NCBI RefSeq assembly: GCF_019656055.1
Contig: NZ_BPKY01000006.1
Coordinates: 1-64,000, forward strand
DNA length: 64,000 nt
Source: Leuconostoc miyukkimchii
GTDB taxonomy: Bacteria > Bacillota > Bacilli > Lactobacillales > Lactobacillaceae
Direction of reading: 5' to 3'
Part shown: positions 1-64,000 of the stretch, one piece after another
Layout of the letters: each line of letters opens with the position of its first letter
How positions within the stretch are numbered: position 1 is the stretch's first letter
The notes under the pieces: generated by a model
The model's database searches: none
Seen by the model: the letters and a program-made list of their open reading frames with translations, nothing else
What the model was told of the DNA's origin: nothing
Translations under genes and position numbers: made by a program

Positions 1-9
1 AGCGGATCA

Positions 10-63
10 AAACAAAACTGGCCGGGAAAACTCCGGTTCAATACCGAAATCTTTCCGACCAGT
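10..63 (-). terminator. Probable terminator of nrdDG
   Basis: Downstream of the nrdG stop, positions 17-25 and 55-63 form a 9-bp stem (one G-U pair), continued inward by a second short hairpin. On the minus strand it is followed by TTTTGTTTT. The long, interrupted stem is unusual for a simple terminator, and it could instead belong to a leader of a gene beyond the window edge. Confidence 0.55.
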
Positions 64-124
64 TAGCTACTTAAATTCCACTCCAATTTTTGGGGTTCAG
101 TTCAGAGAGACTTTTTAACTATTA

Positions 125-724
125 TTAACTTTTAGGCCCATCATCATACTCGTCTGTCCAAAGGACTACTTTTTCATTAGCCAATGAAGCTGGTACATCA
201 ATCATACGTTGATTAGATGATCCCCGAAAACGGAGCTTTAAATCCATTAATGCTTGTATGAATCGACCGTCCACTAACACGTCTATTTCATTCAAAAGTG
301 CCTTTTTGTCGTCAGTTTCATTTAATAATTCATCCCAAGTATAGCCAGTCCACGACCAAATATCCTTAGTTGTACCAAATTCCGCTCTCACACGTCGAGT
401 TAATCGCAAAGCAACCTCAGTATTCAGGAAAGGTTCCCCACCTAATAGTGTCAGCCCTTGAACATATGAATGACTTAAATCCTCAATAATTTTATCTTCT
501 AACTCAGATGTATATTCAAAACCATAATGGAAATTTTGAGCAACAACATTATAACAACCTGGACATAGAAACTTACATCCTGATAAATATATTGAGCAAC
601 GTACACCTGGCCCATCTACCATAATAAATGGTTTATAGTCCGAAACGTAGTTAAGTGACAAGTCTGATGCTTGCCATTCCTTACTCTCTGGTACTGTGAT
701 GCCATTGGCTAGCTTTTTTGCCAT
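125..724 (-). CDS. nrdG: Anaerobic ribonucleotide reductase activating protein NrdG
   Basis: Radical-SAM activase that installs the glycyl radical on NrdD so that ribonucleoside triphosphates can be reduced without oxygen. The 199-aa product has the CX3CX2C iron-sulfur motif (Cys50, Cys54, Cys57, in GCKFLCPGC) and a GGEPF motif at residues 95-99. The family usually has about 155-200 aa, so this is full length. The ATG at 724 has GGAGG 12 nt upstream, and that site lies inside the end of nrdD. The two genes therefore overlap by 44 nt, which suggests translational coupling and one transcript. The start is supported by the ribosome site; a shorter start inside is possible but lacks one. Confidence 0.93.
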   Translation of the reverse strand: MAKKLANGITVPESKEWQASDLSLNYVSDYKPFIMVDGPGVRCSIYLSGCKFLCPGCYNVVAQNFHYGFEYTSELEDKIIEDLSHSYVQGLTLLGGEPFLNTEVALRLTRRVRAEFGTTKDIWSWTGYTWDELLNETDDKKALLNEIDVLVDGRFIQALMDLKLRFRGSSNQRMIDVPASLANEKVVLWTDEYDDGPKS

Positions 725-2855
725 TTGTGTTATTAACCTCCGATTGTGACATATTTTTTACACGTGATGTAATCTCAACATGACGCCCATGAATCATTGG
801 ACGTGCCTGAGGATTTCCAAGGTAACCACATGTTCTCTTAACAACATCACAAGTTTTTGGATCATGATTTCCACATTCAGGACAACAAAATCCACGAGCT
901 GTTGGTTTAAAATCACCTTCAAAACCACATTTGAAACATTTATCAATCGGCGTATTGGTACCTAAATAACCAACATGATCATATGCAAAATCCCATACTG
1001 CTTCTAAAGCCGCTGGATTTTGACGCAAGTTCGGATATTCGCAATAATGAATGAAACCGCCACTTGCATATTTAGGATAATCCTCTTCAAACAATAGCTT
1101 TTCAAATGGATTAGGATGTTTACGGACATCGTAATGGAATGAATTCGTATAATAATCTTTATCCGTTATATCAGGAATTGCTCCAAAACGAGCTTTATCC
1201 AGTTCACAGAAACGATCTGTTAAGGATTCAGCGGGTGTTGAATAAACGGAATAATGATAGCCATCTTCTGATTTCCATTGCTTACAAGCATCATTTAAAC
1301 GACGAACAATTTCCACTGTAAAATCATGCGCTTCCTGATTTTGTTCCCAATCTGGACCAAAGAAATAAGTGCCTACTTCATACAAACCAATATATCCTAA
1401 TGATATCGTTGCCCGACCATTTTTAAACAGCTCATCAACGTTTTCATTGTCTGTCATCATTTTTCCAAATGCCCCATTTTTGTACAAAATAGGTGCATTT
1501 GCGGGAATTGCCTCTTTTGTCCGTGCCAATTTAAATTGTAACGCTTGTTTAGCTAAATCTAAACGTTCATTTAGTATTTTCCAAAATAATGCTTTGTCGC
1601 CATGAGATTGCAATGCGATACGTGGAATGTTCAAGGTCACAACACCTAAATTCATACGTCCTTCATTCACCTCAACACCTTGATCATTGCGCCATCCCTG
1701 CAAAAATGATCGACATCCCATCGGCGCTTTAAATGAACCAGTTAATTCAACAATTTTTTCATAATTTAAGACATCAGGATACATGCGTTTTGAAGAACAT
1801 TCAACTGCTAACTTTTTGATATCATAATTCGGATCTGTTGCAGCCATATTAACCCCACGTTTTAGAGAAAAAACCAGTTTTGGGAAAATAGCAGTTCGGT
1901 GATCCGGACCAATACCTTGAATCCGAATCTTAAATATTGATTTTTGTATTTCTCGTTGAATCCAATTGGTTCCTAGACCAAATCCAAGTGTCGTAAACGG
2001 TGTTTGTCCTTGTGCTGATGCCAATGTATTAACTTCATATTCCAACGCTTGCATGGCATCATAAATATCTTTTTTAGTGGCAGCTTCTGCATATGCTACG
2101 CGCCGATCCGCTTGCACATAAATCTCAGCATTTTTGAGATGTTTTTGATAATTCATTTCAGCATACGGTGCTAACAATTCATCAGCACGGTTAATTGATG
2201 TGCCGCCATATTGAGAGGATGCAACATTTGCTATAATTTGTGCCATTTGTGCTGTGGCAGTGCCAATAGACTTCGGTGTTTCGACCTGAGCATTGCCCAT
2301 TGTGTAGCCGTTTTTAAACATGTAATCAAAATCAACTAAACAACAATTTGTCATTGGTCCAAGCGGTGTATAGTCTAAATCATGCCAATGTAGATCGCCA
2401 CGCATATGTGCTTTGGCAACTATCTCAGGCATCATTGTTAAACCTTTTGATTTACCAACCATGCCAGCTGTTAAATCACGAAAAGTATTAAATACCTGTG
2501 AATCTTTGTTAGCATTTTCATGCATGGTTTTATCTTCTTGATTAACTAGTGAACTTAGTTTATTTTCTGGGTCGATTGCCCATTCCCATGCCTGTTTGTT
2601 TGTTTCATGCACAGACTTAAAAGATTGTGCAGCTTCTGGTGCTAAACTTTCTAGCTGAGACAAAATAGTCTCATAAACATCTGCCGTAGTTAAATTAAGT
2701 TCTTCAGATTGAGATGTGACTGTCGCTATAATGGCCTCATATGTCTCATGATCAATATTGAGCATGTCGAGGACTAATTTAACCTTATACGGCTGAAAAT
2801 CTACTGTTTTTCCGGAATTTTTTATAATGGTTGTTGTTAAATTAACTGTACTCAT
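681..2855 (-). CDS. nrdD: Anaerobic ribonucleoside-triphosphate reductase NrdD
   Basis: Class III ribonucleotide reductase, a glycyl-radical enzyme supplying dNTPs under anoxia. The 724-aa protein has an N-terminal ATP-cone-like segment (first ~100 aa), the 10-stranded barrel core, and a C-terminal zinc site (CFKCG, then CCPEC). The radical loop RTCGYLGN carries the Gly that is activated by NrdG. The ATG at 2855 is preferred over an in-frame start 63 nt upstream, because GGGGAAG precedes it at 12 nt and the protein then begins MSTVNLTT. It is the first gene of nrdD-nrdG. A consensus promoter lies about 85-115 nt upstream. Confidence 0.96.
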   Translation of the reverse strand: MSTVNLTTTIIKNSGKTVDFQPYKVKLVLDMLNIDHETYEAIIATVTSQSEELNLTTADVYETILSQLESLAPEAAQSFKSVHETNKQAWEWAIDPENKLSSLVNQEDKTMHENANKDSQVFNTFRDLTAGMVGKSKGLTMMPEIVAKAHMRGDLHWHDLDYTPLGPMTNCCLVDFDYMFKNGYTMGNAQVETPKSIGTATAQMAQIIANVASSQYGGTSINRADELLAPYAEMNYQKHLKNAEIYVQADRRVAYAEAATKKDIYDAMQALEYEVNTLASAQGQTPFTTLGFGLGTNWIQREIQKSIFKIRIQGIGPDHRTAIFPKLVFSLKRGVNMAATDPNYDIKKLAVECSSKRMYPDVLNYEKIVELTGSFKAPMGCRSFLQGWRNDQGVEVNEGRMNLGVVTLNIPRIALQSHGDKALFWKILNERLDLAKQALQFKLARTKEAIPANAPILYKNGAFGKMMTDNENVDELFKNGRATISLGYIGLYEVGTYFFGPDWEQNQEAHDFTVEIVRRLNDACKQWKSEDGYHYSVYSTPAESLTDRFCELDKARFGAIPDITDKDYYTNSFHYDVRKHPNPFEKLLFEEDYPKYASGGFIHYCEYPNLRQNPAALEAVWDFAYDHVGYLGTNTPIDKCFKCGFEGDFKPTARGFCCPECGNHDPKTCDVVKRTCGYLGNPQARPMIHGRHVEITSRVKNMSQSEVNNTNGKKASQWHHSTRE

Positions 2856-2940
2856 ATTAATGATATACTTCCCCTTTTTAATACAAAATATGTGGATTTT
2901 AAAAAGATAAATTGACATGAATTGTATGGCTGTATTTAGA

Positions 2941-2970
2941 ATTATGCGCGCTTTATGCTATTCTTGTCAA
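2941..2970 (-). promoter_or_regulatory. Promoter of nrdDG
   Basis: On the minus strand, TTGACA (2965-2970) is separated by 18 nt from CATAAT (2941-2946), a near-consensus sigma-A promoter with transcription starting near 2934. The rest of the gap between nrdD and alsS (about 2975-3210) shows no gene. An ACAC/GTGT arrangement just upstream is too weak to call an NrdR box. Confidence 0.75.
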
Positions 2971-3213
2971 ACACCTGTTCTGTGTATAAACATACATTGA
3001 TAACGACCCTTTTCAAAAAAAATTAGGTAACTAAATACTACAAGGACTATGTTTATTTCAATAATTGATTTCAAACATAATTATTCATTATTTTTTGTAA
3101 GCATGAGCAACAGTGTTGTACTAACAGTATTTTAAAATTCATTACTATGTTCAGTAGTGCATAAGCAAAAATATGTCATTTTCTTTACAATTACAGAGAA
3201 AATCATATTTAAC

Positions 3214-3252
3214 AAAAAAAGAGCAAGCTTATACATAAGCTTGCTCTTTTTT
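3214..3252 (-). terminator. Terminator of alsS
   Basis: A perfect 11-bp stem (3221-3231 with 3236-3246), a 4-nt loop, and A/T tracts on both sides. It follows the alsS stop on the minus strand and could also work in the other direction. Confidence 0.9.
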
Positions 3253-3289
3253 AAAGTTTGGATACAAAAACAATAGTTAAATTGAGCGT

Positions 3290-4975
3290 TTAACCTTCTG
3301 ACTCAATCAATTGTGAAGCTAATTCGTAATTGTGGGAATAATCAACTGGAATGTCGACAACCACGGGACCCTGAGTCGCAAATGCCTCATCTAATACAGC
3401 GTCAAGTTCAGCTGGTGTATTTACACGCAATCCCTTGGCACCAAAGCTTTCAGCATATTTTACTAAATCAATATTTCCAAAATCAACACCGGCTGATGCA
3501 CCATCATACTTCAGTTCTTCTTGGAATTTAACCATATCATAATGTGCATTATCATTCCATACAATATGAACGGTGTTTAGGTTGAGACGGACAGCTGTTT
3601 CTAATTCCATTGCTGAAAAGAAAAATCCACCATCACCAGATACAGAAACTGATTTCACATTGGGACGCACCATCGCTGCTGTTAAAGACCATGGTAAACC
3701 AACACCAAGTGTCTGCATACCATTTGAAATTAAGAAATGGCGCGCAACATATGACTTGAAATGACGAGCCATCCAAATATAATGTGATCCAATATCAGTT
3801 GAAACCGTCATATCATCTGTTACATGTGCTTGAATTGACTTAATAACACTCAAAGGATGATTAAGATTACCTTCGGCTGGTGTATATTTAGGTTCATCTG
3901 ATAACTTCAAATCTGCTTTTAGAGCACGCAATATTCCTTGGCTAACCTCAGGCAATTGGTACCCTGCAATCCGACTTGTTAACAAACTGATACTTTGTGC
4001 TATATCACCAACTAATTGTCGTTGTGGTACGAAATTATTATCTATTTGTACTGGGAATGTATCTAACGCTACAATGTTAAGATTATTTTCTTTATTCCAA
4101 TTACGTGGCTCATATTCGATGGCATCATAACCTAATGTAATAACCAAATCAGATTGTTGAAGCAACTTATCACCTGTTTGATTACGGAATAGCCCAATTC
4201 TTCCAAAGAATGCTGTTTCTTCCAATTCGCGAGGAATAACCCCTGCACCTTGGAAAGTTTCTACAACAGGCAAATTCACTTGATCTAATAACGTGTGCAA
4301 TGCAGCAACAGATTGATCATCTGAAGCACGCGCACCAACCAATAATACTGGTAACTTAGCTTGCTTAATTTGCTCAGCTAACCAATCCAAATCAGTAATC
4401 GCAGCTGCGCCCTGCTTTGCGGCAGGCACCTGCTCTAATGCCTCAATATCAACAGGTGCATCATCGATATCTTGTGGCAATGACACAAATGCCGCACCCC
4501 TTTTAACGCCATTAGCAGCAGAAAAAGCATTGGCTAAAATTTCTGAAATATTATTAGGATCTTGTATTTCTGAACTAAAGTTTGTAATTGGACTAAACAA
4601 CGCAACTGAATTTGTTGATTGATGTGTCAGACGATAAAGGTCTTTACGTGGTACTTGTCCGCCAATGGCTACAACTGCATCACTTTCAGCACTTGCTGTC
4701 ATCAATCCAGTGACAAGATTACCAACACCAGGACCAGATGTTGCGATGACAACACCGGTTTTACCTGTAATACGTGCAAAAGCTTGTGCCATAAAAGCAG
4801 CATTTTGTTCATGACGTGTCACAATTAATTTAGGGACTTTTTGTCCTAAGCTAGGATGTTCCAATGCTTCAAATAAGCGATCTATTTTAGCACCAGGAAT
4901 ACCAAAGACTAAGTCAACACCATGGTTAACCAAACTATTGACGACAATATCTGCACCATATTTTTGTTCTGACAT
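3290..4975 (-). CDS. alsS: Catabolic acetolactate synthase AlsS
   Basis: Thiamine-diphosphate enzyme condensing two pyruvates to 2-acetolactate, the precursor of acetoin and diacetyl in lactic acid bacteria. The 561-aa length and the opening YGADIVVNSLVNHGVDLVFG match the FAD-independent catabolic family. The catalytic Glu is at about residue 56 (TRHEQNAAF), and the TPP/Mg motif GDGGFFF...N is in the C-terminal third. No regulatory ilvN subunit lies next to it, which also points to the catabolic enzyme. It is monocistronic, with its own promoter and terminator. The ATG at 4975 has no adjacent Shine-Dalgarno. The nearest one is 65 nt upstream, across a possible hairpin (see the leader entry). 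Confidence 0.94.
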   Translation of the reverse strand: MSEQKYGADIVVNSLVNHGVDLVFGIPGAKIDRLFEALEHPSLGQKVPKLIVTRHEQNAAFMAQAFARITGKTGVVIATSGPGVGNLVTGLMTASAESDAVVAIGGQVPRKDLYRLTHQSTNSVALFSPITNFSSEIQDPNNISEILANAFSAANGVKRGAAFVSLPQDIDDAPVDIEALEQVPAAKQGAAAITDLDWLAEQIKQAKLPVLLVGARASDDQSVAALHTLLDQVNLPVVETFQGAGVIPRELEETAFFGRIGLFRNQTGDKLLQQSDLVITLGYDAIEYEPRNWNKENNLNIVALDTFPVQIDNNFVPQRQLVGDIAQSISLLTSRIAGYQLPEVSQGILRALKADLKLSDEPKYTPAEGNLNHPLSVIKSIQAHVTDDMTVSTDIGSHYIWMARHFKSYVARHFLISNGMQTLGVGLPWSLTAAMVRPNVKSVSVSGDGGFFFSAMELETAVRLNLNTVHIVWNDNAHYDMVKFQEELKYDGASAGVDFGNIDLVKYAESFGAKGLRVNTPAELDAVLDEAFATQGPVVVDIPVDYSHNYELASQLIESEG

Positions 4976-5044
4976 ATTACATTAAGAGCGGACGTTTCGT
5001 GTGTGATGACAAGACAAGAACGCGTTGCGTCGCTCATTTCCTCC
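4976..5044 (-). promoter_or_regulatory. Structured spacer between alsS Shine-Dalgarno and start
   Basis: GGAGG lies at 5040-5044, but the alsS ATG is at 4975 and the frame is closed by a TAA just upstream (4982-4984). Between them GAGCG-ACG can pair with CGT-C-CGCTC (5028-5035 with 4986-4994, one bulge). Folding leaves about 4+10 unpaired nt between Shine-Dalgarno and ATG. An ATG immediately after GGAGG opens a 42-codon frame out of phase with alsS. This is the weakest hairpin of the set, and a leader peptide is the alternative. Confidence 0.5.
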
Positions 5045-5064
5045 ATACTTTATTCAATAAACAT

Positions 5065-5095
5065 ATCATAGCACTTTTTAGTATCTTATTGCCAA
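5065..5095 (-). promoter_or_regulatory. Promoter of alsS
   Basis: TTGGCA (5090-5095), a 19-nt spacer and an extended -10, TGC-TATGAT (5065-5070), on the minus strand. The expected transcript start is near 5058. Confidence 0.55.
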
Positions 5096-5169
5096 CTAAA
5101 CATTGTGAAACTTGTCTTTATATCAGCACTTAAAAATTCACAACGCTTCTAAACAATATTTCCGACACA

Positions 5170-5199
5170 AAAAAAGTTCACTTCAAAGTGAACTTTTTA
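5170..5199 (-). terminator. Terminator of obgE
   Basis: An 8-bp inverted repeat, GTTCACTT/AAGTGAAC (5176-5183 with 5186-5193), is flanked by A5 and T5, immediately after the obgE stop. Confidence 0.88.
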
Positions 5200-5213
5200 A
5201 TTATTTAAATTGC

Positions 5214-6533
5214 TTAATCACTGAATTCAAAAACAAAATCTGAATCGCTAATACGCACATCGTCGCCATCTTTAGCGCCTGCTTTACGCAATGCATCATC
5301 TACACCCATATGTCGTAATTGTCGACCAAAACGCATAATGGTAGCATCACGTTGGATGTTAGTCATCAAGAATAGTTTCTCAACTTCTGCACCACCAACA
5401 ATCCATTGTTCACTCTCTTCAGACCATTCAACAGTGAAATCATGCTTTTCTGGTTTAAAGCCATATGTCTTTTCGCTAGCAACAGTTTCATCAACCACAC
5501 GATAGCTTTCAGGAGCTGGTGCAGTTGCTAACATGTCTGCTGTTAATCTCATCAAATCTTGTATACCATCTCGCGTTAGTGCTGAAATAGGCATTATTTC
5601 AGGTTGCGCTGGCAAACCAGACTCAGCAGCAACTTCCTCACGGAATTTAACTAAGTTTTCATCAGAATCAGGCATATCCATTTTTGTTGGAACCACAATT
5701 TGTGGACGATTCAAAATTGTTTCATCATACTGCTTTAATTCCGCTAATATTTTACGATACTGAGTATATGGATCAGTCCCTTCAATACCTGACATGTCAA
5801 CTAAATGCAGCACAACTTTTGTTCGTTCAACGTGTCGTAAAAATTGGAATCCTAAACCGATACCTTGTGACGCGCCCTCAATTAATCCAGGCAAATCAGC
5901 GACCACAAAATCACGTTCATCATCCAAACGTACCATCCCAATATTTGGCGACAACGTTGTAAAATGATAAGCTGCTACTTTTGGCTTAGCATTTGAAATA
6001 ACTGATAGTAATGTTGACTTACCCGCTGATGGGAAACCAACTAAACCAACGTCCGCCAGTACTTTTAATTCTAATTTCAAGTTGCGAACAATACCTGGCT
6101 CACCATTTTCTGATAGTTCAGGTGCTGGGTTAGCCGATGTCGCAAAATGAATATTTCCGCGGCCACCACGACCACCTTTGGCAACTAAAAGTTCTTGCCC
6201 ATTTTCAAGTAAATCACCTAAAATTTCGCCTGTATCTGCGTCCTTAACAGTTGTTCCTTGTGGCACTTTGATATAACGATCGTCAGATGATGCACCTGTC
6301 ATGCCTTTAGTGCCACCGTTACCGCCTGGTTGTGCTTTAAAATGGCGATTATATCGAAAGTCCATTAAAGTACGTAGTCCTTCATCTACCTTAAAGATGA
6401 TTGAACCACCATTGCCGCCATCACCACCAAAGGGTCCCCCCATTGCAACGAACTTTTCATGACGAAACGATACAATACCGTCGCCACCTTTTCCAGCTTT
6501 TACTTCAATTTCTGCTTGATCTACGAATGCCAT
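5214..6533 (-). CDS. obgE: GTPase ObgE/CgtA
   Basis: Essential P-loop GTPase that associates with the 50S ribosomal subunit and takes part in ribosome maturation and stress control. The 439-aa protein has the glycine-rich Obg fold (about 1-160), a G domain with [19 protein letters not shown] and a TKMD nucleotide-specificity motif, and a C-terminal OCT domain. The start [11 protein letters not shown] is the family's conserved start, so the ATG at 6533 is secure. No Shine-Dalgarno is next to it; AAGGAG is 46 nt upstream beyond a 12-bp hairpin. It is monocistronic, with its own promoter and terminator. Confidence 0.97.
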
Positions 6534-6584
6534 AGTAGTTAGAGTTCGATATGATTTTAAATCATATCAAACACGTTTCTCCTT
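6534..6584 (-). promoter_or_regulatory. 12-bp hairpin between obgE Shine-Dalgarno and start
   Basis: AAGGAG (6579-6584) and the conserved ATG (6533) are separated by 45 nt. Positions 6561-6572 pair with 6544-6555 (12 bp, one G-U, 5-nt loop). Only 6 nt upstream and 10 nt downstream of the stem stay unpaired, so folding brings the ribosome site to 16 nt. A GTG next to the Shine-Dalgarno is out of frame and closes at a TAA 8 nt before the real ATG. There is no U-tract, so it is not a terminator. Confidence 0.8.
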
Positions 6585-6623
6585 GTCTGCTCACACATAT
6601 GAGCTTGCGATGATTAATACTCT

Positions 6624-6652
6624 AGTTTACCATATAAACGGTGTTATGCCAA
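6624..6652 (-). promoter_or_regulatory. Promoter of obgE
   Basis: TTGGCA (6647-6652), 17 nt, and an extended -10, TGG-TAAACT (6624-6629), on the minus strand. The predicted leader of about 84 nt also carries a small GCTCA/TGAGC hairpin before the Shine-Dalgarno. Confidence 0.7.
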
Positions 6653-6668
6653 TAGAAGCCATATTCGA

Positions 6669-8462
6669 CTAATTACCCGTTATTAAACTCATATGAATTA
6701 CACGTGCTAGTTTTTCATTAATGCCTATCGCTTGTAACTCAGCTGTTGAGGCAGAAGCAATTTTTGGTAATGAGCCAAACTCACGTAATAATTTTTGACG
6801 GGTTTTTGGTCCAACACCACTAATCGTGTCTAACCTTGATGCAAGTGAGTTTTTGCTTCGTAATTGTCTATGGAAATTAATCGCAAATCTGTGCACTTCT
6901 TCCTGAACGCGTTGAATTAAAAAGAATCCTTCAGATTGTTTGTTAAGACTGACAATTTCCGCTGTTTTACCATCAATTAAATCAGCCGTTTTATGTTTGT
7001 CATTTTTAACCATAGCTGCTATTGGTACACGTGTTAAGCCTAATTCATCAATTAAAACCTCTTTGGCAGCATGCAACTGAATTTCGCCACCATCCATTAA
7101 AATCAAATCAGGCATCGTTCCGCCTTCTTTCAAAATACGTGAATAACGACGGCGTATGACTTCTTGTGTTTCAGTCCATTCATCCGCATGATCAACTGAT
7201 TTTATTTTATATTTACGATACAAATCTTTATTGGGTACACCATCATCAAATACAACCATGGCACTAACAATTTCTGTGCCTTGTGTATGCGAATGATCAA
7301 ATGCTTCAATACGTTTTCCCATAGGAATGTGCAATGCATCTGTAATTTCTCGCATCGCTCCAGTTGTTTTTTTCTCATTAAGTTGCATTAAACGAAACTT
7401 TTCTTCCAACGCAATACGTGCATTTTTCTTAGCCAAATCCATCAAATCTTTCTTTTCCCCACGAACTGGCGTTCGAACAGGTACTTCTAGTATTTCAGTT
7501 AAAGCAGCTATATTAATGCCATGCGGCACAAGTACCTCATGTGGTTTTTGAATATTTCGTTGTGCATAAAATTGTTGGATAAAATTCATAACTTCTTCAT
7601 CTTCTGAACCAACAACTGAAAAAGTTTGTTTGAATTGACGAATTAATCGTGCCTGACGTAGAAAAAACACTTCTACTGTCATCCACCCTTTATCTAAATA
7701 GTAATTAAACAAGTCTCTTGGTGTTGTATCTTTAGATAATACACGTTGACTTTCAACTGTTTCATCAATGTACTTCAATTGATCTCTTAAATCTGCAGCA
7801 CGCTCAAATTCCAATGTTTCTGCAGCACGTTGCATTTTTTCAGTAATAATTTTTTTTACTGCTGCCGTATTACCATCCAAAAAATGTTTGATACGGTTAA
7901 TCTGTTCGTCATATGTGCTTGTTGGTACTTCGTGCCAACAAGGACCTAAACATTGTCCCATATTATAATACAAACAAGGGCGACCTTGAAAGCCATTACA
8001 ACGTCGCAAAGGATAATTTTTTTCTAAAAAGCGTAGCGTCTCTTGCGCGGCATAAACGTTAGGATATGGTCCAAAGTAAAAGCCACCATCTTTTTTGACT
8101 TCATTAACTAACGCCATTTTAGGATTACGCTCTTTCGTAATCTTAATATAAGGATATCCGGTACCATATTTCAAACGAATATTATAGTATGGCTTATATT
8201 TTTTGATCAGCTCATTTTCTAGCAAAAAGGCTTCTTTATCAGAATTTGTAACTATAAAATCAAAATCAACAATGTTTTGAACGAGCTCAGCTGTTTTGCC
8301 ATTATGGTCTTGCTTAAAATAAGATCGCACACGATTTTTAAGATTTTTTGCCTTACCAACATAAATAATCTTACCGTTGTGATCTTTCATTTGATATGAC
8401 CCAGGTTCTGCAGGGAGTAACGCGAGTTTTTGTTCAATGTGTTGTGAGGGATTTGCTAACAT
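6669..8462 (-). CDS. uvrC: UvrABC excinuclease subunit UvrC
   Basis: Nuclease subunit of nucleotide excision repair, which cuts on both sides of a lesion marked by UvrA/UvrB. The 597-aa protein has an N-terminal GIY-YIG domain (PGSYQMKD...IIYVGKAKNLKNRVRSYF), a UVR segment near residues 205-240, the RNase H-like C-terminal nuclease region (HSHTQGTEIV...DGG) and terminal helix-hairpin-helix motifs (SGVGPKTRQKLLREFGSL). The start MLANPSQHIEQKLALLP is the usual position for the family. No Shine-Dalgarno precedes it. Instead, an extended -10 box ends 6 nt before the ATG, so the mRNA is probably leaderless. Confidence 0.96.
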   Translation of the reverse strand: MLANPSQHIEQKLALLPAEPGSYQMKDHNGKIIYVGKAKNLKNRVRSYFKQDHNGKTAELVQNIVDFDFIVTNSDKEAFLLENELIKKYKPYYNIRLKYGTGYPYIKITKERNPKMALVNEVKKDGGFYFGPYPNVYAAQETLRFLEKNYPLRRCNGFQGRPCLYYNMGQCLGPCWHEVPTSTYDEQINRIKHFLDGNTAAVKKIITEKMQRAAETLEFERAADLRDQLKYIDETVESQRVLSKDTTPRDLFNYYLDKGWMTVEVFFLRQARLIRQFKQTFSVVGSEDEEVMNFIQQFYAQRNIQKPHEVLVPHGINIAALTEILEVPVRTPVRGEKKDLMDLAKKNARIALEEKFRLMQLNEKKTTGAMREITDALHIPMGKRIEAFDHSHTQGTEIVSAMVVFDDGVPNKDLYRKYKIKSVDHADEWTETQEVIRRRYSRILKEGGTMPDLILMDGGEIQLHAAKEVLIDELGLTRVPIAAMVKNDKHKTADLIDGKTAEIVSLNKQSEGFFLIQRVQEEVHRFAINFHRQLRSKNSLASRLDTISGVGPKTRQKLLREFGSLPKIASASTAELQAIGINEKLARVIHMSLITGN

Positions 8463-8468
8463 AATTAC

Positions 8469-8477
8469 ATTATACCA
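8469..8477 (-). promoter_or_regulatory. Extended -10 giving a leaderless uvrC mRNA
   Basis: TGG-TATAAT on the minus strand (TATAAT at 8469-8474) is followed by 6 nt and then the uvrC ATG. Transcription should start at or within 1 nt of the A of ATG. No clear -35 is visible, which is usual for extended -10 promoters. It sits directly behind the pyrG terminator. Confidence 0.75.
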
Positions 8478-8503
8478 AGCTATAGAGATAATTTGTTCGA
8501 AAA

Positions 8504-8528
8504 TAAAAACACGCGTTTGCGTGTTTTT
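8504..8528 (-). terminator. Terminator of pyrG
   Basis: ACACGC/GCGTGT stem (8509-8514 with 8519-8524), a 4-nt loop and A/T flanks, directly after the pyrG stop. Confidence 0.85.
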
Positions 8529-8539
8529 AAAATTAACTT

Positions 8540-10165
<1,626 letters not shown>

Positions 10166-10214
10166 TCATGATTTTCAGCGCAGGCGCGCTTGCAACGTTT
10201 TAGGGGTAAAAATA

Positions 10215-10278
10215 AATTAGAAAAGCCCCCAAGAACAACTTGGGAGCTTTTAACGTCTGTCCCATTAAATGGGAGCCC
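10215..10278 (-). promoter_or_regulatory. pyrG CTP-sensing attenuator leader
   Basis: The predicted transcript begins GGGCTCCC at 10278. About 30-50 nt later a 9-bp terminator stem (10239-10247 with 10225-10233, 5-nt loop) begins GCTCCC on its 5' arm and ends in TTTT. In Bacillus subtilis low CTP makes RNA polymerase stutter at the initial Gs, and the added G-tract pairs with this CU-rich arm to form an antiterminator. All sequence elements of that mechanism are here; operation in this organism is inferred. Confidence 0.85.
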
Positions 10279-10284
10279 TAATAT

Positions 10285-10313
10285 ATAATACAGATTTAAC
10301 CTGTTTTTGTCAA
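10285..10313 (-). promoter_or_regulatory. Promoter of pyrG
   Basis: TTGACA (10308-10313), 17 nt, TATTAT (10285-10290), then six nt to a GGG start at 10278. It directly abuts the rlmCD stop codon, so upstream operon transcripts also run into the attenuator. Confidence 0.88.
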
Positions 10314-10322
10314 ACTTTTTAA

Positions 10323-11717
10323 TTATTCCGCTACACGCTTGAAAACTGTAATCGTTTCAACATGTGTTGTCTGTGGGAATTGATCAATTGGTTGAATAGC
10401 CCCATCAATTTTAAAGCCTTCTGCCAAAATTTGCACAGCATCTCGTGCCAATGTTGCTGGGTTACAACTAATATAAACAAAAGTCTCTGGCTTCATTGCA
10501 CTAACAGCAGAAATTAATTCACTGGTCAAACCTTTACGTGGCGGATCAACGAAAACAACATTTGGTTTCAAACCATCTTCTGCCCATTGTACCATTTGCT
10601 CAGGCGCATCAGCAATGACAAATTCAGCGTTATCAATATGATTATTTTTAGCATTTTTTTCAGCGTCAGCTACTGCGTTTTCAACAACCTCAACGCCATA
10701 AATCTTCTTAACTTGATCAGCAATTGACAACGTAATTGTGCCAATACCTGAATAAGCATCAACAACAGTATCTGTTGCTTTTAATCCTGCTTTTTCAGCT
10801 GCCAAACGATACAAAGTGGCCGTTGTTTGTGGATTAACTTGGTAAAAAGAATTTGGTCCAATCACAAAATCCTTACCCATTAACTGGTCATGAATTTCAT
10901 CAGCGCCCCAAATTGTTTCGTTCCATTGACCCATAATAACATTTGTATCACGATTATTGATATTGTGGATAAAGCTCTTTAATTCTGGTAGTTTTACCTG
11001 TAATTGTTTTGCAATTTCTTCCGCTTCAGGTAATCGTTTGGTATTTGTCACAATCACAACCATTAACTCATGTGAATAATAGCCACGACGTGCCATGATA
11101 TGACGAACAACTCCCTTGTTGGACTCTTCGTCATACGCAGACAAGCCTAAGTCACGTAAAACATCACGTGTCGCAATCACGGCTTCATCAACTTTTGGAT
11201 CTTGAATGTAAAAATCATCCGTAGGTATCAACTTATGAGACCCACGTCGATAAAATCCCGTCTCTAAGCGACCATTAATATTTTGTACCGGTACTTGTGC
11301 TTTATTACGATATTTTGTTGGATTTTCCATGCCCAGCGTTGGACTAACTTCAACGTCGAGATTGACCTTTTTAAACATCTGTTCAACTTGATGCTGTTTA
11401 AAAGTCAATTGTGCATCATATTTTAAGTTTGCTAAGGGCGCAATTCCTGTTGTTATTGCGACTTTATCCACATTTTTAGCACGATTTGGTGATTCTTGTA
11501 TGCGAGATAAAACACGTCCAAACGCATAATTTTTAAGAACTTTAGTAATACCTATTTTAACAATTTCACCAGGAATTGCATCAACCACAAAAATGGGGAA
11601 ATTATCAATTTTAATGACACCCATGCCTTGATAAGTGATATCAATAACTTCACCTTCAAGTTCCTGATTCTTGTTGACGGGTACTGCTGTTTTGTAAATA
11701 CGGTTAGCTTTTGCCAT
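10323..11717 (-). CDS. 23S rRNA uracil-5 methyltransferase, RlmCD/RumA family
   Basis: SAM-dependent methyltransferase forming 5-methyluridine in 23S rRNA. The 464-aa protein has an N-terminal TRAM domain, the SAM motif DAYSGIGTITLSIA, and the catalytic Cys in FVYISCNPATLARD. The Cys residues that ligate an iron-sulfur cluster in E. coli RumA are absent: the equivalent stretch reads ITTGIAPLANLKYDAQLTFK. RlmCD of Gram-positives or TrmFO-independent m5U enzymes are the closest alternatives. The ATG at 11717 (MAKANR) is chosen; an in-frame GTG five codons upstream has no ribosome site. It is the last gene of gatCAB-dagK-rlmCD. Confidence 0.88.
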   Translation of the reverse strand: MAKANRIYKTAVPVNKNQELEGEVIDITYQGMGVIKIDNFPIFVVDAIPGEIVKIGITKVLKNYAFGRVLSRIQESPNRAKNVDKVAITTGIAPLANLKYDAQLTFKQHQVEQMFKKVNLDVEVSPTLGMENPTKYRNKAQVPVQNINGRLETGFYRRGSHKLIPTDDFYIQDPKVDEAVIATRDVLRDLGLSAYDEESNKGVVRHIMARRGYYSHELMVVIVTNTKRLPEAEEIAKQLQVKLPELKSFIHNINNRDTNVIMGQWNETIWGADEIHDQLMGKDFVIGPNSFYQVNPQTTATLYRLAAEKAGLKATDTVVDAYSGIGTITLSIADQVKKIYGVEVVENAVADAEKNAKNNHIDNAEFVIADAPEQMVQWAEDGLKPNVVFVDPPRKGLTSELISAVSAMKPETFVYISCNPATLARDAVQILAEGFKIDGAIQPIDQFPQTTHVETITVFKRVAE

Positions 11718-11778
11718 ATATTTATAAATCACGCAACGTTCTAGTCAATACTAGCCATTGTGCGACATATTTCCTTTC
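11718..11778 (-). promoter_or_regulatory. Two-part hairpin between rlmCD Shine-Dalgarno and start
   Basis: GAAAGGA (11772-11778) is 54 nt from the ATG. TCGCACAA (11758-11765) pairs with TTGCGTGA (11729-11736) with one A-C mismatch, and inside it CTAGT pairs with ACTAG (11750-11754 with 11741-11745). Unpaired distance after folding is about 17 nt. An in-phase ATG next to the Shine-Dalgarno is closed by TAG after five codons, so it cannot be the gene's start. Confidence 0.7.
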
Positions 11779-11806
11779 TTGGGTCTTTCGACACCCACTA
11801 TAAAAC

Positions 11807-12796
11807 TTATTTAACGTCGAGTTTTTCGACGTCTGCTACGAATTTTGCCTTATTTTTATCAGAAACTGTCGCTTTCTTTTGCATACCAGAACGATTCGCA
11901 ACAAATTCAATGTGTTGTTGTAAATCAGTAAATACCATTGGTGCATCCCCACCATATTCGCCATCCAAATTAACTTTTAACTGATCTTCATCAAGAGGCA
12001 AAATTTCTACCTGACTTGTTTTTTTATAAATCATTTGTGGATTATCAATATGCTTGCCACCATTTAGCATTTGCGCAACAATTTGCAAAATTTGAGCCAA
12101 ATTTGATTCCTTAATGATCAACAAGGTAAACTTACCATCATCCAATTTAGCATCTGGAACAATTGATTCAAAACCGCCAACTGAGTTTGTTAAAGCTAAA
12201 AATATCATCGAAATTTTTCCAGAATATTCACCACCATCATAGCTAACTTTAGCGTTAACTGGCTTTATTCGTGTGATTAACTCAGCGCCTTTAACAAGAT
12301 ATGCAAGGTATCCGTAAAGAGATTTCATCAGAGATGGCACAGCATAGGTCACTTCACTAACAGTACCAAGCGCTGCAATATTCATAAAATATTTTGTTTC
12401 TTTCGCTTGATCAATTTTACCAATGTCCATTTTAATTGTTTCATGTTGGAAAATAATTTTAGCAGATTCTAGCGGTTCGTCGCGAGGTAATTTTAATGCA
12501 CGTGCGTAGTCATTGGTTGTACCTGCTGGGATAACTGCCATCATTGGGCGCTTTTTTAAAGGTGCTAGTCCATTAACAACTTCGTTAATCGTGCCATCTC
12601 CTCCTGCAGCTATAATCAAGTCAAAGCCTGCCTCAGCTGCACGTTTTGCCTCTTTTGCTGCAGACATTGGTTCCGGTGTCGTTGCAAAAGCTGATGTTTC
12701 GTAACCAGCCAATTCATATACATGAAGAATATCAAGCATTTCACGTTTAACTGCTTCACGTCCAGACGTTGGGTTATAGATAATTCTCGCTCTCAT
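11807..12796 (-). CDS. dagK: Diacylglycerol kinase, DgkB type
   Basis: Cytosolic lipid kinase that phosphorylates diacylglycerol to phosphatidate, recycling lipid left by lipoteichoic acid synthesis. The 329-aa protein opens with MRARIIYNPTSGRE and has the GGDGTINEVVNGL nucleotide-binding motif and PAGTTNDYARAL of the DAGK catalytic family. The 33-nt extension upstream of 12796 lacks support, so MRARII is taken as the start. It sits between gatB and rlmCD. A second, shorter homologue is at 47869-48798. The sequence places it in the family; substrate is inferred from the gatB-linked DgkB order. Confidence 0.92.
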   Translation of the reverse strand: MRARIIYNPTSGREAVKREMLDILHVYELAGYETSAFATTPEPMSAAKEAKRAAEAGFDLIIAAGGDGTINEVVNGLAPLKKRPMMAVIPAGTTNDYARALKLPRDEPLESAKIIFQHETIKMDIGKIDQAKETKYFMNIAALGTVSEVTYAVPSLMKSLYGYLAYLVKGAELITRIKPVNAKVSYDGGEYSGKISMIFLALTNSVGGFESIVPDAKLDDGKFTLLIIKESNLAQILQIVAQMLNGGKHIDNPQMIYKKTSQVEILPLDEDQLKVNLDGEYGGDAPMVFTDLQQHIEFVANRSGMQKKATVSDKNKAKFVADVEKLDVK

Positions 12797-12867
12797 GTTA
12801 GAGTGTGTAGTAATGATTAATGGTACCAATCATTGCAAAACACGTTATCGTGCCACACTTTCCTTTC
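12797..12867 (-). promoter_or_regulatory. Three-way-junction fold between dagK Shine-Dalgarno and start
   Basis: GAAAGGA (12861-12867) is 64 nt from the ATG. GTGTG (12854-12858) pairs with CACAC (12803-12807), enclosing two hairpins: CACG-ATAA-CGTG (12841-12852) and AATGATT/AATCATT (12828-12834 with 12812-12818). Only 2+6 nt stay unpaired outside, which restores an ideal 8-nt spacing. The GTG right after the Shine-Dalgarno is out of frame. This is the most elaborate member of the set. Confidence 0.8.
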
Positions 12868-12943
12868 ATAAAAATTATGTACACAGGCGTAACCCTGCAT
12901 AGATTTACGCTTTATATTGATTTGCACTTTTCAACTAGAAGAA

Positions 12944-14383
12944 TTAACGTTTAGCTAATTCCTCTAGAAGCATTTTATTCATAATACCTGGATTTGCTTG
13001 TCCTTTGGACATCTTCATTAACTGGCCAATTAGGTATCCTGTAGCACGATCCTTACCACCCTTGAAATCTTCAATAGACTGTGGATTATTGTCCAAGACT
13101 TCAGTAATCCAGCCTAATAAAATAGCAGGATCACTAATTTGTACTAACCCATTCTTTTTAGCAAAAGCTTCTGGATCTTCTCCAACCATAATTGCCTCAA
13201 ACACTTGCTTAGCTTGCTTTGTAGAAATCGTACCAGCTTCAATTAATTTAATCATACCAGCCAAATGTTCTGGTGTTAACTGTGTTTCTTGTAACTCTAT
13301 TTGGTGTTTATTCATAAACGCATTAACATCGCCAATCAAATAGTTTGCTGCACGTTTAGCGTCTGCACCAGCTGCAACGGTTGCATCATAAAAATCAGAC
13401 ATCGCAAGTGTCTGCGTCAATACTTCAGCATCATATGCTGCAATACCAAAATCTGATACATACTCATTTTGTCGCTCGCCAGCTGATTTTGGTAATTCAT
13501 TGGCAACCTTATTTATCCAAGATTGATCAATCACAATTGGTGCTAAATCTGGTTCAGGGAAATAACGGTAGTCATCTGCCCCTTCCTTAACACGCATCAA
13601 AATTGTTGATTTCGTTGGTTCATTATATCGACGTGTTTCTTGTTGAATAATGCCACCAGCACGCAATACTTCAGCTTGTCGCTTCTCTTCAAAAATCAAT
13701 GCGTTACGCACATAGTTGAAGGAATTAATATTCTTCATTTCAACTTTTGTACCATACTCAGAAGATCCAAAAGGTCGAATTGAAATATTGACATCGGCAC
13801 GCATTTGACCTTCTTGCATTTTAGCTTCTGAAATACCAGTAAACAAAATAGCTTGACGTAATTGTTCCAAGTAAGCATACGCTTCATCAGGTGATGCAAT
13901 GTCTGGTTCAGAAACAATTTCAATCAGTGGCGTTCCTTGTCGATTTAAATCAACATAAGAATACCCATCAGTACCGTGTGTATTTTTACCGGCATCTTCT
14001 TCAACGTGCATTTCTTTAATACGCACACGTTTCACATTACCATCCGGCAATGTCACATCCAAATAACCATTTGTACCCAAAGGTGTTTGCGACTGTGTTG
14101 TCTGATAAGCCTTTGGATTATCAGGATAGAAATAATTTTTACGATCCCAACGAATAAATGGTGAGACGGTTGCATGCAAAGCCAACGCAGCACGCATACC
14201 AAACTCTATTGCACCCTTGTTAGCTACTGGTAAAACACCTGGATAACCAAAGTCAATGACGTTGGTATTTTCATTTGGTTTGTCACCATAATGCACCGGT
14301 GAAGGTGACATAAGCTTTGAGTTTGTCTGCATTTCGACGTGGACTTCAAGTCCAATAGTCGTTTCAAAGTTTCCTGTTGCCAT
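12944..14383 (-). CDS. gatB: Aspartyl/glutamyl-tRNA amidotransferase subunit B
   Basis: Part of GatCAB, which amidates Glu-tRNA(Gln) and Asp-tRNA(Asn); GatB holds the kinase/tRNA-recognition part. The 479-aa protein starts [20 protein letters not shown], has the GatB catalytic cradle (about 1-290), helical domain and a C-terminal YqeY-like tail ending in [16 protein letters not shown]. The conserved start makes the ATG at 14383 secure, although the Shine-Dalgarno is about 90 nt upstream across a fold. Third gene of gatC-gatA-gatB; dagK and rlmCD follow. Confidence 0.97.
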
Positions 14384-14478
14384 AATTTTTAGCGCGTGAA
14401 TGGATACAGCTTTTAATTACTGATGTACAAATTAGACATTGTAGTAACCAAACTGTATCTAGAAACGCATTTCCTCCC
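14384..14478 (-). promoter_or_regulatory. Long hairpin between gatB Shine-Dalgarno and start
   Basis: GGGAGG (14473-14478) and ATG (14383) are 89 nt apart. GATACAG (14453-14459) pairs with CTGTATC (14403-14409). Outside it GCGT pairs with ACGC (14465-14468 with 14394-14397), and inside it TTACT/AGTAA and ATGT/ACAT continue the stem. Unpaired nt outside the fold total 4+10. An ATG touching the Shine-Dalgarno reads in the gatB phase but stops after three codons. Confidence 0.78.
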
Positions 14479-14485
14479 TCTTAGC

Positions 14486-15952
14486 TTAATATTGCTTAGC
14501 GATATCTGGTAATTGTTCAAATAAACGACTAGCTTGTTCAAATGCATAGCCTGTTTGATAGACTGTTGCTTCATCGAATGGTTTACCAATAATTTGTAAT
14601 CCAACTGGCAAGCCATCAACAAAACCAGCATTAACTGACAAGCCAGGTAATCCAGCCAAGTTAACTGGAATGGTCAACACATCTGCTAGATACATAGCAG
14701 TAGGATCGTCAATTTCTTCTCCTAAACCGTAAGCAACAGTTGGTGCTGTTGGTCCAACAATAACATCATAATCAGCAAAAACCTTGTTAAAGTCTTCTAT
14801 TAATAATGTTCTGATTTTTGCTGCCTTCTTGAAGAAGGCATCATAAGCACCTGCAGATAATGAGAAAGTACCAAGCATAATACGGCGCTTAACTTCGTCG
14901 CCAAATCCTTCTGAACGTGTTTTAATATATAAATCTTCTAGATTTTTAACATCGTCTGCTCTAAAGCCATAACGTACACCATCATAACGTTGCAAGTTTG
15001 ATGAGGCTTCAGAAGACATAATAATATAGTATGCAGCAACACCGTATTTCGTATGTGGCAAGCTCACTTCGTCAACAATTGCCCCTAATGCTTCAAGCTG
15101 AGCAATTGCTGCCTTAACCGTTTTGGCAACTTTAGGATCAATACCTTCTCCAAAATATTCTTTTGGTACTGCAATTTTTAAGCCTTTAACATCCCCTGTC
15201 AACTTCGACGTAAAATCAGGGACTTCACGCGTAGATGACGTTGAATCTTTGGCATCAAATCCAGCAATTGTGTTCAATACGAGAGCATTATCTTTGACTG
15301 TACGTGTAAATGGCCCAACCTGATCTAAAGATGAAGCCATAGCAAACAATCCCCAACGAGAAACACGACCATATGTTGGTTTCAATCCAACAATACCATT
15401 GAAGGCTGCTGGCTGACGAATTGAACCACCAGTATCAGAACCTAAAGCAAACGGTACCAGTCCACCAGCAACAGCTGCTGCTGATCCACCAGATGATCCA
15501 CCTGGTACTTTTGTTTGATCCCATGCATTCGTTGTTGTTTTGTAATATGATGTCTCTGTTGAACCACCCATAGCGAACTCATCCATGTTAGTTTTTCCAA
15601 CAGATATCGCACCAACTGTGTTTAATTTATCAACAACTGTGGCATCATAAACAGGCTTAAAATTTTCCAAAATGCGTGAAGCACCAGTAGTTTGAATACC
15701 ATTTGTAGCTAAATTATCTTTTAATGCCACCGGTAAACCAGATAAAATATTTGTAAAATCACTCTGCTCATCAATTTTTTTAGCTTGTACCAATGCCTCT
15801 TCAGGGTTAGTTGTGATAAAAGCATTTAATTTATCGTCAGTTTTGTCAATATTATCCAATGTTGATTGTGCCAAATCGACAGCCGTAATATCTTTGTTAA
15901 TTAGTTGTTCATGCAAAGAAGTTAAGTCATTATCAAAAAAGTTAATTGTCAT
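14486..15952 (-). CDS. gatA: Aspartyl/glutamyl-tRNA amidotransferase subunit A
   Basis: Amidase-signature subunit of GatCAB that releases ammonia from glutamine for the amidation. The 488-aa protein has the catalytic Lys in [10 protein letters not shown] (about residue 77) and the Ser-cis-Ser motif in [14 protein letters not shown] with the nucleophile in [12 protein letters not shown]. Length is typical. The ATG at 15952 has GGGAG 8 nt upstream, an ordinary ribosome site. Two nt separate it from gatC, so the pair is translated together. Confidence 0.97.
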
Positions 15953-15954
15953 GA

Positions 15955-16263
15955 TTATTCTCCCTCACCATCTAAAATCGCTGGTACTTTTATTAAATCA
16001 GCGGCCTCTAGTGGTGCATTTTTTAATAATGCTTGTTTCTGATGCCAATTATCCGCCACATCTTCACGTAAATGGTTCACATTTTCAGTAACCGAGTATG
16101 TTGGTTCAACATCTTCAGTATTTACCTCACCCAATGTTTCAAAAATATTTAAAATACTATCCAACTGTGTTGTAAACTGTTTGAGATCAGAATCATTAAA
16201 TGCCAGTTTAGCCAAACTGGCAACGTGTGCAACTTCTTGTTGTGAAATTGTTGTTTCAGACAT
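15955..16263 (-). CDS. gatC: Aspartyl/glutamyl-tRNA amidotransferase subunit C
   Basis: Small belt subunit that holds GatA and GatB together. The 102-aa protein starts [20 protein letters not shown] and contains the family pattern [26 protein letters not shown] is placed 8 nt before the ATG. It is the first gene of gatCAB-dagK-rlmCD. An extended -10, TGG-TAAAAT, about 70-75 nt upstream on the minus strand is the likely promoter, divergent from rpsO. Confidence 0.96.
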
Positions 16264-16362
16264 TTATTTACTCCTTTAAACATGCTTATTATTTGACGAC
16301 TTGTACAATGAACGCTTTATATATACTCATTCATTTTACCATAAGTTTGAGCTAGTCTACGC

Positions 16363-16489
16363 TTGCATTTTAGTAATATTAGCGTATAATTAATCTTGTT
16401 GTAAAAACAACATGACCGATCACTTTGTTTAGCGTCTCACCGTCGCTTCACACAGTTTTCGGCGACATTTTAGAAAGGTGGATATGATT
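16363..16489 (+). promoter_or_regulatory. Promoter and structured leader of rpsO
   Basis: TTGCAT (16363-16368), 16 nt, TATAAT (16385-16390). The roughly 90-nt leader contains GTTGT/ACAAC and GTCGC/GCGAC hairpins before the GAAAGGTGG ribosome site. S15 represses its own mRNA through leader structures in several bacteria; whether these are such a site is inference. Confidence 0.65.
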
Positions 16490-16759
16490 ATGGCCCTTAC
16501 ACAAGAACGTAAGAACGAAATCATCAAGGAATATGCACGCCACGAAGGCGATACAGGTTCAGCTGAAGTACAAATCGCAGTTTTGACTGCTGATATTAAC
16601 GAGTTGAACACACACATGGCAATTCACAAGCATGATTTCCACTCACAACGTGGTTTGATGAAGAAGATTGGTAGCCGTCGTAACTTATTACGTTACCTCC
16701 GCAATACTGACATTCAACGTTACCGTGAATTAATCCAACGCTTAGGTTTGCGTCGTTAA
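16490..16759 (+). CDS. rpsO: 30S ribosomal protein S15
   Basis: Binds 16S rRNA at the central three-way junction and starts assembly of the platform. The 89-aa protein, starting [15 protein letters not shown], is exactly family length. The ATG at 16490 is preferred over ATG codons at 16478 and 16484 because GAAAGGTGG sits at normal distance and MALTQERK is the conserved start. It is followed by rpsT, probably on one transcript. Confidence 0.97.
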
Positions 16760-16808
16760 TCTTCGGATTACATGAAAGCCTCGTATCAAATTTAAGGAGA
16801 AAAGACAT

Positions 16809-17060
16809 ATGCCTGTTATTGAATCAGCAATTCAACGTGTTCGTCTTACGAAAAAGCAACACGATCGTAACGAACCTCAACTCAGTGCCTACCGTACAGC
16901 TGTTAAGCGTTTTGAAAAAGCCGCAGCTGCTGGTGAAGACAATTTAGCAGAATTATACAAGACTGCTTCTTCAGCAATTGACCACGCCTATTCAAAGGGT
17001 TTGATCAAGAAGAACAAAGCTTCACGTGAGAAGTCACGTTTAGCAAAGTATGTTAAGTAA
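16809..17060 (+). CDS. rpsT: 30S ribosomal protein S20
   Basis: Primary 16S rRNA-binding protein of the small subunit body. The 83-aa basic helical protein opens MPVIESAIQRVRLTKKQHDR and ends AYSKGLIKKNKASREKSRLA, the usual S20 pattern. AAGGAG lies 9-10 nt before the ATG. It follows rpsO by 49 nt and ends in a strong bidirectional terminator. Confidence 0.96.
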   Translation: MPVIESAIQRVRLTKKQHDRNEPQLSAYRTAVKRFEKAAAAGEDNLAELYKTASSAIDHAYSKGLIKKNKASREKSRLAKYVK

Positions 17061-17067
17061 TTAAAAA

Positions 17068-17101
17068 TAAAAACGACTGAAGAAATTTCAGTCGTTTTTA
17101 T
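17068..17101. terminator. Bidirectional terminator between rpsT and holA
   Basis: A 9-bp stem (17073-17081 with 17087-17095), loop of 5 nt, A-tract on the left and T-tract on the right. It serves converging rpsT (plus) and holA (minus). Confidence 0.92.
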
Positions 17102-17111
17102 TTTTAATTAC

Positions 17112-18113
17112 TTAACTATTGCTTTTTAATATAAATCGTTCAAATAGTAACTCTGGTTCTTGAGTTGTGGACTTCAACTTAACTTCAATGTCTAACATAT
17201 TCAAATAGTTATCCCGTAATGCCACTAATGCGTATTGTCTTAACATTTGACGCGCTAGCTTAATGCGATAAGGATGCACACCAAGTTGCTTACTGATATC
17301 CTGATCCGTACCTTGTAACCCAGCAATCTGTAATAATAATCTGAATTGATTAGTTAACACCGCATTAACTCTTAGTGCTGGTTCACCATTTTGTAATAAA
17401 TTCCTATATATTGTTAACGCAATTTTATTGCGGCCTGTCATCACTGCATCCACCAAATCAAAAACATTAGCAGTCAACGTTTTAGGTACCAAAGCAATCA
17501 CATCATTTAATTGAATGCGTTTGATTTGTCTTGCATATGAAATGAGTTTTGGTAATTCATGTTTCATAGCAGTATAGTGTGCATTGGTTCGAAGCGTGAG
17601 TTCTTGTAGCGCATCTTGGTCAATACTATAATCTCGGTACTGAAGTTCTGATGAAATTGCCTGTCGTGCTTGAGACTCATTTAACGCAGGTAAGGCAATA
17701 TTTTCCGCCTTTTTTAAAAGTGCCTTCGTAATTTTTTTACGTTTATCTATTTTTAAATCATTAATAAAAATAACCACAATATTCTCTGAAACTGGATTAT
17801 CTAGCAATTTTAATAATTGGTCTTGATTTTGTTCAGAAATTTTCCCCTTAGCAGTCAAAAAATCAGGATTTTGAACTAGGACAACACGGCGGTCACCAAA
17901 AAAAGGCATAGACATTGCGTCACTAATAACAGCGTCCAAACTCTGTGTCATCATATCAAACTGCGCATAGTTCATATCTCGATCTTCTGGTTGGATCAAC
18001 TGTCCAAACTCTAACTGCGCACGTTGGATTAAGACTTCCTCATCACCAGTGACGACATAAAAATTAGCTAATGCGTTATTTTCTATTTGTTGTTGCAGCT
18101 GCTGTAAATTCAT
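17112..18113 (-). CDS. holA: DNA polymerase III subunit delta
   Basis: Clamp-loader subunit that opens the beta sliding clamp. The 333-aa protein has the N-terminal fold with FYVVTGDEEVLIQRAQ, DAMSMPFFGDRRVVLVQNP and a C-terminal helical collar domain (about 210-330). Sequence and length match HolA/YqeN. Its ATG overlaps the comEC stop by 4 nt, the order seen in many Firmicutes (comEA-comEC-holA), so expression is coupled to comEC. Confidence 0.93.
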   Translation of the reverse strand: MNLQQLQQQIENNALANFYVVTGDEEVLIQRAQLEFGQLIQPEDRDMNYAQFDMMTQSLDAVISDAMSMPFFGDRRVVLVQNPDFLTAKGKISEQNQDQLLKLLDNPVSENIVVIFINDLKIDKRKKITKALLKKAENIALPALNESQARQAISSELQYRDYSIDQDALQELTLRTNAHYTAMKHELPKLISYARQIKRIQLNDVIALVPKTLTANVFDLVDAVMTGRNKIALTIYRNLLQNGEPALRVNAVLTNQFRLLLQIAGLQGTDQDISKQLGVHPYRIKLARQMLRQYALVALRDNYLNMLDIEVKLKSTTQEPELLFERFILKSNS

Positions 18114-20374
18114 GGATTGACTTTTACCTCAAAATGCCCTTTTTTGTTTTTATACACATATTTTATCATACCATGTGTCTGTGTATTGAGAAGTGTCATA
18201 TGATTATCTTGTGCTGTTTTTAAAGTTTCAATACTTGGATGATTATAATGATTGTGCCTTCCGGCTGAAACAATACCAATTTTAGGTTGCCACTGCCTGA
18301 TGACATCAGCATTAGAAGATGTTTTAGAACCATGATGTCCTAATTTTAAAATATCCACTGACATTTTTGGGTATTTAGCAGCAATTGCTGCTTCGCCAAC
18401 TTGATCTAAATCACCTGCTGTAAAAAAATTTTGTCCACCAATATTACCATACAATGCAATTGAATTTTCATTTTCGGCCTTGCCCGATTGAAAAGGATGA
18501 ACAATAGTTAATGGTAATTTTGGAATTTTAACGCCTTGTATCACTTCAAAGACTCGAGTATTATTATCGAGGTAAGGCTTCAATTCTCTTGCAAATGCCG
18601 GTTGTAGTGACATACCTGCTGGTATCACAACATTACGAACTGTCATTTTCTGTAAAATTATTTTCGCATCCCCAATATGATCATAGTCCTGATGCGTTAA
18701 AACAAGATTATCTATTTGACCAATACCACGACTATGCAAATAGTTGACAATAACTGTTTCGCCAGTAGTACGCTGAAAAGCTGTTTCCTGCCATGGTTCT
18801 TTTTTCTTAAATACCATTTTCCCACCAGTATCAATTAATGTGACTGTACGATTAAATGGTTCACGAATCAGTGCTGCATCCCCTTGACCAACGTCAAAAG
18901 TCGTCAATTCCCCTGTTACCGGGAAATGTGTCCAAATAACAGCTATGCCGATTAAACCAATCCAAACAATCCGTGCCCAATAAGCCAGTCGTTTCTCTGA
19001 TGCAAACAGTAGTAATGCTGCCAAGAAAAGTAGAATAGTTAACCATGGTGGTATTTTTCCTATAATCACATTCCCAGGTAACAATGCCAAATAATCGACT
19101 ATTTGAGCAAATAAATCTATCACTGCATTTGTCATATTGGTAATAAATAATATTTTTTGACCAATAAATCCAATCATCACACACGGCACGATTACCACAC
19201 TAAATAATGGTATAGCAGCAAAATTAACAAATGTTTGCAACACATGCCAAGTATACTGTTGTGCCACAATCAGCGGTAAACTTACTGCACTAAGTAACAA
19301 ATTGACTTGCCAAAAATTTAACCGTTTAGCAAATAGTAAACAAAATGTCATCACAAAAGATAATTGTCCACCCAAAGTTAATAAAATTCCAGGTTCATAA
19401 ATTAAACTGCCAAGTAGACTAATCGACCAAATACTCAAAGCATGCACCCGACGAAATCCTGCTAGATTAACCATAGTAAATAATCCGGTAATTAATGCAC
19501 GTACAAGAACTGCTGGTTCACCGGCAAATACAAAATAAACAATGAGGAGTATTCCCCCAACCCAGGCTGATATTTCCTGTGGTACATAAAGACGGCGAAG
19601 CACTGCCATAATAAGCATTAAAACATACGATACATGGAATCCTGATACACTAAACAAATGTATGAGGCCTAAAGTTTGTACACCAGGATTATTACCATAA
19701 AGCGATTGTGGCGTGACTCCTAAAATCAGTGCTTGGGCATAATCACTTAATGGTTGCGGTAATTTGGTCGTATTGTGAATCCCCTGTGCATGCCAAGTGT
19801 GTAATTGATCCCGCCATTGTTGCCAAATATGTGTTCTTTTTACGGGTACTATTCGCCAAGATGCAACATTTATTTGATGCGTTATATGTTTTGTTTCATA
19901 ATATTTTTGTGCATCAAATTGATTGAAGTTAGTTGGTGCACTGATACGTGAAAATTCACCTGTTGCATGAAAACGAACAACACGTGTTTCTGCTAACCAA
20001 TTTTTTTTATCTTTTTCAGAAGTTAATTTGGCGTACAAACGCACTATCTGACCATTATCATCTAATCGTGCATTAGTACGCAGATTATCACCATCAATCA
20101 TTAAATCATCCGGTAAAATGACACCACTAATTTGCATTGCTTTTTGATTTGGTTGTAATGCTTGTTCACGTAACGCGCCTGCATCAAAAATAAAATATAA
20201 TAAAAACGGTACGCTTAAAACAAACGTCAGTACTAAACATTTTTTAGTGATATTAAAACATAAAATAATAATGATTAATATCAGTAATGTGATCGTTATA
20301 GGATTAAAGCGGTAAATACAAATACCCATGGTCGCAATAAACAAACTTATGATTAATAAATAGCGACTATTCAT
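18110..20374 (-). CDS. comEC: DNA internalization channel protein ComEC
   Basis: Polytopic membrane protein thought to pass single-stranded DNA during natural transformation. The 754-aa protein has two N-terminal membrane segments, a soluble OB-type domain (about 80-190), the Competence membrane domain (about 205-470) and a C-terminal metallo-beta-lactamase domain with LTHQDYDHIGDA and KLGHHGSKTSS. All parts are intact, with no frameshift, though Leuconostocs are not generally regarded as readily competent. The ATG coincides with the end of comEA (1-nt overlap), so translation is coupled. Confidence 0.95.
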   Translation of the reverse strand: MNSRYLLIISLFIATMGICIYRFNPITITLLILIIIILCFNITKKCLVLTFVLSVPFLLYFIFDAGALREQALQPNQKAMQISGVILPDDLMIDGDNLRTNARLDDNGQIVRLYAKLTSEKDKKNWLAETRVVRFHATGEFSRISAPTNFNQFDAQKYYETKHITHQINVASWRIVPVKRTHIWQQWRDQLHTWHAQGIHNTTKLPQPLSDYAQALILGVTPQSLYGNNPGVQTLGLIHLFSVSGFHVSYVLMLIMAVLRRLYVPQEISAWVGGILLIVYFVFAGEPAVLVRALITGLFTMVNLAGFRRVHALSIWSISLLGSLIYEPGILLTLGGQLSFVMTFCLLFAKRLNFWQVNLLLSAVSLPLIVAQQYTWHVLQTFVNFAAIPLFSVVIVPCVMIGFIGQKILFITNMTNAVIDLFAQIVDYLALLPGNVIIGKIPPWLTILLFLAALLLFASEKRLAYWARIVWIGLIGIAVIWTHFPVTGELTTFDVGQGDAALIREPFNRTVTLIDTGGKMVFKKKEPWQETAFQRTTGETVIVNYLHSRGIGQIDNLVLTHQDYDHIGDAKIILQKMTVRNVVIPAGMSLQPAFARELKPYLDNNTRVFEVIQGVKIPKLPLTIVHPFQSGKAENENSIALYGNIGGQNFFTAGDLDQVGEAAIAAKYPKMSVDILKLGHHGSKTSSNADVIRQWQPKIGIVSAGRHNHYNHPSIETLKTAQDNHMTLLNTQTHGMIKYVYKNKKGHFEVKVNP

Positions 20375-21012
20375 TATACTATAATATTATCTTTTAACGC
20401 ATCAAACCGCTTTGTACCAATACCTGAGACTGCTTTGAGTTCGTCTACTTTTTTAAACCCACCGTGCGCTTCTCTATAAGCAATTATTTGATCGGCTTTT
20501 TTCTCGCCAACACCATCCAATGTCTGTAGCTCTTCAGAAGTAGCTGTATTTAAATTAACTTTATCATTCTTAGCTTCTACTTCTGATTTTTGCGTCTCAG
20601 AGTGATTGGCTGAAACTATCTCACCTTTCACAGGTATATAAATCATTTGCCCATCTGTTAATTTTTGTGCTAAATTAATCTGCATGGCATCTGCTTCGTT
20701 AGTTAAACCACCGGCTTTCGCAATGACTGTTTGCGTGCGTGGTTCATTTGTAATATCATAAACACCAGGGTTCTTAATTGCACCTTTTATATCAATCATA
20801 ATTGCAGATGATGAGGTGCTACTATCAGGCTGCGTAGTTGAAGAGGCACTACTTATTGCATCACTCGTTGTGTATGCAACCGGTATATGCGGTGCCTTCG
20901 ACTGTTTTAATAAAACAATCATCACACAGGCAACCAGAAAAATACTGCCAACGATTAACCACATTTTATAAGTGGCTACCTTTTCTTTAACTAAATCAAA
21001 TATATCTATCAC
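20374..21012 (-). CDS. comEA: Competence DNA receptor ComEA
   Basis: Membrane-anchored double-stranded DNA receptor of the competence machinery. The 212-aa protein has one N-terminal membrane helix (about 17-36), a Ser/Thr-rich linker, an SLBB domain (about 72-135) and C-terminal tandem helix-hairpin-helix motifs (LNTATSEELQTLDGVGEKKA, VSGIGTKRF). It starts with GTG at 21012, eight nt after GGAGG. Upstream is a small-RNA terminator, and no separate promoter is obvious. Confidence 0.93.
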   Translation of the reverse strand: MIDIFDLVKEKVATYKMWLIVGSIFLVACVMIVLLKQSKAPHIPVAYTTSDAISSASSTTQPDSSTSSSAIMIDIKGAIKNPGVYDITNEPRTQTVIAKAGGLTNEADAMQINLAQKLTDGQMIYIPVKGEIVSANHSETQKSEVEAKNDKVNLNTATSEELQTLDGVGEKKADQIIAYREAHGGFKKVDELKAVSGIGTKRFDALKDNIIV

Positions 21013-21057
21013 ACACCTTACCTCCGCTGTTATGATACGTTGTCTGGTGTGAAATCA

Positions 21058-21297
21058 CTAAAAAACACCTAACAAAATGTTAGGTGTTAGTTTGGCATGT
21101 AGGATTCGCTCCTACGGGCGACTAATGGTTGTCACACCAATAGTAAAGTCGCGTCACCTCAGTGCAAGCACTGTTAGTCATGGTGAGAAAATGGGGTTCC
21201 ACAACCACCATTTACATCTGCATCTATACGAGATTCGTGACTGAACACGGCAGACCGCCTTCGGCGCTAATTTTTCAAGCGCTTCGACTCATCGCAT
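21058..21297 (-). ncRNA. Structured small RNA upstream of comEA, 6S-like rod
   Basis: A transcript of about 240 nt is predicted from a strong promoter, TTGACT (21327-21332), 17 nt, TATAAT (21304-21309), to a terminator (11-bp stem 21063-21073 with 21077-21087, then U5). It has no convincing ORF. The RNA can form a GCGCT/AGCGC 5' hairpin, a rod closed by TGGTTGT with ACAACCA, then TCACC/GGTGA and CAGTG-CTTG-CACTG, leaving a large internal bubble, plus a GTAGGA/TCCTAC hairpin near the 3' end. The bubble resembles 6S RNA, but I cannot confirm the family. It is not tmRNA or RNase P by motif. A comEA leader that always terminates is the alternative. Confidence 0.6.
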
Positions 21298-21377
21298 AAA
21301 GATATTATATCAAATAATTTTATCATAGTCAAAGTTAATCTAATATTGCGTACAATATCATGAAAAAAACGAGAACC

Positions 21378-21386
21378 TGCTATAAT
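21378..21386 (+). promoter_or_regulatory. Extended -10 giving a leaderless mRNA at 21393
   Basis: TGC-TATAAT (TATAAT at 21381-21386), six nt, then the ATG at 21393. No Shine-Dalgarno precedes this ATG, so the transcript should begin at the start codon. Confidence 0.72.
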
Positions 21387-21392
21387 AGATAC

Positions 21393-21650
21393 ATGATAAA
21401 ATTAATAAATTTAACAAAACATGAAATTGCTCGGACTGCTAACCCGAAGTATATAGCGTTGGCTGATATTTTTGTACCAGATTCTAACACCGAAACTAAA
21501 CAAATGATTGCCAAATACGTTATTGAAACTTACGATTTAGGTGAATTAGATGGTGTTAAGGGACATGTATCGCGACATATACTTGATTTTACCTATCTCG
21601 TCGCAGGACAAAGATCACGTGTAACCGGACAAATTGAATATGATGCATAA
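21393..21650 (+). CDS. Small conserved protein of unknown function, 85 aa
   Basis: I do not recognise this family. The 85-aa product, MIKLINLTKHEIARTANP..., is soluble and mixed in charge, with no signal peptide, membrane helix or metal motif. The start at 21393 is chosen over an in-frame ATG at 21360 because an extended -10 box ends 6 nt before it and the upstream ATG lies inside the promoter. It is transcribed away from the small RNA and ends in a terminator shared with the convergent gene. Codon use resembles its neighbours. Confidence 0.72.
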   Translation: MIKLINLTKHEIARTANPKYIALADIFVPDSNTETKQMIAKYVIETYDLGELDGVKGHVSRHILDFTYLVAGQRSRVTGQIEYDA

Positions 21651-21686
21651 AAAACAGCCAATAATATGAATTATTGGCTGTTTTTT
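21650..21686. terminator. Bidirectional terminator
   Basis: A perfect 12-bp stem (21654-21665 with 21670-21681), 4-nt loop, A6 and T6 flanks, between convergent genes. Confidence 0.93.
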
Positions 21687-21689
21687 ATG

Positions 21690-22160
21690 TTATTCGTTTG
21701 TATCTGTTGTATTTTGTGCATCTACGATATGAGCTAATTGTTCATTAAACCATTGTGAAATTTTGGCCTTGACACTGTCAGAATCGTCTAGATATGTATC
21801 AACAGAGCTTGCAAGGCTAATTTTTAAATTGGATTGACTAACATCAGCATTTTCAATAATCATGTACAAATTAACATCATTATCTTCTTTTTCCGGCCAA
21901 ATTAATTTTTTCAACTGGTTAGTATACCGTAGTGGTAAATTAATAACATTGGTCTCTAAAGCAATTGTCGTCCCGCCTTCGGCTACGCCACCATTGATAT
22001 TAATGTCAATATGCATAAATGTGCCATCTGAAATATGCTTGTCTAACTCGGAAAAAAGATTATCTAAGGCAATGTCTTCACCATCGGATAAGACATCTGT
22101 ATGATAATAAATACTATCATCTGTAATATTAGTTAATGCTTTTTCACCTGTAATTTGCAT
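21690..22160 (-). CDS. Hypothetical protein, 156 aa, downstream of glmU
   Basis: Unrecognised acidic soluble protein. Starting at the ATG at 22160 (MQITGEKALTNI) it has 156 aa; AAAAGGG lies 8 nt upstream, while a longer reading to 22211 has no ribosome site. It reads as an alpha/beta domain with repeated hydrophobic strands (FMHIDININGGV, LYMIIENADV) and an acidic C-terminal tail. It is the last gene after purR-glmU with a gap of about 70 nt, so it is probably co-transcribed. No function can be assigned. Confidence 0.72.
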   Translation of the reverse strand: MQITGEKALTNITDDSIYYHTDVLSDGEDIALDNLFSELDKHISDGTFMHIDININGGVAEGGTTIALETNVINLPLRYTNQLKKLIWPEKEDNDVNLYMIIENADVSQSNLKISLASSVDTYLDDSDSVKAKISQWFNEQLAHIVDAQNTTDTNE

Positions 22161-22233
22161 GTTTTCATCCCTTTTGGCCTTTTTGAAACACTTAATACAA
22201 TTTGATTTCATTCTAAAAATTATCTATGCTGAC

Positions 22234-23610
22234 TTACTTTTTATGAGGCATTCGCTCCCAAAAATCAGTCTTGTTAATTTGGCGTGTTCTAGCAATTGCC
22301 ATTGCGTGTGAAGGTACGTCATCTGTAATTGTTGAACCAGCTGCAGTAATAGCCTCAGTGGCAATATCAACTGGTGCAATGATTTTTGTATTCGAACCAA
22401 TGAATGCATGATCGCCAATAGTTGACGTGAATTTGTTAACACCATCATAATTAACAAAAATAGTGCCTGCCCCAATATTGACATCTTTTCCAACTACCGC
22501 ATTGCCAATATATGTTAAATGACCAGCCTTTGTATTTGAGCCCAAAGTTGCTTGTTTAATTTCAACAAAATTACCGACATGGACATCATCACCCAAGTTC
22601 GCTTGTGGACGTAGATGAGCATAGGGTCCAACTGTTACATTATTTTGTAAAATAGCTGTCTCTACATGTGATGCTGTAATTACGTTATCATTTCCAATTG
22701 TACTATCTACAATACGTGATCCTTGTGTAATCACATTGTTTTGGCCAATAACTGTTCGACCTAATATTGTTACGCCACCTTCAATTATGGTATCTGGTCC
22801 AATCACCACATCCGCATCAATGTATGTACTCTCCGGATCTAATAATTCAACACCTGCAACCATTAATTGATGATTAATACGTTGATGCATCACACGATTT
22901 GCTATAGATAATGCTACACGATCATTGACACCCAAAGATTCAGTAAAGTTTTGTAATGTATATGCGCCAATTTGCATCCCAGCTTGTCGTAAAATATCCA
23001 ATGTGTCTGGCAAATAATATTCACCTTGCACATTGTTATTTTTAACTAGTGCTAAAGCCTCAAACAATAATTTATTATCGAATATATAGACACCAGTATT
23101 AATCTCTTGGATACGACGTTCGGTAATACTAGCATCCTTTTGTTCCACAATCTTTATTACTGTGTCATCATCAGCACGTACGATACGCCCATATCCAGTT
23201 GGATCGTCAGTAACAGCGGTTAAAACTGTTACAGCATTATTGGATCGGTTGTGTTCCAAAACAAACTCTGCTAATGTCTCAGGTTGAAACATTGGTGTAT
23301 CACCTGACATAATCAGTGTCACACCTGTACTTTCTGCCAAATGCTCCTTTGCCTGTTGAACCGCATGACCAGTACCTAACTGCTCTGCTTGTAAAACAAA
23401 CTCACTACGTGACCCAACATGCTCTTGAACACGTTGTGCACCAACACCAACAATCATAATCGGTTTATTTTTTGAAAGTGGTTCAACCGCATCCAATACC
23501 CAATCTATCATCACTTTACCAGCAACATTATGTAACACTTTTGGTGTTTTTGACTTCATACGTGAGCCATTACCTGCGGCCAATACTATAACATTTACTT
23601 CATCACTCAT
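22234..23610 (-). CDS. glmU: Bifunctional GlcNAc-1-P uridyltransferase / GlcN-1-P acetyltransferase GlmU
   Basis: Makes UDP-GlcNAc for peptidoglycan and wall teichoic acid. The 458-aa protein has an N-terminal pyrophosphorylase domain with VIVLAAGNGSRMKSKTPKVL and a C-terminal left-handed beta-helix of hexapeptide repeats ending in the acetyltransferase site (VNYDGVNKF, GSNTKIIAPVDI). Length is typical. It begins 6 nt after the purR stop, with GAGG inside the purR end as a modest ribosome site. The purR-glmU order is common in Firmicutes. Confidence 0.97.
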   Translation of the reverse strand: MSDEVNVIVLAAGNGSRMKSKTPKVLHNVAGKVMIDWVLDAVEPLSKNKPIMIVGVGAQRVQEHVGSRSEFVLQAEQLGTGHAVQQAKEHLAESTGVTLIMSGDTPMFQPETLAEFVLEHNRSNNAVTVLTAVTDDPTGYGRIVRADDDTVIKIVEQKDASITERRIQEINTGVYIFDNKLLFEALALVKNNNVQGEYYLPDTLDILRQAGMQIGAYTLQNFTESLGVNDRVALSIANRVMHQRINHQLMVAGVELLDPESTYIDADVVIGPDTIIEGGVTILGRTVIGQNNVITQGSRIVDSTIGNDNVITASHVETAILQNNVTVGPYAHLRPQANLGDDVHVGNFVEIKQATLGSNTKAGHLTYIGNAVVGKDVNIGAGTIFVNYDGVNKFTSTIGDHAFIGSNTKIIAPVDIATEAITAAGSTITDDVPSHAMAIARTRQINKTDFWERMPHKK

Positions 23611-23616
23611 TAAAAA

Positions 23617-24450
23617 TTATGCCTCGCGTTTATAAATTTCTTGTAAATAGTTCCCGGCTGTCACTAAAATAGGATCCCCATTTTTGAGATTGGTATCAAC
23701 ATGTAATAGTGATGTAAAACGATCTAATAATCGTGTTGCTGATCGTCCTTCAGCAAATACTGCTGTACCCACAACTGTTCCATCGAACTCACTGACAAGT
23801 GTTTGCATGCCTTGAATGGTGCCACCAGCTTTCATAAAATCATCAACGATTAAAACACGTGACCCCGTACGCAAGGAACGACGAGATAATTCCATTTTTT
23901 CAACACGTTTGGATGATCCTGTTAAATAGTTCACTGAGACAGTTGGGCCTTCTGTAACTTTAGCATCGTCTCGAACAATTACGAAGGGCACATTGAGTTG
24001 TTCAGCAACAGCTTGTGCCAAAGGAACCCCTTTTGTAGCTGCTGTCATAACCGCATCAATATTGTCTCGTAAGTACTGAGTTGCGATTAACCGACCTGCT
24101 TGCCGCAAAACATCTGGACGTCCTAACAAATCTGACAAATAAACATAGCCACCTGGTAATACCCGTGTTTCATCATTAACATCTCGACTGATTTCTTCAA
24201 TAAACGTTTTAGCTTCATCCTCAGTCATATAGGGAACAAAACGCGCACCACCAGCCGCACCAGGGACTGTTTCTAATAAACCAGTACCGCGTTCTCGAAA
24301 AGTTCGTTTTAAAATTGACAAATCCTCAGAAATAGATGACTTAGCAGAATCATATCGCTTAGCAAAATATGACAAAGAAATGAGTGTGCGAGGGCGCTCA
24401 AGCATATAGCGCGCCATATCGACAAGACGGTCAGAGCGACGTGTTTTCAT
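23617..24450 (-). CDS. purR: Purine operon repressor PurR
   Basis: PRPP-responsive regulator of purine genes in Gram-positives. The 277-aa protein has an N-terminal winged helix (MKTRRSDRLVDMARYMLERP...SAKSSISEDLSIL) and a phosphoribosyltransferase-type domain with the PRPP motif VLIVDDFMKAGGTIQGM. The conserved start MKTRRS fixes the ATG at 24450, against a reading eight codons longer. AAAGGAG is 38 nt upstream across a 9-bp hairpin. Transcribed from an extended -10, TGG-TATAAT (24518-24523), with glmU following. Confidence 0.95.
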   Translation of the reverse strand: MKTRRSDRLVDMARYMLERPRTLISLSYFAKRYDSAKSSISEDLSILKRTFRERGTGLLETVPGAAGGARFVPYMTEDEAKTFIEEISRDVNDETRVLPGGYVYLSDLLGRPDVLRQAGRLIATQYLRDNIDAVMTAATKGVPLAQAVAEQLNVPFVIVRDDAKVTEGPTVSVNYLTGSSKRVEKMELSRRSLRTGSRVLIVDDFMKAGGTIQGMQTLVSEFDGTVVGTAVFAEGRSATRLLDRFTSLLHVDTNLKNGDPILVTAGNYLQEIYKREA

Positions 24451-24494
24451 GATGTATAGACGTGCTAAAAGCATATTAGCACGTACTCTCCTTT
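24451..24494 (-). promoter_or_regulatory. 9-bp hairpin between purR Shine-Dalgarno and start
   Basis: AAAGGAG (24488-24494) and ATG (24450) are 37 nt apart. ACGTGCTAA (24476-24484) pairs perfectly with TTAGCACGT (24460-24468) around a 7-nt loop, leaving 3+9 unpaired nt. The GTG at the stem foot is out of frame and stops after five codons. Confidence 0.8.
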
Positions 24495-24551
24495 ATAAAT
24501 ATTAATATTTAACAATAATTATACCACTTTAAAATGGTCAATGTTCGGTAT

Positions 24552-25343
24552 TTAAGCGTTTTTTTGGAATTGCCAGACTGAAAATAAATAAATCAAAACT
24601 TCAATAACTGCAATAAAAAAACTTGTAGGTAAATTAGTAAGATAGGCAAGCGATAAGCCAGACCAAGTACCAAACAAAGCAAACAGTATGGCTAATCCCA
24701 TGAGTTTAGGTGGCGTTGTCATATAATATTTAGCGCTTGCAGCAGGTAATGTCACCAACACAAATATCAATAATGATCCGACAAGTTGAGATGAAATACT
24801 AACTGATAAGGCAATCATGACTAAAAAGATATAACGAACCATTTTTTGTCGTGAATTTTGTAAAAAAATACCCGCTTCATCAAATGCCAACTGTCGCAAT
24901 GCCCGATAATTAATCAATAACGTGACAATAACTACTAGTGCTAAAGTCAACAGCAGCAATAGATTTTGCCGGCTAATCCCTAACACTGATCCAAACAAGA
25001 TACCTGTTGCTGCTGTTGTACTGGTATGTCCAAGTGCTAAAAATAAGATGCCCAATCCAATAGCCAGCGCTGAAATTGCACTGGTCACATTATCACGTTT
25101 GGTGTAACTAGACTCCAGCGCTCCGATTGCTATTGATGCCCCACTCGTTGCTAGCATCATGCCAAGTAATGCTGGCCAACCGGCAAACAAACCAAATGCT
25201 GCACCTGCAAAACCAATTTCACTTAAACTATGTGTCAAAAATGCATAGTTACGTGCAACGACAAATGTACCGACAATACCAGCTACAATACTGACCACTG
25301 TTCCAGCTATAAAAGCATTTTGCATAAAATCATAACTAAACAT
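24552..25343 (-). CDS. Metal-type ABC transporter permease (ZnuB/MntB family)
   Basis: Membrane subunit of an ABC-3 family importer, the class that takes up Zn2+ or Mn2+. The 263-aa protein has about 8 hydrophobic segments and family motifs such as FVVARNYAFLTHSLSEIGFAG and LVGSLLIFVLVTLPAASA. The ATG at 25343 (MFSYDFMQ) has GAGG 6 nt upstream and overlaps the ATPase gene by 8 nt; a start seven codons earlier is less likely. Third gene of a three-gene operon. The substrate is uncertain because the partner binding protein lacks the usual metal ligands. Confidence 0.88.
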   Translation of the reverse strand: MFSYDFMQNAFIAGTVVSIVAGIVGTFVVARNYAFLTHSLSEIGFAGAAFGLFAGWPALLGMMLATSGASIAIGALESSYTKRDNVTSAISALAIGLGILFLALGHTSTTAATGILFGSVLGISRQNLLLLLTLALVVIVTLLINYRALRQLAFDEAGIFLQNSRQKMVRYIFLVMIALSVSISSQLVGSLLIFVLVTLPAASAKYYMTTPPKLMGLAILFALFGTWSGLSLAYLTNLPTSFFIAVIEVLIYLFSVWQFQKNA

Positions 25344-26037
25344 GACGCACCTCGTCTTCTTCATGAATATGTGTTATTTTCATAGTTAACGATTGCAGTT
25401 CATCTGTATCACCTTGAGTCACCCGACCATTTTCAAAAAATAAGTAACCATCTGCAAATTGTGACACAAGCTTAAGTTCATGTGTAATAAATAATACGGT
25501 TAAATTTTGTGTCTTTTGTAATTGTTTAATCGTTTTTAATAACTGTACTTTATGTTCGTGATCCAAACTAGCTGTCGACTCATCTAAAATAAGCAGATTA
25601 GGTCGTTGCACTAATGCTTGCGCAACAAATGCACGTTGTTTTTGACCACCTGAAGCTAATCCTAAACGTTTTTCAGCAATGTTAGAAAGATCCATTAGGC
25701 GTAATGCTTCTTGGACATCTAATTTTTCCTGTGGATTCAGCCACAATCGCCAACCTTTATTATAGTTTAACGCTACAAATTCATTTATGCTCAACGGATA
25801 ATCACGTGTGATATCACGAAACTGTGGTACAAAACCAACACGCGTCGTATTTAAATGTAACTCGCCAGTAGTTTGATGATTTTGATGAATAAGCGATTTT
25901 ACAAAACTTGTCTTTCCCGCACCATTTTCTCCCAATACAGCAAAAAAACGTCCTGCCGGTACGTCAATGTTGGCTTGTGACAATATAATCTTTTCTCCGT
26001 AGCGGATTCCAAAGTCTTTTGTATGGATTATGCCCAT
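25336..26037 (-). CDS. Metal-type ABC transporter ATP-binding protein
   Basis: ATPase of the same importer. The 233-aa protein has Walker A GENGAGKTS, a signature LASGGQKQRAF, Walker B LLILDES and the switch His in VLFITHELK. FVPQFRDITRDYPLSINEFV resembles the ZnuC/MntA family. The ATG at 26037 overlaps the stop of the binding-protein gene by 1 nt and the permease overlaps its end, so the three genes are translationally coupled. Confidence 0.9.
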   Translation of the reverse strand: MGIIHTKDFGIRYGEKIILSQANIDVPAGRFFAVLGENGAGKTSFVKSLIHQNHQTTGELHLNTTRVGFVPQFRDITRDYPLSINEFVALNYNKGWRLWLNPQEKLDVQEALRLMDLSNIAEKRLGLASGGQKQRAFVAQALVQRPNLLILDESTASLDHEHKVQLLKTIKQLQKTQNLTVLFITHELKLVSQFADGYLFFENGRVTQGDTDELQSLTMKITHIHEEDEVRHV

Positions 26038-26891
26038 TATTTATCACTTTCTACTGGTTCTAAAGCATACCGCAGTTGATTCACAAAAGTGAGCTGCCAT
26101 TGCCATATTTTTTGATCAGAGGGTAGTACTTGATTGAAGGTTATGATTGGTATTTTAGCCGCCCTAGCTAAAGCTACCACGTGTTGGTCTTTTTGTGACT
26201 GATCTTGACTCGCTGTCAACACAAAACTAATTTTTTTATCTTGAAAACGTTTTTCTAATGTTTTAAAATCTATTTCCGAGGCAGATTCAACGTCTGATAT
26301 GTCAGATTTATAGCCTAATTGTGACATAAATAATTGTTGTGCATTATTTGTAGCAATATAGTGCACATCTTTTTTGGCTTTTAATGTCCCAATACCCTCA
26401 GATAACGATTTTGTTTGTGCCAGTAAATTTTGGCTATTGTTGATATATTCATTGCGATTACTAGGGTCCAAATCGCTTAATAAGTCTGATAACCGTGTGA
26501 TTGTTGTTACAGTGATATCAGGGCTTAACCAATAATTAACATAATTTTGATTTTTAATAACATCACTAGCAATCAAAATTTTTGAATGTAACTTCATTTT
26601 ACGTCGTTGTGTTAGTAGTTGGTTTTGATGGCTGTCAGTAATGACAACCTCAGCTTTTTTGAAAATAGCTTTTTCATTCGCATATGTCAATCCACCAGAT
26701 AGTAGAGACACATGTCCACTTTTACCAGCAATTGCCTGAGCAAGCTGTTGATAAGCAACATTATCGGTCACAATCTGAACAGGTGTATGTTGTGGCGTCT
26801 TTGTTTCGACCGTCATTTTAATACCAATTAAAAATAAACCAATCGGTATTAAAGAAATTGTTAAAATGGCGTACAGGGATTGTTTGTTCAT
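26037..26891 (-). CDS. Divergent ZnuA-family binding protein lacking usual metal ligands
   Basis: The position and overall pattern (TDNVAYQQLAQAIAGKSG, YWLSP, WQWQLTFVNQLRYAL) fit the cluster A-I solute-binding proteins of Zn/Mn importers. In the 284-aa sequence the first His motif is SGGLTYAN instead of His-x-x-Glu/Pro, and the PHxWLDP motif reads NYWLSPD, so the expected His ligands are missing. The N-terminus is one hydrophobic helix (about 6-25) without a lipobox Cys, so it is probably a membrane-anchored protein. No Shine-Dalgarno precedes the ATG, and an extended -10 ends 6 nt before it. It may bind another solute or use other residues. Confidence 0.8.
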   Translation of the reverse strand: MNKQSLYAILTISLIPIGLFLIGIKMTVETKTPQHTPVQIVTDNVAYQQLAQAIAGKSGHVSLLSGGLTYANEKAIFKKAEVVITDSHQNQLLTQRRKMKLHSKILIASDVIKNQNYVNYWLSPDITVTTITRLSDLLSDLDPSNRNEYINNSQNLLAQTKSLSEGIGTLKAKKDVHYIATNNAQQLFMSQLGYKSDISDVESASEIDFKTLEKRFQDKKISFVLTASQDQSQKDQHVVALARAAKIPIITFNQVLPSDQKIWQWQLTFVNQLRYALEPVESDK

Positions 26892-26897
26892 TATTAA

Positions 26898-26926
26898 ATT
26901 ATCTCATAAATACAAAAAAAGCCCAA
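26898..26926 (-). promoter_or_regulatory. Extended -10 giving a leaderless mRNA for the ABC operon
   Basis: TGA-GATAAT (GATAAT at 26898-26903), six nt, then ATG at 26891. A weak -35, TTGGGC (26921-26926, 17-nt spacer), is formed by the upstream terminator stem itself. Confidence 0.62.
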
Positions 26927-26938
26927 TAGGGCATTTTA
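26913..26938 (-). terminator. Terminator of veg
   Basis: GCCC-TATT-GGGC followed by U7 on the minus strand, immediately after the veg stop; its 3' arm overlaps the next promoter. Confidence 0.82.
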
Positions 26939-26939
26939 T

Positions 26940-27173
26940 TTATTCGGCAAAAGTAATATCAATATTATTTGTTAAAACATCTGTGTAACTATATGATGCA
27001 CGTTCAAAATTCGCATCCTCATCTAATTCTACAACAAATAGTGATGGGAACGTCGAACGCAGAACTCCAGTTCGTTCTGTAATTTTTTTGCGACCAGCTT
27101 GTGCGACTACAGTCACAGCTTCCCCAACATGGGCATCAAGCTTGGTTTTAATGTCTTGTAAACTACTTGGCAT
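26940..27173 (-). CDS. veg: Veg family protein
   Basis: Small conserved Firmicute protein; in Bacillus subtilis Veg stimulates biofilm matrix genes. The 77-aa product (MPSSLQDIKTKLDAHVGEAV...GRKKITERTGVLRSTFPSLF) matches the family in length and pattern, with an SH3-like strand-rich core. GAAAGGTGG lies 8 nt before the ATG at 27173, so the 14-codon longer reading is rejected. It is monocistronic and lies just downstream of ksgA, the usual Firmicute order. Confidence 0.92.
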   Translation of the reverse strand: MPSSLQDIKTKLDAHVGEAVTVVAQAGRKKITERTGVLRSTFPSLFVVELDEDANFERASYSYTDVLTNNIDITFAE

Positions 27174-27276
27174 TTTTATACCACCTTTCGTGAAAAACTT
27201 ATTTAAGTATATCACAAATAGGCATTAATTGCAAATAGCACTGTATACTATGCGCAATTAATGAAAAAATATACAA

Positions 27277-28164
27277 TTAATTGGTTAAACCTTGAGCGCG
27301 TAAAGCCAAATATAATGCGGTTAATTCAGTTAAATTTAGCCGTTCAGCACGTATTGACGGTGCAATGTCAGCAGCTTCTAAAGCAGCTTTGATCTTATCC
27401 TTAACATCTAAATCTTTACCATATGTTTGTAACATATTGTTCCATAAACTTTTACGTCGATGAGAAAAACTTCCCTTAATGACACCAAATAATCGCTCTG
27501 GTTGGTCGACAAGTATTTCTGGTGTCGATGGTGTTAGTTTGACAACTGCTGAATCGACTTTGGGCGCTGGATTAAACGATTCTGCTGGCACTTCTATCGC
27601 TAGTTTTGCCTTAGCAAAATATTCTGTTGTTAACGTCAATACACCATACGCTTTTGTTCCGACAGCAGCATTCAAACGATCAGCCACCTCGCGTTGCATC
27701 ATAACAACTATATTATCCCACGCAATGTTAGTACGTAATAACTGCATCAAAATAGGTGTCGTAATGTAATAAGGTAAATTAGCAACAACTTTAACATGAG
27801 CACCTTCGCCGAACTCTTTAGTGATGATTTCTGACAAATGCACTTCTAATATATCAGCTGCAATAATTTTAACATTATCATAGTTTTGCATTGTTTCACT
27901 TAATACATGAACCATCTCTGTATCAATTTCAAATGCCACAACTTTTTTTGCCACACGAGCCAATTGTTCCGTTAACGAACCAATTCCTGGACCAATTTCA
28001 ATGACATAATCATCAGCAGTCACTTCGGCAGCGTCCACAATACCATGTAAAACATTTAAATCTGTTAAAAAATTCTGTCCGAATTTTTTCTTGGCGTGTA
28101 AGCCATATGTATTTAAAATTGCTTGTGTCCGCATTGGATCTGCAATATCAATTATGTCTACCAT
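27277..28164 (-). CDS. rsmA: 16S rRNA (adenine-N6)-dimethyltransferase KsgA
   Basis: Dimethylates two adjacent adenines near the 3' end of 16S rRNA during late 30S assembly. The 295-aa protein has KKFGQNFLTDLNVL, the SAM motif VIEIGPGIGSLTEQLA, and the catalytic NLPYYITTPILM. GAAGGAA precedes the ATG at normal distance and lies inside the end of rnmV, which overlaps it by 7 nt. Third gene of tatD-rnmV-rsmA. Confidence 0.97.
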   Translation of the reverse strand: MVDIIDIADPMRTQAILNTYGLHAKKKFGQNFLTDLNVLHGIVDAAEVTADDYVIEIGPGIGSLTEQLARVAKKVVAFEIDTEMVHVLSETMQNYDNVKIIAADILEVHLSEIITKEFGEGAHVKVVANLPYYITTPILMQLLRTNIAWDNIVVMMQREVADRLNAAVGTKAYGVLTLTTEYFAKAKLAIEVPAESFNPAPKVDSAVVKLTPSTPEILVDQPERLFGVIKGSFSHRRKSLWNNMLQTYGKDLDVKDKIKAALEAADIAPSIRAERLNLTELTALYLALRAQGLTN

Positions 28165-28727
28165 GAATCATTTCCTTCCAATATTTTTAATATTTGTTCC
28201 TGCATAATACCAAACTGTTCTACGCGTTTTAATAATTGTTTGCCATTCGTATATCCTATGTGTAATGATTCACCAATTAACTCACGTCGGTATTTTGCAT
28301 TTTTTCCACTTAACAAGCCATTTTGCAACAAAAAATGCTGATCAACATCAGTCATAACGTCAATTTTTGGCGTTATGACATGCTTCAAAGCTGCACGTAA
28401 TACATCTGGGGTGGCATGTTCCACACCTAATGATTTATGCGGATTATCTTTATTAGCACGACCTTCGTTTTGTGTGATATATGCTTGTTTCGCGGTAGGT
28501 ACGGCAGAAGTTACAATTTGACGGATACGTTGTCCATTGAAATCTGGATCCGTTAAAATAATAATTCCTCGCGTCTTTTCAGCATATTTTGCACGTAAAA
28601 CAACATCCTTGTCTATGGCACTACCGCCAGTTTCAATCGTATCAGCAATGACTGCGCGCGCCAAATTTTGTGTATCGGAACGTCCTTCAACAACAATTAA
28701 TTCATTAATACGTGGTAGATCATTCAT
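28158..28727 (-). CDS. rnmV: Ribonuclease M5
   Basis: Matures 5S rRNA precursors in Firmicutes. The 189-aa protein has an N-terminal Toprim domain: LIVVEGRSDTQNLARAV with the catalytic Glu, and ILTDPDFNGQRIR with the DxD metal motif. Length is typical. It overlaps both tatD (8 nt) and rsmA (7 nt), so the three are translated as a coupled set. Confidence 0.95.
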   Translation of the reverse strand: MNDLPRINELIVVEGRSDTQNLARAVIADTIETGGSAIDKDVVLRAKYAEKTRGIIILTDPDFNGQRIRQIVTSAVPTAKQAYITQNEGRANKDNPHKSLGVEHATPDVLRAALKHVITPKIDVMTDVDQHFLLQNGLLSGKNAKYRRELIGESLHIGYTNGKQLLKRVEQFGIMQEQILKILEGNDSW

Positions 28728-29517
28728 GATTTAAAAAAAGACGATGCGCATTTTTACGCGTTGCATCAGCCACCTCTGTTGCGCTCAAACTAAGCGTTTC
28801 GGCCAATGAATCAACAATATATTTTACAAGTGCTGGTTCATTATCTCTACCGCGAAAAGGTGTCGGTGTTAAGTATGGTGCATCAGTTTCAACCAGAATA
28901 CGATCCAAAGGTACAGCTTTAGCAGCATCACGGACATCTTCAGCCTTTTTAAAGGTGACAACACCACTAAATGAAATATGCATGCCTAACTCGACAAAAG
29001 CCATAGCTTGTTCAGGTGTACCGGAAAAACTATGCATAACACCCTTCGTGACACCACTTTCTTTTAAAATAGCATATACATCGTCAAATGCATCACGATT
29101 ATGAATAATAACAGGTAGATCATATTTTTTGGCTAATGCCAAATGTTTTTTAAAGGCTGATACTTGAACATCGCGTGGTACAGTGTCCCAATAATAATCT
29201 AAACCTGTCTCTCCAACACCAACAACTTGTTGCTGTTGTAGCTGTTCTTCGAGTTTTTCGGCGGCTGCAGCATCAAATTCAGCTGTATCTTCTGGTTGAA
29301 AACCAAGTACCGCATAAATATTATCATATGCTTGTGCAATTTCTAGTGCACGCTCATTGCCTTGTGCATCATAACCAACAATATTCATCTCCATGACACG
29401 AAATTCATGCGCACGACCAATATAAGCTGGTACATCGTGAAATAATTTATCATCGTTCAAATGCGTATGTGTATCATAACTATCCGCAGGTGTTTTTGTT
29501 AAATCATAAATTGCCAT
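28720..29517 (-). CDS. TatD-family metal-dependent DNase
   Basis: Amidohydrolase-fold hydrolase, with 3'-5' exonuclease activity in characterised members. The 265-aa protein has the metal motif DTHTHLND, the Glu in GVGETGLDYYWD, IIHNRDAFDD, MHSFSGTPEQA and LVETDAPYLTP. Length is typical. The start MAIYDLTKTP is well placed just before the first metal ligands. Its ATG has no adjacent Shine-Dalgarno; GGAGG is about 100 nt upstream across a fold. First gene of tatD-rnmV-rsmA. Confidence 0.94.
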   Translation of the reverse strand: MAIYDLTKTPADSYDTHTHLNDDKLFHDVPAYIGRAHEFRVMEMNIVGYDAQGNERALEIAQAYDNIYAVLGFQPEDTAEFDAAAAEKLEEQLQQQQVVGVGETGLDYYWDTVPRDVQVSAFKKHLALAKKYDLPVIIHNRDAFDDVYAILKESGVTKGVMHSFSGTPEQAMAFVELGMHISFSGVVTFKKAEDVRDAAKAVPLDRILVETDAPYLTPTPFRGRDNEPALVKYIVDSLAETLSLSATEVADATRKNAHRLFLNHE

Positions 29518-29620
29518 ATTTTTAAGCGTACAAAGGACCGTGTATTACCGACACATCTAGATAATTAACATTATTCATTCTAGACGTTATCTCATACGCA
29601 ACACTTAGCACTTTTCCTCC
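29518..29620 (-). promoter_or_regulatory. Extended fold between tatD Shine-Dalgarno and start
   Basis: GGAGG (29616-29620) is 98 nt from the ATG. ACGTCTAGA pairs with TCTAGATGT (29579-29587 with 29553-29561, one G-U). Outside, TAAG and GCGTA (within 29595-29607) pair with TACGCTTA (29523-29530), leaving 8+5 unpaired nt. A GTG near the Shine-Dalgarno opens a 29-codon out-of-frame reading that ends at TAA just before the ATG, so a regulatory leader peptide is the main alternative. Confidence 0.68.
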
Positions 29621-29642
29621 AATTTAAACTATCCTATTATTA

Positions 29643-29668
29643 TGAAAAAAAGCCGCCTAGCGACTTTT
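29643..29668 (-). terminator. Terminator of nusB operon
   Basis: GTCGC-TAG-GCGGC (one G-U) followed by U7 on the minus strand, just after the nusB stop. Confidence 0.8.
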
Positions 29669-29674
29669 AACTAT

Positions 29675-30091
29675 TTACTCGACTTTATTTTCAGATGATG
29701 GGGTGAAATTCTTTAATACACCATTAATAAATTTGCGACTTTCTTCGTCGGAAAAAGTTTTTGCCAATATCAAAGATTCATCAATTGCAACTTTATAGGG
29801 AACCAAGCGATTTAACAATTCATAAATTGCTAACCGCAAGATAATCAAATCAGCTTTATTAATACGATTAATTGCCCAACTTTCAGCTAAATGTGCCGAA
29901 ATTTGTTCATCTAAATCTGATTTTGTACCTAAAATACCATTAACTAAACGCGGTAAATAGTCATCATATTCTTTACCCTCTAAAACAATATCATAAAGTC
30001 TATCAATATTATTATTTTGCGGGTCTTTTTCTAAGGCAAACAGAACTTGAAAAGCTGCTTGACGAGATTCGTGCCTAGTCAATTGAGACAT
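29675..30091 (-). CDS. nusB: Transcription antitermination factor NusB
   Basis: RNA-binding helical protein that, with S10, forms the rRNA antitermination complex. The 138-aa protein starts MSQLTRHESRQAAFQVLFAL and has INKADLIILRLAIYELL and VAIDESLILAKTFSDEESRKFINGVL, typical of the family. GAGG lies before the ATG, which shares a nucleotide with the asp23 stop, so the two are coupled. Confidence 0.96.
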   Translation of the reverse strand: MSQLTRHESRQAAFQVLFALEKDPQNNNIDRLYDIVLEGKEYDDYLPRLVNGILGTKSDLDEQISAHLAESWAINRINKADLIILRLAIYELLNRLVPYKVAIDESLILAKTFSDEESRKFINGVLKNFTPSSENKVE

Positions 30092-30555
30092 TAATCGTCC
30101 ACCTCTGCTGTTTGTGTCTCTCCAAAGAGATTATCTGGGTCAATTTTATTCGTAACTTTTTCTGGTACAATGCCAGTTACATGCACATTGATTTGTGAGA
30201 GATGTAAGTCTGTCATTGATGAAATCTGAGATTGAATCGCGTTTTGAATTTCAAGAGCGACTTTTGGTACAACAACACCGTACTGTAGGAAGACATAGGC
30301 ATCAATTACCAAGCCTTCATCACTATGCGTTAATTCAACACCTTTTCCACGTGCGCTAGATCCAAAAGCATTTGTAAAACGATCGGATAATGTGCCACGC
30401 ATCGAATAAACACCTGACACTTCTTGCGTTGCAATTTGTGCAACTACTTCTATGACTTCAGGCGTAACTTGGGTTGTACCACCAACAACTGAATTACCAG
30501 TTGCCAAGATAATGTTTTTTGTAGCTTGTTTACTATGCTTCGTTTCTCTGGGCAT
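30091..30555 (-). CDS. Asp23/Gls24 family protein (YqhY-like)
   Basis: Conserved Firmicute protein of the Asp23 superfamily. The 154-aa product has the core ITPEV-type strand-helix unit (TQVTPEVIEVVAQIATQEVSGVYSMRG in the sequence, about 27-54) and VKVALEIQNAIQ-like pattern (VVVPKVALEIQNAIQSQI). The position before nusB is that of yqhY, which in Bacillus is linked to acetyl-CoA carboxylase control; that role is not shown here. GAGG precedes the ATG by 8-9 nt. Confidence 0.9.
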   Translation of the reverse strand: MPRETKHSKQATKNIILATGNSVVGGTTQVTPEVIEVVAQIATQEVSGVYSMRGTLSDRFTNAFGSSARGKGVELTHSDEGLVIDAYVFLQYGVVVPKVALEIQNAIQSQISSMTDLHLSQINVHVTGIVPEKVTNKIDPDNLFGETQTAEVDD

Positions 30556-30584
30556 TATTTAATCCTCGAAAATATTCCTTAAAA

Positions 30585-30613
30585 ATAAAAAGTTCCACAA
30601 GGGAACTTTTTGA
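30585..30613 (-). terminator. Terminator of efp
   Basis: AAGTTCC/GGAACTT stem with A/T flanks (about 30590-30611), after the efp stop and before asp23. Confidence 0.82.
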
Positions 30614-30667
30614 AATATGTTCCCTACCACTCAAACAGCTAAAGTTCGCATGAGTTCACACTTATTA

Positions 30668-31228
30668 TTACGCGCGGCCTTTGTACGAACCGTCTTCTGA
30701 GTTCACAATGATAGTTTCACCTTCATTAATAAAATCTGGTACTGTAATCGTTGCGCCTGTTTCAACAATAGCTGGCTTTCCTGAACCTGTGGCAGTTGCA
30801 CCTTTAATTCCAGGCTGTGTTTCAGTTACTTTTAATTGTACAGTTGATGGTAATTCAGCACCTAAAATTTCGTTACCATACATAGTAATTTTTACTTCCA
30901 TACCTTCAAGCAAAAACTTCAACGCTGAGGCAATCTTATCATCTGGCAAATTCACTTGTTCGTATGTTTCAACATCCATGAATACACGACCATCGTTTTC
31001 AGCAAACAAGTAAGACATAGGACGTGTTGTAATATCAGCTTGTTCAAACTTGTCACCAGGACGGAATGTTACTTCGTTGACAGCACCAGTACGTAGGTTC
31101 TTCAACTTTGAGCGAACAAAGGCTCCGCCCTTTCCAGGCTTAACATGTTGGAAGTCCAAAACACGCCAAATTGAGTTCGAATACTCAATTGTCAAACCAT
31201 TTTTTAAATCATTCATGCCAATTGCCAT
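30668..31228 (-). CDS. efp: Elongation factor P
   Basis: Relieves ribosome stalling at polyproline stretches. The 186-aa protein has the three beta-barrel domains of EF-P and the modification loop with [17 protein letters not shown], where a Lys sits at the tip. In place of the usual Ser/Arg context the tip is PGKGG, as in many Firmicutes. GAGG precedes the ATG at 31228. An extended -10, TGG-TATAAT, lies about 40 nt upstream on the minus strand. Confidence 0.97.
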
Positions 31229-31313
31229 GATTAATATCCTCTTTTATTAATAATATAGTTTATTATACCAGAAAACCACCATATATGCAGTCTTCACACA
31301 AGATAATATTCTA

Positions 31314-31790
31314 TCACAAATCATGATTAAACTCAATATGCTTTTTATTGAGTTCTGGTTGAACGATTAATTCTTGAAAGCGCCTTAACGTTACTAGAAA
31401 AGCTTTTCCTTCCTCCACACCAAAAACCTCTAACCACTTATTAAAACGTTGATGAACTTTCTCAGTCATTTGTTTTTCAATTTGCAAACCTTCCGGCGTC
31501 AAAACTAACAGCACGCGTCGATGGTCCTTTTCATCCGTTAAATGTCTCAAATACCCACAGGTAAACAATGGTTTTAATTGACGAGCAACTGCACCTTTTG
31601 TGACACCACGTTCTTTTGCTATTTGTGTCATCGTGAGTGGTTGCTCACTTTGTGCTACTGCAGACATAATCAACCACTGCTCAAAAGATGCCCCATATTC
31701 ACTTGTTGGCTGTGAAATTAATTTTTCAAGGTTTTTTAATGCTGACATATAAACATTAATAGACTCATTTAATAATTCTGGATCTTTCAT
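31314..31790 (-). CDS. MarR-family transcriptional regulator
   Basis: 158-aa winged-helix repressor. The DNA-binding core is QPLTMTQIAKERGVTKGAVARQLKPL followed by the wing DEKDHRRVLLVLTPEG in the sequence (about 54-105), with flanking helices for dimerisation. GAAGG precedes the ATG at 31790. It is divergent from the PxpB island, with a 368-bp gap between. A 13-bp palindrome in its own promoter suggests autoregulation. The ligand and whether it controls the island are unknown. Confidence 0.88.
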   Translation of the reverse strand: MKDPELLNESINVYMSALKNLEKLISQPTSEYGASFEQWLIMSAVAQSEQPLTMTQIAKERGVTKGAVARQLKPLFTCGYLRHLTDEKDHRRVLLVLTPEGLQIEKQMTEKVHQRFNKWLEVFGVEEGKAFLVTLRRFQELIVQPELNKKHIEFNHDL

Positions 31791-32158
31791 TTTTTAACCT
31801 TCACCATCCCTCAAATATTCAAAAATACCATTGATTGAATCAAAATGTGTATACATCTCACGTTATTTCAATATCGAGTCAGTATGTCCCCAGGTTATTA
31901 TGATTTTTATAATCATATCCACCTAAAAATTACTGTAATAATGGTCTATTCTTCCATATCTTATCATGATTTATTTTAGTCATCAAGTTATGAGGCCTGT
32001 TAAATTTACCATCTTAAAAAATTAAAATATTCAACTTCTTAATATCTTAGAACGATTTTTTATATTTTATGGATATCTTTTACTGAAGTAAAATGAAACA
32101 AAGCTTTTTATTAGTATAATATTTGATATTTTTAATAAAACACCCAAGGAGGTTTTAA
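31791..32158. other. Intergenic region between marR and the Pxp island
   Basis: No gene is seen in this AT-rich 368-bp gap. On the minus side, TTGATT (31838-31843), 17 nt, GAATAT (31815-31820) is a plausible marR promoter, with the palindrome over its -35. On the plus side, TATAAT (32115-32120) without a good -35 is the likely island promoter, about 40 nt before pxpB. Confidence 0.5.
31831..31843. promoter_or_regulatory. Candidate MarR operator
   Basis: Perfect palindrome TTGATTGAATCAA, 40-50 nt upstream of marR and overlapping its predicted -35. It resembles the TTTGATTATCAAA-like boxes of MarR-family FabT, but the assignment is inference. Confidence 0.45.
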
Positions 32159-32869
32159 ATGGGCCAAGAGGATTATAAATTTAACGATTACGGCGATGCT
32201 GGTGTATTAATTGAGTTTTCAAAAACATTCACGATGGCGGCATGGCAAAAGGTTCACTATTTGGCAAACCAGTTTCTTGAAGAATCTATCCCCGGAATTT
32301 TAAGTATCATTCCAACTTATACCACACTATTCATAAGTTATGACTATCTTATTATTGAACGAAATGAGCTTAAAAAAATAATTGATAGTTACATCAAAAA
32401 AAGTACACAACAACAAATAAATATAACTGGGCGCACTTTTAAAATCCCAGTTGTTTTCGGTGATGAATACGGTCCTGACTTAGAATTTATTGCACAAAGC
32501 CAACAACTATCTGAAGCAGATATTATCAATCAGTTTTGTTCAAAACCGCTACCAATTATGGTTATAAATCGTGGACCAATGTTTGGTACCAATTTTAAAA
32601 AAGAAGTACCTCGTTTAGAAACACCACGAACAGAGGTACCAGCAGGTGCAATAACTGCGGCTGGAGAACAGATTTCTATCATGATACAAAAATCACCAGG
32701 TGGCTGGCGTATTTTTGGGCAAACACCCATTCAAATGAACATGACATTTGAAGAAAATCCGCCAGTATATTATAAACCCGGTGATATGATGCTTTTTTAC
32801 CCTATCAATAAATCTGAGTACTCTAAATTTGAAGGCCTAACAATTAGTGATACGGAGCTTAAATTATGA
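32159..32869 (+). CDS. pxpB: PxpB/KipI-family 5-oxoprolinase subunit
   Basis: Carboxyltransferase domain C/D family protein. In characterised bacteria PxpA, PxpB and PxpC together hydrolyse 5-oxoproline to glutamate with ATP. The 236-aa protein has the family order: YGDAGVLIEF near the start, IPVVFGDEYGPDLEFIAQ, and PAGAITAAGEQISIMIQKSPGGWRIFGQTP in the sequence (about 160-190). AAGGAGG precedes the ATG by 8 nt. First gene of the island; pxpC overlaps its stop by 4 nt. Only the substrate is open, since close relatives act in urea amidolyase. Confidence 0.9.
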   Translation: MGQEDYKFNDYGDAGVLIEFSKTFTMAAWQKVHYLANQFLEESIPGILSIIPTYTTLFISYDYLIIERNELKKIIDSYIKKSTQQQINITGRTFKIPVVFGDEYGPDLEFIAQSQQLSEADIINQFCSKPLPIMVINRGPMFGTNFKKEVPRLETPRTEVPAGAITAAGEQISIMIQKSPGGWRIFGQTPIQMNMTFEENPPVYYKPGDMMLFYPINKSEYSKFEGLTISDTELKL

Positions 32870-33783
32870 AAGAACCTCAAATTACGATTAATTCCGCTAA
32901 ACTCTCTAATATTCAAGATAGCGGTCGTTATGGTTTTGAACAGTTTGGTATTTCTGCCAATGGCGCAATCGATATGTATGCTTATTTGAAAGCAAATGAA
33001 TTAGTTGGCAACAAAACGTCACAGCCTACCATAGAAGTAACGGCTTTTGGTCTATCCTTAACAAGCAACGTCGATATTCCAATCGCAATTACCGGCGGTG
33101 AAGCAGATCTTAAAATCGACAATCAGACAATTAAGTCATGGCAAACTGTTATTTTGCCGGCAAAAAAAGAATTGACCATCGGCATGATAAAAAAAGGGTT
33201 ACGTGTTTATGTTGCATTTGCTGGAGGCATTCACGCAAAAACAACTTTGAATAGTACTTCTCGAGATACAATTCTTGATTTAGGAACACAATTAACCGAT
33301 GGCATGATACTCCCATTAAACGGTTCAACTGAAGCAACAGATATGAAAATAACTCAACTAGAAGATCGACCTACTTATGGCTCACCTTGGCATATCAGAG
33401 TTTGTGATGGACCTGACACCAATATTTTTACAGAAAGCACGGCACAATTTTATAAGAATAAATATCGTGTTTCGCCTGTTAGTAACCATGTTGGCATTCG
33501 ATTAAAAGGACCAGCCGTTGAAAATTTCAAAACACCAGAAATATTATCACGTGGGGTTGGCGTTGGTTCAATAGAAATATTTCCAACAGGACAGGCGGTT
33601 GTTTTGCACCGCGGTCGCACAGTGACTGCAGGTTATCCAATTATTGGTGTTGTCTCGTTAATTGACTTAGATATGATTGGTCAGGCACGACCTGGAGACG
33701 AAATACATTTTGAACACATTAGTATCGATGAGGCACGTGAACTATACAAGCAACATTTTAATAAATTACCATACAGACGCTAA
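32866..33783 (+). CDS. pxpC: PxpC/KipA-family biotin-dependent carboxyltransferase
   Basis: Carboxyltransferase A/B domain protein, partner of PxpB. The 305-aa sequence has IQDSGRYGFEQFGISANGAID near the start (DxGR-G--G motif) and SRGVGVGSIEIFPTGQAVVL plus YPIIGVVSLIDLDMIGQARPGDEI of the family near the C-terminus. The ATGA overlap with pxpB shows coupled translation. Its domain equals half of the carboxyltransferase part of urea amidolyase, and a dedicated biotin carboxylase and carrier follow directly. Confidence 0.9.
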   Translation: MKEPQITINSAKLSNIQDSGRYGFEQFGISANGAIDMYAYLKANELVGNKTSQPTIEVTAFGLSLTSNVDIPIAITGGEADLKIDNQTIKSWQTVILPAKKELTIGMIKKGLRVYVAFAGGIHAKTTLNSTSRDTILDLGTQLTDGMILPLNGSTEATDMKITQLEDRPTYGSPWHIRVCDGPDTNIFTESTAQFYKNKYRVSPVSNHVGIRLKGPAVENFKTPEILSRGVGVGSIEIFPTGQAVVLHRGRTVTAGYPIIGVVSLIDLDMIGQARPGDEIHFEHISIDEARELYKQHFNKLPYRR

Positions 33784-33798
33784 CTAGGAGGATAAGGC

Positions 33799-35166
33799 AT
33801 GTTTAATAAAGTATTAATCATTAACCGCGGTGATTCAGCAAGCCGTGTTATTCGAACACTAAATAAAATGAAAATCGCATCCGTAGTGGTTTATTCAGAG
33901 ATTGATGCCGATTTACCTTATATAAAAGAAGCAACAGAATCTTATGCAATTGGTCCATCACCTGCCCAGAAAAGCTATTTAAATCAGGATGTATTATTAG
34001 ATGTACTTCAAAAATCCGGTGCAGATGCGGTTCATCCTGGATTTGGATTTTTATCAGAAAATGCAGATTTCGCCCAAAAGGTAGAAAATACTGGTGCTAA
34101 ATTTATTGGTCCATCCCCAAAATGGTTATCCAAAATGGCTAATAAAAATGTTGCCCGCGCAATCATGTCAAAATATGGCTTACCCATTGGCAAAGGTTCA
34201 GGCAAACTATCTGACAACCCAGATGAAATCAAAAAAGCTGGACGTGACATTGGTTTTCCCGTTTTGGTCAAACCTGCTGGTGGTGGTGGCGGTATTGGTA
34301 TGCTACCAGCCTATAACGAAGAAGAATTACTCAAAGTAGTTCAAGAAGCTCGAACAATGGCGCAACGAGCGTTTGACGATGGTGAACTTTACTTAGAAAA
34401 ATATTTCGAAAAACCGCGTCATATTGAATTTCAAGTATTAGCTGATCAGCACGGCCATGTAACGCATTTTTTTGAACGAGATTGCTCAATTCAACGTCGG
34501 CATCAAAAGCTCATCGAAGAATCCCCTGCCGTTGGTCTTGATCGCAACGAAATCAATCAATTAGCTGATAAAATTACTGAAATTTTAGCCGATATAGGCT
34601 ATGACAATATTGGCACAGTCGAGATGTTACGCGATTCTCAAGGCCATTATAGTTTTCTTGAAATGAACACTCGATTACAAGTTGAACATGGTGTTAGTGA
34701 AGAAATTAATGGCATAGACCTGGTTGAAGCACAAATTCGTTGTGCAGCCGGTGAGCAATTAGAGACCATCGTTGATAACCAAAAAGCACCTAATGGTCAT
34801 GCCATTGAAGTGCGTATATATGCCGAAGATCCAAAAACTTTTTTCCCGTCACCTGGCAAACTACTCAAATTTTCAGCACCAACAATAGACGGTATTAGGA
34901 TTGAAACTGGCTTTGCACAGGGCACTACAGTATCACCATTTTATGATCCCATGGTTGCAAAAGTCATTGCCCATGCAGAAACAAGACAAGAGGCTATTGC
35001 AAAACTATTAATCGCATTAAAACATTTTGAAATTGTTGGTATTAAAACTAATATCCCATTCTTAATCGATGTCTTAAATTCAGACAAATATCAACTCGGT
35101 CAACTAGACACCGGCTTTGTGAAAGAATTTTTAAACACAATAGGAGAAAAACATGCCCATTCATAA
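33799..35166 (+). CDS. accC: Biotin carboxylase, urea-carboxylase-like
   Basis: ATP-grasp enzyme that carboxylates biotin on a carrier protein. The 455-aa protein has the ATP-binding glycine loop KPAGGGGGIGM, EKYFEKPRHIEFQVLAD and EMNTRLQVEHGVSEE. Housekeeping acetyl-CoA carboxylases have VEHPVTE here; VEHG is typical of urea carboxylase domains, so this is likely a specialised enzyme serving PxpB/PxpC and not fatty acid synthesis. AGGAGG is at normal distance. It overlaps the carrier gene by 14 nt. Confidence 0.9.
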   Translation: MFNKVLIINRGDSASRVIRTLNKMKIASVVVYSEIDADLPYIKEATESYAIGPSPAQKSYLNQDVLLDVLQKSGADAVHPGFGFLSENADFAQKVENTGAKFIGPSPKWLSKMANKNVARAIMSKYGLPIGKGSGKLSDNPDEIKKAGRDIGFPVLVKPAGGGGGIGMLPAYNEEELLKVVQEARTMAQRAFDDGELYLEKYFEKPRHIEFQVLADQHGHVTHFFERDCSIQRRHQKLIEESPAVGLDRNEINQLADKITEILADIGYDNIGTVEMLRDSQGHYSFLEMNTRLQVEHGVSEEINGIDLVEAQIRCAAGEQLETIVDNQKAPNGHAIEVRIYAEDPKTFFPSPGKLLKFSAPTIDGIRIETGFAQGTTVSPFYDPMVAKVIAHAETRQEAIAKLLIALKHFEIVGIKTNIPFLIDVLNSDKYQLGQLDTGFVKEFLNTIGEKHAHS

Positions 35167-35380
35167 AGTAATATCCCCATTAACAGGTTCGATTTGGAAA
35201 ATTGAGCTTACAGTTGGACAAGCTGTTACAGCCGGTCAATCTGCTGTCATTTTAGAATCAATGAAGGCTGAGTTTTCAATTGATGCGCCAGTTACTGGAA
35301 TAGTTCAGGAAATAGTGTTATCTGAGGGTGATGAAGTTTACGAAGATGATGTTATTTTCACAATTGAAGCAGACGACTGA
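35153..35380 (+). CDS. accB: Minimal biotin carboxyl carrier protein
   Basis: 75-aa biotinyl domain with nothing else. The biotinylated Lys is in ILESMKAEFSIDAP (usual motif EAMKM), and the preceding turns match the lipoyl/biotinyl barrel. The long Pro/Ala linker and the thumb of fatty-acid BCCPs are absent, again pointing to a urea-carboxylase-type or pxp-linked carrier. AGGAGAAAAAC precedes the ATG inside the end of accC. A biotin ligase elsewhere would be needed. Confidence 0.9.
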   Translation: MPIHKVISPLTGSIWKIELTVGQAVTAGQSAVILESMKAEFSIDAPVTGIVQEIVLSEGDEVYEDDVIFTIEADD

Positions 35381-35393
35381 AAGGTGACTAGCT

Positions 35394-36716
35394 ATGACTG
35401 AAAAACAAACAGATGAAAGCGAACTAAACGCAGTTGCCGTCAAAATAAATTCCGGCATTAAACATGAAAATCCTTATGTTTATGACATGCTTTCAACGTA
35501 TGGCCGTGAAGTTTATTTTTCAAAAGACGGTAATGTTAAACAAATTGCTGACGCAAAAAAATACTCCGAGGAATTCAACGCCACTTCTGGATTTGCAACA
35601 GAACATGGTCAACCCATGTACCTACCACTTTTAGCAGAAACATTATCCACATATGATCCCGCTGACATTTTTCTCTACTCATCAACCCTGGGTACACCTG
35701 AATTACGTGACAAATGGCAAGAAAAAATGTACATTGAAAATCCAAGTCTAACAGGTAAAAAGATATCTAAACCTATCGCAACAATAGGTTTAACACATGG
35801 TTTAAACTTGGCTGCAAACCTCTTTGTAGACGAAGGAGATACATACATTCTGCCCGATAAGCAGTGGGAAAATTACAAAATGATTTTCAGTGAAACAAAA
35901 AAGGCTCATATGATTACGTACCCTATGTATGATAATGATTTTAAATTCAATACTAGTGCTTTCAGAGAAACCTTACTATCTCAACGTGATAAGAAAAAGA
36001 TAATTATTATTTTGAATTTTCCAAATAATCCGACCGGCTATACACCGTTAGCCCATGAAGCTGATGAACTCGCAGCAGCAATCAAAGAAGTTGCTGACAT
36101 TGGTGTCAATGTTGTTGTCATTTCCGATGATGCATACTTTGGTCTGTTTTATAAAGACTCCATCACAGAGTCACTATTTGGGCGGTTAGCAAATATTCAT
36201 CCACGCGTTTTGGCAATTAAAGTCGATGGTGCAACAAAAGAAGAATACACTTGGGGATTTCGTGTTGGTTTTTTAACTTTTGGCATTAATAGCGATGCTA
36301 TGAACACCTATTTGGAAGAAAAAGTGATGGGCGTTATTCGCACAACCATCTCTAACGGGCCGACCCCATCGCAAACATTCATTTTACATGCTCTTAAGTC
36401 TCCTGAATTAGCTAAACAAAAAGCCGATAAATACGAAATTATGCACCAGAGAGCTAACAAAATCGACACGATTCTGTCATCAGGAAAATATGATGATGCC
36501 TGGGATTTATATCCCTTTAACTCTGGCTATTTTTTTGCTATTAAAGTTAAAGGTGTTGATGCGGACACTGCAAGAATACACTTACTTCAAAAATATCATG
36601 TTGGCACAATCGCACTCGGTAATACGGATTTACGCGTTGCATTTTCTCGTGTGGATATTGAACATTTAGAAGAATTGATTAAACGATTATATGAAGGTAT
36701 TAAAGACCTTCAATAG
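35394..36716 (+). CDS. Class I/II PLP-dependent aminotransferase
   Basis: 440-aa fold-type I aminotransferase. The PLP pocket is recognisable from NFPNNPTGYTPL, VVISDDAYFGLFY and the Schiff-base Lys in VDGATKEEYTWGFRVGF, with the carboxylate-binding Arg near DLRVAFSR. The protein is longer at the N-terminus than aspartate aminotransferases. GAAAGGTG precedes the ATG 14 nt after accB. It is probably co-transcribed with pxpB-pxpC-accC-accB. Amino donor unknown; it may handle the amino acid released by lactam opening. Confidence 0.87.
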   Translation: MTEKQTDESELNAVAVKINSGIKHENPYVYDMLSTYGREVYFSKDGNVKQIADAKKYSEEFNATSGFATEHGQPMYLPLLAETLSTYDPADIFLYSSTLGTPELRDKWQEKMYIENPSLTGKKISKPIATIGLTHGLNLAANLFVDEGDTYILPDKQWENYKMIFSETKKAHMITYPMYDNDFKFNTSAFRETLLSQRDKKKIIIILNFPNNPTGYTPLAHEADELAAAIKEVADIGVNVVVISDDAYFGLFYKDSITESLFGRLANIHPRVLAIKVDGATKEEYTWGFRVGFLTFGINSDAMNTYLEEKVMGVIRTTISNGPTPSQTFILHALKSPELAKQKADKYEIMHQRANKIDTILSSGKYDDAWDLYPFNSGYFFAIKVKGVDADTARIHLLQKYHVGTIALGNTDLRVAFSRVDIEHLEELIKRLYEGIKDLQ

Positions 36717-36718
36717 CA

Positions 36719-36753
36719 TTAGAGCTAAATTGCAACAAATTTAGCTCTTTTTC
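36719..36753 (+). terminator. Terminator after the aminotransferase gene
   Basis: An 11-bp stem (36721-36731 with 36738-36748), 6-nt loop and T5. It lies immediately before the ribosome site of the next gene, so read-through likely sets expression of that gene. Confidence 0.85.
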
Positions 36754-36767
36754 AGAGGGGTTATTTT

Positions 36768-37952
36768 GTGATAAATAATAAGAAAAAACAAATATATTTC
36801 GTAGTTTTACTTGCCTTGTTGTTTCAAACTGCATATCAAGGCAATATTATGTTAACAACACTTTATGCTGTTCATTTACATGCACATTCTGCATTTTTGG
36901 GTGTTATCGTGGCACTAAGTGCACTGTTTCCAATGTTTTTAGCCATATATTCTGGCAAAGCAACTGATAGAGTGGGTTTTAAACTACCTTTAGCACTTGG
37001 CATGATTGGCTGTGGTACAGCTCTTCTACTACCCTTTATCGTTCACAATCAACTTTGGATACTATTAGTATCCCAATCACTTTTTGGTTTGTTTCAAATT
37101 TTTACTATTGTCACAATTCAAAACTTAGTCGGCGCACTAAGTGATACAAAAAACTACTCTAAAAATTATGCTATTTTATCGCAAGGTACTTCTATTGGTG
37201 AATTACTTGGAAATGTTTTAACTGGCTTCGCTATTGATCATATAGGTTATGGTTTCACGTACGTTCTTTTAGCTACTTTAGCCGTTATATCTGGATTAGC
37301 ATTTTTATTTAACTTCGTCAAAGTACCAAAATATAAGAAGAAAAAACAAGTTCAATCTGATAAGTTTATTGATTTATTAGCTTCAAGAAATTTACGTAAA
37401 ACATTTATTACGTCAGGAATCATATTAACTGGTGTATTCTTATTTTCGTTTTATTTTCCAGTATATGGTCGTAGTATTCATCTTTCAACATCATTAATTG
37501 GATTAGTTTTAGGTGCCAATACAGCAGCCTATTTCATTATTCGTTTAGTGATGCCACGTTTGAATGCCGCATTTAGTGATATGCATTTACTAGGTATATG
37601 TTTGCTACTTTCTTCGATTGGATTTATTTTAATACCACTTATTACTAATTTTTATTTCTTAGTAAGTTTGTCATTTGTTATGGGCCTTGGTCTTGGTTGT
37701 TGTCAACCACTCTCAATGTCAATGGCCTATCTTTTCTCCCCTAAAAACAGAACCGGGGAAGTTCTTGGTATCCGCTTAGCTGTCAACAAGTTTGCTCAAG
37801 TGATTGTCCCAATTATTTCTGGTCCATTAGGTGGCACATTGGGAACTTTACCAGTTTTTTGGACAAACGCAGCACTATTTATATATGGTGGTGTATCAAT
37901 GTTTACACCTGAATTGACTGACAAAAACAAAAAACCAAACCAAACATCTTAA
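36768..37952 (+). CDS. MFS transporter
   Basis: 394-aa major facilitator with about 12 membrane helices and the loop motif GKATDRVGFKLPLALG between helices 2 and 3. It starts with GTG at 36768, eleven nt after AGAGGGG. Its closest features are drug-efflux-like or small-metabolite carriers; substrate cannot be read from sequence. The position inside the Pxp island suggests uptake of the substrate or export of a product. Convergent with the LysR gene, with no clear terminator in the 22-nt gap. Confidence 0.85.
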   Translation: MINNKKKQIYFVVLLALLFQTAYQGNIMLTTLYAVHLHAHSAFLGVIVALSALFPMFLAIYSGKATDRVGFKLPLALGMIGCGTALLLPFIVHNQLWILLVSQSLFGLFQIFTIVTIQNLVGALSDTKNYSKNYAILSQGTSIGELLGNVLTGFAIDHIGYGFTYVLLATLAVISGLAFLFNFVKVPKYKKKKQVQSDKFIDLLASRNLRKTFITSGIILTGVFLFSFYFPVYGRSIHLSTSLIGLVLGANTAAYFIIRLVMPRLNAAFSDMHLLGICLLLSSIGFILIPLITNFYFLVSLSFVMGLGLGCCQPLSMSMAYLFSPKNRTGEVLGIRLAVNKFAQVIVPIISGPLGGTLGTLPVFWTNAALFIYGGVSMFTPELTDKNKKPNQTS

Positions 37953-37974
37953 TAGTAAAAACATAAGTAAATTG

Positions 37975-38901
37975 CTAATTAGCCGTTCGATTGGTAAATA
38001 ATTCATATATTTCTGAATTAACCTGTTCTCGACGAAGAAAGTCAACACAAGCGTCAAAAATTTGTAATCCTTCAGCAGCAGAACTTGTTGGATCTTTCTT
38101 TCTAATTTGATAAGTAATGCGATTTGGTGGCATATTTTGCAGATAATAAATATGACACTGACTCGTTTCTTTCAGGTGGTTAGCAATTGAAAATGGCACA
38201 ATAGCCCATTTCTTGTCATCATCTAAAAAAGTATTTAATAGGTTTGCCGTGTCAATTTGAATTGTTGGATACGGACGATTTTCGATCCAACGATCATACC
38301 ATGATTGAAAAAAAACATTAAAACCAAAGAAAACTTGTTCTGTTGTATCTAATTCAGCATCAACAAGTTTATTATTTTCTTCTTTCAGTACACCCTTGCA
38401 AACAACAACCATTTTTTCTCCAGAAAATTTATTATTAATCATCCCCTGGTCAGGTTGTTCAAAATGGCCAATAGCAATATCAATTTTCCGACTATTCAAG
38501 GCATTATAAAGATCTGTAGATTGACCAGTAATGATATGCATATCAATCGTTTCTTTAAACTGCTTAATCATAGAATAGATTGGCGGCAAAATATAGGACT
38601 GAGCTGAATCAATAGCCCCAATTGATAATGTTATTTTTTGTTGTTTGTATTTAATTGCCCTCGTTTCATGAACTAAATCTACCCAATGACGCGCAATATT
38701 TAAAAACTTTTGCCCATCGGGTGTTAAATTTAAGGTTCTAAATCCCCTACCTCGTTCAATCAAATCCATACCAACATCCTTTTCAAGTTTCGCAATATGA
38801 TAACTTAATGTTGACTGGGAAATAAACAACGTATCGGCTGCCTCTGTTAATGTACCAGCATTAACTACTGCTAAAAATATCTCAATATCTACTGAATTCA
38901 T
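37975..38901 (-). CDS. LysR-family transcriptional regulator
   Basis: 308-aa regulator with an N-terminal winged helix (VDIEIFLAVVNAGTLTEAAD, FISQSTLSYHIAKLEKDVGM) and a periplasmic-binding-fold effector domain (about 90-300). GAGG lies 7 nt before the ATG at 38901. It is divergent from the alcohol dehydrogenase gene across 341 bp holding a perfect 13-bp inverted repeat, so it is the best candidate to control the second half of the island. Confidence 0.9.
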   Translation of the reverse strand: MNSVDIEIFLAVVNAGTLTEAADTLFISQSTLSYHIAKLEKDVGMDLIERGRGFRTLNLTPDGQKFLNIARHWVDLVHETRAIKYKQQKITLSIGAIDSAQSYILPPIYSMIKQFKETIDMHIITGQSTDLYNALNSRKIDIAIGHFEQPDQGMINNKFSGEKMVVVCKGVLKEENNKLVDAELDTTEQVFFGFNVFFQSWYDRWIENRPYPTIQIDTANLLNTFLDDDKKWAIVPFSIANHLKETSQCHIYYLQNMPPNRITYQIRKKDPTSSAAEGLQIFDACVDFLRREQVNSEIYELFTNRTAN

Positions 38902-39170
38902 GAATTCCTCTTTCTCTTTTATGAAAACTACATATTGGAAAATTAGTCATCATTCACATTTTTTGTGCATACATCATAAAAAAGAACCACAATTTGTATA
39001 CTTAGAACTATTTTACACAATAAAATAAGAAATATATTGCAATTTGTTAATTAATCTGACATTTAAATAAAAATCTATTTTGTTGATATTTATTATCAGT
39101 TCATTGAATTTTATTTTTTAAATAATAAGATGTAGTGTATTTCATAAGAAAGTTTGTCTATTAATAAGCA

Positions 39171-39205
39171 AATCATTATAAAACAGCGTGCTTTTTATAA
39201 TGATT
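39171..39205. promoter_or_regulatory. Perfect 13-bp inverted repeat before the dehydrogenase gene
   Basis: AATCATTATAAAA (39171-39183) is inverted at 39193-39205 around a 9-nt spacer. The right arm contains TATAAT (39196-39201), the likely -10 of the dehydrogenase operon, whose ATG is 38 nt downstream. A regulator bound here would block or position RNA polymerase. The rest of the 341-bp gap is AT-rich and shows no gene. Confidence 0.65.
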
Positions 39206-39242
39206 AACAAATTTTCATGAAAACTATGGAGGATATGTCATC

Positions 39243-40313
39243 ATGAATGCTTTAACACGGTATGGTATTGAAATTGGCGGATTTAAATTTGAAAGGGGTC
39301 TACCAGAACCTGAAATCACTGAAAATGATATTTTAATCGAAATAAAAGCAGCTGGTATATGTGGTGCTGACTTCAAACATTTTGGCATTGAAAATGGCGC
39401 AACCGATAACAAACGTATTGCTGGACATGAGTTTGCTGGTGTTATCGTCAAGGCAGGAAAAAACATCACCGACTGGCATGTTGGCCAACGTGTTGTTTCA
39501 GAAAACACAGCTTACGCTTGTGGAAAATGTCACGCCTGTGAAATTGGAAATTTTCTAGTTTGCCCATATAAACGTTCATTTGGTTTAAGTCCACATACTG
39601 ATGGTGGTTTTACCAAATATGTCAAAGTACCTGGTTACATTCTGAATCTTTACAAAAACTGTTTGTTTGAAATTCCAGACAATGTTTCATTTGAAGAAGC
39701 CTCAATGTTAGATCCCATCGGAAACGCCTACATGGCAGTAGCTCAACGTTCAAATTTATTACCTGGAGATAATATTGTTGTATTCGGGGCTGGTACTTTA
39801 GGCCTAGGTTGTGTGCAAATGGCAAAAATTATGGGCGCCGCAGAAATTATTGTTATTGCCTCTAGTGCCAACGAAGCTGTTCGATTCCCCGTGGCCAAAA
39901 AATTTGGTGCCACACACTGTATTTCTTACGATAAAGAAAATGTCGAAGACAAAATTATTGAACTCGTTGGCGAAAATAATATCCCCATTGTTTTTGATTG
40001 TGCCGGATCCCCTTCAGTTCTAAACCAATCACTTAATATTTTACGAACAAATGGACAAATTATTCGTGTTGGTATGAGTTTCTTACCGTTAAATTTTTCA
40101 ATCAATGATTTATCTATGAAAGCCATTGATTTAGTTGGTCACATGGCATACAACACCGTTTCATTGAAACATGTATTGACCCTGCTAGAACGAAAAATGT
40201 TTGATGCAAAATCTATGATTACACATACTTTACCTTTATCAGAATGGCAAGAAGGCTTTGAACTCATGAAAAGCCGACAAGGTATCAAAGTAATTTTGAA
40301 GTATGACGAATAA
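39243..40313 (+). CDS. Zinc-dependent alcohol/polyol dehydrogenase, MDR family
   Basis: 356-aa medium-chain dehydrogenase. Catalytic zinc ligands are in GICGADFKHF and AGHEFAGVI, the structural zinc motif is ACGKCHACEIGNFLVCP with four Cys, and the NAD-binding turn is VFGAGTLGLGCVQMAK. The C-terminal part fits the threonine/sorbitol dehydrogenase branch. GGAGG is 10 nt before the ATG. First gene of a dehydrogenase-MFS-PxpA set. Substrate unknown; a hydroxy-lactam or polyol is possible. Confidence 0.88.
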   Translation: MNALTRYGIEIGGFKFERGLPEPEITENDILIEIKAAGICGADFKHFGIENGATDNKRIAGHEFAGVIVKAGKNITDWHVGQRVVSENTAYACGKCHACEIGNFLVCPYKRSFGLSPHTDGGFTKYVKVPGYILNLYKNCLFEIPDNVSFEEASMLDPIGNAYMAVAQRSNLLPGDNIVVFGAGTLGLGCVQMAKIMGAAEIIVIASSANEAVRFPVAKKFGATHCISYDKENVEDKIIELVGENNIPIVFDCAGSPSVLNQSLNILRTNGQIIRVGMSFLPLNFSINDLSMKAIDLVGHMAYNTVSLKHVLTLLERKMFDAKSMITHTLPLSEWQEGFELMKSRQGIKVILKYDE

Positions 40314-40372
40314 CAAATATCAACGTTCAGACCTCAAAACAAATCACATTGTACATGCAAGAGGAGATTTCA

Positions 40373-41803
40373 ATGGTTATTAAAAATTACGAAATAGGTG
40401 CTCGCCTTGACAGACTACCAGTATCAAAATGGCATCGTAAATTACTATGGCTAATCGGATTAGGATTAATCATAGATGGTTTTGACAACTATATTGGTGG
40501 CGTAGTTCTCGCCCAATTAACCAAAATTGGTTGGTCAAATGATTATTATAATGCTGCCTTTTCATCCGCAACATTAGCTGGTTTATTTATAGGTAGTTTA
40601 TTAGCAGGGTTTTTAGGTGACAAATTCGGTCGTAAAACAACTTATCAAATTAACTTATTAATCTTTGGAATTGGATCAATCATTGCTGCTTTCTCTGTAA
40701 ACATGACAATGTTAATTGTTATGCGTGCCATTATTGGTATCGGTTTAGGCGCTGAAATTGTTGTCGGATTTTCAACTTTTACTGAATTTTTGCCATCAAA
40801 AACACGCGGAAAATGGGTTAGTACGCTATCGTTAATTGGAAATAGTGCGCCACCAGTAGCTACTCTGATTGGTTTCATTGTTATTCCAGCATTGGGACCA
40901 ACATATGGATGGCGGGCAATGTTTTTAATCGCTGGTATTGCAGCTTTTGCTGTCTGGTTCCTGCGAAAGGCTATGCCTGAATCCCCTCGTTGGCTAGCAA
41001 CTAAAGGTCGAACTGATGAAGCAAATAGAATTGTCACCGACGTAGAGCACGAAATTGAAACTGAAATGAAAGTACCACTACCAACTGTTAATGATGTTTA
41101 TCATGAAGAAGAAGAGCAAGTTAAAATTCCATTTTCAACCTTATTCAAAAAGCCTTTATTACTTCGCACCATTGTTGGTATTTCCGTTTTAATTGGTATG
41201 AATATTTCGCTTTATACGATTACAACTTGGATCCCTACTCTTTTTGTTAAACGTGGTATTTCCGTGACAACTTCAATCTTTATGACAACATTGATTTTGT
41301 TCGGCGCACCCGTTGGTGTTTTTATCGCCACAAAAATCATTGATAAATTTCCAAGAAAATGGTTTGGGACAGTTATGCTTGTTTTGATAGCCATATTTTC
41401 CGTCATCTATGCAATGCAAAATAACGCAATTGCCATCGTTATTGTCGGATTTTCCTTGATTTCATTCCTGTACATTTATGTCTGTTTTGCCAGTGCTGTC
41501 TACGTCCCAGAATTATGGCCAACAGAGATTCGTTTACGTGGTGCCGGCTTTTGTACAGCTATTGGTAGAGGTTTTGCAATATTTACACCATATGGTGTGG
41601 CATTCTTATTATCAAAATATGGCGAAATATCTGTTTTCCTAACAATTGCTATCATTATGCTAGTTGTTGCCATTATATTAGCATCTATTGGTATTGAAAC
41701 ACGTAATAAATCTGCTGAAGAAATAGCCTATGATGCATTATCTAAAAAAGATGTCGCAGAAATATTTGCTAATAAAATAGACGCTGATATTCCAGAAATT
41801 TAA
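40373..41803 (+). CDS. MFS transporter, aromatic-acid/sugar-porter type
   Basis: 476-aa carrier with about 12 membrane helices and clear sugar-porter/AAHS signatures: GFLGDKFGRKTTYQ in loop 2-3, PESPRWLATKGR after helix 6, and ELWPTEIRLRGAGF in the second half. The ATG at 40373 has AGAGGAG 6-7 nt upstream, so eight residues of a longer reading are rejected. Organic acids, aromatic acids or nicotinate-like compounds are typical substrates of this type. Its place between the dehydrogenase and pxpA suggests it imports the compound the island degrades. Confidence 0.87.
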   Translation: MVIKNYEIGARLDRLPVSKWHRKLLWLIGLGLIIDGFDNYIGGVVLAQLTKIGWSNDYYNAAFSSATLAGLFIGSLLAGFLGDKFGRKTTYQINLLIFGIGSIIAAFSVNMTMLIVMRAIIGIGLGAEIVVGFSTFTEFLPSKTRGKWVSTLSLIGNSAPPVATLIGFIVIPALGPTYGWRAMFLIAGIAAFAVWFLRKAMPESPRWLATKGRTDEANRIVTDVEHEIETEMKVPLPTVNDVYHEEEEQVKIPFSTLFKKPLLLRTIVGISVLIGMNISLYTITTWIPTLFVKRGISVTTSIFMTTLILFGAPVGVFIATKIIDKFPRKWFGTVMLVLIAIFSVIYAMQNNAIAIVIVGFSLISFLYIYVCFASAVYVPELWPTEIRLRGAGFCTAIGRGFAIFTPYGVAFLLSKYGEISVFLTIAIIMLVVAIILASIGIETRNKSAEEIAYDALSKKDVAEIFANKIDADIPEI

Positions 41804-41823
41804 AAAATAATTGGAGCATATAT

Positions 41824-42591
41824 ATGATAAAAAGTTTAGATATTGTATCAGATTTGGGCGAAGGCTTTGGTAGTTATCAAATTGCAGATGATGATAGTCT
41901 TTTGCAAATTGTTTCTTCAGCAAACATTGCTTGTGGCTTTCATGCAGGAGATCCGCGAACAATGGCTAGCACTGTTCAAAAATGCATCGCTAACAACGTT
42001 GCTATTGGTGCACACCCTAGTTTTCCAGATCGCGTTGGTTTTGGTCGTCGTGGTATGGATTTATCAGCGTTAGAAGTTGAAACAGATATGTTGTATCAAA
42101 TTGGTGCTTTAAATGGCTTTGCTCAGGCATTCGGTACGAAATTACAACATGTCACACCACATGGCAAATTAGGCAACTATGTTGTAGAAGATTCAAAATA
42201 TGCTAATGCCGTTGCAGAAGCAATTGCAAAATTTGATGACTCATTAATAATTGTTACCTTACCAGGAGAACTCGCAGAAGCAGCCAAGAAAAAAGGACTA
42301 CGTATCGCTTATACCATTTTTGCCGATCGTGCCTACAACACCGATGGATCATTAGTTAGTAGAAATCAACCAGGTGCTGTGTTACATGATATTGACCTCA
42401 TTACAAGTCGCGTACTTCGTATGGTTAATGAAGGCAAAGTGACGTCTATAACAGGTCAAGATATTACTGTCAAAGGTAGTTCCCTCCTGCTACATGGTGA
42501 CACAGCCGGTTCAGTACAAATGGCCACAAAAATACGTGATTCACTAATTGCTAATGGTATCATCATTAAAAGTTTAAATGCAACTAAATAA
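41824..42591 (+). CDS. pxpA: PxpA/LamB-YcsF family 5-oxoprolinase subunit
   Basis: 255-aa LamB/YcsF protein, the hydrolytic partner of PxpB/PxpC. Family motifs are visible: SDLGEGFG, SANIACGFHAGDPRTM, AIGAHPSFPDRVGFGRRGM, HVTPHGKLGNY and FADRAYNTDGSLVSRNQPGA. TTGGAG lies 10 nt before the ATG. It is about 8 kb from pxpBC, on the far side of a LysR gene, instead of beside them as in many genomes. It ends the island; a terminator is 113 nt downstream. Confidence 0.9.
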   Translation: MIKSLDIVSDLGEGFGSYQIADDDSLLQIVSSANIACGFHAGDPRTMASTVQKCIANNVAIGAHPSFPDRVGFGRRGMDLSALEVETDMLYQIGALNGFAQAFGTKLQHVTPHGKLGNYVVEDSKYANAVAEAIAKFDDSLIIVTLPGELAEAAKKKGLRIAYTIFADRAYNTDGSLVSRNQPGAVLHDIDLITSRVLRMVNEGKVTSITGQDITVKGSSLLLHGDTAGSVQMATKIRDSLIANGIIIKSLNATK

Positions 42592-42703
42592 CGTTCAAAA
42601 AAACAAGGTAATAATTAAGAAGATACATACTAGGTACACTTTTTGACCACAAATGTTACAAGGTGTACTTAGTATTTTCATTATAAAATTGAATTCTAAA
42701 CGT

Positions 42704-42740
42704 AAAGCCCCTAGACCAACCAAAGTTAAGGTGGCTTTTT
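42704..42740 (+). terminator. Terminator after pxpA
   Basis: AAAGCCCCT (42704-42712) pairs with AGG-T-GGCTTT (42729-42738, one bulge), followed by T5. The same stem read from the minus strand lacks a good U-tract. The rest of 42592-43001 has no gene I can support. Confidence 0.6.
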
Positions 42741-43001
42741 GTTTAACCATGTTTTTAGTCTTGTTGATTTCTTTGAGTAGCTTAACTATTTTGATAATCA
42801 AAGTAACCAAAAAATGTAATCAAATACATTTACTGTGGTCCAGAAGGCCATATTGGTGTTATAATACAGCAATTCCCTATAAAATTTCCGTACTCTAAAT
42901 TAACCTATTATGGTTACATTTTATTTTTAACTTTACAAATTATTTAGTGTGTAGTAGACTTATAAACATCATTTTTCATTTCATGACTCACGAGGCAAAT
43001 A

Positions 43002-43181
43002 ATGAATAACATACTTATTGGGGAAATAAATATGATTACTAATAAAGAACAAACAAACGATAAAATATTTGACATAGCATTAGGCCTATTACTTATTAGT
43101 TCAATGCTTTTAGAGGGGAGTTTATCAACTATAGGAATGACCGTTGCAGTGCTGCTTGCTATTTACAGTGTGGAGAATTAA
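43002..43181 (+). CDS. Tiny membrane protein A, 59 aa
   Basis: Unrecognised. The ATG at 43002 has GAGG 7 nt upstream. An in-frame ATG at 43032 with GGGG is an alternative giving 49 aa. The C-terminal half is hydrophobic (IALGLLLISSMLL, MTVAVLLAIYSV): one or two membrane passes with a polar, charged N-terminus. Its hydrophobic part resembles the next gene (GLLL...LAIY pattern), so the two look like a tandem duplication. No double-Gly leader or Cys is present. Too short for normal ORF cut-offs. Confidence 0.55.
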   Translation: MNNILIGEINMITNKEQTNDKIFDIALGLLLISSMLLEGSLSTIGMTVAVLLAIYSVEN

Positions 43182-43184
43182 ACT

Positions 43185-43352
43185 ATGAAAAAGTGGTTAT
43201 ACAGATACAATCCATTGCTAATGTTTATTTTAGGTGCCTTATTGCTGACTGATGCACTAATTAATAATAATGTGGTCAATATGATATCACCAATTATACT
43301 CATGATTTTAGCTATATATATTGTGATCATTAGAAAAATACGCAATAAGTAG
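43185..43352 (+). CDS. Tiny membrane protein B, 55 aa
   Basis: Unrecognised. It starts 4 nt after the stop of protein A, with GGAG 8 nt before the ATG at 43185. The product is a positively charged N-terminus (MKKWLYRYNP), two hydrophobic segments split by NNNVVN, and a basic tail (IIRKIRNK), i.e. an N-in, C-in hairpin. Similarity to protein A (LGALLLTDAL, ILMILAIYIV) suggests a common origin. Such basic two-helix peptides can be transporter accessories, immunity proteins or toxins; nothing here decides. Confidence 0.55.
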   Translation: MKKWLYRYNPLLMFILGALLLTDALINNNVVNMISPIILMILAIYIVIIRKIRNK

Positions 43353-43418
43353 CCCTAATCATTCATACAGGCGTTTATTAAATCCAATAATCATCCTCCC
43401 TTTTCATAAAGATTGCAC

Positions 43419-43452
43419 AAAAAAGCCCTACAATTAAGTAAGGGCTTTTTTT
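43419..43452. terminator. Bidirectional terminator
   Basis: GCCCTAC pairs with GTA-A-GGGC (one bulged A), with A6 and T7 flanks, between the tiny membrane proteins and the convergent LOG-family gene. Confidence 0.85.
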
Positions 43453-43482
43453 AGTTACCAAAATAGGCATAAATTCTCAATC

Positions 43483-44028
43483 TCAAAAATTCTCTAGATA
43501 ATCAAATATATCGTCAATTTCATCAAAAATTTGAATACATTTCATATCATGTTCGCTAACAAAACCATCTTTATAAATTTCATTCAGCCATACCCAGAAT
43601 GTATCATAAAAACCGTTGACATTAAATAATGCCAAGGGCTTATCATGTAAATTAATTTTTGACCAACTAATAACTTGAGCAATTTCTTCCAACGTACCAA
43701 AACCACCTGGTAATACAATAAAAGCATCTGAATAATCCATTAATAGTTGTTTGCGCTCTGTCATTGTATCTACTTCTATTAACTGTGTGATTTCATCAGG
43801 TTCAACAGCCTCTTCAGCAAGGTTACGTGGTGAAATGCCCAAAACTTGACCACCTGCATTAATAGCACTACGCGCTGTAACACCCATTAAACCATCTTTA
43901 CCCGCACCAAAAACTAACTTACTTTGATTCTGCGCAATTCTTTGACCAAGTGCCTTTGCTGCATCTACATAGTGTGGATCATTGCCTGCTTGAGATCCCA
44001 TAAAAACGCCAATTGATGATATTTTCAT
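43483..44028 (-). CDS. LOG family protein (cytokinin riboside 5'-monophosphate phosphoribohydrolase)
   Basis: 181-aa Rossmann-type protein of the LOG/TIGR00730 family, which cleaves nucleoside 5'-monophosphates to base and ribose 5-phosphate in characterised members. GVFMGSQAG is near the N-terminus, MTERKQLLMDYSDAFIVLPG follows, and the diagnostic PGGFGTLEE is present. GAGGAAA lies before the ATG at normal distance. It is monocistronic and divergent from rpoY. The bacterial substrate is not established. Confidence 0.9.
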   Translation of the reverse strand: MKISSIGVFMGSQAGNDPHYVDAAKALGQRIAQNQSKLVFGAGKDGLMGVTARSAINAGGQVLGISPRNLAEEAVEPDEITQLIEVDTMTERKQLLMDYSDAFIVLPGGFGTLEEIAQVISWSKINLHDKPLALFNVNGFYDTFWVWLNEIYKDGFVSEHDMKCIQIFDEIDDIFDYLENF

Positions 44029-44165
44029 ATTATTTTCCTCAATATTAATCTATCAATTCTTACTTTATTAATCAAGCAAGTGGTTGAAATATCAGTTTAT
44101 GTGGTAAACTAGAAAATAAGGTTTTGTTCGTGACAAATTACTACACTATTTTAATGGAGGCATTT

Positions 44166-44378
44166 ATGATTTATAAAGTTTATTACCAAGAACACCCAGA
44201 ACGTAATCCTAAGCGTGAAACAACAGTTTCACTTTACTTGACGGCAGATAGCCTGCCCCAAGCACGGGAAATTATTGAAGAAAACACAGCTTACAATGTG
44301 GAAGCTATCGAAGAACTATCCGACAAGGCCTTAACTTATGAAAAGGCTAATCCGAGCTTCGAGATTACAACATTTTAA
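44166..44378 (+). CDS. rpoY: RNA polymerase epsilon subunit (RpoY)
   Basis: Small auxiliary subunit of Firmicute RNA polymerase. The 70-aa protein (MIYKVYYQEHPERNPKRETT...) matches family length and start. GGAGG lies 5 nt before the ATG at 44166; the longer reading from 44124 has none. It is followed by rnjA after two nt, the standard Firmicute pairing. An extended -10, TGG-TAAACT, lies about 55 nt upstream. Confidence 0.95.
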   Translation: MIYKVYYQEHPERNPKRETTVSLYLTADSLPQAREIIEENTAYNVEAIEELSDKALTYEKANPSFEITTF

Positions 44379-44380
44379 CT

Positions 44381-46063
44381 ATGACATATTCTGTAGATAT
44401 CAAACCTAATGAAGTCGCAGTATATGCGCTAGGCGGACTAGGAGAAATCGGTAAGAACACATACGGTATTGAGTACCAAAATGAAATTATCGTTGTTGAC
44501 GCGGGTATTAAGTTCCCGGAAGACGACTTACTCGGTATTGATTATGTTATTCCTGACTATACTTATTTAGTTGACAACATCGATCGCGTAAAGGCACTGG
44601 TTATTACTCACGGACACGAAGACCACATCGGTGCTATCTCTTATTTTTTACAATCAGTTAATGTGCCAGTTTACGCTGGTCCACTGGCTATGGCTTTAAT
44701 CAAGAATAAACTTGAAGAAAAGCAAATGTTAAACCGTGTTGAATTACACGAAATCACTGATGGATCAATACTTGAATTTGACAAGTTAAGTGTTGAATTT
44801 TTCCGTACAACTCATTCAATTCCCGATGTATTTGGTGTTGCTATACACACACCCGTTGGTACAATTGTTGAAACTGGTGATTTCAAGTTCGACCTGACAC
44901 CAACAACTAAGCAGCCACCTAACCTATGGTCAATGGCACGTATAGGTGAAAATGGTGTCTTACTTATGATGAGTGATTCAACCAATGCTGAACGTCCTGA
45001 ATGGACTAAGTCAGAAGCGTGGGTTGCTAAGTCTGTCGAACGTATTTTTGACAAAATCGAGCATGGTCGTATTATTTTTGCTACATTTGCTTCTAATATG
45101 AATCGTGTACGTATGGCAACAGATGCAGCCATCGCACATGGTCGAAAAATTGCTGTCTTTGGTCGTTCAATGGAATCAGCTGTAACCAACGGTCGTGCAC
45201 TTGGTTACTTAAATATTCCAGATGACATGCTTGTTGAACAATCAGAAATCAAACATATTCCAGACGATGAACTACTGATCCTTTCAACAGGTTCTCAAGG
45301 TGAACCAATGGCGGCTTTAGCTCGTATAGCTGCAGGAACACACAAACAAATTCGTTTGAAGCCAAAAGATAATGTTATTTTCTCGTCTTCACCTATTCCC
45401 GGAAACACAGCATCTGTTAATCAAGTGATTAACAAATTAGAAGAAGGCGGCGCCAATGTTATTTATGGTAAAGTCAATAACATTCATACATCTGGGCATG
45501 GTGGTCAAGAAGAAGAAAAACTCATGATTGCTTTGATGAAACCTAAGTTTTTCATGCCTGTCCATGGTGAGTATCGTATGTTGAAAGTACATGCATCGTT
45601 GGCACACGAATTAGATGTTCCCAAAGATCATACATTTATCTTAGAAAATGGTGACGTCTTAGCATTAGATGGTGAAAGCGCACGTGTCGCTGGTCATTTC
45701 CCTGGTGATGATACTTATGTTGATGGTTCAGGTATTGGTGATATTGGATCGGTTGTTTTACATGACCGCAGAAAGTTATCGCAAGATGGCTTGGTTGTTG
45801 TTACTGCAACAATTGATATAAAGAAAAAAGAAATTTTATCTGGCCCAGATATTTTGTCACGTGGATTCGTTTACATGCGTGAATCTGGTGAATTAATTAA
45901 TGAAGGTCGACGTATTATTTTTGGAACAATGCGTCGTGTTATGAATAATGCTAATGTCAGTGAAGCAGACATCCGACAAGCTGTAATTGATGATTTATCA
46001 CGATTTTTGTTTAAAGAAACTGCTCGCAAGCCAATGGTTCTACCAATGTTAATTATGGTCTAA
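44381..46063 (+). CDS. rnjA: Ribonuclease J1
   Basis: Metallo-beta-lactamase nuclease with 5'-3' exo- and endonuclease activity, central to mRNA decay and rRNA maturation. The 560-aa protein has the zinc motif VITHGHEDHIGAI, GDFKFDLTP, the beta-CASP signature FATFASNMNRVRMATDA and SSSPIPGN, and a C-terminal domain ending RKPMVLPMLIMV. The ATG begins 2 nt after the rpoY stop without its own strong ribosome site, so it is probably translated by coupling to rpoY. Confidence 0.97.
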   Translation: MTYSVDIKPNEVAVYALGGLGEIGKNTYGIEYQNEIIVVDAGIKFPEDDLLGIDYVIPDYTYLVDNIDRVKALVITHGHEDHIGAISYFLQSVNVPVYAGPLAMALIKNKLEEKQMLNRVELHEITDGSILEFDKLSVEFFRTTHSIPDVFGVAIHTPVGTIVETGDFKFDLTPTTKQPPNLWSMARIGENGVLLMMSDSTNAERPEWTKSEAWVAKSVERIFDKIEHGRIIFATFASNMNRVRMATDAAIAHGRKIAVFGRSMESAVTNGRALGYLNIPDDMLVEQSEIKHIPDDELLILSTGSQGEPMAALARIAAGTHKQIRLKPKDNVIFSSSPIPGNTASVNQVINKLEEGGANVIYGKVNNIHTSGHGGQEEEKLMIALMKPKFFMPVHGEYRMLKVHASLAHELDVPKDHTFILENGDVLALDGESARVAGHFPGDDTYVDGSGIGDIGSVVLHDRRKLSQDGLVVVTATIDIKKKEILSGPDILSRGFVYMRESGELINEGRRIIFGTMRRVMNNANVSEADIRQAVIDDLSRFLFKETARKPMVLPMLIMV

Positions 46064-46074
46064 CAATATACTAC

Positions 46075-46123
46075 TAAAGTCACATTTATATCGGGTAGCC
46101 CCTTTGTATATGCGACTTTTTTT
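46075..46123 (+). terminator. Terminator of rpoY-rnjA
   Basis: AAAGTC...ATAT pairs with ATAT..GACTTT, an interrupted stem of about 48 nt, followed by T7. Confidence 0.7.
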
Positions 46124-46281
46124 ATGCTCTGCTTCCAATTCTGACTGATACTTAATCCATATAGTAAATTCCGAACAATTACTCATATTTTTTATGACTT
46201 TTAATATAAAACTTGATATTAATATTTTTAAACTGCTATCAATATGCTAGAATGGTATAAGTACAAAACAAAGGAGCTATC

Positions 46282-47799
46282 ATGACACAACGAAAATTCC
46301 CTACTATTATGGGTACACAACATCCCGACAATGCTAACGCACCTTTCTGGGACGCTTCACAACAACCATTCATCAGTGCTTACCGCGAAATGAATGAAGC
46401 ATTTGAAAATTTTAGTGAATTAGAAGTTGACGAGTATATGTGGGACTGGGAAGGTAAACATGCCGATGCAGCTGTCATTGATCGCCTATTTAGCACAGAA
46501 TATGACTATTTTAAAGACCATCAGATTGGTCGAGATAAGTTTTTAACATTCCGTTTCCCAAATATTTGGGAGGAAAAAGGTTATAGCTTAATGCAAGCCA
46601 TGACAGCCATTTTAAGCTCTGAAGATTTTGCCCACGATCTTGGTTTTGATCAACGCCCTTTGTTTGAGGCTATTCTACCAATGGCCCAACGCGCAGATCA
46701 ATTGATTGAAATGCAAACTTTATTTGAAAAATTGGCTAATTTCAAATCAGTAGAATTCACAAAAACTGATAAAAACACACCTTATATTGAAATGATTCCA
46801 TTGTTTGAAGATTTCAATACACAACTTCATGCACCTGAAATTCTAAAAGAATATCTAAATCTTCATGAAAAGCACTTTGGATTCCGTCCAAAGTACCTCC
46901 GCGTATTCTTAGCCGGTTCTGATTCAGCTTTAACAGCTGGCTTCATGAGTTCGATAACTGGTAATAAACTAGCCATTGCACGCCTACACGAATTTGCAAA
47001 AGAAGAAAATATTGAAGTGTATCCAATTTCTGGTACTGGCTCTGCTATTTTCCGTGGCGGATTATCACCACTCAGAATTGATCGTTATGTCAAGGAATTT
47101 CCAGGTGTGCGGACTGCTACTGTCCAATCAGCTTTCCGCTATGATTTTCCGCTTGAAAACGTACAATCTGCCATTAAAGAATTAAAAGAAGAATTACCAA
47201 CTGCAACACCACTTCAAATCTCTGCCGATGATCAAAAAATATTAGCAGAAGTGGCTGAAGAATCTGCTAGATTTTATGCAGATACGCTTGACCAACTCAT
47301 TCCGGATATGCAACCAATATTTAAAGCATTTCCTAAACGACGAGATCGACGTCAACACGTTGGTGTTCTAGGCTACTCACGTTCCGTTGACGGCATTGAA
47401 TTACCACGTGCTATTAACTTTACAGGATCATTTTATTCTATCGGTATCCCACCAGAATTTATTGGTTTCGGCCGTGCGTTGGCTAACTTGAATGCTGATC
47501 ATCTTTCTATTTTTGTGCGGAATTACCCTAGCATGAAAAAAGATTTCCGCGAGTTAGCTGGCTATATTAATCTTGATGCACTGCAAATATTAAAAACACA
47601 AAACCCAGCATGGGGTGAAGTAGAACAAGATATTATGACGCTCAAAGAAATTTTCAATCTTGAAATTGGACCTCAAAATAGAGAAGAACAACAACATGCT
47701 GAAATTGCATTACAAGTCGTTCAAATTAAAGAAGGTGCACCAGTCGCACTGACTGCCTTAATCAACCGTATGGCACAGCTCAGACACTTCTTAGGATAA
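46282..47799 (+). CDS. ppcA: Archaeal-type phosphoenolpyruvate carboxylase
   Basis: Carboxylates PEP to oxaloacetate for aspartate and related synthesis. At 505 aa it is far shorter than bacterial-type PEPC (about 900 aa). It begins MTQRKFPTIMGTQHPDNANA, the signature of the archaeal-type family, which is known in Leuconostoc, Oenococcus and some clostridia besides archaea. Other conserved parts are LAGSDSALTAGFMSS, GTGSAIFRGGLSP and GVLGYSRSVDGIELPRAI. AAGGAG precedes the ATG. It is monocistronic, with an extended -10, TGC-TAGAAT, about 30 nt upstream and its own terminator. Base composition matches its neighbours. Confidence 0.95.
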   Translation: MTQRKFPTIMGTQHPDNANAPFWDASQQPFISAYREMNEAFENFSELEVDEYMWDWEGKHADAAVIDRLFSTEYDYFKDHQIGRDKFLTFRFPNIWEEKGYSLMQAMTAILSSEDFAHDLGFDQRPLFEAILPMAQRADQLIEMQTLFEKLANFKSVEFTKTDKNTPYIEMIPLFEDFNTQLHAPEILKEYLNLHEKHFGFRPKYLRVFLAGSDSALTAGFMSSITGNKLAIARLHEFAKEENIEVYPISGTGSAIFRGGLSPLRIDRYVKEFPGVRTATVQSAFRYDFPLENVQSAIKELKEELPTATPLQISADDQKILAEVAEESARFYADTLDQLIPDMQPIFKAFPKRRDRRQHVGVLGYSRSVDGIELPRAINFTGSFYSIGIPPEFIGFGRALANLNADHLSIFVRNYPSMKKDFRELAGYINLDALQILKTQNPAWGEVEQDIMTLKEIFNLEIGPQNREEQQHAEIALQVVQIKEGAPVALTALINRMAQLRHFLG

Positions 47800-47804
47800 T
47801 TTCC

Positions 47805-47827
47805 ATAGCCCAAGTGGGCTTTTTTTG
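47805..47827 (+). terminator. Terminator of ppcA
   Basis: AGCCCA/TGGGCT stem (47807-47812 with 47815-47820) followed by T7. Confidence 0.82.
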
Positions 47828-47868
47828 TTACAATAAGTTTAGTTTATTGTCGAAAGAAATTATTAATC

Positions 47869-48798
47869 ATGCCTAATTTTTATGTCATTCATAATCCTCG
47901 CGCTGGCCGAGGTGCACACAAAAGCATTATCACCACTATTAAAAAAATGCCAAACATAATGGCCTGGTATGAATCTAATTACGCTGGTCACGCGATATAC
48001 CTAGCTAAAAATTTAGCAAGACATGTTGATGCCTCAACTTCAGTTATCCTAGTTTTGGGAGGTGATGGTACATTAAACGAAGTATTAAATGGTTTACTTC
48101 AAATTAAACATGAACCAAAAATACCTATCGCTTATATACCAACAGGTTCTGGCAATGATTTTGCCCGTGGTAATCATCTTGGTACAGCAAAACAAGCACT
48201 AGAACATCTACAACGTGTTACTCAGAGTCAGATGCTTAACATTGGTGAAATTCATGGTGATGCACCCCATCATACGACGAAATACTTTGTTAATAGTATT
48301 GGTATTGGACTTGATGCTGCTGTTGTTGCTCATGCAAATGAGACAGCTTGGAAAAAACGATTCAACAAAATAGGACTTGGATCACTCAGTTATTTAATTG
48401 CTGTTTTAACCATTTTTTTCAAACAAAATGCTTTTCAAATGACTATTACCAATGGAAAAAACTATATTCAAATTCCTAATGCATTTCTTGTCACCTTGAC
48501 AAATCAACCTTATTTTGGCGGTGGCATTGCTATTTTGCCAAATGCGAATTTTCATAAGCATGAACTTGACCTTATAATCAGTGAAAAAACATCTTTTTTT
48601 AGATTTTTAATGATGTTTGCCGCCTTAAAGAAAGACGGTAGCCACTTGAAGTTTAAATCTATACATAAGATTCCACTCGTTCGCGGCGCACAAATACATG
48701 TGCGTGACTTTCAACCGGGACAAATTGATGGTGAAAATCTTGGTTCAGGCACATATGCCTTTAAAATTGACTATCTAAACTATCCTTTTTGGCTATAA
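47869..48798 (+). CDS. DAGK-family lipid kinase
   Basis: 309-aa member of the diacylglycerol/sphingosine kinase catalytic family. FYVIHNPRAGRG opens the protein and VLGGDGTLNEVLNGLL binds nucleotide; PTGSGNDFARG and the C-terminal HVRDFQPGQIDGENLG complete the fold. It differs clearly from dagK at 11807-12796 and lacks that gene's context. YegS/BmrU-like lipid kinases are the likely group. An extended -10 just downstream of the ppcA terminator is its probable promoter; the ribosome site (GAAAG) is weak and 13 nt away. Confidence 0.9.
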   Translation: MPNFYVIHNPRAGRGAHKSIITTIKKMPNIMAWYESNYAGHAIYLAKNLARHVDASTSVILVLGGDGTLNEVLNGLLQIKHEPKIPIAYIPTGSGNDFARGNHLGTAKQALEHLQRVTQSQMLNIGEIHGDAPHHTTKYFVNSIGIGLDAAVVAHANETAWKKRFNKIGLGSLSYLIAVLTIFFKQNAFQMTITNGKNYIQIPNAFLVTLTNQPYFGGGIAILPNANFHKHELDLIISEKTSFFRFLMMFAALKKDGSHLKFKSIHKIPLVRGAQIHVRDFQPGQIDGENLGSGTYAFKIDYLNYPFWL

Positions 48799-48806
48799 TA
48801 GTGAAA

Positions 48807-48861
48807 ATAAAAAGTGAACGTCCGTAACTGAATAAATCCAGTTACGGACGTTCACTTTTTT
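48807..48861. terminator. Bidirectional terminator
   Basis: A perfect 18-bp stem (48813-48830 with 48839-48856), 8-nt loop, with A and T tracts on the two sides, between convergent genes. It is the longest perfect stem in the window. Confidence 0.95.
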
Positions 48862-49798
48862 AGTTAAAACGACCTAATCGTTCTGCCTGATGTGTTACAC
48901 TGACAATTAACTTGCCAGATGTTAATTGTTTGCTAGCTTGTAATATTAAATCGTCTTTATAAAACACGGCTGCAATAGCACTAACTGCTGTTGGTATAAT
49001 ACTACTTGCATGTCCATGCAGAAAAGCATTTTGCATAGCTTCAACATAACTGTTGCTGTTAAGTAATGACCATATAATAGCTTCTAGGGCACTAGCACTG
49101 CGGCCGTCAAGGTTAATATGACTGATTGGAATGTTAGCAAAGTCTGGTAAATTTAATTCTTCAAACGCCACTAATTCTGATTCAAACACTTTATGTCGTG
49201 AATAGTATTCAAATCCAAACGCTAAGCCATTTTCCACAGCGTCACGCATGAGATGGCCCTCTAATATTTGGCTCATAATGAGACTTAACATGCCCACACT
49301 AACTAGTGCGCCTTCATCATTGTGCGTTAGTCCAGCAATACGATGTAGTGTCAACATAGCTGCCTCATCATTGATAAATGATATACCATACTCATGATGT
49401 AAGTACAGAGCTACTGGCAACATTCTAACCAAAATATTTTCACTATCAGCTACATCTTCTAAGATACCTGAAGCTAAAGTGTCTCTATTTTTAGCATAGT
49501 TATCAATTGCTTTTTTAGTAATGCTGTCAATTCGTTGCCGTGTATTTTCTGGTGCGAAGTGCCGCCTTCTATACCAATTTTGAAGATGATTCATAACATC
49601 TGTCAGCTGATATCCTCGTGATAAGCTGGCAATGGTTGTGAGAGATTGACTTGTTTGCGCACCCCAATTTAACTCACCACTAAAATCTACAGGATTATTT
49701 AACAAATCTTCTTGCTGACTATTAGACAACTGTGTCATACTTTCACCAAGTGCCATGCCAAACATTAAAAGTTGTATTGTTGATTGCTTTTTTGCCAT
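48860..49798 (-). CDS. Degenerate ADP-ribosylglycohydrolase-like protein
   Basis: The 312-aa helical protein follows the ADP-ribosylglycohydrolase layout: MFGMALGESMTQ near the N-terminus (usual GxxxGDxxG), GLTHNDEGALVSVGML in the middle (usual THxxP) and a C-terminal ALEAIIWSLLNSNSYVEAMQNA followed by HGHASSIIPTAVSAIAAVFY. Active enzymes carry GxDxDTIA at that last point; here it is GHASSIIP, and the first Asp is Glu. Magnesium ligands therefore seem lost and activity is doubtful. No Shine-Dalgarno precedes the ATG. It shares the terminator with the convergent kinase. Confidence 0.75.
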   Translation of the reverse strand: MAKKQSTIQLLMFGMALGESMTQLSNSQQEDLLNNPVDFSGELNWGAQTSQSLTTIASLSRGYQLTDVMNHLQNWYRRRHFAPENTRQRIDSITKKAIDNYAKNRDTLASGILEDVADSENILVRMLPVALYLHHEYGISFINDEAAMLTLHRIAGLTHNDEGALVSVGMLSLIMSQILEGHLMRDAVENGLAFGFEYYSRHKVFESELVAFEELNLPDFANIPISHINLDGRSASALEAIIWSLLNSNSYVEAMQNAFLHGHASSIIPTAVSAIAAVFYKDDLILQASKQLTSGKLIVSVTHQAERLGRFN

Positions 49799-49803
49799 AT
49801 CTT

Positions 49804-49812
49804 ATTTTAACA
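49804..49812 (-). promoter_or_regulatory. Extended -10 giving a leaderless mRNA at 49798
   Basis: TGT-TAAAAT (TAAAAT at 49804-49809) on the minus strand, five nt before the ATG. No Shine-Dalgarno and no clear -35. Confidence 0.55.
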
Positions 49813-49830
49813 TATATGACATTCTTTAAA

Positions 49831-50988
49831 TTATAGCAATGCTTTAATTTCGCTAACTTTATCTAATGCTTCCCAAGGTAAATCAACATCTGTACGACCA
49901 AAGTGACCAAAAGCAGCAGTTTGTTTATAAATCGGACGACGCAAATTCAAGTGATTGATAATTGCCAATGGTCGGAAATCAAAGAGTTGTGAAGTAATTT
50001 CTCGAATTTTTTCTTCATCAATTTTTGCTGTACCAAACGTTTCAATGTTAAGTGAAACAGGTTGAGCAACGCCAATAGCGTACGCAGCTTGTAATTCCAA
50101 TTTATCAGCAACACCAGCTGCAACCAAGTTTTTAGCAACATATCTCGCAAAATAAGCAGCTGAGCGATCAACCTTCGTTGCATCCTTACCAGAAAAGGCA
50201 CCACCACCATGATGTGCAGCACCACCGTAAGTATCAACAATAATCTTACGACCCGTAAGTCCTGAATCAGCTTGTGGTCCTCCTAATACAAAACGACCAG
50301 AAGGGTTGATATAATAAACTGTTTCGTCATCAACCAAGTCCTGTGGTAATACTTCATCAATCACCAATTTACGCACATCATCACGTAATTGGTCGAGTGA
50401 AACTGTTTCGTCATGTTGTGTTGATAAGACAACTGCAGCAATACGTGTCACTTTGTTATTGTCATCTAGTTCAACACTCACTTCTGCTTTTGCATCAGGA
50501 CGCAAATAAGACAAAGTTCCTGCTTCACGAACGTCACGAATTTTACGCATTAAGCGATGTGATAACGCCAACGTCAAGGGTAAATAACTGTCTGTTTCAT
50601 TTGTTGCATAACCAAAGACCATTCCCTGATCTCCAGCACCCAATTGTTCTGGATCATCATCAGCATTGTCAACTGCTTTTGAAATTTCATCTGATTGTTC
50701 AACAATTTTGTTTGAAACGTTAACAGAATCAGCTGTAAAACCAAGATCTGCTTTGTCGTAGCCAATCTCACGAATGGTGTCAGTAGCAATTTGTCGAATA
50801 TTAACATATGCTGATGTCGACAACTCACCAAAGATGGACACATCACCAGTTGATGTTGTCACCTCAATTGCTGAACGTGCATATGGATCTTGAGTAAGTA
50901 CGGCATCCAAAATAGCGTCAGCGATTTGATCTGCTATTTTGTCTGGGTGCCCTGCGGAAACTGATTCTGATGTAAAGTATTTTGTCAT
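49831..50988 (-). CDS. metK: S-adenosylmethionine synthetase MetK
   Basis: Makes SAM from methionine and ATP. The 385-aa protein opens [20 protein letters not shown] and has [12 protein letters not shown] and [19 protein letters not shown], the ATP and phosphate motifs. AAGGAGG lies 11 nt before the ATG at 50988; another in-frame ATG three codons upstream is only 2 nt from it and is unlikely. GTCATGT and ACATGAC around the start form a 7-bp hairpin that includes the start codon, which may tune translation. Transcribed through a SAM-riboswitch-like leader. Confidence 0.96.
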
Positions 50989-51041
50989 GTTACACATGAC
51001 CTCCTTAAAAATTCAAAATAAAAAGCTACTGGTCGCAAATT

Positions 51042-51190
51042 AAAAGCGCACACCAACGATTAGTCGGTACGCGCTAACGTGACGACTATCTGTACAGATG
51101 GACCACCGTGCTGAAACATGTTGCCATGTTCCACCGGTTGGTGTAGGGTCATTGTGCTGTATCACTCGCCTACTCTTGATAGCTGTTTTA
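51042..51190 (-). promoter_or_regulatory. SAM-riboswitch-like leader with terminator, upstream of metK
   Basis: The leader RNA shows S-box features. CTATC-AAGAG (51173-51182) closes with GATAG (51086-51090) as P1; GTAGG/CCTAC with GAG...ATGA forms a kink-turn-like arm; a hairpin with a GCAA loop follows. The P1 3' strand continues as TAGTCG, which pairs with CGACTA in the 5' arm of a 12-bp terminator (51046-51074, then TTTT). So P1 and antiterminator exclude each other, as expected for an OFF switch. It deviates from the SAM-I consensus in the core. The SMK box common in Lactobacillales is the alternative class but fits less well. Confidence 0.68.
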
Positions 51191-51202
51191 AATTGTAACT
51201 TA

Positions 51203-51231
51203 AGAATAGCAGAGGTTTTCCTAAATTGCAA
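51203..51231 (-). promoter_or_regulatory. Promoter of metK
   Basis: TTGCAA (51226-51231), 17 nt, TATTCT (51203-51208) on the minus strand, starting RNA near 51196, just before the aptamer. The remaining 51232-51319 shows only the weak TACAAT box of the divergent gene. Confidence 0.68.
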
Positions 51232-51319
51232 ATTTAATTATTATCATTAAATATATCCACAACTAACATCTGCTAATAAATAACACGCAACAGCATAAAA
51301 TTAAGGTACAATACTAATT

Positions 51320-52141
51320 ATGGATTATAATTACCAACAACAATCAAATCGACTGCCCGATGGTCGTCAAATTCCTAGGCGTATCACAACAAATCCGCAA
51401 GAACGACGTAGTTATGAAAATTTCACGCCCGCAGGACTTTTCGACTGGCGACGCTGGGTGCCACTAATAGTTATCGTTACCAGTTTAAATATTGTTTGGT
51501 GGCGACAACCACTTTTACATACCAAATCATTGACTGGTGCTGCCATCACATGGCAAATTATGCCATTATTTGGCTATACACTTGCAATCGCAATTGCAAT
51601 GACACTGCTGATGACTCAAAATTTCCGTAGTATTCTAAGCTATTTATTCTTAGGTTTCAGCATTTTATTCACGTTTAGTGCACTCATTCAAACACGACAC
51701 GAAATTTTTATTCTCCTTCTACTCCTAAGTAGTTTTTTCGTTGCTATCCAACAAAACTGGCTTGGCTTACAAAATTGGCTTGGTCTTGTTTTATTGAGTG
51801 TTCTGGCAACTTTTACTGTCCCTGTTAGTATTTTCTATGTCACAAATGATTTCGTCACACAACGTTTTATCTGGCAACTTTTCCCTATGTTATTTGGTTT
51901 TGGTTTTTACTTTACGCCAATCTTGATGCCAAATCCTGATGGTCGCAAACTCAGTATTTTAACACTCGGATTATTTTGGGTAACTGTTTTCAGCCAAAGC
52001 ATAGGCATTAGTACATTATTTATCATTATTTTTAGTTTATTTGCTTTTATTTTACAATTTGTCAAAGCAAAAATTGGTAATTGGCAACATATGGGATATA
52101 TTCTCATGTTGGCTTTGTCAATGTTATTAATTTACCATTAA
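51320..52141 (+). CDS. Polytopic membrane protein of unknown function
   Basis: 273 aa: a polar, Gln/Arg-rich N-terminal tail (about 1-45) followed by roughly seven to eight hydrophobic segments, with WWRQP and MPNPDGRKL in loops. I do not recognise a family; it resembles generic integral membrane proteins with a cytosolic tail. AAGG lies 12-13 nt before the ATG and TACAAT ends 7 nt before it, so a short or absent leader is possible. Divergent from metK and convergent with the UPF0637 gene. Confidence 0.75.
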   Translation: MDYNYQQQSNRLPDGRQIPRRITTNPQERRSYENFTPAGLFDWRRWVPLIVIVTSLNIVWWRQPLLHTKSLTGAAITWQIMPLFGYTLAIAIAMTLLMTQNFRSILSYLFLGFSILFTFSALIQTRHEIFILLLLLSSFFVAIQQNWLGLQNWLGLVLLSVLATFTVPVSIFYVTNDFVTQRFIWQLFPMLFGFGFYFTPILMPNPDGRKLSILTLGLFWVTVFSQSIGISTLFIIIFSLFAFILQFVKAKIGNWQHMGYILMLALSMLLIYH

Positions 52142-52175
52142 AAAAGTTCACCTCGGCCCTGAGGTGAACTTTTAT
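52141..52175. terminator. Bidirectional terminator
   Basis: A perfect 10-bp stem (52146-52155 with 52162-52171), 6-nt loop and A/T flanks, between converging genes. Confidence 0.92.
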
Positions 52176-52771
52176 TTTATTATTTCATAAATTGGCAATA
52201 AATTTTCTATGACTTCTGTGATAGCTAATAAATCTTTCCCAGACTCAAATCTGCTATCGCCACGTGAGAGTTTCATACCAATTAATATTTCGCTATGCTT
52301 TATTTCTGAAAACCGTGTAATAGCTTCTCTATAGGCAGTCACTGATAGTTGGTGAGATACATTAACCATATGATCTAGGCTTATCACAAAGTCACTTGGT
52401 AATTCAGACACAGCTGTTTGGGCTGTCAGGAGTTTTTCAACAGCTTCTACTGTATGTTTAGGTTTCATATTTTCCTCTACGGCTAGGTAGATGTATACAT
52501 GATCTGACCAGATACCCAATTCAAAATGTGGCATCATCTTGTAGCCACGCTTATTTGGTGAAAAAGCGACCCAAGTATTATCTGGCGCATTAGTTGTACG
52601 ACGTAAATGTTTCGCAACATGTGCATACCATGTTTGACCCGAAGCATTTAATATTGGCAATATTGCTTTTGCTGCTAGTTCAAATTTTAAATCAATAACC
52701 GTCTTAATGAGTTGCATCCGACTCTCTAATGAGTCGACATTAAATATGTTAAAATCACTATCTTCAAACAT
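52172..52771 (-). CDS. UPF0637/DUF1054 family protein
   Basis: 199-aa conserved Firmicute protein of unknown function (YktB-like). Recognised from DFNIFNVDSLESRM near the start, HVAKHLRRTTNAPDNTWVAF, NKRGYKMMPHFELGIWSDHV and a C-terminal helical part. AAGGA lies 9-10 nt before the ATG. The stop codon sits on the edge of the shared terminator. It is monocistronic or runs behind yihY, whose stop is 38 nt upstream. Confidence 0.9.
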   Translation of the reverse strand: MFEDSDFNIFNVDSLESRMQLIKTVIDLKFELAAKAILPILNASGQTWYAHVAKHLRRTTNAPDNTWVAFSPNKRGYKMMPHFELGIWSDHVYIYLAVEENMKPKHTVEAVEKLLTAQTAVSELPSDFVISLDHMVNVSHQLSVTAYREAITRFSEIKHSEILIGMKLSRGDSRFESGKDLLAITEVIENLLPIYEIIK

Positions 52772-52809
52772 TTATTAAAATCCTTGTCTATATTCTATAT
52801 GAATGACAC

Positions 52810-53649
52810 TTACTCAGCCTTCAAAACAGTTAACCATTGAATCAAAATATACCCCGTAACTAAAATAGTCGCAATAAGATTTAACCAAATTAACAGGACA
52901 ATTATCGAGCTCATTGATTGATAAAAGCTATACTGTTTTACAGCAAAATTAGTATACAAAGTAAACCCACTGTTTAATAAATTCAAAGCACCGACTTCTA
53001 CCAGGCTTCCTACGGTTACAAATAATATTGGTGCTCGACCTTCTTTTGTTGGTAATAGATAATTCAACATGATCAATGCTAACCACATACCAAGCCAAAT
53101 GAACCACCGCGTTTGGTGCTGTAAAAATGAAGTCCATTGACCATCAGGAAGTTGTTGTAGCACAATTGTCAAAATATTATTACCAACCATTAAAGCACCA
53201 AAAGCAGCAATAATAATTAATAACCAGACAAATGACCAAAATCGCGTCAATAGATTGCTAATACGGTCCTCTACGTTAGCTATTCGGTTAAATGACATCC
53301 GAAACACCGCAATCACTCTGGAAACCGTCCATAAAGTAAATAGGACAGAAAAGGAAAGTAAGGATGTACTTTTGGATGATAAGACAGAACGCAAAATTGG
53401 GGTCACTATTTCCTCTATATTTTGCGGTAACGTGTTATGTATCACGGCAATCAAACTTGCTTGACTCACATTAGTTATCGATATAATGCTAGCAATCGCA
53501 ATTAGCACTGGAAAAACAGTTAATAATGCATAATAAGCGAAAGTTGGTCCAACATAGCCAACTTGTGCACGTGAAAACAATGCCATCAATGTCGATAATT
53601 TGAATTTTTTATCAAGTGTATGCCAATATTGTTTAATTTGATTTAACAT
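52810..53649 (-). CDS. YihY/BrkB family inner-membrane protein
   Basis: 279-aa membrane protein with about six hydrophobic helices; family members were once called ribonuclease BN, a name now dropped. Signatures: VGPTFAYYALLTVFPVLIAI, VIAVFRMSFNRIANVEDR and SIIVLLIWLNLIATILVTGYI. Cell-envelope role unknown. The ATG at 53649 has AGAGG only 1 nt away, too close to act as a normal ribosome site. TGG-CATAAT ends 6 nt upstream, so the mRNA is probably leaderless. Confidence 0.88.
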   Translation of the reverse strand: MLNQIKQYWHTLDKKFKLSTLMALFSRAQVGYVGPTFAYYALLTVFPVLIAIASIISITNVSQASLIAVIHNTLPQNIEEIVTPILRSVLSSKSTSLLSFSVLFTLWTVSRVIAVFRMSFNRIANVEDRISNLLTRFWSFVWLLIIIAAFGALMVGNNILTIVLQQLPDGQWTSFLQHQTRWFIWLGMWLALIMLNYLLPTKEGRAPILFVTVGSLVEVGALNLLNSGFTLYTNFAVKQYSFYQSMSSIIVLLIWLNLIATILVTGYILIQWLTVLKAE

Positions 53650-53655
53650 ACCTCT

Positions 53656-53664
53656 ATTATGCCA
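53656..53664 (-). promoter_or_regulatory. Extended -10 giving a leaderless yihY mRNA
   Basis: TGG-CATAAT (CATAAT at 53656-53661) on the minus strand, six nt before the ATG at 53649. Confidence 0.65.
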
Positions 53665-53696
53665 AATTTTCGCAACAAGTGTACTAAAGATTTATT

Positions 53697-54401
53697 TTAG
53701 AATAGTTTTCCAATGCCGTAATGTATTGCAATAGTTAGCAACCCAATAATCACATTACGAATCATCGCGCGCTTTACTAAGCCGTTTGACATTTTTGCAC
53801 TTAATAATCCAGTTAATCCAACAGCAACTACTGTGGCCAGGATGGTTGCAGCAAATTGATATCGTACAGGAGATAAAATTAGTGCTGCTAGAGGAAATAC
53901 ACCACCAATTGCTGCACTAAACAACGATGCCCACGCAGCTGACCAAGGATTCATGTAATGTCCTAAAGTGATATCATATTTAATGCTCAGCATTGTTTCA
54001 AGTGGTTTTTTACTTAATAGTTCGTCAGCAATTTCCTTAGCAGTTAAACTTGTTACGCCACGGTCAACATAAAATGCTTCAACAACTTGATGTTGCCCTG
54101 AAAAATCTGTTTTTAATAACTCCCGTTCCTCTTCTACAACAACTTTTTCACTATCAGATTGTGAACTAACTGATGCATATTCTCCTGAAGCCATTGACAG
54201 CGCACATGCCATCAAGTCAGCTAAACCAGCAATGAAAATAGCAAAATTATTTGTCGTTGCTGCTGCGACCGAAAACAAAACACCAACAACAGTCAATATA
54301 CCATCATTGGAACCTAAAACCCCTGCACGAATGGCATTTAATTTTTCATCCATTGTTGCTTGTTCTTTTTTTACATGTGCTTTTTTTAATTTTATATCCA
54401 T
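53697..54401 (-). CDS. VIT1/CCC1-family metal transporter, second copy
   Basis: Vacuolar-iron-transporter-type membrane protein; family members move Fe2+ or Mn2+. Starting at the ATG at 54401 (MDIKLKKAHVKK) it has 234 aa, with AIRAGVLGSNDGILTVVGVL, MASGEYASVSSQSDSEK (the metal-binding helix turn) and a C-terminal helix pair. An upstream in-frame ATG at 54428 sits inside a hairpin. The Shine-Dalgarno AAAGGGGG overlaps the end of the paralogue upstream, so the two genes form an operon. Probably Mn/Fe export or storage-related. Confidence 0.88.
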   Translation of the reverse strand: MDIKLKKAHVKKEQATMDEKLNAIRAGVLGSNDGILTVVGVLFSVAAATTNNFAIFIAGLADLMACALSMASGEYASVSSQSDSEKVVVEEERELLKTDFSGQHQVVEAFYVDRGVTSLTAKEIADELLSKKPLETMLSIKYDITLGHYMNPWSAAWASLFSAAIGGVFPLAALILSPVRYQFAATILATVVAVGLTGLLSAKMSNGLVKRAMIRNVIIGLLTIAIHYGIGKLF

Positions 54402-54450
54402 TTTTAATTTGCGTTTATAATACATCAAGTATCATAAACATACCCCCTTT
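54402..54450 (-). promoter_or_regulatory. 11-bp hairpin between VIT gene Shine-Dalgarno and start
   Basis: AAAGGGGG (54443-54450) and the ATG at 54401 are 41 nt apart. GTTTATGATAC (54429-54439) pairs with GTATTATAAAC (54413-54423, one G-U) around a 5-nt loop, leaving 3+11 unpaired nt. An upstream ATG at 54428 in frame could extend the protein by nine codons, so here the case is less certain than for obgE or purR. Confidence 0.65.
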
Positions 54451-55124
54451 TATCTAAATAACGATCCAATTGCATATGTGGCAATCATAGTAAAAATTCC
54501 TGCAACAACATTTCTTAATGCTACACGTTTTTTATTTGATCCATTGAGAATGGCAGATGCATATCCTGTTAACGCCAGTGCAATAATAACCGAGATAAAT
54601 GTCGCAATTTCACGCATATCTTTAGGTGCAGTTGAAATAGCTAACATTGGTAAAATTGAACCAATCGGAAAACTAATAAGCGAAGCTAACGCTGCCCCAC
54701 CAGCACTTAACTCGTGATTTAAAGAAAAACCATATCTTTCACGAACAGTAGTTGTCAAAGCATCTTTACTCATCATCTCTTTTGTTGCTTGTTGTGCTAG
54801 ATGTGGTGAAATGCCATCTGCAACATACTTATCTTCAACATATGAAAATTCTTCATCATAATTGGTCGCTAGTGCATTTGTTTGAATTTGTCTTACTTTT
54901 TCTTGTGCATCGTGTTGTGAACTAACTGAAACATATTCTCCCATAGCCATAGACACAGTACCAGCAAGCATCCCCGCAAATCCTGCCAATAGTATCGTAC
55001 CAGTGTCACTAGTTGCCCCAGCTACACCTAAAATAATACCCGACACCGATAAAATACCATCATTTGCACCCATAACTGCTGCTCTAATTAAGTTATTACG
55101 CTGCATTAAACTTTGTTTATCCAT
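54450..55124 (-). CDS. VIT1/CCC1-family metal transporter, first copy
   Basis: 224-aa paralogue of the next gene, with LIRAAVMGANDGILSVSGII, MAMGEYVSVSSQHDAQEK and five predicted membrane helices. GAGGGAAACA gives a normal ribosome site before the ATG at 55124. A promoter with TTGATT, 17 nt, TGG-TATAAC lies about 35 nt upstream. It is divergent from a Fur-family gene, and a perfect 15-nt Fur/PerR-like box (55137-55151) lies between the promoter and the ATG. So iron- or manganese-dependent control is likely. Confidence 0.9.
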   Translation of the reverse strand: MDKQSLMQRNNLIRAAVMGANDGILSVSGIILGVAGATSDTGTILLAGFAGMLAGTVSMAMGEYVSVSSQHDAQEKVRQIQTNALATNYDEEFSYVEDKYVADGISPHLAQQATKEMMSKDALTTTVRERYGFSLNHELSAGGAALASLISFPIGSILPMLAISTAPKDMREIATFISVIIALALTGYASAILNGSNKKRVALRNVVAGIFTMIATYAIGSLFR

Positions 55125-55136
55125 TGTTTCCCTCTT

Positions 55137-55151
55137 TTAGAATTATTCTAA
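55137..55151. promoter_or_regulatory. Fur/PerR-like operator at the VIT operon start
   Basis: Perfect 15-nt palindrome TTAGAATTATTCTAA, 7-1-7 arrangement, matching the PerR/Fur-type box TTATAATNATTATAA at 12 of 14 defined positions. It lies just downstream of the VIT -10 box. Confidence 0.7.
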
Positions 55152-55189
55152 TTTAGTTATACCAAAATTTAGATTAAAAATCAAGTTAA

Positions 55190-55227
55190 TTAGAAACATT
55201 CTATATTACGTGGTATAATATTTATAA
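55190..55227. promoter_or_regulatory. Two further Fur/PerR-like boxes over the fur promoter
   Basis: TTAGAAACATTCTAT (55190-55204) covers the likely fur -35 (TTAGAA), and GTATAATATTTATAA (55213-55227) covers its extended -10 (TGG-TATAAT at 55214-55219). Both keep the 7-1-7 palindrome with few mismatches, suggesting autoregulation. Confidence 0.6.
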
Positions 55228-55243
55228 CTTCAGGAGGTTATAT

Positions 55244-55651
55244 ATGATCAACCAGACATTACGTGACATGTTGCAAAGTCACGGCTTAAAGGCGACCTTT
55301 CAACGATTAACAATTTTAGAATATCTAATGACCCATGAAACACATCCCACTGCAGAAATGATTCATGATAATCTTCCAAGTATCAGTCTAGCCACCATAT
55401 ATAATACGCTAGACAAATTGGTCGATGTTGGTATTGTCATTGTTATCGACACCCTAAAAGATGACAAACGACACTATGATTATTATGGTGAACCACATTA
55501 TCATATTATTAACAGCAACACGAGTGAAATAATTGATGCAGATAATTTTGATGTGACACAACTCTTTGAAGCAGCACGTCAAGCTAGTGGTCTTAACATT
55601 ACAGGTTTCCACATTGAAGTTTATGGTGTGGGTCCCAATCAAGCAAAATAA
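55244..55651 (+). CDS. Fur-family metalloregulator without structural Cys4 zinc site
   Basis: 135-aa Fur/PerR/Zur-type repressor: winged helix with GLKATFQRLTILEYLM and SLATIYNTLDKLVDVGIV, then a dimerisation domain. His-rich residues HYDYYGEPHYHI can provide the regulatory metal site. The two CxxC motifs that hold structural zinc in most Fur proteins are absent (IINSNTSEIID replaces the first); the whole protein has no Cys. AGGAGG precedes the ATG. It is divergent from the VIT operon and has its own terminator. PerR is my first guess, with Mn- or Fe-sensing Fur next. Confidence 0.9.
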   Translation: MINQTLRDMLQSHGLKATFQRLTILEYLMTHETHPTAEMIHDNLPSISLATIYNTLDKLVDVGIVIVIDTLKDDKRHYDYYGEPHYHIINSNTSEIIDADNFDVTQLFEAARQASGLNITGFHIEVYGVGPNQAK

Positions 55652-55655
55652 TAAC

Positions 55656-55698
55656 AAAAAAAGTGTTAACAGAATATTCATTCTGTTAACACTTTTTA
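55656..55698. terminator. Bidirectional terminator
   Basis: A perfect 15-bp stem (55661-55675 with 55680-55694), 4-nt loop, A and T tracts on either side, between fur and the convergent gene. Confidence 0.95.
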
Positions 55699-55728
55699 TT
55701 ATCATGACATCCTTAAAGCTAATTAATC

Positions 55729-56172
55729 TTACATACTTGAGTTCATAATTTTAGACACTGCAATTTGAATTTTTTCAAGATAAATTGCTTGGTCACTTTC
55801 TGACTTTTCATAGCTAGCTTCATCAATACTTTGATTTTCAACTATCACAGCATTTGCCATTAATTCCGTTGCATCAGCATATTGAGAATACGCTGACGAC
55901 AATGATTTATGCATGCCTAACATACGAATAGGAGCAGACGCATCTTTAAGTTGTTGTGCATTATTTTTATAATTTTCTACTGTATCTTCAAATTCTGCTT
56001 TAATTTCAGCAAGTTCCGCAGTTGGTATTTCAGAAACCTTACCTGCTTGTTTTGCATCGTCTAATTTTGTGAAGAATGGCGTCACACGTTCAGCCGTTTC
56101 TTCTGTATTTGATAGAACATTTTGCAATGTTTGTATATAAATTTGTGCTTGCTTTGGATTAAATTTTGCCAA
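55729..56172 (-). CDS. Helical protein of unknown function, cotranscribed with Mn ATPase
   Basis: 147-aa predicted all-helical soluble protein (MAKFNPKQAQIYIQTLQNVL...), with long amphipathic stretches and no Cys. It starts with TTG at 56172, eleven nt after AAGGA; no ATG is available nearby with a ribosome site. The gap to the ATPase stop is only 8 nt, so it is in the same operon and under the same Mn2+ riboswitch. It could be a regulator or partner of the ATPase, but no family was recognised. Confidence 0.78.
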   Translation of the reverse strand: MAKFNPKQAQIYIQTLQNVLSNTEETAERVTPFFTKLDDAKQAGKVSEIPTAELAEIKAEFEDTVENYKNNAQQLKDASAPIRMLGMHKSLSSAYSQYADATELMANAVIVENQSIDEASYEKSESDQAIYLEKIQIAVSKIMNSSM

Positions 56173-56180
56173 TGTTCTCG

Positions 56181-58844
56181 TTATCCTTTTTTGAAAATTC
56201 TACGTTGTATCAATTTCACAATTTCCACAATGATTATAATGCTGATTCCTGCAACCAATACAATAAACCACTGGTAACTATCTAAATGAGAAACATGGAA
56301 TACAGGATTAAGTGCTGGAATGACAACTACAGCTGCCATAACCAATAATGAACCTAGCAAAGCCCAGTTAAACATTTTGTTTTGGAAGGCTTGAGGTCCA
56401 AGCATCGAACCATAAACTGACTTCACGTTAATCGCATTAAACATCTGCATCAAACCAAGCGTCATAAATGACATTGTTAATGCATCACGATGTGCTTCAG
56501 CCTCAGCAATATGAACTGGATAAGCCAATGCAAAGCCGTAAACTGATAAGACAATCACAGCTTGCAAAACACCTTGCCAAATAACTGCTGCACCAACACC
56601 ACCTGATAAGAAGCTTGCGCTACGTCCTCTAGGTTGACGTGTCATAACATCTTTTTGTGCTGGTTCAATACCCAATGCAATCGCAGGTAATGTATCTGTT
56701 ACTAAATTAATCCACAAAATCATGATAGGTGCCAAGATATTCCAGCCTAACAACGTCATAACAAAAATCGAAATAACCTCAGCTAAGTTAGAAGCTAACA
56801 AATATTGCAAAGCTTTTTGTATATTGGCAAAGACTTTACGTCCCTCTTCAACAGCATGAACAATTGTAGCAAAGTTGTCATCTGCCAACACCATATCTGA
56901 AGCACCTTTAGATACTTCAGTACCAGTAATTCCCATGGCAATACCAATATCAGCTGTTTTCAGAGCTGGTGCATCATTGACACCATCCCCTGTCATGGCA
57001 ACAACTTTACCCTTCTTTTGCCAAGCCTGCACAATTTTAACTTTGTGTTCAGGTGCAACACGTGCATAAACACTATACTTGTGTACGTTTTCAGCAAATT
57101 CTGCTTCAGTCATACTATCTAAATCAGAACCTGAAATAACAGCCGTATCTTTGTCTTTTTCATCCAATATTCCTAGACGAATAGCAATCGCTGCAGCGGT
57201 ATCACGATGATCACCTGTGATCATCATAGAACGAATACCTGCTATTTTAGCTTCGGCAACGGCTTGCGCAACTTCAGGTCGTTCTGGATCAATCAATCCA
57301 GTAAATCCGGTAAACACCAAATCGTTTTCAACTTTTTCAGACACCATATCTTCTGGTATTGTCTCTGATAATTTGTAAGCAAATCCTAACACACGCAATG
57401 CTTGTGTCGCCAATTCAGAGTTGATGGACAATAACTTGGCACGTATATCCTCAGATAATACAATTACCTCACCATTCATCTCAATTTTAGTTGCACGCTT
57501 TAACAATTCATCTGGTGCACCCTTAACTGTAATAATATAACCGTTTTCCAAAGGATGAACAGTTGACATCAACTTACGTTCAGAATCAAAAGGTATTTCA
57601 GCTAAACGTGGCTTTTCGCTAAATAATTTATCAATATCACGTTGATGATTATCATTAAACGCGATTAAAGCAGTTTCTGTTGGATCTCCAATATAACCAT
57701 CTTCAGTACGTTTTGTATCATTGTTTAATGCTAACAAATCAGCTAATCGACTATATGTCCCTGTCAAAGGTGCTGTTGTTGCAGCATCAGATATTTCAGC
57801 ATTAACAACAATCTTTTCAACTGTCATTTTATTCTGAGTTAACGTCCCTGTTTTATCAGAACCAATAATATCAGTTGATCCTAATGTCTCCACTGCTGGC
57901 AACTTACGAATCAAAGCATTTCTAGCTGCCATGCGTGTTGTACCAAGTGCCAAAGTAATTGTCACAATAGCAGGCAAACCTTCAGGAATAGCCGCTACTG
58001 CCAATGAAATTGATGTCAACAACATGTCAACAATTGTTTCTTTACCACGTAATAGGCCGACAACAAATGTAATTGCAGCAATTACTAATATAAGATAAGT
58101 TAGAATACGGCCTAATTTAACAAGATTTTCTTGCAAGGGCGTTTTGGTTTCATCTGCAGACTCAAGCATTCCCGCAATATGACCAATTTCAGTGTTCATT
58201 CCTGTTGCTACGACAACACCAACACCTCGACCATACGTCACATTGGTGTTCATAAATCCTAGATTTTTACGATCTCCTAATGGTAGGTCACTGTCATCTA
58301 AAGTCAATGCAACTTTATCAACAGCGATTGACTCACCAGTTAACGAGGCCTCTTCTATTTGCAACGAAGCAGATTCAATAATACGAATATCAGCAGGTAC
58401 AATATCACCCGCCTCAAGTCTTACAATATCTCCTGCAACTAATTCTGTCGACTTAACAGATATTTCCTTGCCGTCGCGGATAGCGTTGGCATTTGGCGTG
58501 GACATTTCTTTTAAAGCATTAATCGCATCTTCCGCTTTTGCCTCCTGAAATACACCAAAAACAGCGTTAATAATCACAATTGCTAATATGAAGATAGCAT
58601 CAACTAATTCACCAGTAAATGCGGCTACAACTGCGGCTACCAATAGTATAGCAATCATAAAGTCTTTAAATTGATTAATGAACTTTTGAAAAAGTGTTGT
58701 CGACTTTGCTTCCTTTAATTGATTAGGACCATCAACCTCTAAACGCTTTGCTACTTCAGACTGAGTTAATCCAGTCTCCCCACTTGTTCGCAAATCTGCC
58801 AACACTTTTGTGACATCTTGATTGTATAATGGCTGTTCTGCCAT
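56181..58844 (-). CDS. P-type ATPase, probable Mn2+ (Ca2+-type) exporter
   Basis: 887-aa P2-type cation ATPase annotated as calcium-transporting by sequence: cation-ATPase N domain, TGES dephosphorylation motif (SLTGESIAVDK), PEGLPAIVTITLALG in helix 4, the phosphorylated Asp in SDKTGTLTQNKM, MITGDHRDTAAAIA and MTGDGVNDAPALKTADIGIA. About ten membrane helices. The leader is a yybP-ykoY riboswitch, which senses Mn2+, and the Lactococcus homologue YoaB under the same switch handles manganese. So Mn2+ export is the best inference; Ca2+ remains possible. Confidence 0.94.
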   Translation of the reverse strand: MAEQPLYNQDVTKVLADLRTSGETGLTQSEVAKRLEVDGPNQLKEAKSTTLFQKFINQFKDFMIAILLVAAVVAAFTGELVDAIFILAIVIINAVFGVFQEAKAEDAINALKEMSTPNANAIRDGKEISVKSTELVAGDIVRLEAGDIVPADIRIIESASLQIEEASLTGESIAVDKVALTLDDSDLPLGDRKNLGFMNTNVTYGRGVGVVVATGMNTEIGHIAGMLESADETKTPLQENLVKLGRILTYLILVIAAITFVVGLLRGKETIVDMLLTSISLAVAAIPEGLPAIVTITLALGTTRMAARNALIRKLPAVETLGSTDIIGSDKTGTLTQNKMTVEKIVVNAEISDAATTAPLTGTYSRLADLLALNNDTKRTEDGYIGDPTETALIAFNDNHQRDIDKLFSEKPRLAEIPFDSERKLMSTVHPLENGYIITVKGAPDELLKRATKIEMNGEVIVLSEDIRAKLLSINSELATQALRVLGFAYKLSETIPEDMVSEKVENDLVFTGFTGLIDPERPEVAQAVAEAKIAGIRSMMITGDHRDTAAAIAIRLGILDEKDKDTAVISGSDLDSMTEAEFAENVHKYSVYARVAPEHKVKIVQAWQKKGKVVAMTGDGVNDAPALKTADIGIAMGITGTEVSKGASDMVLADDNFATIVHAVEEGRKVFANIQKALQYLLASNLAEVISIFVMTLLGWNILAPIMILWINLVTDTLPAIALGIEPAQKDVMTRQPRGRSASFLSGGVGAAVIWQGVLQAVIVLSVYGFALAYPVHIAEAEAHRDALTMSFMTLGLMQMFNAINVKSVYGSMLGPQAFQNKMFNWALLGSLLVMAAVVVIPALNPVFHVSHLDSYQWFIVLVAGISIIIIVEIVKLIQRRIFKKG

Positions 58845-58894
58845 GCTCTTCCTCCTACGCCTAATGCGTCTATATTCCTGTGGGTTAACTTCAA

Positions 58895-59065
58895 ATAAAA
58901 AAACTCGTGCAAATGTAACTGAACGAACCCGCGTCAGCCATTTACATGAGTCTCACCATTTAAGATAGTACCGGAACAAATTGTTCGATATAAGCAAAGA
59001 CTTTTGTTTTGCTCGCTTTGACGGTATTATCGCGGAAAATCCGCCAGTTACTCCCTCAGGAATTA
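58895..59065 (-). promoter_or_regulatory. yybP-ykoY (Mn2+) riboswitch with terminator
   Basis: The RNA opens with GGGAGTAACTGGC (59043-59055), a hallmark of this class, and ends with TGGTGAGACTC. The end strand passes directly into a terminator: ACTCATGTAAATG (58939-58951) pairs with CATTTGCACGAGT (58903-58915), one mismatch, followed by U7. The GAGACTC segment is shared between aptamer and terminator, giving a switch that turns the gene on when Mn2+ folds the aptamer. Context (cation ATPase) agrees. Confidence 0.85.
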
Positions 59066-59075
59066 TTATATGTTA

Positions 59076-59104
59076 ATTGTACCAAAGCACGTAGCTTGGT
59101 GCAA
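59076..59104 (-). promoter_or_regulatory. Promoter of the ATPase operon
   Basis: TTGCAC (59099-59104), 17 nt, TACAAT (59076-59081) with TG one nt before it, on the minus strand. Confidence 0.7.
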
Positions 59105-59226
59105 GGTCGATTCATTAATAAATTCCTAAATAGGCGTATATTCACATCGTAGTTAAAATAAAAAATCCATCAAAATATCAGCTTTATTTTTTGATATAGC
59201 GTAAAATAAAAAAATAGAATTTTTTG

Positions 59227-59298
59227 AAAGGAACAACAAGGTTAAACATCATGATTCCTAGTGAATTAATTATTAACCTTGTCACTATAATATTGACC
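59227..59298 (+). promoter_or_regulatory. 10-bp hairpin between possible Shine-Dalgarno and DUF1275 start
   Basis: GAAAGGA (59227-59233) precedes a perfect 10-bp inverted repeat, ACAAGGTTAA (59236-59245) with TTAACCTTGT (59273-59282), and the preferred ATG is at 59299. Unpaired distance is about 19 nt. An alternative ATG at 59251, with CAAGG nine nt upstream inside the stem, would explain the site without a bridge, so this is the least certain of the nine together with alsS. Confidence 0.5.
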
Positions 59299-59967
59299 AT
59301 GTCAGAAACCCTCACCCACCCGATTCACGAGCGTCTACCAATTGCTCTTTTATTAGCAACGCATTCTGGATTTATTGATGCATACACTTTTCAATATCAC
59401 GCTGAACGTTTCGCTAGTTTACAAACTGGTAATATTATTCAAGCAGGTATTGCTTTAGCTAAAGGACATTTTAATGATGCTTTAAGTTTCATCATGCCTA
59501 TTTTATTTTTCTTACTCGGTGCAGCTTTTAATAGTATGCTCAAACACACATTCAAAGTAGGTAAGTTATCGATACAGCAACACAGTCTATTAGTTGAGAC
59601 AATCGGTATTGCAACACTCGTTGTTTTCCGTACACATATTTCTGGTACTGTTTTTATTACATTGCTATCTTTTTTCTTAGCCATTCAACTTGACGCTTTT
59701 CCAAAAGTTCAAGGACTACCATTTACTAGTGTGATGTCAACTGGTAATTTACGAAATGTCGGTGTTAATTTAATGCAATATTTTTATACGAGAGAACATT
59801 CTGCAATCAGAAATGCTGGACTTTTTTCACTAATTATTTTGGCCTTTTTATTCGGTGCATTTCTGTCAACTCTGATTTCAAATTGGTTAAATTACATCAC
59901 ACTGCTCGGCTCCATACCTATCTTGTTGACAATTTTCATATTACTTTTTGATTATTCAAGAAAGTAG
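59299..59967 (+). CDS. DUF1275/YoaK family membrane protein
   Basis: 222-aa integral membrane protein with six predicted helices and the family pattern HERLPIALLLATHSGFIDAY followed by LQTGNIIQAGIALAKG and FTSVMSTGNLRNVGVNL. Function of the family is unknown. MSETLTHPIHERL at 59299 fits the usual start just before the first helix; starting at 59251 would add 16 residues. It is divergent from the Mn ATPase operon. No terminator is obvious before the T-box promoter, which begins right after the stop. Confidence 0.82.
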   Translation: MSETLTHPIHERLPIALLLATHSGFIDAYTFQYHAERFASLQTGNIIQAGIALAKGHFNDALSFIMPILFFLLGAAFNSMLKHTFKVGKLSIQQHSLLVETIGIATLVVFRTHISGTVFITLLSFFLAIQLDAFPKVQGLPFTSVMSTGNLRNVGVNLMQYFYTREHSAIRNAGLFSLIILAFLFGAFLSTLISNWLNYITLLGSIPILLTIFILLFDYSRK

Positions 59968-59996
59968 TTGACAAAAATTATTCAAGCAGGTAATAT
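59968..59996 (+). promoter_or_regulatory. Promoter of the methionine T-box operon
   Basis: TTGACA (59968-59973), 17 nt, TAATAT (59991-59996). It overlaps the stop codon of the DUF1275 gene. RNA should start near 60003. Confidence 0.85.
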
Positions 59997-60002
59997 AAAG
60001 TT

Positions 60003-60313
60003 TAACGATTTTAGAAATAAACAAGTTGAACAGAAAAGTAACAGTTAAGCAAAGCTAAGAAAACTAATGGTTGATGCAAATTAGTGTGCGTGCGATTGTG
60101 AAAATGACCTGTGATTGGTGTTGACGAATTGGTTTACCATTTAGTTGACAACGGTTTGACCCACGTTATTGGGTACACCATTCGGCTAGGGCCATTTCCC
60201 GATGCTCGATGGTTAGTGAGCAAGTTATTAGCAATAATAACTGACAACTCAGAATGGTAACGCGCTATTTTTAGTCGCTTCTGTATTTAAGTGTACAGAA
60301 GTGGCTTTTTTTC
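60003..60313 (+). promoter_or_regulatory. Methionine T-box riboswitch
   Basis: A leader of about 400 nt contains the T-box core AGAATGGTAACGCGC (60251-60265; consensus AGGGTGGNACCGCG) followed by an 11-bp terminator ending in T7 (about 60274-60315). AAGTAAC near 60038 fits the AG-bulge region. The likely specifier is ATG at 60104-60106, followed by A, so uncharged tRNA-Met should turn on the genes. The downstream metQ genes agree. Confidence 0.88.
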
Positions 60314-60409
60314 TTTATCTAAAAATCACTTACCTCTATACTGATCAACTATTTTTTCTAAAATCAACGACACACGCATTCGTACAAAACAACTTGGGAG
60401 AATATATTC

Positions 60410-61261
60410 ATGAGTAAAGTAACAAACTGGGTTATCGCTGGCGCCGCAGTGGTTGTCATTGGTGGTATTGCCTACGCTAGTTTTGGTCATAAGTCATCAG
60501 CAAAGTCTGAAGACAAGGTTGTTAAAGTTGGTATCATCGCCGGCTCAAAGCAAGATACACAAATTTGGGATACTGTTTCCAAAACAGCAAAAGACAAGTA
60601 CGGTATTACGTTGAAGTTCAAGCAATTCTCGGACTACAATCAACCTAACAAAGCGCTTGCTGATGGTGATATCGACGTCAACGCTTTCCAACATTATGCT
60701 TTCCTTGACGCCTCTAATAAATCAACTGGTAACAAAATTGTATCAATTGGCGATACTGTCATTTCACCTATTCGTTTATACTCGAATACGTATAAGAAAG
60801 TTTCAGAATTTAAAACTGGTGACACAATTGCCGTACCAAATGATGCATCAAACGAAAGCCGTGCACTCTACGTTTTGAAGTCAGCTGGTTTGATTGACCT
60901 TAAGGCTGGTCTTAAAACTGCAACTGTGAAAGATATTACCAAAAATCCAAAATCATTAAAGATTAAGGAATTAGCCGCCGATCAAACTGCCCGTGCTCTA
61001 TCTGACGTACAAGGTGCTGTGGTCAACGGTACTTATGCTGATACAGCTGGCCTTGATTACAAGAAAGCCATTTTCGTAGAACCCATCAACAAGGATTCAC
61101 ACCAATGGGTCAACTTCATTGCTGCCAATGAAAAAGACAAAAATAAGCAAGTATTAAAAGATGTCGTTAAAGCTTATCAAACACAAGCAACTAAGGACAC
61201 CATCAAAAAAGTTTATGATGGCGTTGAATTACCAGCTTGGGGAAAAGATTTCACAAAGTAA
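60410..61261 (+). CDS. metQ: MetQ-type methionine-binding protein, copy 1
   Basis: Solute-binding protein of the methionine ABC importer (MetNPQ, NlpA family). The 283-aa protein has an N-terminal membrane helix (about 6-25) and KVGIIAGSKQDTQIW, FKQFSDYNQPNKALADGDID and VNAFQHYAFL of the family. There is no Cys in the N-terminal region, so no lipobox: it should be a helix-anchored, not a lipid-anchored, protein. GGGAG precedes the ATG. First gene after the Met T-box; a close tandem paralogue follows. Confidence 0.93.
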   Translation: MSKVTNWVIAGAAVVVIGGIAYASFGHKSSAKSEDKVVKVGIIAGSKQDTQIWDTVSKTAKDKYGITLKFKQFSDYNQPNKALADGDIDVNAFQHYAFLDASNKSTGNKIVSIGDTVISPIRLYSNTYKKVSEFKTGDTIAVPNDASNESRALYVLKSAGLIDLKAGLKTATVKDITKNPKSLKIKELAADQTARALSDVQGAVVNGTYADTAGLDYKKAIFVEPINKDSHQWVNFIAANEKDKNKQVLKDVVKAYQTQATKDTIKKVYDGVELPAWGKDFTK

Positions 61262-61289
61262 CCTACTATCAGTAGACATTAGTTTGCTG

Positions 61290-61325
61290 ATATCAAGATT
61301 GGCATCCAATTATCAATCTTGATAT
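61290..61325 (+). other. Stable stem-loop between the two metQ genes
   Basis: A perfect 12-bp stem (61290-61301 with 61314-61325), 12-nt loop, with no T-tract. It is more likely an mRNA processing or 3'-end-protecting element that gives the two metQ genes different levels than a terminator. Confidence 0.65.
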
Positions 61326-61371
61326 GGGCGGATTAATTGTCACCCATTGACATTAAAAAGGAGATTGTATT

Positions 61372-62217
61372 ATGAGTAAAAAAACAAATTGGATTATCGG
61401 TGGCGTTGCTGTCGTTGTCATTGCTGCTGGAGCTTATTTTGGATTTAGCGGCCACGGAAATAAAGCAGAAAGCAAGACAGTCACAATTGGTGTCATGGCA
61501 GGTGACAAGAATGAAGACGAAATATGGAAATCAGTGATTAAAACTGCCAAAGATAAGTATGGTATTACATTAAAAACGAAAAAGTTTACAGATTATTTGC
61601 AGCCAAACAAGGCATTGACATCTGGTGATATTGATTTAAATGCCTTCCAAAACTATCCCTATTTAGCTAACTGGAATAGTCAATATAAGACAGATATCGT
61701 TTCTATTGGTGACACATGGACAACACCACTTCGTATTTACTCTAACAAGTATAAGAATGTTTCAGAAATTAAAGATGGCGACCAAATCACGATTCCAAAT
61801 GATACAACAAACGAAAATCGTGGTTTACATCTTTTAGCTGAAGCAGGATTATTGAAGATTAAAAATACCAATAAAGCTACGCCAAAAGATATTACATCTA
61901 ATCCTAAAAACTTGAAAGTTACACCAGTTGATGCATCACAAACAGCATCATCATTGAAAGACCCTAAAATTGGTGCCTCTGTTATCAACACTAACTTTGC
62001 CAAGTCAGCCAAAATAGACATCAATTCAGCTATTTATATTGAAAGTTTGAACAAGGATTCTGAACAATACTTCAACTTTATCGCAGCAAACAAAAAAGAC
62101 AAAGACAAGAAAATTTACAAAGATGTTGTGAAGTCATTGCAAACAAACAAGACTAAAGAACTAGTTAAGAAGTTCTATGGCACAGCAGAAATAACTGTCT
62201 GGGACTACAAAAAATAA
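61372..62217 (+). CDS. metQ: MetQ-type methionine-binding protein, copy 2
   Basis: 281-aa tandem paralogue of the preceding gene, with TIGVMAGDKNEDEIWKSVIK, FTDYLQPNKALTSGDIDLNA and the same uncleaved-looking N-terminal helix without a lipobox Cys. AAGGAG gives a strong ribosome site. Ligand-contact regions differ between copies (HYAFLD versus NYPYLA after NAFQ), so they may prefer different forms, such as L- or D-methionine or methionine peptides. Same operon as copy 1. Confidence 0.93.
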   Translation: MSKKTNWIIGGVAVVVIAAGAYFGFSGHGNKAESKTVTIGVMAGDKNEDEIWKSVIKTAKDKYGITLKTKKFTDYLQPNKALTSGDIDLNAFQNYPYLANWNSQYKTDIVSIGDTWTTPLRIYSNKYKNVSEIKDGDQITIPNDTTNENRGLHLLAEAGLLKIKNTNKATPKDITSNPKNLKVTPVDASQTASSLKDPKIGASVINTNFAKSAKIDINSAIYIESLNKDSEQYFNFIAANKKDKDKKIYKDVVKSLQTNKTKELVKKFYGTAEITVWDYKK

Positions 62218-62224
62218 TTAAGTT

Positions 62225-62271
62225 GTTTTGATCCTCTTGGTAATCAAAACTCATCTGCAATTTTTTTGCAG
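62225..62271 (+). other. Two small stem-loops between metQ and the peptidase gene
   Basis: GTTTTGAT/ATCAAAAC (62225-62232 with 62243-62250) and CTGCAA/TTGCAG (62255-62260 with 62266-62271). No clear T-tract follows the second, so they are probably processing or partial-termination elements and not a full terminator. Confidence 0.45.
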
Positions 62272-62300
62272 GTACATAAATTTTACAGGAGACCACATAG

Positions 62301-63632
62301 ATGTCCATTCGCTCACAATATATATCATTACTTGAACAACTAGTTGCAATACCAAGTGTCTCCGCAAAAAAAGAAAATTTGCCTGAAGCAGCCCAAATTA
62401 TCGCCGATGCCTTTCAAAGACTCGGTGCACAAGTGACTTATGACGATACCTACTTTGCACCATTTATTCTAGCCCAATTTACCAGTCAAGTTCCAAATGC
62501 AAAAACGCTTGTCATTTATAATCATTATGATGTCCAACCAGCTGAGCCGTTAAGTGCATGGCAGTCTGATCCTTGGACATTAACAGCAAGAGATGGTAAA
62601 TTATATGGCCGAGGTGTAGACGACGATAAGGGTAATCTTACAGCACGTCTTTCAGCAGTAGCTGAATACTTACTAGAAAATAATAATCAATTGCCGATTA
62701 ACATCACCTTTATTGTTGAAGGTTCAGAAGAAACTGCGTCACGTCACTTAAAAGATTACCTTGATAAATACAAAGATCATATTAGTGCCGATCTTGTCAT
62801 TTGGGAGTCTGGTGGTAAAAATGATCAAGAAAACATTGAAATATTTGGTGGCAATAAAGGTATCGTAACTTTTGACCTCTCGGTCACAACTGCTGCAAGT
62901 GATTTACATTCATCACTTGCAGCAGTTGTAGACTCTGCCGCAATGCGCTTATCACGTGCCATCGCATCACTATTTGACGAAAACGGCAATATTGCCATTC
63001 CGCATTTCTATGATGAAGTGTTGCCACCCAATGAACGAGAAAAAGAACTCATTCAAAAGTTACCACTTACACGTGAAACATTGATCGCTCAACATGGCTT
63101 AAAAGCGCCTTTATATTCAGATCTAAGTCATAGTGATCTGAAAGAGACGCTATATTTCCAGCCAACTATTAACATTGAGGGCATTATATCGGGTTATAAT
63201 GGTGTTGGCGTTAAAACTATTTTACCTGCGCAAGCTACCGCCAAGTTAGAATCACGACTCGTACCAAATATGTCTCCTGATCTAACACTAAAGCGTATAT
63301 CAGATCACCTCCAAGCAAAAGGATTATCAGATGTTGTCGTAACTAAGACACTAGGTCAACCGGGCTATCGCAGTGATATGTCAGATCCAGAAATTTTACG
63401 TGTTATCGACGTTGCTGCTGATTATTATCATGTCACACCTGTCGTTATTCCAACGTCTCCTGGAACTGGTCCAATGGCTATTATCCACGAGGCTTTACAT
63501 GCACCAATTGCAAGCCTTGGTATTGGTTATGCACACACCTTAGACCATGCACCAAACGAAAACGTACGCCTCTCTGACTATGATCAACATATTGATGTGA
63601 TCAAGTCACTTATTCATAATTATCGTGTATAA
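62301..63632 (+). CDS. M20-family dipeptidase
   Basis: 443-aa zinc peptidase. Metal motifs of M20 are complete: [28 protein letters not shown] and, near the end, [12 protein letters not shown], with a lid/dimerisation domain between (about 190-310). Relatives include cytosolic dipeptidases and aminoacylases. AGGAG precedes the ATG. Location inside the methionine operon suggests release of methionine from peptides or N-acyl derivatives imported by MetNPQ; this is inference. Confidence 0.92.
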
Positions 63633-63670
63633 TTCTATATCAATACACGTTTTATAAAAGGAGTAAACAT

Positions 63671-64000
63671 ATGAGCAATCCTATTATTGCATTAGACAAT
63701 ATTACTGTCACATTTCAACAAAAAAAGCGTGCCATCACAGCCGTCAACAATGTTTCTATTCATGTTGAACGTGGTGATGTTTATGGCATTGTAGGCTACT
63801 CAGGTGCTGGTAAATCAACGCTGGTTCGTGTTATTAATTTGCTACAAGAACCTACAAGTGGTTCCGTTGTTGTCAATGGCGAAACTTTCTTTCAAGCAGA
63901 TGATACTTCAAGTAAGAAAGTACGTATTGCCACAAATGATCTACGCACCCGTCGCCGTAAAATTGGCATGATTTTTCAACACTTTAATTTGTTAAACGAA
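63671..64000 (+). CDS. metN: Methionine ABC transporter ATP-binding protein MetN (partial)
   Basis: The first 110 codons of an ABC ATPase, cut off by the window edge. Walker A is [10 protein letters not shown] and the Q-loop FQHFNLL has the MetN pattern ([16 protein letters not shown]). AAGGAG is 8 nt before the ATG. Following the M20 gene, it completes metQ-metQ-M20-metN; metP (permease) is expected next. Confidence 0.93.

Follow-up and report, generated by a model that had tools for sequence, protein, structure and literature searches.

Structured spacers between distant Shine-Dalgarno sequences and start codons of dagK and other Leuconostoc genes: a likely form of bridged ribosome-binding site

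The minus-strand gene dagK of Leuconostoc miyukkimchii raises the question of how a ribosome could find its start codon. The only strong Shine-Dalgarno (SD) sequence ahead of it, GAAAGGA, is separated from the ATG by 64 nt, a gap that exceeds the direct working distance between SD and AUG, as in T4 genes 25 and 38, and nothing resembling an SD is found at the usual spacing. An earlier note on the window (the 64,000-nt stretch of DNA analysed here) proposed that the intervening RNA folds into a three-way junction restoring exactly 8-nt spacing, and held this fold hard to explain by chance.

The dagK leader and its variation across Leuconostoc

Folded alone, the dagK spacer reaches -16.6 kcal/mol, and its minimum free energy (MFE) structure is also the centroid: helix P1 (AGTGTG/CACACT) encloses two hairpins, P2 (GCACG-AUAA-CGTGT) and the 10-bp P3 (Table 1). 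This predicted hairpin would draw SD and AUG together. The note was correct about the GTGTG/CACAC helix, the AA before it and the TCTAAC after it, all of which appear in the spacer fold; the pairing as described leaves 8 nt unpaired, but the MFE adds one A-U pair and leaves 6. The spacer alone has a z-score of -2.70, with 3 of 200 shuffles equally stable. With flanks the z-scores are weaker (-2.20 and -1.34 in two runs), and in both flanked folds the AUG is taken up in a long-range helix with a segment lying upstream of the SD. Taken alone, the dagK fold is only moderately unusual, and it is the comparison between species that makes the case convincing.

GAAAGGA is followed by a gap of 42-126 nt before the dagK ATG in 15 of 19 Leuconostoc genomes. 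The other four (G010, G013, G014 and G018, which we take to be the L. mesenteroides group) have a gap of 14-15 nt and no hairpin, so the hairpin is dispensable. In L. fallax, GGGAG adjoins the start without a hairpin gap, and the leader of G025 is the same. Among the 15 hairpin-bearing leaders, the MFE structure of the spacer is a single exterior stem beginning 0-2 nt past the SD and ending 5-7 nt ahead of the ATG in 12. The remaining three slightly lower our trust in the bridged-site reading: in G002 the stem register is shifted by two (2 nt ahead of the ATG), and the MFE structures of G007 and G011 depart from this fold. The sequence of P1 varies among species, from AGTGTG/CACACT in L. miyukkimchii to GTGTGGC/GCCACAC, TTGTGT/GCACAA, TATGTCA/TGACATA (G015) and CATGT/ACATG (G003), with 4 bp only in G007. 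The three-way junction described in the note is present in L. miyukkimchii, but it is not the conserved feature of dagK leaders, as those of G015, G003 and G016 form a single rod.

For the covariation analysis we aligned 13 of the 15 hairpin-bearing leaders, omitting G004 and G016 as near copies of G005 and G003, and included no hairpin-less leaders. Changes were counted for P1 and P2; P3 was left out because its alignment was too uncertain. In this alignment, 89.2% of the P1/P2 cells are paired, although sliding the partners by +2 columns still leaves 68% paired, owing to the GTGTG repeat. The compensatory changes that the note had called for are borne out by the 10 cells changed on both sides (4.5 in shuffles) and by a covariation score of 0.256 (0.147 in shuffles), neither of which was reached in any of 500 shuffles; the number of pairs with a change on both sides, 4 of 11, is unexceptional, since 45 of 500 shuffles reach 4. 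Taking this together with the arm exchange in many families described below, pairing in the dagK leader has been retained despite sequence change.

P2 (12853-12840 in this window; CACG-loop-CGTG) carries a GNRA tetraloop (GUAA, GCAA or GAAA) in 11 of 15 leaders; the loop is AUAA in L. miyukkimchii, and P2 is absent in G015, G003 and G016. The longest spacer, 126 nt in the dagK locus of G001 (L026), forms a very long hairpin of -52.9 kcal/mol. Upstream of the dagK SD lies a terminator-like hairpin (12901-12880, minus strand) followed by TGTACATA (whole element 12901-12876); relatives, including other genera, have a similar hairpin with GTACATA. In 284 kb of this genome there are 13 copies of TGTACATA against 19 expected, so the motif is not over-represented; by eye, a hairpin precedes 5 of them.

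Table 1. Leaders with a structured spacer in the 64-kb window
Feature	Position	Strand	Details
dagK SD, GAAAGGA	12861..12867	-	7-nt match to the 16S 3' end (..CCUCCUUUCU)
dagK structured spacer	12797..12860	-	64 nt; P1 12859-12854/12807-12802; P2 12853-12849/12844-12840; P3 12834-12825/12821-12812; linker CTAAC 12801-12797
dagK, diacylglycerol kinase	11807..12796	-	NCBIfam NF009603; ATG 12796-12794; start conserved in relatives
rlmCD leader (rumA/RlmD-type 23S rRNA methyltransferase)	11718..11779	-	SD 11779-11772; stem 11770-11724; ATG 11717; z -3.76
gatB leader	14384..14480	-	SD 14480-14473; stem 14468-14394; ATG 14383; z -4.78
alsS (acetolactate synthase) leader	4976..5044	-	SD 5044-5040; stem 5035-4986; ATG 4975
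obgE leader	6534..6584	-	SD 6584-6579; stem 6574-6542; ATG 6533; z -7.00
purR leader	24451..24494	-	SD 24494-24488; stem 24487-24458; ATG 24450; z -4.10
TatD-family nuclease gene leader	29518..29620	-	SD 29620-29616; stem 29611-29528; ATG 29517
Leader of a protein with weak TIGR00267/MbfA matches below cut-off	54402..54450	-	SD 54450-54442; stem 54439-54413; ATG 54401; z -5.75
Leader of an unnamed 222-aa protein (no NCBIfam match)	59226..59298	+	SD 59226-59232; stem 59236-59282; ATG 59299; AUG-side linker 16 nt, outside the 5-12 nt criterion

Distant SD sequences and helix-arm coevolution in many gene families

We sampled 284 kb of the L. miyukkimchii genome and 180-200 kb from each of six other Leuconostoc genomes, and defined starts by orthologues (167 families, 166 with a usable start in L. 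miyukkimchii). SDs were scored by pairing with the 16S tail, whose 3' end GGATCACCTCCTTTCT is present in the L. miyukkimchii genome; a strong SD scores -6.5 kcal/mol or better and a distant one lies 18-110 nt upstream. In L. miyukkimchii, a strong distant SD precedes 19 of 66 starts without a near SD and 0 of 100 starts with one (Fisher 4e-9). The corresponding counts are 11/41 and 0/70 in G002, 17/51 and 5/77 in G005, 17/56 and 2/85 in G009, 17/58 and 3/97 in G012, and 14/53 and 2/98 in G015, while G014 points in the same direction but not significantly (4/21 and 2/37, p 0.12); the seven genomes share ancestry and are not independent samples. Distant SDs thus stand ahead of 19 of the 166 ortholog-defined L. 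miyukkimchii starts, and 16 of the 166 have the full architecture defined below, counting one family judged false (own_160). A stricter, ortholog-free scan found 16 of 242 ORFs. Bridged starts make up some 6-11% of the sampled L. miyukkimchii genes.

We defined the architecture as a single exterior stem that starts 0-5 nt after the SD and ends 5-12 nt before the AUG. It was found in 82 of 92 leaders from 18 families, against 13.0 +- 3.1 in dinucleotide shuffles (maximum 22 in 100 rounds). This set leaves out own_160, own_189, own_220 and own_234, in which the upstream SD lies within coding sequence and whose starts were judged wrong by eye (they are also left out of the start-codon counts below), and the five single-leader families own_44, own_94, own_148, own_184 and own_249. 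For dagK, six hand-set spacers stand in for the incorrect automatic start (own_92), so that hairpin-less G014 is absent from the dagK family. When all excluded families except own_92 are restored, 87 of 110 leaders from the seven genomes have the architecture, against 14.9 +- 3.4 (maximum 23 in 60 rounds), and the length enclosed in these 87 is 12-109 nt (median 37). In the 92-leader set, the median z-score of the spacer fold is -2.88, the helix foot lies 5 nt or less from the SD in 90 leaders, and the AUG-side linker is 8-10 nt in 63, with a mode of 9. It is therefore the AUG side that is steady, and 8 nt of total spacing does not hold as a rule.

Mean duplex energy was -10.87 kcal/mol for the native helix arms and -7.47 kcal/mol after arms were exchanged among orthologues, and none of 2000 permutations was as low as the native pairing. 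The exchange weakens pairing in 18 of 18 families, least in dagK (own -9.0, exchanged -8.6 kcal/mol) and own_188 (-4.1, -3.6). The dagK signal taken alone is weak because most species share a GUGU/ACAC core. We relied on fold z-scores, helix position and arm exchange in place of a test for restored effective spacing, which failed to discriminate real spacers from shuffled ones because nearly every RNA can fold: 12 of 21 L. miyukkimchii leaders passed, with 8.8 expected, and the other genomes were likewise at expectation. The effective spacing of bridged leaders has a mode of 13 (16S register), against 6 at ordinary starts, so the geometry is not simply restored.

In the window, 9 of 48 genes with ortholog-defined starts are bridged (Table 1), counting dagK with its hand-set start and one leader with a 16-nt AUG-side linker. 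As the note had stated, gatB and rlmCD, the neighbours of dagK, have different predicted hairpins in the same position. A gatB hairpin between GGGAGG and ATG is found in 9 of 18 Leuconostoc genomes (L. miyukkimchii, G005, G006, G007, G008, G009, G011, G012 and G017) and is of at least two unrelated kinds, while in the other nine and in the outgroup leaders examined the SD is close to the ATG; these counts were read by eye, with the seven sampled genomes checked by script and the G004 fragment omitted. The rlmCD gene is bridged in L. miyukkimchii, G002, G005 and G009 and has a weak ordinary SD (-3.8) in G012, G014 and G015. The note was right about the dagK fold and its likely meaning but underestimated its reach, as the arrangement is common in the genus and not a speciality of dagK.

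The ortholog-free scan also gave the taxonomic limits. It found 81 of 1264 ORFs in the seven Leuconostoc genomes, against a shuffle expectation of 18.3, and 8 of 286 against 3.95, a modest excess, in three genomes of two nearby genera (G024, G063 and G058). A further 646 ORFs from L. fermentum, E. faecalis, E. coli and five other Lactobacillaceae genera gave 3, all in L. fermentum, against 2.3 expected; beyond Leuconostoc and the nearby genera, the pattern does not exceed chance in the lactobacilli, Enterococcus and E. coli sampled. G056 was counted separately, with 1 of 80 ORFs having an upstream SD and z <= -2. At obgE, located through a search of 61 genomes, 7 of 30 loci are bridge-like (three Leuconostoc, G025, G056, G063 and G024), 16 are ordinary (including G019 and G058), 5 lack an SD (at least 2 through a misplaced start) and 2 were not located. 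The bridge-like cases with long AUG-side linkers (20 nt in G056, 15 nt in G025) or a hairpin of only 3 bp (G063 and G024) are weak. Among 38 annotated starts of Leuconostoc phage Lmd1 we found no convincing bridged start.

A probable structure-bridged ribosome-binding site and its alternatives

With the architecture, its excess over chance, the coevolution between species and the limits among the sampled genera established, we consider it likely that the dagK leader is a structure-bridged ribosome-binding site and that such sites are one ordinary form of translation start in Leuconostoc. The 30S subunit would pair its 16S tail with GAAAGGA, while the 64-nt spacer stays folded and its hairpin domain protrudes from the mRNA path; the AUG, a short single-stranded linker past the helix foot, would then be within reach of the P site. 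That the fold brings the distant SD to working distance, as the note had suggested, is supported by the positions of the predicted stems, by covariation and by the architecture in many families. The general layout in Leuconostoc would be an SD, 0-5 nt, a helix of any sequence, about 9 nt and the AUG, with selection preserving the pairing and the linker lengths and not the helix sequence. We infer that the hairpin keeps its fold while the ribosome is bound, that initiation relies on this SD and that the structure has a chiefly geometric and not a regulatory role. The steady AUG-side linker resembles a normal SD-AUG spacer, but the total unpaired length is longer; a helix stacked beside the SD duplex may fit this length better than simple shortening. 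A bolder proposal, possible but doubtful, is that this is a distinct and widespread initiation mode in Leuconostoc and its nearest relatives, in which the hairpin is part of the ribosome-binding site, its foot set in a fixed register 8-10 nt ahead of the AUG and perhaps stacking on the SD/anti-SD helix, with an adaptation to it in the ribosome or in a clade factor.

The hairpins could instead be regulators, such as temperature sensors or binding sites for proteins or ligands, that switch translation beyond acting as spacers. The stability of the leaders, the GNRA tetraloop of P2 in 11 of 15 dagK leaders and the ability of the flanked dagK fold to cover the AUG would suit such a role, but no helix or loop sequence is common to families among the leaders listed, and in most families the hairpin varies between species (dagK, purR and alsS keep partly shared helices). 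Moreover, the named bridged genes are functionally unrelated, gatB has both hairpin and ordinary starts within one genus, and Rfam gave no match at E 1 over 11700-14500; its gathering scores were reached only by a SAM riboswitch located elsewhere in the window. We regard regulation as unlikely. Somewhat less likely still, the SD may serve a short upstream ORF that starts in the 5' arm, the main gene being reached through coupling, reinitiation or bypassing. Of 97 leaders, 68 have an ATG or GTG in the first 9 positions past the SD, where shuffles of the whole spacer give 30 and those with the purine/pyrimidine pattern fixed give 54.6 (p 0.001), and by eye the four genomes without a dagK hairpin have a GTG there in frame with dagK. 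This excess, significant over all leaders, slightly raises the upstream-ORF reading, but it is due in part to alternating purine/pyrimidine stems, and it is unsteady when one leader is drawn per family (three draws: p 0.26, 0.23 and 0.003). The 74 leaders with ATG, GTG or TTG there are spread evenly over the three frames relative to the main ATG (21:24:29), and their stops are scattered; neither frame nor stop position is conserved relative to the main AUG.

An equally improbable reading takes the hairpins as tolerated products of insertion or template switching, with initiation through the AU-rich linker without an SD. Helix sequence and length do turn over quickly, long perfect stems are swapped between species (for example, in rlmCD of G005 and G009), and gatB and dagK alternate between bridged and ordinary starts. 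A neutral insert beside an unused SD, however, would not predict the closeness of the helix foot to the SD or the coevolution of the arms; a neutral origin with later bridging is possible. That the hairpins are transcription terminators or attenuators is scarcely credible: the hairpin just ahead of the dagK SD (12901-12880) is indeed terminator-like, but our scan for such elements over 10100-16500, which covered the leaders in that range, did not pick up the dagK spacer hairpin, the dagK spacer has no stem followed by a T tract, and the linkers are of mixed A, T and C. As causes of the bridged starts we also rejected a missing ribosomal protein S1, as a long partial rpsA match occurs in L. miyukkimchii and in most of the 41 Lactobacillaceae genomes searched, and an altered 16S tail, as the usual tail is present.

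Precedents and significance

In E. coli thrS the hairpin lies upstream of the SD and not between SD and AUG, whereas the Leuconostoc hairpins lie between the two. The split ribosome-binding site of thrS is cited for the ribosome accommodating a hairpin (PMC3936740). A closer precedent is found in T4 genes 25 and 38, for which a review describes a structure between SD and AUG that is reported to aid initiation, shortening the gap from 27 to 11 nt in gene 25 and from 22 to 5 nt in gene 38; close relatives share the gene 25 structure, which distant ones lack (PMC3014915). The predicted Leuconostoc hairpins recall these cases in shortening the gap between SD and AUG. The T4 examples are two phage genes with short structures and experimental support, while the Leuconostoc ones are many chromosomal genes known here from predicted folds, with gaps of up to 126 nt in dagK and hairpin sequences often unrelated between species. 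The predicted leader folds of L. lactis dsrLL have an arrangement other than a bridged SD, judging from the available part of that source (PMC9875047). Our search, which worked from titles and the beginnings of abstracts and had most subscription journals and bioRxiv preprints outside its coverage, found no paper on bridged SD sites in Leuconostoc. The mechanism is known from phage, and its scale, sequence turnover and steady register in a bacterial genus, not met in the literature searched, are new here.

Because an SD is generally sought some 5-10 nt from the start by start finders and expression models, bridged genes would look as if they had none. That the fold persists under sequence change suggests a mode of initiation that is in wide use and has attracted little notice. 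With its many natural and quickly evolving bridged starts, the genus could be used to test how the 30S subunit copes with structured mRNA, and the Leuconostoc hairpins could serve as spacers for expression design in food bacteria. Bridged leaders may also reveal how new RNA hairpins arise and persist in genomes.

Of additional note, the window holds a second, distant DagK relative (47884-48654, plus strand; 31% identical) and a match to the SAM riboswitch whose score equals the Rfam gathering score (51083-51185, minus strand). By eye, several starts without an SD, among them 8462 (minus strand), 21392 (plus) and 26891 (minus), have a TATAAT-like box a few nucleotides ahead of the ATG, as in leaderless transcripts.
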